DNA of 33,489 nucleotides from a virus. A program made the position numbers and the translations under genes. Position 1 is the first letter of the stretch. Every line of letters starts with the position of its first letter. The stretch spans positions 1 through 33,489 of IMG/VR virus record IMGVR_UViG_3300032180_000026; one strand, written 5' to 3'. This document shows positions 1 through 33,489 of this stretch, one piece after another. The notes under the pieces are model-generated. The model was not told the DNA's origin, searched no databases, and saw only the letters and a list, made by a program, of their open reading frames with translations.

Positions 1-221
1 AGATCGTAGTAAGCGGCCTCCCAACTATCGAGCGATTTTGAGCAATCAGACAGGTCCCGCCTGAACCGCTCGTTCTCGCGCTGCACTTGCCGCAGGCGTC
101 GCAGCCACAGCTTTGCTTCCGCAACCGCCGCGTTGCGCTCAACCAGAATTGCGTCTATTTCGTCGTGCGCTTCTGCGGGATAGCGCTCCTGCGGAGCGTC
201 AACTTCCCAGTCGATCGGCAT
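1..221 (-). CDS. Partial leftward phage protein, function unknown
   Basis: An open frame starts with ATG at 221 and runs off the left edge without a stop, giving 73 visible residues beginning MPIDWEVDAP. The visible part is charged and Glu/Arg-rich (for example LRRLRQVQRENERFRRDL), which suggests a helical or coiled-coil segment. Its start lies inside the last codons of the nuclease gene (23-nt overlap), typical of translational coupling in a phage operon. It is the most distal visible member of the leftward early set headed by the Cro-like gene. No family was recognised. Confidence 0.6.
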   Translation of the reverse strand, partial: MPIDWEVDAPQERYPAEAHDEIDAILVERNAAVAEAKLWLRRLRQVQRENERFRRDLSDCSKSLDSWEAAYYD

Positions 222-534
222 CCAGGCCCTCCATCACGGAGAAATGCCGGCGCCGCAGAAGATTCGCCACCGCAGCGGCTTCGTCGTTGTTCTTCACGAT
301 CGCTTTCGGGCCACGCCAGCGCAGATGCGCGAGCGCTTCGTTCTCGGTGAGCTTCTGCGCGCTAGGTGGCTTCTCGCCGTCCTTCACTTCGACCAGGATC
401 GCCTGCGTCTTGTAGCCCACGATGAGATCGAACCCGCACGGGATGCCCGCCACATCCAGCACGCTGCAGTCCAGGCGCTCGAACACGGCCTTGACCTCGG
501 CGTGATTATCGTCTCGCCGTGCCGCGCGCCTCAT
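199..534 (-). CDS. VRR-NUC-type PD-(D/E)XK nuclease
   Basis: This 111-residue protein has the pattern of small stand-alone phage VRR-NUC/Holliday-resolvase-like nucleases. Asp36 lies in GFDLIVG and Glu49-x-Lys51 in VEVKDGEKPPS, forming the metal-binding D...ExK core, with an N-terminal RRAARRDDN helix that may supply a further acidic ligand. The family is expected to cut branched or structured DNA in replication or recombination; the substrate here is inferred. It belongs to the leftward early operon. The ATG at 534 has no Shine-Dalgarno sequence and sits 5 nt after a terminator-like hairpin with its T-run, which is odd for an internal operon gene; a different start or regulated read-through is possible. 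Confidence 0.75.
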   Translation of the reverse strand: MRRAARRDDNHAEVKAVFERLDCSVLDVAGIPCGFDLIVGYKTQAILVEVKDGEKPPSAQKLTENEALAHLRWRGPKAIVKNNDEAAAVANLLRRRHFSVMEGLDADRLGS

Positions 535-538
535 GAAG

Positions 539-582
539 AAAAAACCCCGGCGCTGATGGGAAGGAGGAGGAGAGCGCCGGGG
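539..582 (-). terminator. Terminator-like hairpin abutting the nuclease start
   Basis: A perfect 10-bp inverted repeat (545-554 with 573-582, CCCCGGCGCT/AGCGCCGGGG) with an 18-nt loop is followed on the minus strand by six T (539-544). This is the form of an intrinsic terminator for leftward transcription. It separates the small RHH-like gene from the nuclease gene, whose ATG begins 5 nt beyond the T-run. It could control expression of the distal leftward genes, for example through antitermination. Confidence 0.6.
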
Positions 583-617
583 TGGGAAAATCTCAAGGGT
601 GTCCTTGTCTAGTCCGG

Positions 618-658
618 ACCGCCCTACTACGCGGTCAAATTTTTTTCACTGCCCTACT
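618..658. repeat. Direct repeat with 30-bp spacing
   Basis: AC(C/T)GCCCTACT occurs at 618-628 and 648-658, matching at 10 of 11 positions and spaced exactly 30 bp (about three helical turns). It lies in the non-coding gap between the nuclease and the RHH-like gene. It could be a regulator binding pair; no protein can be assigned. Confidence 0.4.
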
Positions 659-664
659 TTGCGA

Positions 665-850
665 TTAGTTGGTTCTTCCGGCTCCGCTAATCGTCTGCTT
701 GAATATCTTCATCGCAACGTGCTCTTCAAGGACGCGGTGGCAATATGCGGAAAACGATCTACCCTCCTCCTGCGCGAGTTCCATCAGCGTCTTCTCGACG
801 CTCGGTGTGGAATAAATCTTCAAATCAGCGGTTCGCTTTTCGCGCGTCAT
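665..850 (-). CDS. Small ribbon-helix-helix-like DNA-binding protein
   Basis: This 61-residue protein reads TADLKIYSTPSVEKTLMELA followed by a helix ending in AYCHRVLEEHV. A short N-terminal strand plus two helices is the arrangement of Arc/MetJ-type ribbon-helix-helix proteins. The ATG at 850 lies 3 nt after the Cro-like gene's stop, so the two are probably co-transcribed from the leftward promoter at 1047-1074. A role as a second early regulator is inferred from its position. The C-terminal 15 residues look unstructured. Confidence 0.6.
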   Translation of the reverse strand: MTREKRTADLKIYSTPSVEKTLMELAQEEGRSFSAYCHRVLEEHVAMKIFKQTISGAGRTN

Positions 851-853
851 ATC

Positions 854-1036
854 TCAAGCTCGAGCCGATTCGTCGGCTCGCAGCTTCCCCCGTGTCCGGA
901 TTTGAATGCGCGCCTGCTGGCCGTCGGGCACGCCGCCATCGCGCCAGTTGTAGAGCGTCTGCCGGGTTTTTAGGCCTAGAGCCACCCGGGCTTTCTCAAC
1001 GCTCCCCCAGTACTTCACGATGTCTTCGAAGGTCAT
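854..1036 (-). CDS. Cro-like helix-turn-helix regulator
   Basis: The 60-residue product (MTFEDIVKYWGS...) has the composition of short phage Cro/YdaS-type proteins: an opening helix, ARVALGLKTRQTLYNWR as helix-turn-helix, and a GVPDGQQARIQIRTRGKLRADE tail region typical of this group. It is the first gene of the leftward operon. An in-frame ATG at 1048 would add four residues, but that codon lies inside the predicted -10 element, so 1036 is preferred. The predicted transcript would then begin only about 4 nt upstream, with no Shine-Dalgarno sequence, so translation from a near-leaderless mRNA is likely. It is expected to compete with the CI-like protein for the GTCTA...TAGAC operators. Confidence 0.72.
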   Translation of the reverse strand: MTFEDIVKYWGSVEKARVALGLKTRQTLYNWRDGGVPDGQQARIQIRTRGKLRADESARA

Positions 1037-1046
1037 GTTGCCGTCC

Positions 1047-1074
1047 ATTGTCTATATTTATAGACGGCTGTCAA
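1047..1074 (-). promoter_or_regulatory. Leftward early promoter overlapping operator
   Basis: On the minus strand TTGACA (1074-1069) and GACAAT (1052-1047) are separated by 16 bp. The spacer contains the operator at 1050-1065. The arrangement is repeated almost base for base at 1735-1762 in the opposite direction. Confidence 0.65.
1050..1065. promoter_or_regulatory. Phage repressor operator, left copy
   Basis: GTCTATA-TT-TATAGAC is a perfect 7-bp inverted repeat with a 2-bp centre. The same GTCTA...TAGAC frame of 16 bp recurs at 1744-1759. It lies between the Cro-like and CI-like genes, inside the leftward promoter, so a dimeric repressor bound here would block that promoter. Confidence 0.7.
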
Positions 1075-1093
1075 TACGGTCGGACTCGAGTCT

Positions 1094-1102
1094 TGCTAAA
1101 TT
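1094..1102 (+). promoter_or_regulatory. Candidate promoter for the CI-like gene
   Basis: TGC-TAAATT at 1094-1102 resembles an extended -10 element. Its hexamer ends 7 nt before the ATG at 1110, so the transcript would start at or next to the start codon. That fits the absence of a Shine-Dalgarno sequence and parallels lambda cI, which is known to be leaderless from PRM. No clear -35 is visible, as expected if activation is needed. Confidence 0.4.
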
Positions 1103-1109
1103 TCTCCAA

Positions 1110-1547
1110 ATGTCCAAGAAAATAGACGCTGACTTCGGCGGTAGATTTATGCAAGCCGCTGAAAACGCAAGGGTCGCCGGACTTTGGTCCGGGGCGCCCA
1201 ATAGCCAGACCGCGCTCGGGATTTACCTCGGCGTGAGTAAGCAGCATGTGGACGGCTACATGAAAGGAACCCTCCCGCGCGCCGACCAACTTTGGGACAT
1301 CGCCGACAAGTTCAAGTGCGACGCGCGCTGGCTCGGTACGGGCAGGCACGACGATATGTCCAGCAGCGTACACAGGGATAAAAGGGCTGTTCTGAACGCG
1401 CAAAAAGCGCAGAAAATCCTTGAAGTTGTATTGTCGCTACTGGATACTGACGAGGAAGGCGTGAACGAAATCGCCGCCGCCGCCGATGCCATCGTAGGGG
1501 AAAATGGAACAGTCGGAAAACAACGTGGTCGCAATAAACGGCGATGA
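1110..1547 (+). CDS. CI-like phage repressor (XRE-type HTH)
   Basis: The 145-residue protein starts MSKKIDADF and carries a helix-turn-helix around SQTALGIYLGVSKQHVDGYM, followed by RADQLWDIADKFKCDARWLGTG, the usual end of an XRE-type DNA-binding domain. The C-terminal half (KAQKILEVVLSLLDTDEEGV) looks like a short helical oligomerisation segment. There is no Ser-Lys peptidase domain, so induction by RecA-stimulated self-cleavage is not expected. It faces the Cro-like gene across an operator region and is the probable lysogeny repressor. No Shine-Dalgarno sequence precedes the ATG; upstream in-frame starts would run through the operator. The end overlaps the next gene by 44 nt. Confidence 0.75.
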   Translation: MSKKIDADFGGRFMQAAENARVAGLWSGAPNSQTALGIYLGVSKQHVDGYMKGTLPRADQLWDIADKFKCDARWLGTGRHDDMSSSVHRDKRAVLNAQKAQKILEVVLSLLDTDEEGVNEIAAAADAIVGENGTVGKQRGRNKRR

Positions 1548-1692
1548 CGACACCGCTCTGATAGAGAATTTGCTCCAAGACTATAAGCACTGCAACGAGC
1601 GGCGTCGCTCGGCGATCCGCGGTTTCGCCCACAAGCTCGCCGAGATGGAACCCCGCCTGAAGGCCACCATCCTCCCCTTCCCGCCAGCGTAA
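1504..1692 (+). CDS. Small protein downstream of the repressor
   Basis: This 62-residue protein (MEQSENNVVA start) has an acidic N-terminus and a charged helical middle (ENLLQDYKHCNERRRSAIRG). It begins 44 nt inside the repressor gene in another frame and is probably translated from the same lysogenic transcript. No family was recognised. A partner or modulator of the repressor is a guess from position only. Confidence 0.5.
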   Translation: MEQSENNVVAINGDDDTALIENLLQDYKHCNERRRSAIRGFAHKLAEMEPRLKATILPFPPA

Positions 1693-1734
1693 GTCTCTGA
1701 TTTACCGCTGCCTCGGGTAGCGTGTCTGAAATAG

Positions 1735-1762
1735 TTGACACAAGTCTAAAAATATAGACAAT
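1735..1762 (+). promoter_or_regulatory. Rightward early promoter overlapping operator
   Basis: TTGACA at 1735-1740 and GACAAT at 1757-1762 are separated by 16 bp. The expected transcript start is near 1769, giving the first gene (ATG 1800) a leader with GGGAGG as ribosome site. It mirrors the leftward promoter at 1047-1074. Confidence 0.65.
1744..1759. promoter_or_regulatory. Phage repressor operator, right copy
   Basis: GTCTA-AAAATA-TAGAC shares the outer half-sites, 16-bp length and the downstream ACAATGG context with the operator at 1050-1065. It fills the spacer of the rightward promoter, so occupancy by the CI-like protein would silence the long rightward operon. Confidence 0.68.
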
Positions 1763-1799
1763 GGCCTCCTACGCCCCACTGTGGCGAAAGGGAGGCCAG

Positions 1800-1877
1800 A
1801 TGTTCGACGAGCCGGAAATTGATTGGGTCGTTGTCGGTGTCTGTTTCGTCTTGGCAATGATCGCGATGTCCATATGA
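1800..1877 (+). CDS. 25-residue membrane peptide, first gene of rightward operon
   Basis: ATG at 1800 is preceded by a good Shine-Dalgarno sequence (GGGAGG, about 5 nt spacing). The frame encodes MFDEPEIDWVVVGVCFVLAM plus five residues, a short acidic head followed by one hydrophobic segment that could span the membrane. Its TGA overlaps the next ATG (ATGA). An in-frame ATG at 1761 lies in the promoter and is unlikely to be used. Function unknown; being first in the rightward operon suggests an immediate early role. Confidence 0.5.
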   Translation: MFDEPEIDWVVVGVCFVLAMIAMSI

Positions 1878-2065
1878 GCGGGCGCCTCTTTGACCCGCGG
1901 CGCCCCGACGGCTCCTTCCCGTTCGAGTTCACCGACCGAGCAAAGCAGGACGTACGCGCCACTTGGGATCGTCTCTGCCCTGGCTGGCGTGAGCGCACGC
2001 CGAGCAAACCGAGCGAACCCGAGAGCGTCGTGCGCGCCATCAAACCGAGAGTGAGAGCCAAATGA
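1874..2065 (+). CDS. Small basic phage protein
   Basis: The 63-residue protein (MSGRLFDPRRPDGSFPFEF...) begins with an ATG overlapping the previous stop (ATGA) and itself ends in ATGA with the next gene. It is rich in Arg and Pro (CPGWRERTPSKPSEPE) and has no domain that I recognise. Its start was chosen for the four-base overlap; an upstream in-frame ATG at 1823 would overlap the membrane-peptide gene for most of its length. Confidence 0.5.
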   Translation: MSGRLFDPRRPDGSFPFEFTDRAKQDVRATWDRLCPGWRERTPSKPSEPESVVRAIKPRVRAK

Positions 2066-2166
2066 TTTTCGCGTTCATCCGCTACTACTTCACGCCGACG
2101 CTCAAGAACTGGCGAGCCCTGCGCCGCCTATGCATGGCGAAGCTGCCCAAAGCCAAGGCGGCATGA
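2062..2166 (+). CDS. 34-residue basic peptide
   Basis: The frame MIFAFIRYYFTPTLKNWRAL continues to a Lys-rich end (AKLPKAKAA). It has ATGA overlaps at both ends, which is the main support for translation. The N-terminus is aromatic and hydrophobic, the rest basic, so an amphipathic membrane-associated peptide is possible. Function unknown. Confidence 0.45.
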   Translation: MIFAFIRYYFTPTLKNWRALRRLCMAKLPKAKAA

Positions 2167-2375
2167 GCCATCCATTCGATTTCGTCCCGTGCACGCACGA
2201 GCCGAATTGCCCGAGCTGGTGGAACTGTGCGCGCCGCGGCCGCTACATCGCCGCCAAGGCGCGCTTGCCAGATCACCTTGAGGGCTACCCACGCGGGTTC
2301 GGCGAAGGATCGCGCGGACAACCCTCAACAGATGGCCGAGAAATCGGCAGCGAATACCCAAAGGAATCGAAATGA
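2163..2375 (+). CDS. Small Cys/Trp-containing phage protein
   Basis: This 70-residue protein starts MSHPFDFVPCTHEPNCPSWW and has three cysteines and two histidines in its first 25 residues (CTHEPNC...WWNC), a possible small zinc site. The remainder is Arg/Gly-rich. The ATG overlaps the previous stop by ATGA and the stop overlaps the start of the Rad52/RecT-like candidate. No family was recognised. Confidence 0.5.
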   Translation: MSHPFDFVPCTHEPNCPSWWNCARRGRYIAAKARLPDHLEGYPRGFGEGSRGQPSTDGREIGSEYPKESK

Positions 2376-3208
2376 GCAACGAAGTCACCGTACTGCCCCA
2401 GGAACTGATCGTCGCGCGCCCGCCGGAGCTGGTACTCGAGGAGGCTCGCCGCGCCGCCGTCGCGCTCAAAGAAGTGATCGACCGAAAGCCCAACCCGGTC
2501 CTGTTCAACGGGGAGAAGTACCTCGAGTTCGAGGACTGGCAGACTGTCGGGCGTTTCTACGGAATCTCTCCCCGCATCAAATCGACCAACTATGTCGAGT
2601 TCGGAGAGATCAAAGGCTGGGAAGCGCTCGCCGACGCCGTGCAAGTGACGAGCGGCAACGTCGTGTCCAGCGCTGAGGCAATGTGCCTGAACGACGAGCC
2701 GAAGTGGAGCGCGCGGCCGAAGTACGAGTGGCACTACGTGAAGAAGTCCGGCGGAACGTCCGCCGAAGATCCGGGCAGCGCGGAGCTGATCTGGGAAAAA
2801 AGCCCGGACGGAAAGAGCCGGCCGAAGAAGCAGCGCGTGCTCGCTGGCGACGAAGCGGTGCCTCTATTCCAGCTTCGCTCTATGGCGCAGACGCGCGCTT
2901 GCGCGAAGGCCATGCGAAACGCGCTCGCGTGGGTGGTGGTGCTCGCCGGCTTCAAGCCCACGCCTGCAGAGGAACTGGACATCCCGGCGCGCAACATGGG
3001 CAATGCCGAGATCGTTCAGGAATCGTCCGTCAAGGTAGCACCCGAGCAGCTCGAGGCCATCCATGCGGCGATGTCCGAGTGCGGTGTGTCGATGGAGGCG
3101 CTGCTCGCCAAGGCCGACCTGAAGGACCTGAAGGACATGGACGCCGACGAGGCGCCGGGTGCGATCAAGTGGATCCGCAAGCAGAAGAAGACGGCGGTGG
3201 CGACATGA
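2372..3208 (+). CDS. Conserved phage protein, possible ssDNA-annealing family
   Basis: This 278-residue protein contains a segment of the type FNGEKYLEFEDWQTVGRFYG and later FQLRSMAQTRACAKAMRNAL followed by WVVVLAGFKPTPAEE. The 'MAQTRA-KA-RN' helix followed by a hydrophobic strand is seen in widespread phage proteins that resemble Rad52/RecT/Erf-type single-strand annealing proteins. I infer a role in recombination or DNA metabolism but cannot separate this from other uncharacterised families. The C-terminus has a short acidic/basic helical tail (KADLKDLKDMDADEAP) like a small UBA- or HeH-type end domain. Start and stop overlap neighbours by ATGA. Confidence 0.6.
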   Translation: MSNEVTVLPQELIVARPPELVLEEARRAAVALKEVIDRKPNPVLFNGEKYLEFEDWQTVGRFYGISPRIKSTNYVEFGEIKGWEALADAVQVTSGNVVSSAEAMCLNDEPKWSARPKYEWHYVKKSGGTSAEDPGSAELIWEKSPDGKSRPKKQRVLAGDEAVPLFQLRSMAQTRACAKAMRNALAWVVVLAGFKPTPAEELDIPARNMGNAEIVQESSVKVAPEQLEAIHAAMSECGVSMEALLAKADLKDLKDMDADEAPGAIKWIRKQKKTAVAT

Positions 3209-3330
3209 ACAAGGAAGAACTAAAACTCGTGGCCGCTCTGGACAGCCTGTACGCCGCGGGTTTCTCCGAGGAGCAGATTTCGAGAACGGCACAGAAGCTC
3301 GGTTTGAGCTGGTGGCCGGGGCTTCGTTAG
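3205..3330 (+). CDS. 41-residue helical protein
   Basis: The frame MNKEELKLVAALDSLYAAGF continues EEQISRTAQKLGLSWWPGLR. It resembles a single helix-turn-helix-like fold (helix, SEEQISRTAQKLGLS), perhaps a truncated DNA-binding element. It starts in ATGA overlap with the preceding gene and ends in TAG followed by a 43-nt gap. Function unknown. Confidence 0.5.
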   Translation: MNKEELKLVAALDSLYAAGFSEEQISRTAQKLGLSWWPGLR

Positions 3331-3373
3331 GTACACGACGAAGGCAATTAACTGATTTTCATAGGAGAAATTG

Positions 3374-3805
3374 ATGACCACTGAAGCAGAAGTAGTCGAG
3401 AAATCTGCAACCGACCTCGCCCGCGAATACCTCATGGGCGAGTTGATGAGCGCCGCAACCCGGCAACTTCGCTCGCTGGAAAAGCCGTGGCTGCGCTTGC
3501 CCGAGGAGCAGCAAAAGAGGGTGCTGCGCGAGGTTCAGGACGATGTAGCGAAGGCGGTAAGGGCTGCGGTCGAGTTGATCGCCAGCGACGACAGGACGCG
3601 ATTCAGAGCAAGCGTGGAGTCCGTTACGTTCAAGGATGGCGTCAAGGCGGTGCTGACGATGTTCAACACCGAAGAGAGCCATGAGCTTGCGGACACGACC
3701 GGCAGCAGCGTCCTCGTGGTGATCGAGAACCCGAGCCGCTACACCTACGTCGGGGAAAACGCGCCAAAGGCCGACGCGAATCAGCCCGAGCTTTCCGCCG
3801 CGTAG
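3374..3805 (+). CDS. Conserved phage protein of unknown function
   Basis: This 143-residue protein has a helical N-terminal half (LMGELMSAATRQLRSLEKPW, LPEEQQKRVLREVQDDVAKA) and a strand-rich second half (ASVESVTFKDGVKAVLTMFN). The layout is familiar from proteins near annealing/recombination genes in phages, but no function is known to me. ATG 3374 is preferred to TTG 3371 because it is 7 nt from AGGAG. The leader TTTCATAGGAGAAA is repeated before the next gene. Confidence 0.6.
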   Translation: MTTEAEVVEKSATDLAREYLMGELMSAATRQLRSLEKPWLRLPEEQQKRVLREVQDDVAKAVRAAVELIASDDRTRFRASVESVTFKDGVKAVLTMFNTEESHELADTTGSSVLVVIENPSRYTYVGENAPKADANQPELSAA

Positions 3806-3860
3806 GTAATCGCCGCAATCCCCTGGGTTGTCGAACCCCGTAATTTCATAGGAGAAAACG

Positions 3861-4199
3861 ATGTTCGTAGAAGAGAAAGCAGTAGGAGAATCGGTGCCGG
3901 TCAAGGTCGGCATGCTGAAGATGTCTGCGGCCATGCGGATCGGGGCAGTCATGCGCCCGCAATGCACTGGAGAGTGGTTTTTTGATGGCCGTAGCTGTGC
4001 TCTTGGTGCGGCATTCGAGGGCGCCGGAAGAATGAACGAAGTGCTTTCGTACAAGCGAGAGACCGAGGCATGGCCCTATTCACAAGTTGCCGAAGTGTTC
4101 GGCGTCCACTACTTGATTACCGATCAGGTTTACAAGCGCAATGACCGAGGCGAGACCCGCGAGTCCATTGCCGACTGGCTGGAGTCGCAAGGGCTGTGA
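3861..4199 (+). CDS. Phage protein of unknown function
   Basis: The 112-residue protein starts MFVEEKAVGES behind the duplicated ribosome site TTTCATAGGAGAAA (3844-3857). It contains WFFDGRSCALGAAFEGAGRM and a C-terminal stretch ending TRESIADWLESQGL. The pattern 'G..CALGA' is shared by many small phage proteins of unknown role. The stop overlaps a 12-codon mini-ORF that leads into the methyltransferase gene. Confidence 0.6.
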   Translation: MFVEEKAVGESVPVKVGMLKMSAAMRIGAVMRPQCTGEWFFDGRSCALGAAFEGAGRMNEVLSYKRETEAWPYSQVAEVFGVHYLITDQVYKRNDRGETRESIADWLESQGL

Positions 4200-4234
4200 C
4201 TCGGGCTTTCTCCTTCGACACGGCGACGGCATGA
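4196..4234 (+). CDS. Relay mini-ORF (12 codons) before the methyltransferase
   Basis: GTG at 4196 overlaps the preceding stop (GTGA). The frame MTRAFSFDTATA ends with a TGA that overlaps the methyltransferase ATG (ATGA). It fills the whole 31-nt gap. Neither the mini-ORF nor the methyltransferase has a strong Shine-Dalgarno sequence, so it could carry terminating ribosomes to the next start. Confidence 0.4.
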   Translation: MTRAFSFDTATA

Positions 4235-5151
4235 AGCCCTTGGCAATCGACCTTTTCTGTGGGCTCGGCGGCTGGACCGAAGGGCTGCTCGCGGAGGGCT
4301 ACTACGTGGTCGGCTTCGACATCGAGCGCCACCAGTACGGCGAGGCCAAGTATCCGGGGCAGCTCGTCCTGCAGAACGTGCTGACGCTGCACGGCCGGCA
4401 GTTCAAGGATGCCGCGCTGATCGTCGCCAGCCCGCCCTGCCAGGCGTACAGCTACCGTGCGATGCCGTGGAAGCGTGCCAAGGCGTTGCCGCCCCCGGAT
4501 AACTCGCTATTCGAGGCGTGCTTCCGGATTCAGCGCGAGGCGATCGAGGCGGCCGGGCACTTCATCCCCCTGGTCGTCGAGAACGTCCGCGGAGCTCAGA
4601 AGTGGGTAGGCCGGTCCCGCTGGAACTTCGGCAGCTTCCACCTGTGGGGCGACGTGCCGGCGCTGATGCCGATGACGAAAGCGGTAAAGGTTACGACGAT
4701 GGGCGCGGGCTGGTATCCGCCAGGTCATCCGAAGCACGTTCCTGGGCTTGCATTCAACACGCATGCCGAACGCGCCATCAAGAACAGCGGCGGGTCCTGG
4801 TTCAACATCGCCCATAACACCACGAGCGGGCACGGTCAGAATCCTGACGGAAGAAAGACGACCGGGCACGTCAACAAGCGCGACGGTCACGGCCACACGC
4901 GCCACCTGACGAACCCGGCCGAGCACATCAAATGCGGCGGTATTGATCTAGGCGACAAAGGTTTCAATGTCCAGGCCGCAGAGCGATACGGTCATCTGGT
5001 GGAGGGCGTGAAAATCAAACGCAGCGAAGAGGACAAGCGCCAGCATATCGGCGTCAAACGGAAATTCGCGTCCGCCATGATCGCCAAGATTCCCGCCGTG
5101 CTGGCGCAGCACATCGCACGGGCTTGGAAACCGGAAGCCGTCGCTTTATGA
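4231..5151 (+). CDS. Orphan C5-cytosine DNA methyltransferase
   Basis: This 306-residue protein transfers methyl groups from S-adenosylmethionine to C5 of cytosine. Motif I (DLFCGLGGWTEG, residues 7-18), motif IV with the catalytic Cys70 (SPPCQAYS) and motif VI (ENVRG, 117-121) are present. The C-terminal KRKFASAMIAKIPAVLAQHI fits motif X. A His/Gly-rich region in the middle (about 190-230) may be the target-recognition part; a classical QxRxR motif VIII was not seen. No restriction enzyme is adjacent, so protection of phage DNA from host restriction is the likely role. ATG 4231 is chosen because motif I follows at once; an upstream in-frame ATG (4141) lies inside the previous gene. Confidence 0.85.
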   Translation: MKPLAIDLFCGLGGWTEGLLAEGYYVVGFDIERHQYGEAKYPGQLVLQNVLTLHGRQFKDAALIVASPPCQAYSYRAMPWKRAKALPPPDNSLFEACFRIQREAIEAAGHFIPLVVENVRGAQKWVGRSRWNFGSFHLWGDVPALMPMTKAVKVTTMGAGWYPPGHPKHVPGLAFNTHAERAIKNSGGSWFNIAHNTTSGHGQNPDGRKTTGHVNKRDGHGHTRHLTNPAEHIKCGGIDLGDKGFNVQAAERYGHLVEGVKIKRSEEDKRQHIGVKRKFASAMIAKIPAVLAQHIARAWKPEAVAL

Positions 5152-5167
5152 CTGACCAAGCCCCGGC

Positions 5168-5347
5168 TTACCGCTTGCTGGCGCGGTCCAGGACGGCCCT
5201 TACCCATGCGGCCAGCTTCAGCCCCCTGCGGGCGGCGGCGGCGGTATACGCCTCTTTGCGGGCCTCTGAGACCCTGATTTCGAGCCGCTCTTCCTCCCCC
5301 TCCCCGATGCGGGGACGGCCTGGGGGGCGCTTCTCTGCTTTGTCCAT
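5168..5347 (-). CDS. Ribbon-helix-helix repressor, divergent from 5430 gene
   Basis: This 59-residue protein has a basic tail (KRPPGRPRIGEG) followed by the strand EERLEIRVSEARKEAYTAAA and the helix KLAAWVRAVLDRAS, a textbook Arc/CopG-type ribbon-helix-helix outline. It is convergent with the methyltransferase gene (17-nt gap) and divergent from the gene at 5430. The minus-strand promoter has a perfect TATAAT with a 17-bp spacer, and its expected transcript start falls on the ATG, so the mRNA is probably leaderless. Two TGT..GTACA boxes in the shared control region suggest autoregulation. It is an independently regulated unit inside the rightward operon. Confidence 0.8.
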   Translation of the reverse strand: MDKAEKRPPGRPRIGEGEEERLEIRVSEARKEAYTAAAARRGLKLAAWVRAVLDRASKR

Positions 5348-5353
5348 GGCCGG

Positions 5354-5382
5354 ATTATATGTCCGTACAAAACTCTTGACAA
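5354..5382 (-). promoter_or_regulatory. Strong promoter for the RHH repressor
   Basis: On the minus strand TTGTCA (5382-5377) and a perfect TATAAT (5359-5354) are separated by 17 bp. Only six bases lie between TATAAT and the ATG at 5347. The -35 overlaps that of the forward promoter. Confidence 0.75.
5360..5369. promoter_or_regulatory. RHH operator box 1
   Basis: TGTCCGTACA, one base pair short of a perfect palindrome, lies in the spacer next to the -10 of the RHH gene promoter. It starts 44 bp before box 2. Confidence 0.55.
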
Positions 5383-5404
5383 GTGGAAATCAAGAGCCTA
5401 TTCT
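5376..5404 (+). promoter_or_regulatory. Promoter for the 5430 operon
   Basis: TTGACA (5376-5381) and TATTCT (5399-5404) have an ideal 17-bp spacer. Transcription would restart the rightward operon from here independently of the promoter at 1735. Confidence 0.7.
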
Positions 5405-5413
5405 GTACGTACA
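5404..5413. promoter_or_regulatory. RHH operator box 2
   Basis: TGTACGTACA is a perfect 10-bp palindrome that overlaps the end of the forward -10 and the expected transcript start. Occupancy would repress the 5430 operon. Confidence 0.58.
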
Positions 5414-5429
5414 TAACTAGGAGGCAACC

Positions 5430-5948
5430 ATGGAAGCAAAGAAGATTTCGAACATCCACGTAACCACGTCGAGCTATAGCAAGAGAGCATCGGCGAGTTG
5501 GCATGCGGACGGCGTTAAGTTCCACGTCTGGTTCGACATCGACACGCTGAAGCTGGACGACGATGCGGTGATCTACAAGAACCCGCTCGAAAACACCGAC
5601 AGGCGCGGCCCCGATTTCTTTGACACGCGGAAGCTGTCGCTCGATATACCCAAGAACGCGGAGACTGTACGGCAGGTATTCGAGGTAATTAAGCGCGATG
5701 GGTTGATCGCCAAAGCGGTCGCCTTCGAGAAGGAGAGGGAGCGCCAGAGGCTGGCCGCGAACAAGGAATTAAAGCGCCAGGAGAAGATCAAAGAAGCCGG
5801 CCCGAAGCTGCTCAAGGTGCTGAAGGATCTGACCGGAAAGATCGAGGTAATGGGCGGCTGCAAGCCGGAAGACTTCGAGGGCGAGGAAGCGTGGCCCGAG
5901 TTCGAGCGCGTAACCGAAATTCTCCGCGACCTCGGGGAGGACGCATGA
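5430..5948 (+). CDS. Phage protein of unknown function with charged coiled coil
   Basis: This 172-residue protein has a strand-rich first part (ISNIHVTTSSYSKRASASWH...FHVWFDIDTLKLDDDAV) and a long charged helix (AFEKERERQRLAANKELKRQ) likely to form a coiled coil, then an acidic end. The ATG follows an AGGAGG ribosome site 5 nt away. It is the first gene under the RHH-controlled promoter and ends in ATGA overlap with the next gene. No family was recognised. Confidence 0.65.
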   Translation: MEAKKISNIHVTTSSYSKRASASWHADGVKFHVWFDIDTLKLDDDAVIYKNPLENTDRRGPDFFDTRKLSLDIPKNAETVRQVFEVIKRDGLIAKAVAFEKERERQRLAANKELKRQEKIKEAGPKLLKVLKDLTGKIEVMGGCKPEDFEGEEAWPEFERVTEILRDLGEDA

Positions 5949-6247
5949 GCCGGGCTTTGAGCACGGAAGAAGGAGTGGCAAAGCGCGTTCGCGTTTCCGT
6001 CAAGGCGGACGACATCAAGTACGGCGCGGCGACCATGTGCAAGTGGTGTCCGATCGCATTGGCAATCAAAGATATCCCCTCGACGAACGACGTAAATGTC
6101 GGCGTTTCCATCGTTCGGATCAATGACGTGCCGTATCAAATGCCGCCCCGTGCCATAGAGTTCATCGCGGAGTTTGATCTCGCGGCCGAGGAGAATCGCA
6201 AGCCGCGGGTCAAGCCGTTCACGTTCTACCTGCGCAAATGCAAGTGA
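5945..6247 (+). CDS. Phage protein of unknown function
   Basis: This 100-residue protein (MSRALSTEEGVAKRVRVSVK...) contains a Cys pair (MCKWCPIALAI) in a region resembling small phage proteins that list 'C..CPiAlA'. It may be a compact alpha/beta protein that binds a ligand or metal; this is inference. ATG overlaps the previous stop (ATGA) and the end overlaps the next gene by 10 nt. Confidence 0.55.
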   Translation: MSRALSTEEGVAKRVRVSVKADDIKYGAATMCKWCPIALAIKDIPSTNDVNVGVSIVRINDVPYQMPPRAIEFIAEFDLAAEENRKPRVKPFTFYLRKCK

Positions 6248-6711
6248 ACAATCCCCACAGCTACAAAAGCGCGGACGACTTGCTCATCAAAGATGACGAG
6301 GTCAACTACCAATTTCAGGACGACGAGCTCGGCATCGCGCTGGAATGGGAATGGGAAGGCTGCGGCGGGAGGCTGTGGTTCCGCAATGAAGATTTGGTGA
6401 AGCTCTCGGCTTGGCTGAAGACACGCTCGGGGTCACCACCGGAGTCGAACCGCGACAAGATCATCGAGGAATGCGCGGCGGTTGTCGAGTCTCGCGCAGG
6501 CAACGGGCCGTATGCCGAGAGCATGGGCGCCCATCGCGTCCTCACGTCAGCAGCAGACGCGATCCGCGCCCTCAAGAATGCAGCGCCGCAGGGTCAGACC
6601 GCGTTAAAGAGTCAGGCTAACCCGAACACCGACACGGGGAGTCACGCCCCCGGCCCTGCGGCTGCTGCACCGGGCATTGATGCCACACACAACGACGGAG
6701 AAAAGAAATGA
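6238..6711 (+). CDS. Phage protein of unknown function
   Basis: This 157-residue protein has an acidic first half (DDLLIKDDEVNYQFQDDELG), a central helix DKIIEECAAVVESRAGNGPY...RVLTSAADAIRALK, and a Pro/Ala-rich tail (HAPGPAAAAPG). The middle motif IIEECA...ADAIR is common in phage proteins of unknown role that occur in accessory operons. The stop overlaps the next ATG. Confidence 0.55.
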   Translation: MQVNNPHSYKSADDLLIKDDEVNYQFQDDELGIALEWEWEGCGGRLWFRNEDLVKLSAWLKTRSGSPPESNRDKIIEECAAVVESRAGNGPYAESMGAHRVLTSAADAIRALKNAAPQGQTALKSQANPNTDTGSHAPGPAAAAPGIDATHNDGEKK

Positions 6712-6968
6712 AACGCGAAGGTGGAGCAGCATTCCCGCGTCCTGCTGGCTGGAACGGCCTCAACAGCATCGACGAGCATTCCGGCAACGAGGCCGAGGAC
6801 GGCATGTCCCTGCGCGACTACTTCGCGGCGCAGGCCATTGTCGAGTGCATCCGGGTCGCGGCCGATCAAACTCCCGGCGATGATCCAGTCCTTACCGAGC
6901 TGTTCGACAAAGCGGCGGCGTATGCCTACTACGCGGCCGACGCCATGCTGAAAGCGAGGGCCAAGTGA
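6708..6968 (+). CDS. Conserved small phage protein (GMSLRDYFAAQA type)
   Basis: This 86-residue protein carries DGMSLRDYFAAQAIVECIRV and ends with AYAYYAADAMLKAR. This 'GMSLRDYFAA...YA.ADAML.AR' signature is very common in small proteins of proteobacterial phages, without a known function. Its ATG overlaps the previous stop and its stop overlaps the next GTG. Confidence 0.65.
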   Translation: MKREGGAAFPRPAGWNGLNSIDEHSGNEAEDGMSLRDYFAAQAIVECIRVAADQTPGDDPVLTELFDKAAAYAYYAADAMLKARAK

Positions 6969-7318
6969 CGCAATCGTCTACCCCATACGACCAGGCCGCA
7001 CTGGACGCAGCCAGCCGCGAAGTCCACATGATGCTGCTACGTGAAGGCAGCAATTGGGGGACCAAGGCGTGCGAGGAAATGGGCCGCGTGTTCATGACCG
7101 CATACCGCAACGCGCTCCCATCGGAGACGAAGGACCGAGACGCCATCCGCTATCGGGCCTGGCGCGACGGTGACGTAGTTGTGCGTCGGTCGATGAACGG
7201 CGGCGGCTGGGAGGCCCGTCACTCGGATTCTCCAAATTGGGACGTAGGTAGCTGGCACTGGCGAGAATCGCTGGACGAAGCGATCGACGAAGCCATGAAA
7301 GACGGAGGCCCGCTGTGA
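6965..7318 (+). CDS. Phage protein of unknown function
   Basis: This 117-residue protein uses GTG in a GTGA overlap. It has an N-terminal helical part (YDQAALDAASREVHMMLLRE) and a C-terminal segment RDAIRYRAWRDGDVVVRRSM that recalls the 'D..RyRw.R' motif widespread in small phage proteins of unknown function. It ends in another GTGA overlap. Confidence 0.58.
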   Translation: MTQSSTPYDQAALDAASREVHMMLLREGSNWGTKACEEMGRVFMTAYRNALPSETKDRDAIRYRAWRDGDVVVRRSMNGGGWEARHSDSPNWDVGSWHWRESLDEAIDEAMKDGGPL

Positions 7319-8289
7319 ACGATCCACAACAGTTCGATAAGCACGACCTCTCCGCGCCCTCCGACGAAACGATGGCGTGGCTGGCATCGCTGCCGAGCGG
7401 CAAGCTGGTCAACGTACTGATGGACGCCGGGCGCATCTCTCATCGCCCAGCGGACATGAGCATGTTGGCGCAGTTGATCGAACGCATTCGCGCTCCTTCA
7501 TCTGCCATAGAACCCGGCGAAATAGAGCGGCTTCGCAAGGAAAACACGATCCTGCGCGGTCTGGTGCAGCATAACCCGGAGTGGAAATGCACCTACGGCT
7601 ATCTCGATGCCGACAAACAGCCGCTCAAGGCAATGGGCTTCTGCCCGCTTGGCTTTCCGGGCTGCGGCTGCGCCGACGATCTACTTAATGCCGAAAGCGA
7701 AATCGCAGTCGCCGACGTAGAAAGCGCGCTTTCATCCCACGAACAGGCGCCCGACAACACAAGCGGCGACCTCGTTCGACAACTCGAAACGGACAGAGAC
7801 GCGGCCCGCGCCAACGCCGATTACTGGCGCCGGAAATATCACGAGGACACTCCTTCGTCCTCTACCAAACCGCGTCTTGTGGACGTAGGCACGCAAGAGA
7901 ACGCGGAAAAGCGAATTGCTGAGCTTGAGCGCGAGCTTGCCATCGCCGACGAACATGCGCGCGATTATCAAGCAGAAATTGCCGCTCTGCTAGGTAAGGG
8001 AGATCGGCCATCCGACGATACCGAGAAAGCGCTTCTTCGTCGAACCATTCGAGAGCTTCAAGCGCATTCGTCCGCAATAGAACCCCGGAACACTGACCCG
8101 CACGGCCTGCTTCCGCTGCTCGCGCCGTTCTACGGACTGACGCCGATGGACGCCGCCGATGTGCTGCGGATGCTCATCAAGGATGTCGAGCGCTTTCGCT
8201 ATACCGTGGGGAACAGTGGCGAGCCTCTCGATGCTGTGCGGGCACAGGTAGACGAGGAAATGCGTCGTTCAGACGGAAAAACCCCATGA
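7315..8289 (+). CDS. Large coiled-coil phage protein
   Basis: This 324-residue protein begins at GTG (GTGA overlap). It has helical, coiled-coil-prone stretches (EIERLRKENTILRGLVQHN; ENAEKRIAELERELAIADEH) and a central Cys-rich segment (FCPLGFPGCGCADDLL). The linker SSAIEP occurs twice (about residues 62-67 and 259-264), suggesting assembly from joined modules. The last 50 residues (DAADVLRMLIKDVERFRYTV) resemble the end of other small phage ORFs. It is the longest protein of the small-ORF cluster. Function unknown. Confidence 0.55.
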   Translation: MNDPQQFDKHDLSAPSDETMAWLASLPSGKLVNVLMDAGRISHRPADMSMLAQLIERIRAPSSAIEPGEIERLRKENTILRGLVQHNPEWKCTYGYLDADKQPLKAMGFCPLGFPGCGCADDLLNAESEIAVADVESALSSHEQAPDNTSGDLVRQLETDRDAARANADYWRRKYHEDTPSSSTKPRLVDVGTQENAEKRIAELERELAIADEHARDYQAEIAALLGKGDRPSDDTEKALLRRTIRELQAHSSAIEPRNTDPHGLLPLLAPFYGLTPMDAADVLRMLIKDVERFRYTVGNSGEPLDAVRAQVDEEMRRSDGKTP

Positions 8290-8486
8290 AACTCACGCCG
8301 AAGCAGCGCGTCCTGATGGTCCATCGGAATGCGTATTCGCGCTGGCTTCTCATGTCAGAGGCCGAGAGTCAGCCGGTAGCGATCATCACCATCAGTGGCG
8401 AGGGTCGCGATATTGGAGTTGGCTTCACGGCCGCCGAGGCATGGGCGGATGCGGATCGCCGTATTAAAGGAACAACGCCGCCATGA
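8286..8486 (+). CDS. Small phage protein of unknown function
   Basis: This 66-residue protein (MKLTPKQRVLMVHRNAYSRW...) has the pattern LTPKQRVL and ends with AAEAWADADRRIK, a form seen repeatedly in small phage accessory proteins. ATGA overlaps at both ends support translation. No function is known to me. Confidence 0.55.
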   Translation: MKLTPKQRVLMVHRNAYSRWLLMSEAESQPVAIITISGEGRDIGVGFTAAEAWADADRRIKGTTPP

Positions 8487-8767
8487 AAAGACAGCACCCG
8501 GTTCAGCCGCTCGTGCGGGATCACCTGGGCGTGGTCCGCTTCAAGGAAAACAAGATCGTCAGCCATCTTCTCGATTGGGCTTCGTCGCGCGGCATGAGTT
8601 TGAACGAGATTGCGATGATGGACTTCGACCGCGAGGATCGCCAGCAACTGGCTCAGCTCATCGGCTATTCGATCGGCGGGTATGGCGAGCTTTCCTACGT
8701 CACGGATCGAGCGTATGAGCGGGCAACGAATCAGCCCGTTCCGAAGAGCAAGGCCCGTGAAGCATGA
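8483..8767 (+). CDS. Conserved phage protein of unknown function
   Basis: This 94-residue protein contains VVRFKENKIVSHLLDWASSR, then FDREDRQQLAQLIGYSIGGY and GELSYVTD. This combination ('RFK.N.IV..LL', 'EDR.Q.AQLIGYS..G.GELSYV') recurs widely in phage and prophage proteins with no assigned role. It is in ATGA overlap with both neighbours. Confidence 0.65.
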   Translation: MKRQHPVQPLVRDHLGVVRFKENKIVSHLLDWASSRGMSLNEIAMMDFDREDRQQLAQLIGYSIGGYGELSYVTDRAYERATNQPVPKSKAREA

Positions 8768-9012
8768 CGAGGAGATCACCGCTTCGCAGCGGGGACAAGC
8801 GAATGGCTAAGAACAAGACACACAACGTCATCATCGGCCTCTACGCAGATGCCATGACGCCCGGGTTTAAGTGCCTGATCCTCGAAGGTGCGAGCCTTCG
8901 CATCGGCGGCGGCAAAGCTAGCGGCTCCTGGAATCTGCTGGAAAAGTTCAAATGCAGCTTCACGGACGACGATCTGAAACGGGCTCGTGTAAAGGGAGAA
9001 GGCGCGACATGA
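8764..9012 (+). CDS. Small phage protein of unknown function
   Basis: This 82-residue protein starts at the ATG that overlaps the previous stop. An internal in-frame ATG at 8803 (MAKNKTHNVIIG) is an alternative. The middle is strand-like (HNVIIGLYADAMTPGFKCLI) and the end is charged. No family was recognised. Confidence 0.45.
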   Translation: MTRRSPLRSGDKRMAKNKTHNVIIGLYADAMTPGFKCLILEGASLRIGGGKASGSWNLLEKFKCSFTDDDLKRARVKGEGAT

Positions 9013-9245
9013 GGGAATGGCTCGTCATCGAGGACAGCCGGAAAAACGGCGTGTTCATGGATAAGGCGCTGCTCAAGCCGACCGGCTACATCCCGCGAGA
9101 CGTTGCCGAGCGCTTGCTTGGGCGCAGGATGGACGGCACGCAATGGTTTACCAGCGAGGAGAGCGACTTGATGCGCGCCCAGCCGGAGTGGACGACGAAC
9201 ATGGATGTACTCGACAACCGCATTGAAATAGGGCTCAAGACATGA
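9009..9245 (+). CDS. Small phage protein of unknown function
   Basis: The 78-residue frame MREWLVIEDSRKNGVFMDKA ends GLKT. It is Trp-rich and mixed alpha/beta by eye. The start was chosen for the ATGA overlap with the previous gene; the end again overlaps the next ATG. Confidence 0.48.
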   Translation: MREWLVIEDSRKNGVFMDKALLKPTGYIPRDVAERLLGRRMDGTQWFTSEESDLMRAQPEWTTNMDVLDNRIEIGLKT

Positions 9246-9505
9246 GCGCAAATGCAATCGACCTTTGGCGCTGGGCTCGCGCTTACGCCAAGAAGCACGA
9301 GGACGCCGGTAGAGGCACGCAGTACCCGACGATGCGCGAGGCTACCAAGCGGTTCCGCTGCACGCTGGACGACATCGAGAACGTCATGGGCGATGATCTT
9401 GGCGAGGAGGACAGATACCTCGGGATCGCCGTTGCTGTCGGTGTCCATGGCGTTGGCTACGCCAACATCGAAACGCGCGGCGAGCAGTTAATCGAGGCGT
9501 ATTGA
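9242..9505 (+). CDS. Small phage protein with possible helix-turn-helix
   Basis: This 87-residue protein has YPTMREATKRFRCTLDDIEN in its middle, which reads like a winged-helix or helix-turn-helix recognition pair ('TMREAAKRF.c....IE'), and a C-terminal GIAVAVGVHGVGYANIET. A DNA-binding role is possible but weakly supported. Its stop shares one base with the ATG of a 12-codon mini-ORF. Confidence 0.5.
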   Translation: MSANAIDLWRWARAYAKKHEDAGRGTQYPTMREATKRFRCTLDDIENVMGDDLGEEDRYLGIAVAVGVHGVGYANIETRGEQLIEAY

Positions 9506-9543
9506 TGAGCTTGATAGATAGCAAAACCCCGGAGAAAACATGA
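9505..9543 (+). CDS. Relay mini-ORF (12 codons)
   Basis: ATG at 9505 shares its A with the preceding TGA. The frame MSLIDSKTPEKT ends in TGA overlapping ATG 9540. Its last codons contain the ribosome site (CCCCGGAGAAAA) of the next gene. Confidence 0.38.
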   Translation: MSLIDSKTPEKT

Positions 9544-9899
9544 TCGAAACGAAGAACGCCGTCATCAAAGAAGCCGGGATCACGAACGACGATCACGGTT
9601 GCTTATCCGCGTGGCTCACGCTCGATTACGGCGATTTCGGTTGCCAGGGATTCGGCGGCTACGCGCTATATCTACCAAAGGGCTTTACCAATCACCGCCT
9701 GACTGGCCCCAATTACGCCGGGCACTTCATCTGGCGAGTGATGGAAGTCGCAGGGGTGTCGCGATGGGATCAGCTCAAAGGGAAAACGATCCGAGTCCGC
9801 GCCGAGCATGTGAAGGTCCATGCCATCGGGCACATCGTCAAGAACGATTGGTTCGAGCCGAGCAAGGACTTCAGCGATCTTGAAGAACAACGGGCGTGA
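9540..9899 (+). CDS. Conserved phage protein of unknown function
   Basis: This 119-residue protein has the widely conserved features GCLSAWLTLDYGDFGCQGFG, HFIWRVMEVAGVSRWDQLKG and IRVRAEHVKVHAIGHIVKND. Related phage proteins share the 'LDYG...QGFGGYAL', 'GVxxWxxLxGK.iRVrae' and 'aIGHI' blocks, but their role is unknown. It is preceded by AAAACCCCGGAGAAAA, a ribosome-site module repeated at 11182-11196. Confidence 0.68.
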   Translation: MIETKNAVIKEAGITNDDHGCLSAWLTLDYGDFGCQGFGGYALYLPKGFTNHRLTGPNYAGHFIWRVMEVAGVSRWDQLKGKTIRVRAEHVKVHAIGHIVKNDWFEPSKDFSDLEEQRA

Positions 9900-9928
9900 G
9901 CGCCTTTACTTCCACTAAAGCCCCGTGA
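9896..9928 (+). CDS. Relay mini-ORF (10 codons, MSAF type)
   Basis: GTG at 9896 overlaps the previous stop and the TGA at 9926-9928 overlaps the next GTG at 9925. The peptide MSAFTSTKAP resembles MSAFISNTTS of the mini-ORF at 12766. Confidence 0.42.
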   Translation: MSAFTSTKAP

Positions 9929-10113
9929 GAAAGCTCACCATCTACCGCGACGACTCCACCGTACAGGTGGTCTACGAGAACGTGAAACACTTCTTCTGGA
10001 CTGCCAACAACACGGTGCTAGCTATCGCCCAGGTCACGGACGAGACGACCGGCGCGCACCGATACATCCACTGGCCGCGCGAGCGGTTCTGCTGGTTCAA
10101 GGACGAGAAATGA
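9925..10113 (+). CDS. Small phage protein of unknown function
   Basis: This 62-residue protein (MRKLTIYRDDSTVQVVYENV...) starts at a GTG overlapping the mini-ORF stop. It is strand-rich with aromatic residues (KHFFWTANNTVLAI, YIHWPRERFCWFK) and could be a small beta-barrel. No family was recognised. Confidence 0.5.
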   Translation: MRKLTIYRDDSTVQVVYENVKHFFWTANNTVLAIAQVTDETTGAHRYIHWPRERFCWFKDEK

Positions 10114-10250
10114 ACAATGCTCCCGGCAAAGGGTCTGCGTGGACGCATGCAGAACCGAAACGAACCACTTGGAAGCCGCAAGGTGACGTGGGTTCAAATC
10201 CCACGGGTGAGCGCCTTTTCATATCATCAAACACCGAAAGGAAACCATGA
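10110..10250 (+). CDS. Short frame bridging two genes (46 codons)
   Basis: ATG at 10110 overlaps the previous stop and TGA at 10248-10250 overlaps ATG 10247. The peptide (MNNAPGKGSAWTHAEPKRTT...) is basic and of low complexity, so it may serve to pass ribosomes across the gap. The middle contains a tRNA T-arm-like hairpin at 10188-10204. The end encodes the next gene's ribosome site (CCGAAAGGAAACC). Confidence 0.35.
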   Translation: MNNAPGKGSAWTHAEPKRTTWKPQGDVGSNPTGERLFISSNTERKP

Positions 10251-10459
10251 AACACCTGTTGCTACAAGCAAAGCATGAAATCGAGAACCTGCGCCGCGAT
10301 AATCAGATCCTTCGGGCAAAGGTCGAAGTGGTCGAAGCCTTCAGCGCCGCGCTGCTCGGCCCGCGTCCGCCGCAAGGGTTCTCGCCGGATGTCGCATGGG
10401 CGCTCCAGAAAGCAGCCGACGAACTGCCGTCGCCGAACCCGGTCCCGGTCAGAGAGTGA
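10247..10459 (+). CDS. Small helical phage protein (EIENLRRDNQIL type)
   Basis: This 70-residue protein begins with a leucine-zipper-like helix (AKHEIENLRRDNQILRAKVE) and continues VVEAFSAALLGPRPPQGFSP and AWALQKAADEL. This form is widely distributed in small phage proteins of unknown role. Its stop begins a two-codon frame, GTG-ACG-TGA (10456-10464), which overlaps both this stop and the next GTG. Confidence 0.6.
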   Translation: MKHLLLQAKHEIENLRRDNQILRAKVEVVEAFSAALLGPRPPQGFSPDVAWALQKAADELPSPNPVPVRE

Positions 10460-10460
10460 C

Positions 10461-10718
10461 GTGATCTCGACGAAAGAAAAGCTCGCCCAAGTCCTGCATG
10501 CGGCCGGGCTGTTCGACCTGGAAGCCCTGGCCCGCCTTGGGCGCTTCGACGACTTCGAGAGCGAGTCGGCCACGCCTATCGTTGATCTGGTCGTCGCTCT
10601 GGAGAAGGCAAATCAACATGCGCTCGCTGAACGCGCTCGCAATGGCGAGTTCGATGCCTCGAAAGAGGAAGCCGAGAAATGGTACGCCAGCAGCGGCCAC
10701 CACCTGCTGAAGAAATAA
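10461..10718 (+). CDS. Conserved phage protein of unknown function
   Basis: This 85-residue protein begins at GTG 10461 (MISTKEKLAQVLHAAG). It contains RFDDFESESATPIVDLVVAL and AERARNGEFDASKEEAEKWY, both typical of a common small phage family of unknown function. The GTG is chosen because it coincides with the relay overlap GTGACGTGA and with the beginning of the conserved part. Confidence 0.6.
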   Translation: MISTKEKLAQVLHAAGLFDLEALARLGRFDDFESESATPIVDLVVALEKANQHALAERARNGEFDASKEEAEKWYASSGHHLLKK

Positions 10719-10749
10719 CGCAGCTTGACGACATACACGGCGACGGACA

Positions 10750-10983
10750 ATGAGCGACTACAGTAAATGGACGAACGAGGAATTGCAGGCGGCGCGCGAG
10801 AAAATAGAGGCAGAACTAGCGCACCGTCTGAGCGTACCTTGGGGAGCTGGGCGGCTGGTCAATCCTTCGGCCTACGGTTGCTGCGGTCGGATGCCGTGCG
10901 AACGCACCGCCTGTTCGGTAACTGGCCTTTCAGCCGAGACAGGCGGACTACATGGTCAGTGTGGAGATCACGACCGTGGCTGA
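10750..10983 (+). CDS. Small phage protein, Cys-rich tail doubtful
   Basis: The frame encodes 77 residues. The first 28 (YSKWTNEELQAAREKIEAEL) fit a common small phage helix. The rest is Cys/Gly-rich (YGCCGRMPCERTACSVTG) and could be genuine or the result of a frameshift. Its end overlaps the following gene by 32 nt. No strong ribosome site is visible upstream. Confidence 0.4.
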   Translation: MSDYSKWTNEELQAAREKIEAELAHRLSVPWGAGRLVNPSAYGCCGRMPCERTACSVTGLSAETGGLHGQCGDHDRG

Positions 10984-11203
10984 AATGCCGAGAGACGGAA
11001 CGCCGATTCTGGCCTACGTGGTAAATCGCCATGTGCAGGGCTGGCAGGTGATCCAGTACACCGGGCGCTACTGACAATCCGTTCCGGGCAAGTATGGCGT
11101 CGATAGAATCGTCCGCTGGGCATTTCTTCCTCCCGACCCGGATGAACTGGTCCAGCGCGTCGATACACCGTTACCTCAGTCAAACCCCGGAGAAAAATCA
11201 TGA
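10952..11203 (+). pseudogene. Phage gene with an in-frame TGA
   Basis: From ATG 10952 the frame reads MVSVEITTVAEMPRDGTPIL...VIQYTGRY, reaches TGA at 11072-11074, and then stays open to a TGA at 11201-11203. The continuation (QSVPGKYGVDRIVRWAFLPP) completes the usual 'PkDGTpvL...W..G.w......V..W..LP' pattern of small phage proteins. The distal stop overlaps ATG 11200 exactly as in neighbouring genes, which shows that the full 83-codon frame was the original gene. The TGA probably replaced a Trp codon; the stop is followed by C, a context associated with leaky termination. Confidence 0.6.
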
Positions 11204-11406
11204 GCTTCAGCATTCACTTTCAAGGCGAGGAACTATATATCACCGCTCCATCCTATCGGGGGATGACCGGCGAGGGCGGGCTATCCTTTGGAATGGGGAG
11301 CACGACCGTTTCCCTAACGCATCTGCTGCGAACCATCGTGCGCGAGGAAATAGAGACAGCGATGGAGCGCCAGTTCGCCGCATCAAACTCCGAGGAAAGA
11401 AAATGA
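11200..11406 (+). CDS. Small phage protein of unknown function
   Basis: This 68-residue protein (MSFSIHFQGEELYITAPSYR...) is preceded by the repeated ribosome module AAACCCCGGAGAAAA. It ends with a charged helix (RTIVREEIETAMERQFAAS). ATGA overlaps at both ends support it. No family was recognised. Confidence 0.5.
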   Translation: MSFSIHFQGEELYITAPSYRGMTGEGGLSFGMGSTTVSLTHLLRTIVREEIETAMERQFAASNSEERK

Positions 11407-11879
11407 GCGAAGTAATCGATGCTGTAAAGGAATTTTTCTCCGAAGCGCAGCAACCCGGAGAGGTAGCCCCAGCTCCGCCAAGCGAATTTCCTAAGCAGGG
11501 CGGCAGTGGCAGCGGCACCGAAACGTGCTACAGCGTTGAAGCTCGGTGCACGCACAAGCCGAAGCAGATCGGGGCCCAAATATTCGACGCGAACTGGCTC
11601 ACCGTCCAGTTTGACCATGTTGCTCCGCCGCTGGGAGTTCCGAGCGGACCACCATCGATGATGCGCGACAAGCTTGGTCTCTATGGCTATCAGGCGGCGC
11701 AGGCGTTGCGCTGGTGGTTCCACGCCAATGCGGCGGCCGGATGGCAGGACGGTTGTATCGAAACGCGCTTGGTGAAGCACGAGGTCAAATATTCGTATTC
11801 CAGCCAAGCGCTGTCCGCGCACGTCGCCATTGGTGGCGAGGATCGCTCCGGGGTAATGCCGGATTGGGGAAAGAAGTGA
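11403..11879 (+). CDS. Phage protein of unknown function
   Basis: This 158-residue protein has an acidic helical N-terminus (VIDAVKEFFSEAQQPGEVAP), a Pro/Gly linker, and a folded-looking part with GLYGYQAAQALRWWFHANAA followed by CIETRLVKHEVKYSYSSQAL. The ATG is set by the ATGA overlap; the stop overlaps the next GTG. I know similar proteins only as conserved phage hypotheticals. Confidence 0.55.
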   Translation: MSEVIDAVKEFFSEAQQPGEVAPAPPSEFPKQGGSGSGTETCYSVEARCTHKPKQIGAQIFDANWLTVQFDHVAPPLGVPSGPPSMMRDKLGLYGYQAAQALRWWFHANAAAGWQDGCIETRLVKHEVKYSYSSQALSAHVAIGGEDRSGVMPDWGKK

Positions 11880-12061
11880 GCGCATCGACTCTGGATAAAG
11901 CGAAGCGCCGGTACGAGCCCGGCGTCAGGGTTGAGCACTGGTTCGCCGGCAAAGGGACGATCTTAAAGGGCTGGTATCACACGGCGAAAGATAACGTCTA
12001 CGTGAAGTGGGACAAGGGCGGATGTGGACTCGCGTACAGGTCCGCGTGCAAGATCATATGA
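11876..12061 (+). CDS. Small basic phage protein, SH3-like outline
   Basis: This 61-residue protein starts at GTG 11876. RYEPGVRVEHWFAGKGTILK and KDNVYVKWDKGG are arranged like a small SH3/KOW-type beta-barrel ('G..V.h.f.GkGtI......vyVkWd'). That could bind nucleic acid or protein; this is inference from the strand pattern. Stop and next mini-ORF start overlap as ATGA. Confidence 0.5.
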   Translation: MSASTLDKAKRRYEPGVRVEHWFAGKGTILKGWYHTAKDNVYVKWDKGGCGLAYRSACKII

Positions 12062-12102
12062 GCCGCGCTTCGACCCTGAACGAAACCCCGAAAGGAGCAT
12101 GA
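12058..12102 (+). CDS. Relay mini-ORF (14 codons)
   Basis: ATG at 12058 overlaps the previous stop. The frame MSRASTLNETPKGA ends at 12102, one base before the ATG at 12104. It spans the gap and encodes the ribosome site CCGAAAGGAG near its end. Confidence 0.38.
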   Translation: MSRASTLNETPKGA

Positions 12103-12103
12103 A

Positions 12104-12484
12104 ATGCCCTGCGATTCTTCACACATGGAAGCAACTGGTTTCGAGGTAGCCATGAGCCGCGTGTTCCAGCTTCTGGACGAGCTGGACGGCAAGCCCATCG
12201 ACCCTAGCGGCTGGGCTGGATACGACCGTAGGGCCTACAACATGGGCATCTCCAGTCCGGCGGCCGATGCGGCGGTAGCGAAGCTATGTGCGGCCTGCGA
12301 GGCCCTAGGCCCTGCCATCAAGGGAAAATCCCTGGAGCTTCAGATGTGGTGGCGCGACCACCAAGCCGCGGACGCGAAGAAAAAAGCGGGAGCAGAGGAG
12401 CGCGCCAAGCAGGAAAACGAGCGCGAGAAGGCACTGGCGAAACTCAGTCCAGCCGAGCGCAAGGCTCTCGGGGTCAAGGACTAG
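12104..12484 (+). CDS. Phage protein of unknown function with charged C-terminal helix
   Basis: This 126-residue protein (MPCDSSHMEATGFEVAMSRV...) has a folded N-terminal part including FQLLDELDGKPIDPSGWAGY and a highly charged C-terminal helix (KKKAGAEERAKQENEREKAL). The preceding AAAGGAG is a good ribosome site. No family was recognised. Confidence 0.58.
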   Translation: MPCDSSHMEATGFEVAMSRVFQLLDELDGKPIDPSGWAGYDRRAYNMGISSPAADAAVAKLCAACEALGPAIKGKSLELQMWWRDHQAADAKKKAGAEERAKQENEREKALAKLSPAERKALGVKD

Positions 12485-12490
12485 GGCTCC

Positions 12491-12769
12491 ATGAGCGATA
12501 GAGCGAAGCTAGTTGAGGAATTGAACGCCGCGGGCTACGTGCGCTGCATCGTGTTGCCTACGGGCGAGCTGGCCGGTATTCAGCAAATGCTCTACACGAC
12601 CGGCCTATTCGTAGGCCTCGATCGCATGGGCTGGCGGACGCGGTTCTGCTACGAGCGCAAGGCGGATGCTGTCGCGGCGCTGGACGTGTGGGATGGCGTC
12701 GGCGATCCGCCTGGGCCGTGGATCAAAGAGAAGCCGAGCGATCGGCTCGGCCCCGGCGCGACCAAGTGA
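12491..12769 (+). CDS. Conserved phage protein of unknown function
   Basis: This 92-residue protein has the features QQMLYTTGLFVGLDRMGWRT, RFCYERKADAVAALDVWDG and DPPGPWIKEK. 'TTGLfVGLD...R.CYe...dA..AL..WDG.GDPPGPWIK' is a recognisable block of a common phage protein whose function is not known. The stop overlaps a mini-ORF that leads to the excisionase-like gene. Confidence 0.68.
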   Translation: MSDRAKLVEELNAAGYVRCIVLPTGELAGIQQMLYTTGLFVGLDRMGWRTRFCYERKADAVAALDVWDGVGDPPGPWIKEKPSDRLGPGATK

Positions 12770-12798
12770 GCGCCTTTATCTCAAACACGACGTCGTGA
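12766..12798 (+). CDS. Relay mini-ORF (10 codons, MSAF type)
   Basis: GTG at 12766 overlaps the previous stop. MSAFISNTTS ends in a TGA overlapping GTG 12795. Its start and size match the mini-ORF at 9896. Confidence 0.42.
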   Translation: MSAFISNTTS

Positions 12799-13154
12799 GC
12801 GCAGTCCTATCCCCACCGGATCTGTCGATCGACGAATGCGCCAAGGTTGCCGGCGTTTCGAGCTCGACCATCAAGCGCGACATCGCTGGCGGTAGCCTGA
12901 TTGCGACCAAGTACCGCGGCCGTACTAGAATCGCTGTAGCTGACTTCGAGGAGTACCGACAAAAATGCCGATCCGTCCACACGGACGAGGCTGGGAGGTT
13001 CGGGTCCAGCACCTTGGGGGTAGGGTTAGCCGCACGTTTAGGTCCTTCAAGGACGCGCAAGAATACGAGCGCCGGCACAAGCAGCAAATCGCGGATCATC
13101 GAGTTGGCCGCGCGCCGTCGTACTCGCTCGAGCAAGCCGTCGAACGCTGGTTAG
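12795..13154 (+). CDS. Excisionase-like HTH protein overlapping integrase
   Basis: This 119-residue protein starts at GTG 12795. LSIDECAKVAGVSSSTIKRD followed by GGSLIATKYRGRTRIAVADF and EEYRQK is a MerR/Xis-type winged helix (HTH_17 outline), as in excisionase-like proteins placed directly before integrases. The last 63 codons overlap the integrase gene in another frame (190 bp). The tail is Ser/Arg-rich (RTRKNTSAGTSSKSRIIELA), similar in style to tails of related proteins, so real two-frame coding is plausible. It likely bends attP DNA and directs excision. Confidence 0.65.
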   Translation: MSAVLSPPDLSIDECAKVAGVSSSTIKRDIAGGSLIATKYRGRTRIAVADFEEYRQKCRSVHTDEAGRFGSSTLGVGLAARLGPSRTRKNTSAGTSSKSRIIELAARRRTRSSKPSNAG

Positions 13155-13936
13155 ACGGGGAAGCGAAAGCCCTCAAGTCATACCGGAACCTCCTGGACAA
13201 GGTCCGGGCCATCCTGCCCCAAATTCAAGGGCGCAAGCTCACGGATGTCGCCGAAGCCGCGGAGGCGGTCATCCAGGCCGGCGCCGGGCTGAAGGTCGCA
13301 ACGATCAACAGACGCCTTGCAATCCTTCGCCGGGTCGCCCGGCTGGCTCATCGAAAGTGGAAGTGGCTGGAGCATGACGAGGCCGGCCGGATTCAGCTTC
13401 TACCAGGGGAGGAGCCGCGGTATGTCCAGGCGACCGAGGAGCAGGCCGTGAAGCTGTTGAGCGCGGCCAAGGGGCGGGCCAGGGCCGCGATCCTATGGGC
13501 GGCGAGCACCGGGCTCAGAAAAAGTGAGCTGCGGCGTGTCGAACCCCACCACTTCCAGGCCAACGGCTTGGCGGTCCTGAAAAAGACTAAGACGGGAAAA
13601 CCGCGCGTAGTGCCGCTGCAAGCCGGCCTGCGCCCCCAGGACTTCCCGTATGGGCTGACAGCCAGTGAGGTCGAAAAGGACTACAGGAAGGCCAGGGAAC
13701 GCGCTGGGATGCCGTGGCTGCAGTTCAGGGACCTACGGCGCACCTTCGGCTCGTGGATCGTCCAGCGCACGCGTAGCCTCAAGGCGGCGCAGGATCTACT
13801 CGGGCATACCACGATCGCCATCACAGCCGCCCACTACGCCCATCTGCTCGAGGGGGACTTGAGGAAAGCCGTAAGGACCCTCCCCATTTTCGCGGGGCTG
13901 GCGCGGGGCAGACAAAAGAAGAAGAAAGCGGCCTAA
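12965..13936 (+). CDS. int: Tyrosine-recombinase phage integrase
   Basis: This 323-residue protein integrates the phage at a tRNA gene. Residues 1-45 (GWEVRVQHLGGRVSRTFRSF) form the usual beta-sheet arm-binding start, 50-140 the SAM-like core-binding domain, and 150-315 the catalytic domain. Visible catalytic residues are Arg185 (TGLRKSEL), Lys212 (KTGKPRVVPL), Arg258 (RDLRRTFGSW), His281 (LLGHTT) and the nucleophile Tyr291 (AAHYAHL). The His that normally begins the HxxR motif is Arg255 here, an unusual change. The gene ends 16 bp before the tRNA-like attP core, and its last codons contain one of the presumed arm sites. Confidence 0.9.
   Translation: MPIRPHGRGWEVRVQHLGGRVSRTFRSFKDAQEYERRHKQQIADHRVGRAPSYSLEQAVERWLDGEAKALKSYRNLLDKVRAILPQIQGRKLTDVAEAAEAVIQAGAGLKVATINRRLAILRRVARLAHRKWKWLEHDEAGRIQLLPGEEPRYVQATEEQAVKLLSAAKGRARAAILWAASTGLRKSELRRVEPHHFQANGLAVLKKTKTGKPRVVPLQAGLRPQDFPYGLTASEVEKDYRKARERAGMPWLQFRDLRRTFGSWIVQRTRSLKAAQDLLGHTTIAITAAHYAHLLEGDLRKAVRTLPIFAGLARGRQKKKKAA
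13892..13909. repeat. Presumed integrase arm site, left of attP core
   Basis: GCGGGGCTGGCGCGGGGC lies in the end of the integrase gene and matches 14082-14099 at 17 of 18 bases in the same orientation. Each copy holds two GCGGGGC-like heptamers 11 bp apart, about one helical turn, as expected for paired arm-type sites. Confidence 0.5.
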
Positions 13937-13952
13937 GATGCTGTTTTACCTA

Positions 13953-14009
13953 TGGTGCCCAGGCCGGGAATCGAACCCGGATGACCTTGCGATCGAGGGA
14001 TTTTAAGTC
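13953..14009 (-). other. attP: attP core: 3' part of a tRNA-Leu(UAA) gene
   Basis: On the minus strand this segment reads from the anticodon loop (GACTTAAAATCC) through the variable region and T-arm (GGGTTCGATTCCC) to an encoded CCA. It matches the 3' portion of a bacterial tRNA-Leu(UAA). The sequence before the anticodon loop cannot pair with the TCCCT side of the anticodon stem and no 5' half is present, so it is not a functional tRNA. A 3' tRNA fragment beside an integrase gene is the standard form of an attachment core: integration would rebuild the host tRNA. Phage genes on both sides show that this is attP rather than attL or attR. Confidence 0.85.
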
Positions 14010-14081
14010 TTTCTGAGCCTGCCAGCGCCACAGATCCTCATAGTGCGATGCGGCGCAGAAAATAGCACGGGAGGTCGGCCG

Positions 14082-14099
14082 GCGGGGCTGGCACGGGGC
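14082..14099. repeat. Presumed integrase arm site, right of attP core
   Basis: GCGGGGCTGGCACGGGGC repeats 13892-13909 with one difference, in direct orientation, on the other side of the core. It lies in the non-coding gap between the core and the holin-like gene. Confidence 0.5.
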
Positions 14100-14112
14100 T
14101 GAACTTCAGCCC
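14096..14112. repeat. Perfect palindrome at the holin stop codon
   Basis: GGGCTGAA-C-TTCAGCCC is an 8-bp inverted repeat with a single central base. It includes the stop codon of the holin-like gene and overlaps the right arm repeat. There is no T-run, so a protein-binding site (for example Xis or a host factor) is as likely as an RNA hairpin. Confidence 0.4.
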
Positions 14113-14300
14113 TGCTTCACCACCCGCCCGACGATCGCCAAAGCCGCCAAGATCCCCATGGCTAAGTGAAACCAGCTCGCCGGTAGATAGTCCCTCATCA
14201 CGTCGAAACTCTCGTAGACAGCCGGCGCTGCGACCAGCAAAGCTAGACCTTGCACCGAGAACCATTTCCACGCCTTATGCGCGTCGGGGACGAGCTTCAT
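14106..14300 (-). CDS. Holin-like small membrane protein
   Basis: This 64-residue protein begins MKLVPDAHKAWKWFSVQGLA, with the N-terminal 'W+WFSVQ' motif of a common family of phage holins, followed by two hydrophobic segments (ALLVAAPAVY and ASWFHLAMGILAALAIVG) and a short basic end. It would insert in the inner membrane and time lysis. It is the last gene of the leftward lysis cassette, coupled by ATGA to the preceding small membrane protein. Its position next to attP rather than next to a lysin is unusual. Confidence 0.7.
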   Translation of the reverse strand: MKLVPDAHKAWKWFSVQGLALLVAAPAVYESFDVMRDYLPASWFHLAMGILAALAIVGRVVKQG

Positions 14301-14470
14301 TTCCTGTGCGACAACAGCCCGTTCAAATACTGCTCGATCCTAACAATTCTCGCCGTCAAGTCTTTAAGATGCGCGGCCATGATTCGGCTGTTCACATACC
14401 CGGTAACTGCCGCCGTTGCGAGTGCGGTGCACCCGGCAACGATCAGAGTGTCGATCACTTGAGCAGCCAT
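14297..14470 (-). CDS. Small membrane protein of lysis cassette
   Basis: This 57-residue protein starts at ATG 14470 (MAAQVIDTLIVAGCTALATA), has one N-terminal membrane segment and a C-terminal helix (LKDLTARIVRIEQYLNGLLS). A single TM followed by an amphipathic helix resembles holin partners or pinholin-type proteins. It overlaps the upstream gene by 16 nt and the downstream gene by ATGA. An upstream in-frame ATG (14542) would lie inside the neighbouring gene and is less likely. Confidence 0.55.
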   Translation of the reverse strand: MAAQVIDTLIVAGCTALATAAVTGYVNSRIMAAHLKDLTARIVRIEQYLNGLLSHRK

Positions 14471-14634
14471 TGAGCGAGCACCACAACGACTGCCAATCCG
14501 CCGGCCGCCTGCCATACCGACCTCTTGAGCGAGTCCACGCAAGCGTCCAGATGTTCAAGTTTCTCGATCACGCCGCCCTTTCCGATCACAAAAGCCTCCA
14601 GAGCCGCAACCCTCTCGGCAAGGCCCTTTCCCAT
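14455..14634 (-). CDS. XhlA-like small membrane protein
   Basis: This 59-residue protein begins MGKGLAERVAALEAFVIGKG, has a helical soluble part (GGVIEKLEHLDACVDSLKRS) and a C-terminal membrane segment (VWQAAGGLAVVVVLAQWLLK). This order (helical head then one C-terminal TM) is that of XhlA/hemolysin-type and Bdr-like phage lysis accessory proteins. It is the first gene of the leftward three-gene membrane cassette. A GGAG sits about 10 nt upstream of the ATG. Confidence 0.6.
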   Translation of the reverse strand: MGKGLAERVAALEAFVIGKGGVIEKLEHLDACVDSLKRSVWQAAGGLAVVVVLAQWLLK

Positions 14635-14789
14635 TTATCTGTGGCTCCGGAAAATGGCCCTAAGTAGTAAATACCGAAAGAGTATTTCACCGATCTCCCT
14701 AACTATGGATTTGAGTGTTCGTTCCATCAGCTCTCCGAATGTGCGAATGCACAACATCGGTCAGCCGGTTAGTGCTACGTTGCCGCCTG

Positions 14790-14805
14790 TGTACGGTCCC
14801 GTACA
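14790..14805. promoter_or_regulatory. TGTACGG-TC-CCGTACA palindrome, possible third RHH site
   Basis: A perfect 7-bp inverted repeat with a 2-bp centre lies in the otherwise gene-free stretch 14635-14890, between the lysis cassette and the lipoprotein gene. Its arms contain TGTACG and CCGTACA, the same half-sites as the boxes at 5360-5369 and 5404-5413. The rest of this 256-bp stretch shows only the lipoprotein promoter near its end. Confidence 0.42.
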
Positions 14806-14870
14806 TGGGGGGCATTGGTTGCAGGAAAGGGACACGGCGGCTGACCCCGCTGGAGCCCCCCTTTTGCTGC

Positions 14871-14879
14871 TGGTATAGT
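14871..14879 (+). promoter_or_regulatory. Extended -10 promoter for the lipoprotein gene
   Basis: TGG-TATAGT is an extended -10 element ending 11 nt before the ATG at 14891, so the transcript would have a leader of only about 5 nt. No good -35 is visible. Confidence 0.45.
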
Positions 14880-14890
14880 CTGCGCGTTCT

Positions 14891-15187
14891 ATGAGACTTC
14901 TGCTGCTCCTGCTCTTTCTTTCTGGTTGCGCAAGCCTGTCGGAGTTCGACATCCCCGACACCGCCCCAGTTGAGATCCGGCTTACATGGATGAGGGTCAA
15001 GCCTCACGAGGTCAATTTTTTCTGCAAAGGCGGGCGTCAAGCGTATGCCGGCGCTCCGATCAGGGCCTGCGCGTTCCGTTCCGACGACGGGAAGGAATGC
15101 ACGATTTATACGAATGTGCGCGATGTTACGGAGCTGATGGTCGGGCATGAGGTTCTGCAGCACTGCTATCTCGGGATTATTCACTAG
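14891..15187 (+). CDS. Small lipoprotein with HE-containing motif
   Basis: This 98-residue protein has a lipoprotein signal (MRLLLLLLFLSGC) with lipobox LSGC and lipidated Cys13. The mature part has further cysteines and ends with the motif GHEVLQHCYLG. Similar phage proteins carry a putative zinc-protease HExxH; here the spacing is HExxxH, so activity is uncertain. It is transcribed rightward, against the leftward virion and lysis genes, with its own promoter, which suits a gene expressed in the lysogen (surface or exclusion function) or a host-envelope function. It ends 11 nt from the convergent tail-fibre gene. An outer-membrane spanin is an alternative, but the sequence lacks the usual Pro-rich helical character. 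Confidence 0.6.
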   Translation: MRLLLLLLFLSGCASLSEFDIPDTAPVEIRLTWMRVKPHEVNFFCKGGRQAYAGAPIRACAFRSDDGKECTIYTNVRDVTELMVGHEVLQHCYLGIIH

Positions 15188-15198
15188 AGATTCTGGAT

Positions 15199-15972
15199 TC
15201 ACGCTATTCTTATTGCGGTAATGGTGCCGTCTTTTGAGTTTCCGCTCTCGTTAAAAACGATCTTCCCTGTGGTAGTTGTAGCATCGCGTACGGAAATTTT
15301 TAGATTACCGGCAGGTGATGCAATGAACCCAGAAAGTGAGGCTGCTTTTGAATTCGCAGCGCTAACGTTTGTTATAACTCTGCTATCAATAATCGTTGTG
15401 CCATCCCATAGTTTTACGACCATGATTGAAGGGCCCGCGGTGTCTGCGCATAATACTGATCCAGAAACGAACCACGTGCCCGCCGAACCCTGGGCAATAC
15501 TTGGGCCGTCGAAATAGGTTCCGGTATTGTTCAGCGCCACGTCCCCGGTCAGGCTGTTCGATAGAGGGGTGAGTGTAGGAATCGCCGGATTGAGGAGCAG
15601 GTACTGCGTGCCGTCATACATCACCTGCACGATGCCGGCGGCCGGTATCTGCCCCGCTGTCAGGGCGCTGCCGTTTATGTTCTTGATGTTCTTCACCGCT
15701 AGCGCGTTGATCTGGAGCGTGGAGGCTCCTGTGTTCGCGTTCGTTGCAAGGAACTGCACGGGCAGTCCGGCGGATTGGGCGACAACCTGCGGTGCGCTTA
15801 CGGTGATGGCGTAGGCGTTCGCGGCGCCCACGTCTGTGTAGTAGTTGCTGTAGGTGTTGAGCGACAGCAGCGGATCGCGCAGCGTCGTCAGGTTTCCGTC
15901 GATGAGCGATAGCGGCTGATTCCCCGCGGTGAGGTTCGCGAGGACGGTCGGGAGCGAGAAGGAAGCGGCCAT
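15199..15972 (-). CDS. Tail-fibre-like virion protein
   Basis: This 257-residue protein begins MAASFSLPTVLANLTAGNQP, a start common in phage tail-fibre/tip proteins, followed by a beta-rich body (TLQINALAVKNIKNINGSAL) and a Gly/Ser/Thr-rich receptor-side half that reads like a jelly-roll (SNSLTGDVALNNTGTYFDGP... ending KDGTITAIRIA). It is probably exposed on the particle and involved in host attachment. It is the last structural gene before the lysis region and follows a small virion gene by 4 nt. Confidence 0.65.
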   Translation of the reverse strand: MAASFSLPTVLANLTAGNQPLSLIDGNLTTLRDPLLSLNTYSNYYTDVGAANAYAITVSAPQVVAQSAGLPVQFLATNANTGASTLQINALAVKNIKNINGSALTAGQIPAAGIVQVMYDGTQYLLLNPAIPTLTPLSNSLTGDVALNNTGTYFDGPSIAQGSAGTWFVSGSVLCADTAGPSIMVVKLWDGTTIIDSRVITNVSAANSKAASLSGFIASPAGNLKISVRDATTTTGKIVFNESGNSKDGTITAIRIA

Positions 15973-15976
15973 TTGG

Positions 15977-16240
15977 TTACGCTGGGATGGTCCAGCCGTT
16001 GAATGTGTGCACGACGGTCAACGCGGGTTGCTTCGACTGAGACACGATGAACGTCCCGTTCGCGTTCAGCCGCGCAACATAAGTTGTGCCGCCTGGAGGC
16101 GTCAGGTTTCCGGTGATGTAATAGGTATTCCCACCCATAGAAACAGACCCCTCAATCTGCGGCGGCGTGAGTAGATCATCTGCGGCCTTTAGCGTCGCAA
16201 AGGCTGCATCGCTGATGACTACGAAGAGGGATGGATTCAT
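15977..16240 (-). CDS. Small virion-module protein
   Basis: This 87-residue protein (MNPSLFVVISDAAFATLKAA...) has a helical N-terminal part and a strand-rich end (GGNTYYITGNLTPPGGTTYV). It is placed directly before the tail-fibre-like gene (4-nt gap), suggesting a tail-fibre accessory or a second structural component. No family was recognised. Confidence 0.55.
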   Translation of the reverse strand: MNPSLFVVISDAAFATLKAADDLLTPPQIEGSVSMGGNTYYITGNLTPPGGTTYVARLNANGTFIVSQSKQPALTVVHTFNGWTIPA

Positions 16241-16292
16241 TTTTCGGTTAGACTTACCGCCGGGATAATCACTCTGAGGACGGGGGGCATAG

Positions 16293-16511
16293 ATGGATCT
16301 TTTTGGATTCTTTCGTCAGGGCCGAGCAGTCAATTCAGCAATCACAGTCGTCAACGATGGCTCCGAAGGTAAAAAATCTCCGTCCTTCGTTGATATTGAA
16401 GACGCCAAGCGCTTCGCCTTTAACGCCGCGATCTATTTCCCCGGTAGATGGTCGGTTCACGAGAACGGGAAAGAAGTTGCTTTCTATAATTCTCATGTCG
16501 TGAGCGACTGA
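16293..16511 (+). CDS. Rightward small protein inside the virion module
   Basis: This 72-residue protein (MDLFGFFRQGRAVNSAITVV...) contains FVDIEDAKRFAFNAAIYFPG. It is oriented against its neighbours and overlaps the end of the lectin-like gene by 19 nt (convergent). A GGGGGG ribosome site lies 5 nt before ATG, and GATAAT at 16264-16269 could be a -10, with a poor -35. The position and strand mark it as a possible moron (independently expressed cargo). Function unknown. Confidence 0.5.
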   Translation: MDLFGFFRQGRAVNSAITVVNDGSEGKKSPSFVDIEDAKRFAFNAAIYFPGRWSVHENGKEVAFYNSHVVSD

Positions 16512-17662
16512 AGAGCTGCGTCAGAAAGTTTCGTCATCCAGAGGTGAACGTTTTTTATCGTCCCGAAAAACGCTCTCCCGCCACCAAGATCATTGCCGAT
16601 AGCTAACCCGGCCACGTTCATATCACCGTCGAATGCGACGCCAGCCACAGATCCATTAAAAAGTATCGACATCGTTGCGCCGCCCCATGACGAAGCCACT
16701 TTCGCTAGTGCAGTCGTATTCCACGTGCCGACGTTCTGCGTCGAGGTACCGTCGAATATGAATGCCGCAAGAGAACTTCGGCCAATTAGGCTTAGGTTTC
16801 CACTTCTTGTTGAGATAACTTCAGTCTGAATAGATGCAGTCGGCGCTGTGGCCTCAGCGTAGGCGGAACCAGAGGTCCCCAAGACATTTCCGCTACTCGG
16901 ATAGGTCAGAAGATCAGTATTCCGAGTCACGGCTACCGTCGTAGTCGGAATAGGCGTACTCGCAAAGCTGGCGGTGTCCTCGAGCTGCGCGATGTCAACG
17001 TCGATTGCGTCGGTGCTCGTCGCGATCTTGATCCCGACCGTAGGGTTCGCGAGCGTCTGCGTCATCTGGACGAGCGTGAAGGTGGCGCTATTGATCGACG
17101 CCGTGACATCGGTGCGCGTCGCGTCGTTGTCGAGCGTGATGAAGATGTTCCCGGTGCCTGTGACGCGCTTTATCCATACGCTGAAGGTCTTCGCCGCGCT
17201 CGCAACAGTGATCGCCTGGAGCGAAGTCCCGTTTGCCCCTGTCGCGGTGAGGCGCGAGCATGAGTTCGTTACACCGTCGATCCCGGTGGAGGTTTTCGCG
17301 GCGGTGATGCTCGTATTCGTCCAAGCGACGTTCGTGGAATCACGGGACTGGATGCACAAGTTCGTGCGCTGCCCTTCCGCAAGATAGCCGCCGTAGGTGC
17401 CCACCGCCGTCGTCAGGCCGATGTACGAGCTGCGCGGAGAGCCGCTTGCCACGTCGAGCTTCCAGAGGCCCGTCGAGAGCTTCGACGCCGCCGCGGTGGA
17501 GCGTGTGAAGGTAGCTGGCACGACGCCACGGTCGAGCGCCGTGTCCACCACGCCAGCGCCGAGATCGCGAAGCGCGGCGATGAACTCGGCTGAGTTCAGC
17601 ACGCCACCGAGGCCGCCAGAGCTACCGGTCTGCTGCAGCAAGTGATGGATCGGACTCGGCAT
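16493..17662 (-). CDS. Lectin-fold (LamG-like) virion protein
   Basis: This 389-residue protein is beta-rich with the features of a concanavalin-A/LamG-type particle protein: GIKIATSTDAIDVDIAQLED in the middle and a second sandwich with FIFDGTSTQNVGTW, MSILFNGSVAGVAFDGDM and FFGTIKNVHLWMTKLSDAAL at the C-terminus ('G.i..v.lw...Ls...l'). A short N-terminal segment (LLQQTGSSGGLGGVLNSAEF) may anchor it to the virion. Binding of surface glycans is the likely role, inferred from the fold. The phage has a second protein of this type at 18729. Confidence 0.65.
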   Translation of the reverse strand: MPSPIHHLLQQTGSSGGLGGVLNSAEFIAALRDLGAGVVDTALDRGVVPATFTRSTAAASKLSTGLWKLDVASGSPRSSYIGLTTAVGTYGGYLAEGQRTNLCIQSRDSTNVAWTNTSITAAKTSTGIDGVTNSCSRLTATGANGTSLQAITVASAAKTFSVWIKRVTGTGNIFITLDNDATRTDVTASINSATFTLVQMTQTLANPTVGIKIATSTDAIDVDIAQLEDTASFASTPIPTTTVAVTRNTDLLTYPSSGNVLGTSGSAYAEATAPTASIQTEVISTRSGNLSLIGRSSLAAFIFDGTSTQNVGTWNTTALAKVASSWGGATMSILFNGSVAGVAFDGDMNVAGLAIGNDLGGGRAFFGTIKNVHLWMTKLSDAALQSLTT

Positions 17663-17663
17663 G

Positions 17664-17933
17664 TCAGCCGAACACCACCGTCGCGCTTACCGTGCCCGAG
17701 ATGATGATGTTGATCCCCTTCTGCATCTGGATCGGAATCGGATACCACGTCCCCGCGATCGGCGTAAACGTATCCACCACCTTGTTCACCTGCTGCGTGT
17801 CGGCGGAATCGAACACGGCGATCGTCGGCGTCGCCGATGCTGCGGAGACGAAGAAGCCGAACAGATTGCATCCGAACGCGCAAACGTTGCCGCTCGCGGA
17901 GATGACCTTCGGAGATCCTGCGAACGTAGCCAT
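17664..17933 (-). CDS. Small beta-rich virion protein
   Basis: This 89-residue protein starts MATFAGSPKVISASGNVCAF after a GGGG ribosome site. It alternates strands (ATPTIAVFDSADTQQVNKVV, INIIISGTVSATVVFG) and resembles small decoration or fibre-capping proteins. It is in close linkage with both neighbours. An in-frame upstream start (17972) would lie inside the previous gene and is not preferred. Confidence 0.55.
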   Translation of the reverse strand: MATFAGSPKVISASGNVCAFGCNLFGFFVSAASATPTIAVFDSADTQQVNKVVDTFTPIAGTWYPIPIQMQKGINIIISGTVSATVVFG

Positions 17934-17934
17934 G

Positions 17935-18288
17935 TCATTTCCCCTTCTTCGCGTCTGTGACCGGCGTCGCAATCGGCCCGGTGGTGCGCCGCTCCTTCGA
18001 AGAAGGCGGGATCGCCTCGGCGAGCGTGTCGGCCCTGTCCGTCTGCGGGCCGAACGAGGCGTGACCGCCGCGCGCCTTCATGACCGGCGACTGCGGCGGG
18101 GTGTGCACCTTCAGCCCCTTTTCCTGAATGCCGAAGGGCGCGGGCGCGGGCGCGTTCTTCACCTTCAGCCCTTGCGGACCCTTGAAATCGAAATACTGGT
18201 CCGGCATCACCCAGGGGTCGTCCTTGTCGCCGAAGCGGTGCTGCATCCGGACGGGGCGCGCGAACATCTCTTTCTTCAGTTTTGGCAT
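17935..18288 (-). CDS. Pro/Lys-rich virion-module protein
   Basis: This 117-residue protein (MPKLKKEMFARPVRMQHRFG...) is low in hydrophobic residues and rich in Pro, Lys and Gly (GLKVKNAPAPAPFGIQEKGL), so it is probably extended or partly disordered. It lies between a small membrane protein and a beta-rich virion protein. Function unknown; a linker or minor structural protein is possible. Confidence 0.5.
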   Translation of the reverse strand: MPKLKKEMFARPVRMQHRFGDKDDPWVMPDQYFDFKGPQGLKVKNAPAPAPFGIQEKGLKVHTPPQSPVMKARGGHASFGPQTDRADTLAEAIPPSSKERRTTGPIATPVTDAKKGK

Positions 18289-18290
18289 GA

Positions 18291-18533
18291 CTATTCCTTC
18301 GGTTTCACATGGATTACGAAATAGCTGAACACCGCAAATGCGGTCGCGGCGGCAAGGCGCTCCCAGCGGGGATCGAGCAGACACCACCCGAAGATGCCCG
18401 CATTGAGAAGGAGCGCGAGCACCATCAGCATGCGAAGCGACAGCGCCTCCAGGCCGATGCGAACGCCAAGCGCCGTGCGCTCCAGGATTCTCTGGCGCGC
18501 GTCCTGCTCGACTTTTACAAGGTCACTGTCCAT
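18291..18533 (-). CDS. Small two-TM membrane protein
   Basis: This 80-residue protein has a charged N-terminal helix (DLVKVEQDARQRILERTALG) and two hydrophobic segments (LMVLALLLNAGIFGWCLL and AAATAFAVFSYFVIHV) with a basic end. It could be a holin-type or superinfection protein embedded in the virion operon. Its start overlaps the previous gene by 11 nt. Assigning it to lysis is only a possibility. Confidence 0.55.
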   Translation of the reverse strand: MDSDLVKVEQDARQRILERTALGVRIGLEALSLRMLMVLALLLNAGIFGWCLLDPRWERLAAATAFAVFSYFVIHVKPKE

Positions 18534-18732
18534 CGGTAGCGCTCCATTCGCTTCCTTCGTCCGCTTTATCGCGGATGCCGTGCTTCAACTTCTCCCAGGT
18601 CATCGCGGCTTTTAGAACTTCCACCTTCACCTTCATGCCGGACTCTTTTTCTGGCGCAATTTCCCCTTCGCAGTCCTCAAGGAGCTTCTTCAGCGCCTTG
18701 TCGATCTTGGCATTTGGCGATGCGGCGCTCAC
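18523..18732 (-). CDS. Small helical virion-module protein
   Basis: This 69-residue protein starts at GTG 18732 in GTGA overlap with the lectin-like gene (MSAASPNAKIDKALKKLLED...). It is charged and helical (VEVLKAAMTWEKLKHGIRDK). No family was recognised; the compact overlap at both ends supports it. Confidence 0.55.
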   Translation of the reverse strand: MSAASPNAKIDKALKKLLEDCEGEIAPEKESGMKVKVEVLKAAMTWEKLKHGIRDKADEGSEWSATDGQ

Positions 18733-19394
18733 AGCCCGAGCCCGCCGATACTCGACAGGTAGTTGATGACTTGAAGCTGCTGCGTGGCGGTGTGCGCGAT
18801 CGGAAAAATGATTACCTCCTTCACCTGGACATTCCCGAAGTTGGCGGGCGTGCCGTCGGCCCCGAGCGTGAAGCCCGCCATCGCGGTCGTGCCAACGGTC
18901 GCCGCAGCGGCCGAGGCTTCCTTGTTGCGCGAGAACGTGGACGACGCCCCGTTGAATTGCGCCGATCCGACGCTGTAGGTGTTCAGCGTGAAGGTGGTAT
19001 TCCCCACCGCGGTCGTTCCGGCGCTGAGCGAAATCTTCGGCGTGGTGGTGTCCTGTAGGAATTGCCCGCTCGTCACGGTGAAGCCGTCGCAGAGGACATC
19101 GCCGTTCGTGAACGTCACCGCCTTGAACAGCATGTAGACCATCGTCGGTTGCGCGAGCGTGAAGGTCACCGTCTGCATGACCGATGCGGTGCCGTCGAAG
19201 AGGATAGAGCCGTCGGTCTGCAGGGCGGGCTGCGCGGCGCCTGTCGCCTGGATCAAGTCGTGCGCGCCGGTTCCCTGGTCCTTCCAGCGCGACACGAGGC
19301 CGCCCGAGGACGTGATGCCGCGGCCGAACTGGTACCACGCGATCGGGCGCATATTGCGGATTCTGACGACGGGGCTCGGTCCTGAAATGGTCAT
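18729..19394 (-). CDS. Second lectin-fold virion protein
   Basis: This 221-residue protein has a LamG-like sandwich: PIAWYQFGRGITSSGGLVSR, WKDQGTGAHDLIQATGAAQP, LQTDGSILFDGTASVMQTVT and a final VQVKEVIIFPIAHTATQQLQ. The line 'W.DqsG..h.l.......P' is typical of the concanavalin-A-like domain in phage virion proteins. Host-surface or capsid-surface carbohydrate binding is inferred. It is encoded just after the ejection proteins. Confidence 0.65.
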   Translation of the reverse strand: MTISGPSPVVRIRNMRPIAWYQFGRGITSSGGLVSRWKDQGTGAHDLIQATGAAQPALQTDGSILFDGTASVMQTVTFTLAQPTMVYMLFKAVTFTNGDVLCDGFTVTSGQFLQDTTTPKISLSAGTTAVGNTTFTLNTYSVGSAQFNGASSTFSRNKEASAAAATVGTTAMAGFTLGADGTPANFGNVQVKEVIIFPIAHTATQQLQVINYLSSIGGLGL

Positions 19395-19404
19395 TGTGCT
19401 GCTC

Positions 19405-21231
19405 CTATGGGATTCCGATATTCCACGGCTGCGCGTTCTGCGGGTCCGCAGTGCGCAGCCTGTGTGAATTTCTCAGTGCGGCGACGGATCGCGCGTAAGC
19501 CGGATTCGAGAGCATTTTGTTTAGCTCGGATTCGTACGCCGCCGCATCCTTGGCGCGGGACTTTTCGAGGAGCATGTTTGCTCCCTTCGCTGGGATGCTC
19601 ACCAGTTTTGATGGAACCTTTTCGAGCTTGTCCAGAAACGACTCAAGGCGCTGCTGTGCTGCCGTGAGCTGCGCCGTAGGTGAGCCGGAGATGCGAGCGG
19701 CGCCCTCTACTTTCTGCTCTCGAACGATGTCCTTCGCAATCGACTTAAGAAGGCTGATTTCGTCGGTGGTCAGGATATTCCCCATCTTCGCGCCGCTAAA
19801 TCCGGTCGCCAGCTTCGCGGTCTGATCTGGATGCTCAAGAGCGCTTGCGAACTGTCCTACCGTCATCTTCCCGGCGCCGTACTGATTCGTCGCGGGGAAC
19901 AATTTGTCTCTGAGGTATTGCCCTACCTCCAGGCGGTTGATGGGCTTGCTCGCGGCCTGAAATTCAGCCATCGCCTTTGCGTACTCTGGGGAAACCTCCT
20001 GCATGATGCCGAGCATTTTTTCTTGGATGTCCAGGAAAATCCTCACCTGATCGTCTGCGCCCGCACGCTTGGCGGCCGAAATCTTGTCGTCAATGGCGCG
20101 CTTCATGTAGTGCATGCCCTTGACCGAGCCCATGTCCTGCTCGGACAGCACTTCGCCAGAGTCGCGTGCTTTTCTGATAGCCTCGGCGCGCGCCTCCTGA
20201 ACCGTGGGGCGCTTCATGAACTCGGAGACCTCCTTCCGCAGCGCTGGCGTTATTTTCTTGGGGTCTACCGGTGTCTCAAAAGCCGCCTTGTACAAAGGCT
20301 CGGTGATCGCCTTGCGTGCGTCCCGGAAATACTCCATCTCCCCCTCGCTCCCGGAGATGCTTTCCATCGCGCTTTCGCGCGAGCGCAAACGGTCAGCCTT
20401 ACGTCCCTGCAGATCGCTCGCAAACTCCGTTGACTTTGACTGTTGCGCGCGCTGCAACTGCGCAAGGCCCGGATTTTCGGTTGTCTCAGCAAGCGTCGGG
20501 CGCGACCCTATAACAAGAGAGCCAGTCTTTGCGCGAGCGATGGCGTTCGGATCTCCCGAGAATTTCTCCAGAGTTTCCAGTGCTTGCGTTTGCGCCTTGC
20601 TGAGAGGGGATGGCGGAATTGAGGGCTTTGCGCCAGGGCGATTCTTAACCGCCATGCTGGCTAGATCGCCTTCTTGCCGAGCAACAGCACCGAAGCGAAC
20701 CGCGTCCCCCTTAGCCCCGGAAACCAGCTCCGACACCCGGCCAGCCGAGGGAACGGCCATCGGTCCCAGGCCGGCGAGCTTCGTCTTGTCCACCACGCGC
20801 CCGACGCCCTCAAGGATCGACTGGGACTCTGGCGTGCTCTGCGTGTAGGTGAGCTTCTGCGCCCCTTCTTCGGCCCCCTGCGCGGCGCGCGCGGCCCCTT
20901 CCTGCGTTCCTAGCTCTCCCGTCGCCACCTGACCAGCGATGCCGCCCAGCGTGCCTCCTGCGCGTCCTAGGAGGCCCGTAGTCGCCCCGCTCGCCAGCGT
21001 CGCCGCCGCCCCGAGACCGCCCTTCACCTTGTCGGTGAGTAAGCTTGCACCGTTGTCAGGTTGTCCAGAATTTCCTTGTGCGGGGGGCTGATCCGGAACG
21101 TCCTTGGGGCCCAGTTTCGGCCCGGCGAGCTGGGTCTGCAGGATCCCGAAGGCCTGCTCCTTTGTAGCGCCCGCCGGGCCCTCCACGGTGTAGTTCTTGC
21201 CCTCTGGCGAAGTAAAGGTGAATGCGGGCAT
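19405..21231 (-). CDS. Internal virion (ejection) protein, 608 residues
   Basis: The N-terminus FTSPEGKNYTVEGPAGATKE is the short domain found at the start of many podovirus internal proteins. It is followed by a Gly/Ala-rich hydrophobic stretch (GGLGAAATLASGATTGLLGR, about residues 70-110) that could cross a membrane, and a long charged helical body. No lytic transglycosylase motif was seen. It is the third of three consecutive large proteins placed where P22-like phages encode their DNA-ejection proteins. Its ATG shares a base with the upstream stop. Confidence 0.65.
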   Translation of the reverse strand: MPAFTFTSPEGKNYTVEGPAGATKEQAFGILQTQLAGPKLGPKDVPDQPPAQGNSGQPDNGASLLTDKVKGGLGAAATLASGATTGLLGRAGGTLGGIAGQVATGELGTQEGAARAAQGAEEGAQKLTYTQSTPESQSILEGVGRVVDKTKLAGLGPMAVPSAGRVSELVSGAKGDAVRFGAVARQEGDLASMAVKNRPGAKPSIPPSPLSKAQTQALETLEKFSGDPNAIARAKTGSLVIGSRPTLAETTENPGLAQLQRAQQSKSTEFASDLQGRKADRLRSRESAMESISGSEGEMEYFRDARKAITEPLYKAAFETPVDPKKITPALRKEVSEFMKRPTVQEARAEAIRKARDSGEVLSEQDMGSVKGMHYMKRAIDDKISAAKRAGADDQVRIFLDIQEKMLGIMQEVSPEYAKAMAEFQAASKPINRLEVGQYLRDKLFPATNQYGAGKMTVGQFASALEHPDQTAKLATGFSGAKMGNILTTDEISLLKSIAKDIVREQKVEGAARISGSPTAQLTAAQQRLESFLDKLEKVPSKLVSIPAKGANMLLEKSRAKDAAAYESELNKMLSNPAYARSVAALRNSHRLRTADPQNAQPWNIGIP

Positions 21232-22640
21232 CAGTGCTCCTTCACCGTCCAGCCAGAGGGGATCGCGGCGGGCGCGCCACCACCCGCAGGCTCGCCTGGT
21301 GAGCTACCCATCTCGCGGGCACGCTTCATCAGATCCTCCCGGGCATCATTCAATCCAGCCTCGGCCTGCTCGCCCTCGATTCGAAGCTGCTTCATGGCCG
21401 CTTTGTAGACGGCTTGGGAGTCCGCGGTGCTCAGCATCTTTTCCGCTTCCTCGGAGCTATGCACCGTCGGCGCGCCACGCTGGATCAACTGCGCGTAGGC
21501 CGTCTGCACGGCTCGATTCGCGATTACGAACTGCTTCTGCTCCGGGCTCCAGGTGTTCTCGCCGGCCTGAATTAGTTGATTGATCGGACGCCAGCCCGAC
21601 CGCGGTACGGCATCGACTGCCTTCTCAGCGGCCGGGATGAAGCGCTCCAATTCCTTGTTGGCGATGGCGACTGACGCCGCCTGCGTGCCGAGCTTCTGCG
21701 CCTCCGCGGTCATCTCGCGCTGGGAGAGCTTGTTCGCCGTCATGTCCGACGGGTTGCCACCGCCAAGAGTCGGCACGACGTTGAGGATGTCGGGCATCAT
21801 GATTTTGCCGGCGCCCGACTGCGCGAAGCGCGCGGGGAGACTGCCGCCGCGCTGCATGAACTTCGCCCAGTAGTCCACGTTCTGCTTGTACGTCGCGTCC
21901 GTCTTGTAGCGCTCGCTGAGTCCCGCGCTGCCGTCCTTTTTCGCAGCGAGCTCCCGCCGCAGCTCGATCGCCTCCGTCGCGCGCTGGTGGCTCTCCTCGA
22001 GCCTGGACATGGCTGTCTTGCGAGACTCCAGGGATCGCCACATCGCATCGAGGGAGCGCGACTGCGCCGCCACCATCGCGTCCTGCCGGTCGTATTTCGC
22101 CGCAACCACCCGATACTGGCTGATCTGGTCGGCGATGCGCGACTTCTTGTTCTTGAGAATGTCCTCGAACTCGCGGTTCGCCTGCGCCTCCTTCGCCATT
22201 GCGCCTTTGAACTTCTCGCTGTAGTCCTGGTATTCCTTCTCCGCGACGGCAATGTTCCCGTCCATGTAGCCCTTGAGCGCGCCATTAAGTGAACTACCGA
22301 CTTCGAGCCACTTTCCCTGCGAGGCCACGCCACCGATCATCGCCATGGCGAGGAGGCCGTAGGAAAGCGTTTCGTACTGCTTCGCGTCGATGATGGGCTG
22401 GGGCTTGAACTGCGGGATCTCCGTCTTCGGGCGAATGGGGTCTGGCTCGCCGATCTGCTTCGTGAGCGCCGCCTCCATCGGGGCGAGCACCTTCTCCCGC
22501 TCGGCCCCGATCTGCGCGGACTTACCCGCGAGGTCGCTCGAGCGGCGGTTGAAAAGCTGCTCGTCAGTGGCGATCTCCGACCCCATCCGCGCAATCGCGG
22601 GCGAGGGTTTCGACGGATCGATGGGCGCAATCTCAGGCAC
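21231..22640 (-). CDS. Internal virion (ejection) protein, 469 residues
   Basis: The protein has an N-terminal helical region, a hydrophobic patch (LSYGLLAMAMIGGVASQGKW, about residues 92-111) and long coiled-coil stretches (AQSRSLDAMWRSLESRKTAM). It ends with a Gly/Pro-rich tail. By size, composition and order it corresponds to the middle ejection protein of a P22-like podovirus. No catalytic motif is visible. It overlaps the upstream gene by 8 nt. Confidence 0.6.
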   Translation of the reverse strand: MPEIAPIDPSKPSPAIARMGSEIATDEQLFNRRSSDLAGKSAQIGAEREKVLAPMEAALTKQIGEPDPIRPKTEIPQFKPQPIIDAKQYETLSYGLLAMAMIGGVASQGKWLEVGSSLNGALKGYMDGNIAVAEKEYQDYSEKFKGAMAKEAQANREFEDILKNKKSRIADQISQYRVVAAKYDRQDAMVAAQSRSLDAMWRSLESRKTAMSRLEESHQRATEAIELRRELAAKKDGSAGLSERYKTDATYKQNVDYWAKFMQRGGSLPARFAQSGAGKIMMPDILNVVPTLGGGNPSDMTANKLSQREMTAEAQKLGTQAASVAIANKELERFIPAAEKAVDAVPRSGWRPINQLIQAGENTWSPEQKQFVIANRAVQTAYAQLIQRGAPTVHSSEEAEKMLSTADSQAVYKAAMKQLRIEGEQAEAGLNDAREDLMKRAREMGSSPGEPAGGGAPAAIPSGWTVKEH

Positions 22641-23871
22641 TGACGCCGCTCCCTTGGTTCACAACGCTCGCGCCGGAGCCGCTGCGCTTGGACAAAGCCT
22701 CCAGCATCAGCGCCGTCTGCGCGGTCTGCGCCGCCGATTGCTTCGCCTGGTTCGACGACTGGAATTGCTGGTTCGCAACGGACGAAAGCGCCTGATCGGA
22801 GATGCCGAGCTGCTGCAGCGCCGCCTGGACGTTCTGCGCCTGTGCTTGCGCGTAGAGCGTCTGGCGCTGCGTCTCAAGCTGATTCTTGATCTTGTTGATC
22901 TGCTGCTGCGTGACCTGGGAGTCCGCGCCCTGCCCGGAATTTATGGCCTGCTGCGTCATCGCGGCGATCTGCTGCTTGATCTGCTCGTCGATCGTCGCGT
23001 CGATGGAGGCCTTCTGCGAGGTCCACGCAGGCGAAGCCGTGCCGCCGGATTGAATCGTGGCGTTCGCGGACTGCGCGGCGGGTCCCGATTGATCCTGCAG
23101 CGTGCGCGCGGCCTGCGGAATCTTCGGCTTCGAGAGCGCCTGCGCCGCGGAAACCCCCAGCAAGCCCGCACTCGCCGGGCTGAGACCGATAGACTTCAGT
23201 GCCGAGCCCGCCTGACTTAAAAGTCCGTCATCTCCGCTACTAGGCGAGGAAGGTATGTCTACCGGGGTGCTATCCACTAGCGCCGTACTCTCGCCAAAGT
23301 TCGATGTACCGCCGGGCCCGAGGGAAACGCCATCTGTGAATCCACCGACGTTCGTGCTGTCGACCCCGCCGTTCACGCCCAGCGCTTGCGCCGTCTCAGG
23401 CGATAGCGTGTTTGTCGGCGTAGTCGCATCTATAAAGCCTGTCCCGCTGGCCGAGACGGCGCCCGTTCCATCGGCTACGTCTCCGCCACCACCGCCGTCT
23501 CCTGGTGGTACGACTGCAGCAGGCGCGAATTGCGAGCCTGAGCCAGCCGCCGCCCCGGCATCAGGACCGATCAGCGAAGCGTCGAGAGCGTCCGCCGCTC
23601 CAGGACCGAACAAAGAACCGCCCGCCGCGCTACCACCCCCAGCCTCCGCGCCTCCCGCGAGCGCAGCGCCGCCCGCCGCAGCGAACGGCAGCGCCATGAT
23701 CGATAGTCCGGGCAGCATTTCGTGCACGCCCTGCTGCACGCTGTTTTCTATTTCTCCGGTTCCGAGAGGTTTTGGAAGAGCCATCTTCGTGAATTCGGCT
23801 AATCCGCCCGGGAGTCCTCGGACCGCTTCGCCAACGGGGCGAGTGATGTCCCCCACTATTCCGCCGCACAT
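22633..23871 (-). CDS. Internal virion (ejection) protein, Gly/Ala- and Gln-rich
   Basis: This 412-residue protein has a Gly/Ala-rich hydrophobic segment near residues 55-80 (GLSIMALPFAAAGGAALAGG), a long low-complexity Gly/Ser/Pro region, and a Gln-rich helical C-terminal half (VTQQQINKIKNQLETQRQTL). The membrane-active segment plus coiled coil is typical of podovirus ejection proteins. It is the first of the three in transcription order, and overlaps the GNAT gene by 16 nt. Confidence 0.58.
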   Translation of the reverse strand: MCGGIVGDITRPVGEAVRGLPGGLAEFTKMALPKPLGTGEIENSVQQGVHEMLPGLSIMALPFAAAGGAALAGGAEAGGGSAAGGSLFGPGAADALDASLIGPDAGAAAGSGSQFAPAAVVPPGDGGGGGDVADGTGAVSASGTGFIDATTPTNTLSPETAQALGVNGGVDSTNVGGFTDGVSLGPGGTSNFGESTALVDSTPVDIPSSPSSGDDGLLSQAGSALKSIGLSPASAGLLGVSAAQALSKPKIPQAARTLQDQSGPAAQSANATIQSGGTASPAWTSQKASIDATIDEQIKQQIAAMTQQAINSGQGADSQVTQQQINKIKNQLETQRQTLYAQAQAQNVQAALQQLGISDQALSSVANQQFQSSNQAKQSAAQTAQTALMLEALSKRSGSGASVVNQGSGVSA

Positions 23872-24317
23872 ATCGCCCTCCCTTGCTTCAACGAAAACAT
23901 GAGCCCCGCACCAGCGAACCCTAAGCGCTCGAATAGCCTTCCCGTGCGTTCGGTTTCGACGCCGGTTCCGGTGCTGAGCCGTGGATCGGCCACACCCATG
24001 CTCTTTGTGATGCGCTTGTATTCGTTTACGAGGCGCACCGCGGAGGACTTACCGCGCATCTCCGGGGTGACGTACAACAGCAGATCGTCGGACTCAAGAT
24101 CATCACCCCACCAGAACGGCTGCACGTAGGCGAACAGCATCGCGTGCGCTGGCTCGCCGTCCACGAGCAAGATCAGGGACGGCTGTGTTACAGCGTAGGT
24201 GAAAAGCCGAACCACCTTATCGTCGTTGAACTTGAGGTTCCGAAATCGGCTCTCTGTGTGCATAGCCCGGCCCAACTCCACCATGCGCGGGATGTCGGCT
24301 TGCGTTGCCCTTCTCAT
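23856..24317 (-). CDS. GNAT-family acetyltransferase in the virion operon
   Basis: This 153-residue protein starts MRRATQADIPRMVELGRAMH, the usual GNAT opening, and has the fold's central elements LILLVDGEPAHAMLFAYVQP, LLLYVTPEMRGKSSAVRLVN (acetyl-CoA loop 'R.kg.a..L') and RLFERLGFAGAGLMFSL. The substrate is not predictable. Such genes are often found between connector and ejection-protein genes of podoviruses and may modify a virion or host protein. It is coupled by ATGA to the preceding small gene. Confidence 0.75.
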   Translation of the reverse strand: MRRATQADIPRMVELGRAMHTESRFRNLKFNDDKVVRLFTYAVTQPSLILLVDGEPAHAMLFAYVQPFWWGDDLESDDLLLYVTPEMRGKSSAVRLVNEYKRITKSMGVADPRLSTGTGVETERTGRLFERLGFAGAGLMFSLKQGRAICAAE

Positions 24318-24652
24318 TTCAGCCCCAAAATCTTGTCGGTCGTGTCGTGCAAATCCTGGTGGTTCAGCATCCAGTCCTCGAAGGACGGCGCTTTGTCGAT
24401 TTCAAAATCAAGGAGGTCGGAGGGTTCCGGAAGTTTCAGCACGGAATTGATCGCCCGGTGGATCTCGTAGTGCGCGAGCGCCCATTCCCGAGGATTTCCC
24501 AGTTCGGCCATGTCGAAGACCGGAATCTGCACGCCATTCTGCGCGAACATCGCCGACTGGTATTGCGTGTGCGCAAACGCGTGATCTCCCATGAACGAGA
24601 GAAACGCCGCCTCGTCCCCGTATCGCATGTTGCTCTGGAGGTCGATGTTCAT
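24314..24652 (-). CDS. Conserved virion-module protein
   Basis: This 112-residue protein contains FMGDHAFAHTQYQSAMFAQN, REWALAHYEIHRAINSVLKL and FEDWMLNHQDLHDTTDKILG. Three His-rich helices ('H...H.......L') form a compact all-alpha protein, repeatedly seen beside the tail/stabilisation gene of podovirus-like phages. Its role is unknown. ATGA overlaps occur at both ends. Confidence 0.62.
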   Translation of the reverse strand: MNIDLQSNMRYGDEAAFLSFMGDHAFAHTQYQSAMFAQNGVQIPVFDMAELGNPREWALAHYEIHRAINSVLKLPEPSDLLDFEIDKAPSFEDWMLNHQDLHDTTDKILGLK

Positions 24653-26208
24653 TTCCAGCGCGCCCCGGTTTTATATTCGAGCGCAAACTCGTTGAAGTTG
24701 AGCTCGTTGCTGTTTGAGGTAACGGTCAGTCCCATATACTTCCCGCCGCCGCTCGTCGCAACGCCCACGCTCAGCGCGTAGCCGGTCACCGTGAAATTCA
24801 CGTTCTGGCTGAGCGAGTTCTGAAACTGCACCGTCCCGCCGCTCGCGTTCGTCCACGTCACCGTGCCCGTACCGCCGACGCTCAGCGGCTGCGAGCCGGC
24901 TTCTGTGTCGGAGATCGCCGTGACCGTCTGCCCGCCGCTGCCGCCGAAAGTGATCCCGATCGCGCCGCGCAGGATCTGCTTGTCGAGGATCGGCTCCCCG
25001 CCATCCCACAGCTTCGTCTGGATGCGTGAGGCAATCGCTGCGGTTGGCAAATTGAAAAGCTGGTAGAGCTTGTTCGTGTCCCACGCAAACAGCGTCGCGG
25101 CCCCGGCAATAGGAATGAACGCTAGGAACTTGATCCCGGTCCCCTGGGAGGCAACCCACCACTTCTTCTCCTGAAAGATCGCGAGAATGTTCCTCGTAGC
25201 CGCTGCGGGCGTGAACGTATCGTTGAAGTTGAATAGAAATGCCGCGCAGAGGATGTTATTGATCGACACCTGGGCCCCTGACACGGGCAGCGTGAAGTCG
25301 ATCTGCTGAACGATCTTGTCGATGTCTCCGGAGAGCTTCTGCGGGCTGGCGCCGAAAAGACCGTAGAACCCCGAAGCGTTCGCGAACATCACGGAGCGAT
25401 AGAACGCGAACACCGAGAACGGCAGGTTCGTTCCCACCGACGCCGTGACGTTGTTGCGCGTAAAGGAGGTCACTCCACCCGTCACCGTGACATTCCCGAG
25501 CACATCTATTGAGTCGTCCCCCAGGATGTAGAGGAAGTTGTTCGCCGTGAACAACTGCGTTATCGTGTTGTGCAGGGTTTCGTCCGAGATCGTGAACGAT
25601 CCACCCGCCCCCGCGAAGGAGTTGTAGCTATTCACGTCGGTGAACTTCACCGTGCGAGAGCTGGCGATCCAGACGCGCCCGCTGAAGCTCGCTATGGCCG
25701 TCCCCAAAGTCGCAATGTCGATCAGCGTCATCGTCGCTGGGGCGGTGATGTTCCAGTCGAAATAGCCCTTCGCGGGGTCAATGATGACGATGCCCGCGTT
25801 CTTCCACTGCGCAGCAGCGACCCCGGACCCCGAGAACGTGCCAGCGTTCGCGATCTTGGTCTGAGTGAACGGGCTCACCGCCAGCACCTGATACGCCGCC
25901 CCGGACGCGCAGAACGCATAGTGAAAATCAGACCCTGAGACGTTCGCGGTGAACGCCGCCGTTACGGACTCCCCTGTCAGCGTAGTCAGCGCGGCCGAAG
26001 GCGCGGCGACGGTCGGAAGGTTTCCGAAGGCGATCGGCTGGACGTTCTCGATCCAGAAGAACTGATCGTCCTTGATCGATTGCCTAGGCGACTGCACGTT
26101 CATGCCGGAAAACTCACGAAAGACGATCGCGGGCGTCTCAAGCTCGCCCGGAGCCATCGGCTTTTTCTCGCGCTCGCGCCCAATCTGATGAGATTGTTGA
26201 GTGGCCAT
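24649..26208 (-). CDS. Tail or DNA-stabilisation protein, beta-rich
   Basis: This 519-residue protein has an N-terminal segment (PAIVFREFSGMNVQSPRQSI) and repeated beta units (FSGRVWIASSRTVKFTDVNS, FLYILGDDSIDVLGNVTVTG, FYRSVMFANASGFYGLFGAS) that resemble the propeller of P22 gp10-type hub/stabilisation proteins. The C-terminal 120 residues form a separate Ig-like module (GGTGTVTWTNASGGTVQFQN). By gene order it closes the portal channel with the connector at 26208. The match is structural-pattern level, not sequence-level. Confidence 0.6.
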   Translation of the reverse strand: MATQQSHQIGREREKKPMAPGELETPAIVFREFSGMNVQSPRQSIKDDQFFWIENVQPIAFGNLPTVAAPSAALTTLTGESVTAAFTANVSGSDFHYAFCASGAAYQVLAVSPFTQTKIANAGTFSGSGVAAAQWKNAGIVIIDPAKGYFDWNITAPATMTLIDIATLGTAIASFSGRVWIASSRTVKFTDVNSYNSFAGAGGSFTISDETLHNTITQLFTANNFLYILGDDSIDVLGNVTVTGGVTSFTRNNVTASVGTNLPFSVFAFYRSVMFANASGFYGLFGASPQKLSGDIDKIVQQIDFTLPVSGAQVSINNILCAAFLFNFNDTFTPAAATRNILAIFQEKKWWVASQGTGIKFLAFIPIAGAATLFAWDTNKLYQLFNLPTAAIASRIQTKLWDGGEPILDKQILRGAIGITFGGSGGQTVTAISDTEAGSQPLSVGGTGTVTWTNASGGTVQFQNSLSQNVNFTVTGYALSVGVATSGGGKYMGLTVTSNSNELNFNEFALEYKTGARWK

Positions 26209-27056
26209 CAGCGCAGCCCCTGGTATACGTCCGGAATTCGGCTCGTGACGGTCTGGCCTAACGTGCGCAGAATGCTTTCCTCGTATCGCTTCTGGAACAC
26301 CGCGCCCTCGCCGTAGCTCTGCTCGAAATACTTCGCGAGCGCCGCGGCGTAGTACTTGATCGGCGACTGGTAGTTCGCGATGATTGGATCGGTGGTGGAC
26401 CCTGAGAGATCTGCTGGCGACACCACGCTATCGAACTCCACGGGATAGGTCTGATCGGGGATCAGGGCTACGTAGATCTGATTCGACCCGTAATCCGACC
26501 AGATGAACGGCCGTCCCTGCATCCCGACTTGCTGGCGGTAAAACGCTGAGAACTTGCTCCACTCCGCCCACTTCATCATCGCCTTGGTGCCGCCCCAGGT
26601 CACCGAGACGCGCACTACATCGAGCGTGTTCGCGGAGAGAATTCCCGTCGTGATGACGGCTCCCGTGCCCGCGGCCGTGGTGATCGTGGCGGTGGGGGCA
26701 GTGAGATAACCGCTACCGAAATTCGTGAACGTAATAGCGGTGACCGCGCCGGACGCCACTGTTAGGGTAGCTGCTGCCCCACTGCCTGATCCACCAGAGA
26801 AAGAAACTGTATCGCCCGCAAGATAGCCCGTCATCGTGCCGCTGATCTGAGCACCGCAGACCTGACCGTAGGTGTATGCCTCCTGCCCGACGGTGATGTA
26901 GGAACTCTGCAGCGTGCGCAGACACCCGGTATCGCCTACGAGTTGCCGGCGAGCCTCGTTGATGTATCTGTCGAGCTGGACGAGCGTCCAGGTCTGATTG
27001 TTCGGGTCGTGGAGGAGGTCCGCAACCTGTACTTCATAGTTCGCAAGGGTGGTCAC
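26208..27056 (-). CDS. Head-tail connector (gp4-like) with inserted beta module
   Basis: This 282-residue protein begins MTTLANYEVQVADLLHDPNN...LDRYINEARRQLVGDTGCLR and ends QSPIKYYAAALAKYFEQSYG plus EGAVFQKRYEESI, the helical bundle of P22 gp4-like tail adaptor proteins that sit below the portal. Between about residues 70 and 140 a Gly/Thr-rich beta module is inserted (GAAATLTVASGAVTAITFTN, FGSGYLTAPTATITT). The same 'GSGY..PP' type of unit occurs in the protein at 27495. Its stop shares a base with the next ATG. Confidence 0.65.
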   Translation of the reverse strand: MTTLANYEVQVADLLHDPNNQTWTLVQLDRYINEARRQLVGDTGCLRTLQSSYITVGQEAYTYGQVCGAQISGTMTGYLAGDTVSFSGGSGSGAAATLTVASGAVTAITFTNFGSGYLTAPTATITTAAGTGAVITTGILSANTLDVVRVSVTWGGTKAMMKWAEWSKFSAFYRQQVGMQGRPFIWSDYGSNQIYVALIPDQTYPVEFDSVVSPADLSGSTTDPIIANYQSPIKYYAAALAKYFEQSYGEGAVFQKRYEESILRTLGQTVTSRIPDVYQGLR

Positions 27057-27069
27057 GTTTGCTCATGCT

Positions 27070-27378
27070 TCAAGCCGCCGGCCGACGCTCTGGCTTTTTC
27101 GCATTCCCCGGGAGCGTGGTCTGCACATCCCCAGGCGCCTCTACCATGACCCCCTCCGTAAACACGAAACCTGCGAGCTTCTTCACGCCATCGGGATCGT
27201 TGCCCCAGCCGCAGCGAATCAGGTTCTCCGTCTTGTCCTGCCGCCCTAGGCCAAACATGTGCTCCGCAGCGATGATCGGCACGGTGACGCGCTCGCCCTT
27301 CGGGAAAAAGTAGTCCTGCCCGTCGAAGCGGTCCTGGTGGTCGAAGTCGTTGTGGTTCGTGATGAAGATCTCGTTCAT
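27070..27378 (-). CDS. Conserved small virion protein
   Basis: This 102-residue protein contains DFDHQDRFDGQDYFFPKGER and VPIIAAEHMFGLGRQDKTEN, then GVKKLAGFVFTEGVMVE. This pattern is common in podovirus structural operons just before the connector, without a defined role. AAGGAAATCCC before the ATG is a ribosome site. The 116-bp gap before it (27379-27494) shows no further gene. Confidence 0.62.
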   Translation of the reverse strand: MNEIFITNHNDFDHQDRFDGQDYFFPKGERVTVPIIAAEHMFGLGRQDKTENLIRCGWGNDPDGVKKLAGFVFTEGVMVEAPGDVQTTLPGNAKKPERRPAA

Positions 27379-27494
27379 CGGGATTTCCTTTTATTTCTTC
27401 CAAGTGGCCTGCCTAAACTCCTACTTCTGCTCCCACTTCTAACGTGGCGAAGAACTCTTGAGGATTTCCTTGCCATTGGCGCTCGCTCCTGAAA

Positions 27495-28700
27495 TTAGAT
27501 CGGCTGGATCACGCACTGGTCGTTCGTGGCGCCGACTGCCGCCGCAACGAACGCCATCGTCGTTCCGATTCCGGCTCCCGTACCGCCGCCAACGGCAGAC
27601 GAGAACAGGTACATCGGGACAAAGCCGAGCGACGTTCCCTGGATGCCAAAGCCTGCATCCTTGATGACGACGCCGAGCGAGGCGCCGAGGTTAAGCGCCT
27701 GCGAGATGGCGCCAGCGGGAGCGAAGAACCCAACTTGCGCGGGGCGCGGGAACACGCACAGCTTGTCGTAGTAGGCGTTCGACACAATGGCGGTCAGCGT
27801 CTCAGGGCCTTGCGGTGACAACCCCGGCCCGCTCGTCGCCATGAAGGCTGTCGAAGTACCGAGAGAAGCGCCCGCAGTCACGACGGAAATCCCGGTGACG
27901 GTGAAGTTCATGATCGCGGTGGCCGCGATGGACGAGGCGGGCGTGAACGTGAAGGTCGGCGCGACGGTAAGCGGCGTGCCGTAGTTCACCGGCCACATGT
28001 GGGCGAGAGAGCCCGAGGTCAGCGATTGCGGCGGCGTCAGCACCGCGCCCGTGCCGATGGTGTCGCCAGGCCGGTTGATAACCGTGATCGACGGCGGGCT
28101 CAGCATGCCGGCGCCGACCGACAGCACGGTGACGCTGGAGATGGATCCGCCCGTCAGCACCGCGACGGCGGTCGGCATGATGTACGGGCTCGAGCCCTGG
28201 TTCACCGGGGTGTAGATGAGCTGAGGCGGGTACACGTAGCCCGAGCCGGTGGTGGTGATCGAGACGAGGCCAGACGGGCAGGAACCGCCGACGATGGTGT
28301 TCCAGGTCGAGCTACCCGCAGTCGGCGTCACGGTGATGGTGTTGAAGCCGTTCGTGAGCCCGCCCAGGCCGGTCGTGACGATGGCACCGACCGGGCAGCC
28401 GGTCGTGTTCGCGAGACGGTAGTTCGTACCGTCCGAGGAGAAGAAGATCGGCGTTCCGTTCGCCGCCGGCACGTTGCGCCAGATTTGCTGCGTGGAGTCG
28501 AACATCTGCAGCGAGCTGTACGGCCCGAGGTTGACGAGGTACTGCCCAGTCAGCGTGTAGCCGGTAAAGCCCTGCGTCTGCGATCCGAAGGTCCCGGCGA
28601 TGCCCTGCCCGCCCGGGAGAAGGTAGGTCTGCCCGCCCGCGAGCGGCACGGTCATAGGGGGATAGAGGTTTTGACCGGCGCCTAATTTGTTGACTGGCAT
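27495..28700 (-). CDS. Beta-rich virion protein with GSGY..PP repeats
   Basis: This 401-residue protein starts MPVNKLGAGQNLYPPMTVPL, has PGGQGIAGTFGSQTQGF and a body with two repeats of the type LVSITTTGSGYVYPPQLIYT and ISSVTVLSVGAGMLSPPSIT. It ends with a Gly-rich part (FSSAVGGGTGAGIGTTMAFV). It is encoded immediately after the major capsid gene and is probably a head decoration or fibre protein. The repeats suggest surface exposure and adhesion; that is inference. Confidence 0.6.
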   Translation of the reverse strand: MPVNKLGAGQNLYPPMTVPLAGGQTYLLPGGQGIAGTFGSQTQGFTGYTLTGQYLVNLGPYSSLQMFDSTQQIWRNVPAANGTPIFFSSDGTNYRLANTTGCPVGAIVTTGLGGLTNGFNTITVTPTAGSSTWNTIVGGSCPSGLVSITTTGSGYVYPPQLIYTPVNQGSSPYIMPTAVAVLTGGSISSVTVLSVGAGMLSPPSITVINRPGDTIGTGAVLTPPQSLTSGSLAHMWPVNYGTPLTVAPTFTFTPASSIAATAIMNFTVTGISVVTAGASLGTSTAFMATSGPGLSPQGPETLTAIVSNAYYDKLCVFPRPAQVGFFAPAGAISQALNLGASLGVVIKDAGFGIQGTSLGFVPMYLFSSAVGGGTGAGIGTTMAFVAAAVGATNDQCVIQPI

Positions 28701-28719
28701 GGCTTGATTCCTTTGTGCT

Positions 28720-29730
28720 CTAGATGGTTACGAACGTATAGCCGGTGGCGACGGTGCAGGACTTGGGCTTGCCTAGAACGAACTCGAGCAGGCTCACCAC
28801 CGCGCCGATGTAGCCGAGCTGGTTGTTCGAGAGCGTTGACTCGAAGCCGGTGAAGGCGAAGGCGGCGCGCTCGTGGATGTAGAAGGCGCCGTAGCCCGCG
28901 TTGAAGTAGAACGCAGTCCCCTCGGTGATGTAGGGGTCGCAGTAGATCGGCACGCCGGCCACCATCAGAGCGCGAAACGCGGAGCGCGCGCCCCAGGGCT
29001 CCTGATCAAAACCCTTCTCAGGCGTGATGACGTAGCTCTCGTTCGGCAGGAAGTCGTTCGCAAGGGATTGCCACGTCGCGGGCCCCATGAGGCCGAAGGT
29101 CGGCAGCTCGCCGCAGTTCTTGAACGTGCCTGTGATGTTCTGCATCACGAGCGCGCGGGTCGGGGCGACGGTGCCCATCGCGTAGCGCTTGGACTTCAGC
29201 CACGTATTCGTGGTGCGGGATTGCCCACCGTACACGACGAGGTTCGTGCCGTCGTCGATGGCGCCATTAAGGCCGATGACCTGCTGCGTGTTCGTGATGT
29301 TCCCGGCGAGCGCTGTCGCAAGGCCATCGCAGTAGACGTTGCCGGCGTCGTTCATGCGCGCGGCCATGAGCGGGATAACATCGTGCGAGTCTTGGATCAG
29401 ACCCTCGAAGCCCAAGTACGGGATCGGGATCACGGCGCCCTTGAGATCGAACTCCAGGTTCGTGACGCCGGGCTGCACGACGGGCTGGTTGAAAGAGCCG
29501 TCGTAGCCGACCCACTGCATGTTGACGAACTGAGTTCCCTGCGCCGGAATCGTGACGCTCGAGACGCCGCCGGAGGCGGGCTGCGCGTTCGCGATGAGAG
29601 CCGCGGTTAGCGGGCTCGTGTTGTAGATCTGGACTACGAGCTTCTTGACGAAGGCTCGGCGGGTGACGTACTGAAGTTCGGTCCCCAGGGGGGACGCTGA
29701 TGGAATTACTCCTTGCCCCAAAACCGGCAC
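28720..29730 (-). CDS. Major capsid protein (HK97-fold, podovirus type)
   Basis: This 336-residue protein has features of phage major capsid proteins: FVKKLVVQIYNTSPLTAALI, GAVIPIPYLGFEGLIQDSHD, GNVYCDGLATALAGNITNTQ and C-terminal ALMVAGVPIYCDPYITEGTA, FYIHERAAFAFTGFES. It starts at GTG 29730 with AAGGAG 6 nt upstream. Its place directly behind a scaffold gene (with an HNH gene between) supports the call. It forms the icosahedral shell. Confidence 0.8.
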   Translation of the reverse strand: MPVLGQGVIPSASPLGTELQYVTRRAFVKKLVVQIYNTSPLTAALIANAQPASGGVSSVTIPAQGTQFVNMQWVGYDGSFNQPVVQPGVTNLEFDLKGAVIPIPYLGFEGLIQDSHDVIPLMAARMNDAGNVYCDGLATALAGNITNTQQVIGLNGAIDDGTNLVVYGGQSRTTNTWLKSKRYAMGTVAPTRALVMQNITGTFKNCGELPTFGLMGPATWQSLANDFLPNESYVITPEKGFDQEPWGARSAFRALMVAGVPIYCDPYITEGTAFYFNAGYGAFYIHERAAFAFTGFESTLSNNQLGYIGAVVSLLEFVLGKPKSCTVATGYTFVTI

Positions 29731-29745
29731 GGTGATCTCCTTAGA

Positions 29746-30168
29746 TTAAAAACCGCATGACGCAGCCATACAGAGGTCACTTGCTGTAAACGGCCGATTG
29801 GGAACGCCGTACTGCTCAAGTAGGGAAAGCGCCCATGAAACTTTGTCCTCTATCCTCTGGCCTTTAGGATTCCTACTTGACCAAAGCTCAAGGTTTTCGA
29901 TTCGGTTGTCGTCGCGCACGCCGTTCTTGTGGTGAACGGTTTCCTCGGCCAGAAGTGGCCTGCCGATGTGCTTTTCCATCACAATGCGATGCTCTGGGTA
30001 CTGCTTGCCGCGCCCCATGTTGATGAGGCGATACCCGCTCTTGTCGAGGGTCCCGCCCTTGTAGTTGGGGTTGTCCTTTCCGGACTGATGCTTCGACCTA
30101 TGGGCAAGGCTTGCCCTCGCCGCTATCGAGTAGCGATTCCTCATTTCCGAGGGCTTCAGGTCACTCAC
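29746..30168 (-). CDS. HNH homing endonuclease between scaffold and capsid genes
   Basis: This 140-residue protein starts at GTG 30168 in GTGA overlap with the scaffold gene. A basic N-terminal segment (SAIDE-poor, Arg/Lys-rich: RSKHQSGKDNPNYKGG) precedes the HNH motif: YPEHRIVMEKHIGRPLLAEE, TVHHKNGVRDDNRIENLELW with the paired His (VHHKNG) and Asn/Asp ligands. Such free-standing enzymes cut phage genomes lacking them and spread by repair. Here it has been inserted into an operon whose order scaffold-capsid is otherwise conserved. It probably does not contribute to virion assembly. Confidence 0.82.
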   Translation of the reverse strand: MSDLKPSEMRNRYSIAARASLAHRSKHQSGKDNPNYKGGTLDKSGYRLINMGRGKQYPEHRIVMEKHIGRPLLAEETVHHKNGVRDDNRIENLELWSSRNPKGQRIEDKVSWALSLLEQYGVPNRPFTASDLCMAASCGF

Positions 30169-30716
30169 TTTGCTGTTCCTGCGCGAAATTCGTTCGACGC
30201 CTTGTAGGCTTCCTCCAGCGCGATCTTGTTCAGCGCCATCCTGTTGCCGATGCCGGGGGCCCACACGTCCTTCTCGGGCATGTCCCAGGTGTTCGGCTTG
30301 AGCTGGTGGGTGGTGGGCTGCGCGAGCTGCTTCGAGGCCTTGTAGACCTTCGCCGCCGCCGCGTAATTCGGGATCGGCGCGTCCTTGTCGATCATCAGCT
30401 TCTCGACTTCGAGAACGTCGGCGTCGCTCAGGTTGTTCTGCTCCTTCACGCGGACCCGTTCCTCCTTGATCCGGTCCAGGATGTCGCGCTCCTGCAGTCG
30501 GGCTTCGAGCTTCAGGCGCTCGGCGCGCTCGGTGGCGACTTCGGCGAGCACGGCATCCTTCGCGTCGATCTCGGGGATCGGGACGCCGTTCTTCTTCTTG
30601 ATGAGCCTGAGCGTCTGCTCGCGGGTGTCGGACGAGTTGAGCAGCGTGTGCAGGAGTCGCGTGGACTCCTGCAACTGCTCGGTGGTCATATTTTCGAGGG
30701 AATTCGCGGCGGGCAT
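30165..30716 (-). CDS. Scaffolding protein
   Basis: This 183-residue protein (MPAANSLENMTTEQLQESTR...) is charged and almost fully helical (VATERAERLKLEARLQERDI, RIKEERVRVKEQNNLSDADV) with a C-terminal part rich in Lys/Ala (LNKIALEEAYKASNEFRAG). Size, composition and position directly before the capsid gene fit a scaffold that shapes the procapsid and leaves before DNA packaging. ATG 30716 is 6 nt from AAGGAG; the GTG at 30722 would overlap that site. Confidence 0.68.
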   Translation of the reverse strand: MPAANSLENMTTEQLQESTRLLHTLLNSSDTREQTLRLIKKKNGVPIPEIDAKDAVLAEVATERAERLKLEARLQERDILDRIKEERVRVKEQNNLSDADVLEVEKLMIDKDAPIPNYAAAAKVYKASKQLAQPTTHQLKPNTWDMPEKDVWAPGIGNRMALNKIALEEAYKASNEFRAGTAK

Positions 30717-30731
30717 GGTCACTCCTTCTCG

Positions 30732-30953
30732 TTACCCGCGTCCGCCGTTGGGCTTGCTCACGGTGAGCGGATTGCCAACGTCGAACTTGGAGTTGTTCAC
30801 GATCGTCTTCGTCCGCGTCGAGGCGTCGAGACCGCCCATCTCCGCGTAGCGCGGGGGGTTGTAGACGATGCCGTTCATCGGCGAGGAGTCGGTCGGCTTG
30901 CGCAGGCCAGCCGAAGAGGGGGGGGAATTGAGGGTGGTGCTGTATGCGGCCAT
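30732..30953 (-). CDS. Small virion-module protein
   Basis: This 73-residue protein (MAAYSTTLNSPPSSAGLRKP...) is rich in Pro, Ser and Gly, with NGIVYNPPRYAEMGGLDAST. It is preceded by an AAGGAAA ribosome site. It may be an extended head protein. No family was recognised. Confidence 0.52.
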   Translation of the reverse strand: MAAYSTTLNSPPSSAGLRKPTDSSPMNGIVYNPPRYAEMGGLDASTRTKTIVNNSKFDVGNPLTVSKPNGGRG

Positions 30954-30963
30954 GATCGTTTCC

Positions 30964-31407
30964 TTACGCTGGTTGTGGTTGTGCTTGCGACTGCGGTTGT
31001 CCGCCGCCGCCTTGCTGCTGCATCTTCTGCAGCATCCGTTGAACTTCGGTGCCGCCGCCCGCTTGCGGGAGGGATTTATTCATCTGCAGGACTTCGGCGG
31101 GCACGAGGTCGGAGGCATCCTGGTGGCCGAATTCTTTCGAGAGCATGTTCAGGATCTTCAGGACCGACTTCCCCTCTTTCGACTCGGAGCCGAACACGGG
31201 GAGCGCCTGTTCGAGCATGTTCATGGCGATGTGGATGTTGACGCGGGCGGCTTCCTTGAGCCCTTCCTTCTCCTGCGGCTTCGCCATCGGAGCGCCGCCG
31301 GGTTTCGGGCCCGCTCCAGGCTGCGGCATGCCGGGCGCACCGCCGGGCTTGGCGCCACCTGCGCCGCCGCCAGCGAGCTTCGCCATCACTTCAGGCGGAA
31401 CGCTCAC
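30964..31407 (-). CDS. Virion-module protein with Pro/Gly and Gln-rich ends
   Basis: This 147-residue protein starts at GTG 31407 (MSVPPEVMAKLAGGGAGGAK). It has a low-complexity Gly/Pro/Ala N-terminal part, a helical core (EAARVNIHIAMNMLEQALPV...VLKILNMLSKEFGHQDAS) and a Gln-rich tail (LQKMQQQGGGGQPQSQAQ). Similar proteins lie between portal and scaffold in podovirus-like phages; the role is unknown. The start overlaps the stop of the 18-codon basic peptide gene. Confidence 0.58.
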   Translation of the reverse strand: MSVPPEVMAKLAGGGAGGAKPGGAPGMPQPGAGPKPGGAPMAKPQEKEGLKEAARVNIHIAMNMLEQALPVFGSESKEGKSVLKILNMLSKEFGHQDASDLVPAEVLQMNKSLPQAGGGTEVQRMLQKMQQQGGGGQPQSQAQPQPA

Positions 31408-31460
31408 TTGCGCGACCCCCGCTTGGGCTTTCGATAGCCGACGTGCCTTCCGACGAACAT
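31404..31460 (-). CDS. 18-residue basic peptide
   Basis: The frame MFVGRHVGYRKPKRGSRK has an AGGAG ribosome site 7 nt before the ATG. Its TGA overlaps the GTG of the next gene (GTGA). Eight of 18 residues are Arg, Lys or His. It may be a genuine DNA- or RNA-binding peptide or a relay mini-ORF. Confidence 0.5.
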   Translation of the reverse strand: MFVGRHVGYRKPKRGSRK

Positions 31461-31482
31461 CTGCTCGCTCCTGTTGAAAAAT

Positions 31483-31505
31483 GGGAGGAAGGGGTCACGC
31501 CTCCC
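31483..31505 (-). terminator. Terminator-like hairpin with an alternative fold
   Basis: On the minus strand GGGAGG (31505-31500) can pair with CCTCCC (31488-31483), followed by ATTTTTC. An alternative pairing, AAGGGG (31508-31503) with CCCCTT (31494-31489), excludes part of the first stem. It lies between two tiny basic ORFs, downstream of the portal gene. Confidence 0.5.
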
Positions 31506-31514
31506 CTTAAGCGC

Positions 31515-31550
31515 TTACTTGCGCTTGTGTCTGCGACCGCGCCGGGCCAT
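31515..31550 (-). CDS. 11-residue Arg/Lys-rich peptide (leader peptide candidate)
   Basis: ATG at 31550 has a good ribosome site (GAGGAG, 7 nt). The peptide MARRGRRHKRK is 8 of 11 Arg, Lys or His and ends 7 nt before a terminator-like hairpin that has an alternative fold. An in-frame ATG at 31604 would extend it but lacks a ribosome site. It could be an attenuation leader peptide or a very small basic virion peptide. Confidence 0.5.
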   Translation of the reverse strand: MARRGRRHKRK

Positions 31551-31613
31551 AGCCGTACTCCTCACAGAGGGCCACCTTTGAAGGGGAAAGCAGCCAGACC
31601 CCATAGGGAACGG

Positions 31614-31643
31614 CTTGTAGACTAGGGTTTTCGCGCTTGTCAA
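31614..31643 (-). promoter_or_regulatory. Candidate late promoter behind the portal gene
   Basis: TTGACA (31643-31638) and TACAAG (31619-31614) on the minus strand are spaced by 18 bp. It would start transcripts near 31607, reading the basic peptides, hairpin and downstream head genes. The -10 matches only 4 of 6 bases. Confidence 0.4.
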
Positions 31644-31669
31644 GGACTTTTGACTAGCGTCCGGGCGTG

Positions 31670-33343
31670 CTACTTCTGCCTGCTGGCCTGCTCCATCTGC
31701 ATTTGCATCTGCGCCATCTTCGCTTCCTGCTGCTCGATGCCCTTCAATTCTTCCTTCAGGAGCTGAAGGTCGGGCGGATCGAACATCTCGAGCAGGCGCG
31801 AGCGATTGATGGCCTTCGCTTCAAGGAGCGTCATCGCGTCTTGCTTGCGATCCTCGATGAAGATCGGGCTCGTGGAATGCGCGTCCACCCTGACTTCGTA
31901 GTCTTTGGTGAACTGCTCAGGGATGAACACAGTGTCCTTGCTGCCCTCCACGTCCTTCAGGCTCTTCGCAACGAAGCGCTGCTTGGAGTTCTCCTGGATA
32001 TTGCGCAGCTTGAGGGTCGCAAGATCCTCCGCGGCTTCCTCGATGACGATCGCGCGAGACTTCGGGCGCGCTGAGGAAAGGCGCGCCATCAGGTCGGCCT
32101 GCCCCTTCGAGCGCACGCCGGGCTCGCCCTTACCCTGCAAGACGTTATGAATCCCGGCCTGATCGTCGAACATCGCGAAGATCTCGTGGATCTCCTTGAA
32201 AATTTCAGGCGGGAACTCCGCGCTCATCTTCTCGGGCTTGCCGGCGCCCGGCGGGTTGGCGATCATCCCGCCCGCCTTGCGATACGCGAGGCCCTTCTCC
32301 TCCACCAGCCCGGTCCAGCCTGGGAAGGCGTAGGACGGATCGACCTGCTTTTCCATCAAGTCCTTGACCTGCTGCAGGCGCAGAGTGAGCCAGTCCTGCA
32401 GTGAGGTCAGCCGCGCGACGAACGACTCCCCCCAGAAATAGTCGTAACAGTTGTGTTCGGGCGCGAGTTTCACGAACTGAGCCATCCCGTGCACGCCGAC
32501 ATTCTTTCGGTCGTAGACGATGATGTCCGGGGAGGCGACGGTGACCATCTGGTAATCGTTCTCGTCGTCGTTCCACACGTACAACTCGAACATGTCCAGC
32601 AGCTCGGCCTCGACCTTGGGCGCGTAGTTATACGATCCCGACCCGTGACCGGTAAGCCCGCCCTCAGGGGCGCCGCCGATGCCGCTGCTGGTGGCGGTCG
32701 AAATACCAGCGCTCAAGATCAGGCGCGTCATGCCCTCGCCGTACTGGTTCGTATCCCCTGCCGAGGCGCGCTTCTCCACCGACTCCAGAATTGCTGCCTT
32801 GCGCGGGTTCCCCTCGAGATCCGACTCGAGCTGCGTCTTCGTCGTGGTGTAGCAATGGACGAAAGCCTCCTGGTCTTCGATGTCTACGATGTCCTCGCGC
32901 AGGACGCCGAACTGGTGAGGCTCGACGAGGTAGGTGCGCGAAGCTTTCGAGCCCGCAGACCATATTTCCTTGAACAGCATGCAGCCAAAGACAAGCGACC
33001 ATTTCACTCCCAGGCCGAACACGAGATGCGTTTTTGTCTGCTTCCACTGATCGGAGACTTCCGACGCCATCGACGGGACCTTCAGGACTTCTCCCTCGGG
33101 CGCCGTGACGCCAAGGTGGATCGAGAAACGGATCGAAGCCGGGGAGTAGATGAAGCTGGAAAGCGTATCGACGGTGGAGGCGATCTTGTTGTAGAGCGCC
33201 CCGTTGTCGTCGGAACTTCCGAAAAGGTAGTAGTTGCGGAGCTGCTTGTAGAGCTCGAAGCGCTCCTGGCGAGAGGCGAGACATTGCCGCACCAGATCCT
33301 GATACAGAGTCTGGCGAAGCGCGGCGTCTGTTGGGATTTTCAA
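31670..33343 (-). CDS. Portal protein
   Basis: This 557-residue protein opens MKIPTDAALRQTLYQDLVRQ and includes FELYKQLRNYYLFGSSDDNG, SVTVA-like body strands, LTLRLQQVKDLMEKQVDPSY, LMARLSSARPKSRAIVIEEA and a Gln/Met-rich end (MAQMQMQMEQASRQK), all in keeping with podovirus-type portal proteins that form the dodecameric DNA channel at one capsid vertex. It starts at TTG 33343, whose TGA-overlapping position (TTGA) ends a four-codon frame. No in-frame ATG occurs before a stop upstream. It is followed by a 118-bp leader region with a candidate promoter. Confidence 0.8.
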   Translation of the reverse strand: MKIPTDAALRQTLYQDLVRQCLASRQERFELYKQLRNYYLFGSSDDNGALYNKIASTVDTLSSFIYSPASIRFSIHLGVTAPEGEVLKVPSMASEVSDQWKQTKTHLVFGLGVKWSLVFGCMLFKEIWSAGSKASRTYLVEPHQFGVLREDIVDIEDQEAFVHCYTTTKTQLESDLEGNPRKAAILESVEKRASAGDTNQYGEGMTRLILSAGISTATSSGIGGAPEGGLTGHGSGSYNYAPKVEAELLDMFELYVWNDDENDYQMVTVASPDIIVYDRKNVGVHGMAQFVKLAPEHNCYDYFWGESFVARLTSLQDWLTLRLQQVKDLMEKQVDPSYAFPGWTGLVEEKGLAYRKAGGMIANPPGAGKPEKMSAEFPPEIFKEIHEIFAMFDDQAGIHNVLQGKGEPGVRSKGQADLMARLSSARPKSRAIVIEEAAEDLATLKLRNIQENSKQRFVAKSLKDVEGSKDTVFIPEQFTKDYEVRVDAHSTSPIFIEDRKQDAMTLLEAKAINRSRLLEMFDPPDLQLLKEELKGIEQQEAKMAQMQMQMEQASRQK

Positions 33344-33355
33344 GTCGTGTTCATG
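33341..33355 (-). CDS. Four-codon frame coupled to the portal TTG start
   Basis: ATG-AAC-ACG-ACT-TGA ends in a TGA that overlaps the portal TTG (TTGA). AAAAGGAG lies 13 nt upstream. Between them are two still shorter frames in overlap, ATG-GCG-TGA and GTG-ACC-CCA-TGA. Together they could bring ribosomes to a TTG that lies 24 nt from the ribosome site. The portal start would be poorly supported without this relay. Confidence 0.35.
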
Positions 33356-33374
33356 GGGTCACGCCATCTCCTTT

Positions 33375-33489
33375 TTATCCGAGAGCCTTCTTCATATTCG
33401 GCTCGTGTCTTGAAACGGTCAGTTCGCCAGCCGGAGGCAGGACGCGCTGCGTGATGCCTAATTCGGTGGCGGCGAGACGCATACCGTGG
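33375..33489 (-). CDS. C-terminal end of an upstream virion gene
   Basis: From the right edge a minus-strand frame runs GMRLAATELGITQRVLPPAG...EPNMKKALG to TAA at 33377-33375. In portal-first podovirus operons the upstream gene is the large terminase, so this is probably its tail, but the visible 37 residues carry no diagnostic motif. A second minus-strand frame is also open to the edge and ends at the portal start; codon third positions favour the first. Confidence 0.4.
   Translation of the reverse strand, partial: HGMRLAATELGITQRVLPPAGELTVSRHEPNMKKALG

Follow-up and report, generated by a model that had tools for sequence, protein, structure and literature searches.

Organisation of the region and its mini-ORFs

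The window analysed here is a virus record of 33,489 bases. Its head and tail genes lie on the minus strand, and from ~3200 to 13936 the genes are small, tightly packed and mostly rightward. This is the accessory region adjoining the integrase gene (12965-13936) of a temperate-type phage. Directly 3′ of the integrase gene, the minus strand of 13955-14001 reads by eye as the 3′ end of a tRNA with CCA, and is probably the phage attachment site. The major head protein (28720-29730, minus strand) has 95 relatives in metagenomic viral contigs, at identities of up to 96%, and the portal protein matches just two GenBank phages (~40%); these matches are those of an environmental phage group that is common but little sampled.

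Stop and start codons overlapping by 4 or 1 bases, the arrangement of termination-reinitiation pairs, were found at 14 of the 27 rightward junctions in our own gene list (4-base overlaps in each case) and at both ends of six mini-ORFs. ATGA and GTGA overlaps occur at the majority of junctions and on both sides of most mini-ORFs, and 11 or 12 of the other junctions are gaps of the kind under study. The listed gap 10983-11200 is not a true gap, being occupied by a frame at 10953-11203 (MVSVEITTVAEMPRDGTPILAYVV...) that has one in-frame TGA near 11073 and a 4-base overlap with ATG 11200; this frame is a broken gene or a sequencing error. A ribosome-site module, TTTCATAGGAGAAA, is present twice, at 3359-3373 before gene 3374 and at 3846-3860 before gene 3861, the latter copy being common to the second phage record described below (G036).

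A sequence-only reading of the window had described seven small frames that fill gaps in the rightward operon, and all of its coordinates, codon counts and overlaps proved exact. Six of the seven (4196-4234, 9505-9543, 9896-9928, 10110-10250, 10456-10464 and 12766-12798) overlap both neighbours, and 12058-12102 stops one base short of the next gene. That several of them encode the ribosome site of the following gene is borne out for three of the seven (9505, 10110 and 12058), which contain the SD of that gene. The frames, together with a further copy of a repeat, are:

4196-4234, plus strand: mini-ORF of 12 codons (VTRAFSFDTATA), flanked by gene 3861-4199 and by a gene for a cytosine methyltransferase, 4231-5151 (identified by Pfam PF00145)
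9505-9543, plus strand: mini-ORF of 12 codons (MSLIDSKTPEKT), carrying the SD CGGAGAAAAC
9896-9928, plus strand: mini-ORF of 10 codons (VSAFTSTKAP), with 4-base overlaps at both ends; repeat copy of 12766-12798
10110-10250, plus strand: 46-codon frame, with 4-base overlaps at both ends, overlying a tRNA T-arm-like hairpin (10187-10204)
10207-10240, plus strand: third, partial repeat copy, inside 10110-10250 in a different frame
10456-10464, plus strand: 2-codon frame GTGACGTGA, filling a 1-base gap
12058-12102, plus strand: mini-ORF of 14 codons (MSRASTLNETPKGA), stopping one base before ATG 12104 and carrying the SD AAAGGAG
12766-12798, plus strand: mini-ORF of 10 codons (VSAFISNTTS), with 4-base overlaps at both ends

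The mini-ORF at 9505-9543 overlaps the stop of gene 9242-9505 by 1 base and ATG 9540 by 4 bases. Good SDs precede the starts at 9540, 10247 and 12104. The SD is weak or lacking at the other four starts behind the frames: 4231 (-2.1 kcal/mol) and 10461 (-3.3) have no good SD, and 9925 (-0.1) and 12795 (+0.4) have none. The 2-codon frame at 10456-10464 is automatic once both overlap contexts exist, and no relay of ribosomes is needed at 10461 because the gap is a single base.

The mini-ORF at 4196-4234 is set off from the other six by a leftward gene (5168-5347), ribbon-helix-helix-like with weak Pfam matches below the cut-off (NikA, TacA antitoxin), and by divergent promoter-like sites before gene 5430 (TTGACA-17-TATTCT rightward, TTGTCA-17-TATAAT leftward). 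The leftward gene and the overlapping divergent promoter-like sites (5168-5404) may be a self-regulated switch. As these elements intervene, 4196-4234 probably belongs to another transcript than the other mini-ORFs, and the description of all seven as lying in one operon probably does not extend to it.

The hairpin at 10187-10204 (CGTGGGTTCAAATCCCAC) matches the T-arm of the tmRNA model (E 0.002 in a 151-base search), and the 100 bases around it give a fold that roughly resembles a tRNA. The possibility that 10110-10250 contains a complete tRNA gene was rejected, as the T-arm-like hairpin alone matches and ARAGORN at default settings reported none. No Rfam match to a known RNA element was found in the gaps.

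The mini-ORFs at 9896-9928 and 12766-12798 represent a single 33-nt sequence in two copies, identical at 24 of 34 bases (~1e-5 per pair by chance). The partial copy at 10207-10240 matches them at 23/34 and 20/34 bases, respectively. Scanning viral contigs for the repeat motif GTGAGCGCCTTT gave 115 matches, with the double-overlap architecture in G036 alone. A tandem copy in another locus (L207) was rejected as repeated low-complexity sequence away from a junction, and no convincing further copy was found in 398 bacterial genomes, phages and plasmids.

Chance expectation and gaps in other phages

Every filled gap lies behind a TGA stop with A, G or T as the preceding base, and the stop before each of the four unfilled short gaps (after 3330, 3805, 10718 and 12484) is TAG or TAA. 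The left overlap is nearly free, because any such TGA includes a start codon, and the right overlap requires a start codon with A as the next base, as is the case for most starts in the operon. The remaining features of a double-overlap frame that are not free are its phase and its openness.

The sequence-only reading had called seven such fits unlikely by chance and had proposed shuffling as the test. Shuffling the gap interiors with length and flanks fixed gave 4.3 expected frames against 6 seen (P ~0.09-0.10), and chance is therefore not excluded by that test. When phase was randomised, ~1.4 frames were expected against 6 seen (P ~0.0003), and varying the phase with resampled flanks gave 1.2-1.8 expected (P 0.004 or less). 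All six double-context gaps are in the sole working phase, (1/3)^6 = 0.0014. The mini-ORFs at 9896-9928 and 12766-12798 are not independent, since they are copies of one sequence; with one repeat copy, the 1-base gap and the 46-codon frame left out, 0.7-1.2 frames were expected against 3 (P 0.01-0.11). The frames thus exceed chance nominally against randomised phase, and the excess weakens once the dependent and trivial cases are removed.

For comparison, 619 non-redundant gaps were collected from other phage loci with a simple gene caller, which is crude (in the window it took an upstream start, 4141, for the methyltransferase and overlooked 12795); starts in the comparison set are accordingly uncertain. 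Gaps of 21-60 nt in this set contained 6 double-overlap frames versus ~4.3 expected from phase-shifted versions, and gaps of 61-150 nt contained 12 versus ~3. The excess in the longer class is consistent with small genes that the caller overlooked; a double-overlap frame is present in 11 of the 20 gaps of 61-150 nt elsewhere that have both contexts. The phases of the 21-60 nt double-context gaps in other phages are even (5/5/6, and 9/8/9 in a larger set). These even phases and near-expected counts indicate no general mini-ORF excess in the 21-60 nt gaps of other phages (9/223 filled, 4.0%), where double-overlap frames turn up one by one. The window has 4 of 8 such gaps filled (Fisher 4e-4 against 9/223, for a window picked for its pattern; 3.4e-3 with the repeat pair collapsed, the choice of window still being post hoc). 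Presence of a mini-ORF showed no link with a weak SD in the other phages.

In the search for orthologous junctions, gene 9540 and the head protein proved to have relatives with different neighbours. Genes 3861, 9242 and 12795 gave no relatives, nor did the integrase in genomes, and no relative with the same gene order was found.

Junction sequences common to a second phage

The sole comparison phage found, G036, is a 46 kb record reached via the repeat-motif scan. It has 22 bases (AAGTGAGCGCCTTTATCTCAAA) identical to the first 20 of 12766-12798 and the two preceding bases, and these form the beginning of a mini-ORF of 33 nt that overlaps each neighbour by 4 bases, lying between ORFs of 70 and 62 aa and directly upstream of an ORF that reads as integrase. 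The 3′ halves of the two mini-ORFs differ.

Homologous proteins (6238, 6708 and a tail protein) account for some of the DNA common to G036 and the window, and tblastn of the operon proteins against G036 gave clear matches for 6238 and 6708 only, with weak matches for 5945 and 9242. Outside the clearly homologous proteins there are six patches of 22-73 nt with 85-100% identity (3317-3347, 3792-3863, 5944-5973, 10712-10745, 10962-10985 and 12764-12785). All six touch junctions, where junction zones make up 14.6% of the operon, and the genes around them differ between G036 and the window. The features defined at these patches, in addition to the mini-ORF at 12766-12798, are:

3317-3347, plus strand: boundary sequence around the stop of gene 3205-3330; 90% identity in G036
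3792-3863, plus strand: boundary sequence comprising the whole gap 3806-3860 and the SD; 90% identity over 73 nt in G036, with different genes
5944-5973, plus strand: boundary sequence comprising the 4-base-overlap start and first codons of gene 5945; 90% identity at a 4-base-overlap start in G036
10713-10753, plus strand: gene-start stub spanning the gap 10718-10750; the G036 counterpart is the ATGA start of a long gene
10962-10985, plus strand: boundary sequence at the gene start (V/M)EITTVAE; 96% identity to the start of a different 301-aa gene in G036

Conserved boundary sequences at the gene junctions of mosaic phages are mentioned in PMC3029335. Like these, the patches are short conserved junction DNA common to phages whose flanking genes differ. 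Unlike them, the boundary pieces of the window partly persist inside gaps as double-overlap mini-ORFs, a situation for which no description was found in the literature searched. The mosaic patterns of the two records look like the outcome of recombination at junction sequences.

The gap at 10718-10750 gives the clearest view of how a frame of this kind may arise. In G036, a gene of ~340 aa (339 from the ATG, 348 from an upstream start) begins, with a 4-base overlap, at the sequence ATGACGCAGCTTGACGA. The ATG of G036 is ATA in the window, where it supplies the TAA stop of gene 10461-10718, and the former frame continues to a TGA overlapping ATG 10750. The stub matches the G036 gene start at 18 of 21 bases, above all 77 control positions. 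On this alignment the gap resembles the 5′ end of a gene now absent, and it would form another double-overlap frame but for the lost start codon. Because the start codon has been lost while the frame runs on, a relay is not maintained here. Similar matches to gene starts were weak for 12058 and not convincing for 4196, 9505, 10110 and 10456. We infer from the gap at 10718-10750 that other mini-ORFs are similar stubs; of the seven, only 12766-12798, and through it the repeat at 9896-9928, has a G036 counterpart, which is itself a mini-ORF.

Origin and possible function of the mini-ORFs

The reading that best accounts for these data is that at least some of the mini-ORFs are 5′ stubs of replaced genes, which may passively relay ribosomes (probability ~0.55). 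Genes would be exchanged by recombination at short boundary sequences, the starts and ends of genes, and a replaced gene would leave behind its 4-base-overlap start and first few codons. Where the phase fits, the leftover start would run into the 4-base-overlap start of the newcomer, giving a mini-ORF that overlaps both neighbours; as 14 of the 27 junctions are 4-base overlaps, the contexts for double overlap are ready-made. With an in-phase stub in place, ribosomes ending the upstream gene could then restart passively; this effect would be most important at 4231, 9925 and 12795, the starts with a poor SD or none. The six junction patches, the stub match, the repeat pair, the G036 counterpart of 12766 and the uniform phase elsewhere argue for this origin. 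Against it, six of six frames in the working phase (0.0014) exceeds what a passive model predicts, and the G036 counterpart keeps its 33-nt length and both overlaps despite a differing 3′ half, which hints at constraint. Four mini-ORFs (4196, 9505, 10110 and 10456) also lack a convincing match to any gene start, and just one comparison phage was found.

Passive restart is plausible at 4231, 9925 and 12795 in view of published results on coupling, on delivery by short ORFs and on minigenes. Termination-reinitiation coupling at 4-base overlaps has been described (PMC6728339, PMC10666635), and differs from the situation here in that known pairs consist of two genes, whereas the window has a putative intervening frame of 2-14 codons with predicted coupling. 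In a review, short ORFs are suggested to deliver ribosomes to a coupled gene, and mycobacterial interspersed repetitive units (MIRUs) are given as an example from nature that may work in this way (PMC12548453). The mini-ORFs at 9896-9928 and 12766-12798 and the G036 copy fit the outline of MIRUs, as repeated intergenic sequences with a small ORF overlapping its neighbours; the likeness is one of outline, and here there are three full copies only (two in the window, one in G036), 33 nt each, in two phages rather than mycobacteria. Many dispersed, apparently mobile copies were not found among the 115 viral matches or in the 398 bacterial genomes. A two-codon minigene (mg2) upstream of txe raises txe translation (PMC8708949), and is similarly a very short ORF near the next start that can act in cis, but it carries translation signals of its own and its end lies 15 nt short of the gene, whereas the window frames overlap both genes.

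The sequence-only reading had proposed a relay under selection, in which a ribosome restarts at the mini-ORF and, after 10-14 codons, restarts again on the following gene, the frames being kept because they bridge gaps. This proposal is supported in part. The architecture is real and nominally above the phase-randomised null (1.4 vs 6), the filled 21-60 nt gaps are over-represented (4/8 vs 9/223), the weak-SD starts at 4231, 9925 and 12795 could use a delivered ribosome, and in reporter work coupling by termination-reinitiation is almost lost across gaps of ~20 nt (PMC10666635). For selection of the frames, however, the result of the fixed-length shuffles (P ~0.09), the weaker result without dependent or trivial cases (P 0.01-0.11), the uniform phase in other phages (9/8/9), where weak SDs and mini-ORFs are unlinked, the stub at 10718-10750 that has lost its start codon, and the good SDs of 9540, 10247 and 12104 all weigh against it. 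The evidence favours gene-swap scars at boundary sequences over a selected relay, which we consider fairly unlikely; if true, it would provide a simple route for new genes into a translationally coupled operon without breaking coupling. It is improbable that the repeat is a portable relay cassette (33 nt, 10 codons, VSAF..., 4-base overlaps at both ends) set between unrelated genes and coupling their translation, with length and phase held and the 3′ half drifting.

Chance would explain the pattern if, among TGA-ended genes rich in 4-base overlaps, a few percent of gaps contain such frames and a single run was noticed in a window picked for it. The ~4% of 21-60 nt gaps filled elsewhere, the single cases in other loci and the fixed-length mean of 4.3 of 6 are in keeping with this, but the phase-randomised and Fisher values (P ~0.0003 and 4e-4, both before correction) are not, and the repeat pair and its G036 counterpart are not chance, making this explanation quite doubtful. 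The 46-codon frame at 10110-10250 could be a small gene, as its length and two-sided overlaps resemble small genes in relatives (the 11/20 gaps above). That the frames, chiefly this one, encode microproteins is nonetheless very unlikely, given that 10110-10250 has no family match and reads through the T-arm-like hairpin; the 10-14 codon frames are too short for judging.

If the mini-ORFs are stubs of replaced genes, tiny double-overlap frames in phage operons would record past gene swaps, and further tests would be needed before such frames are regarded as genes or as selected elements.
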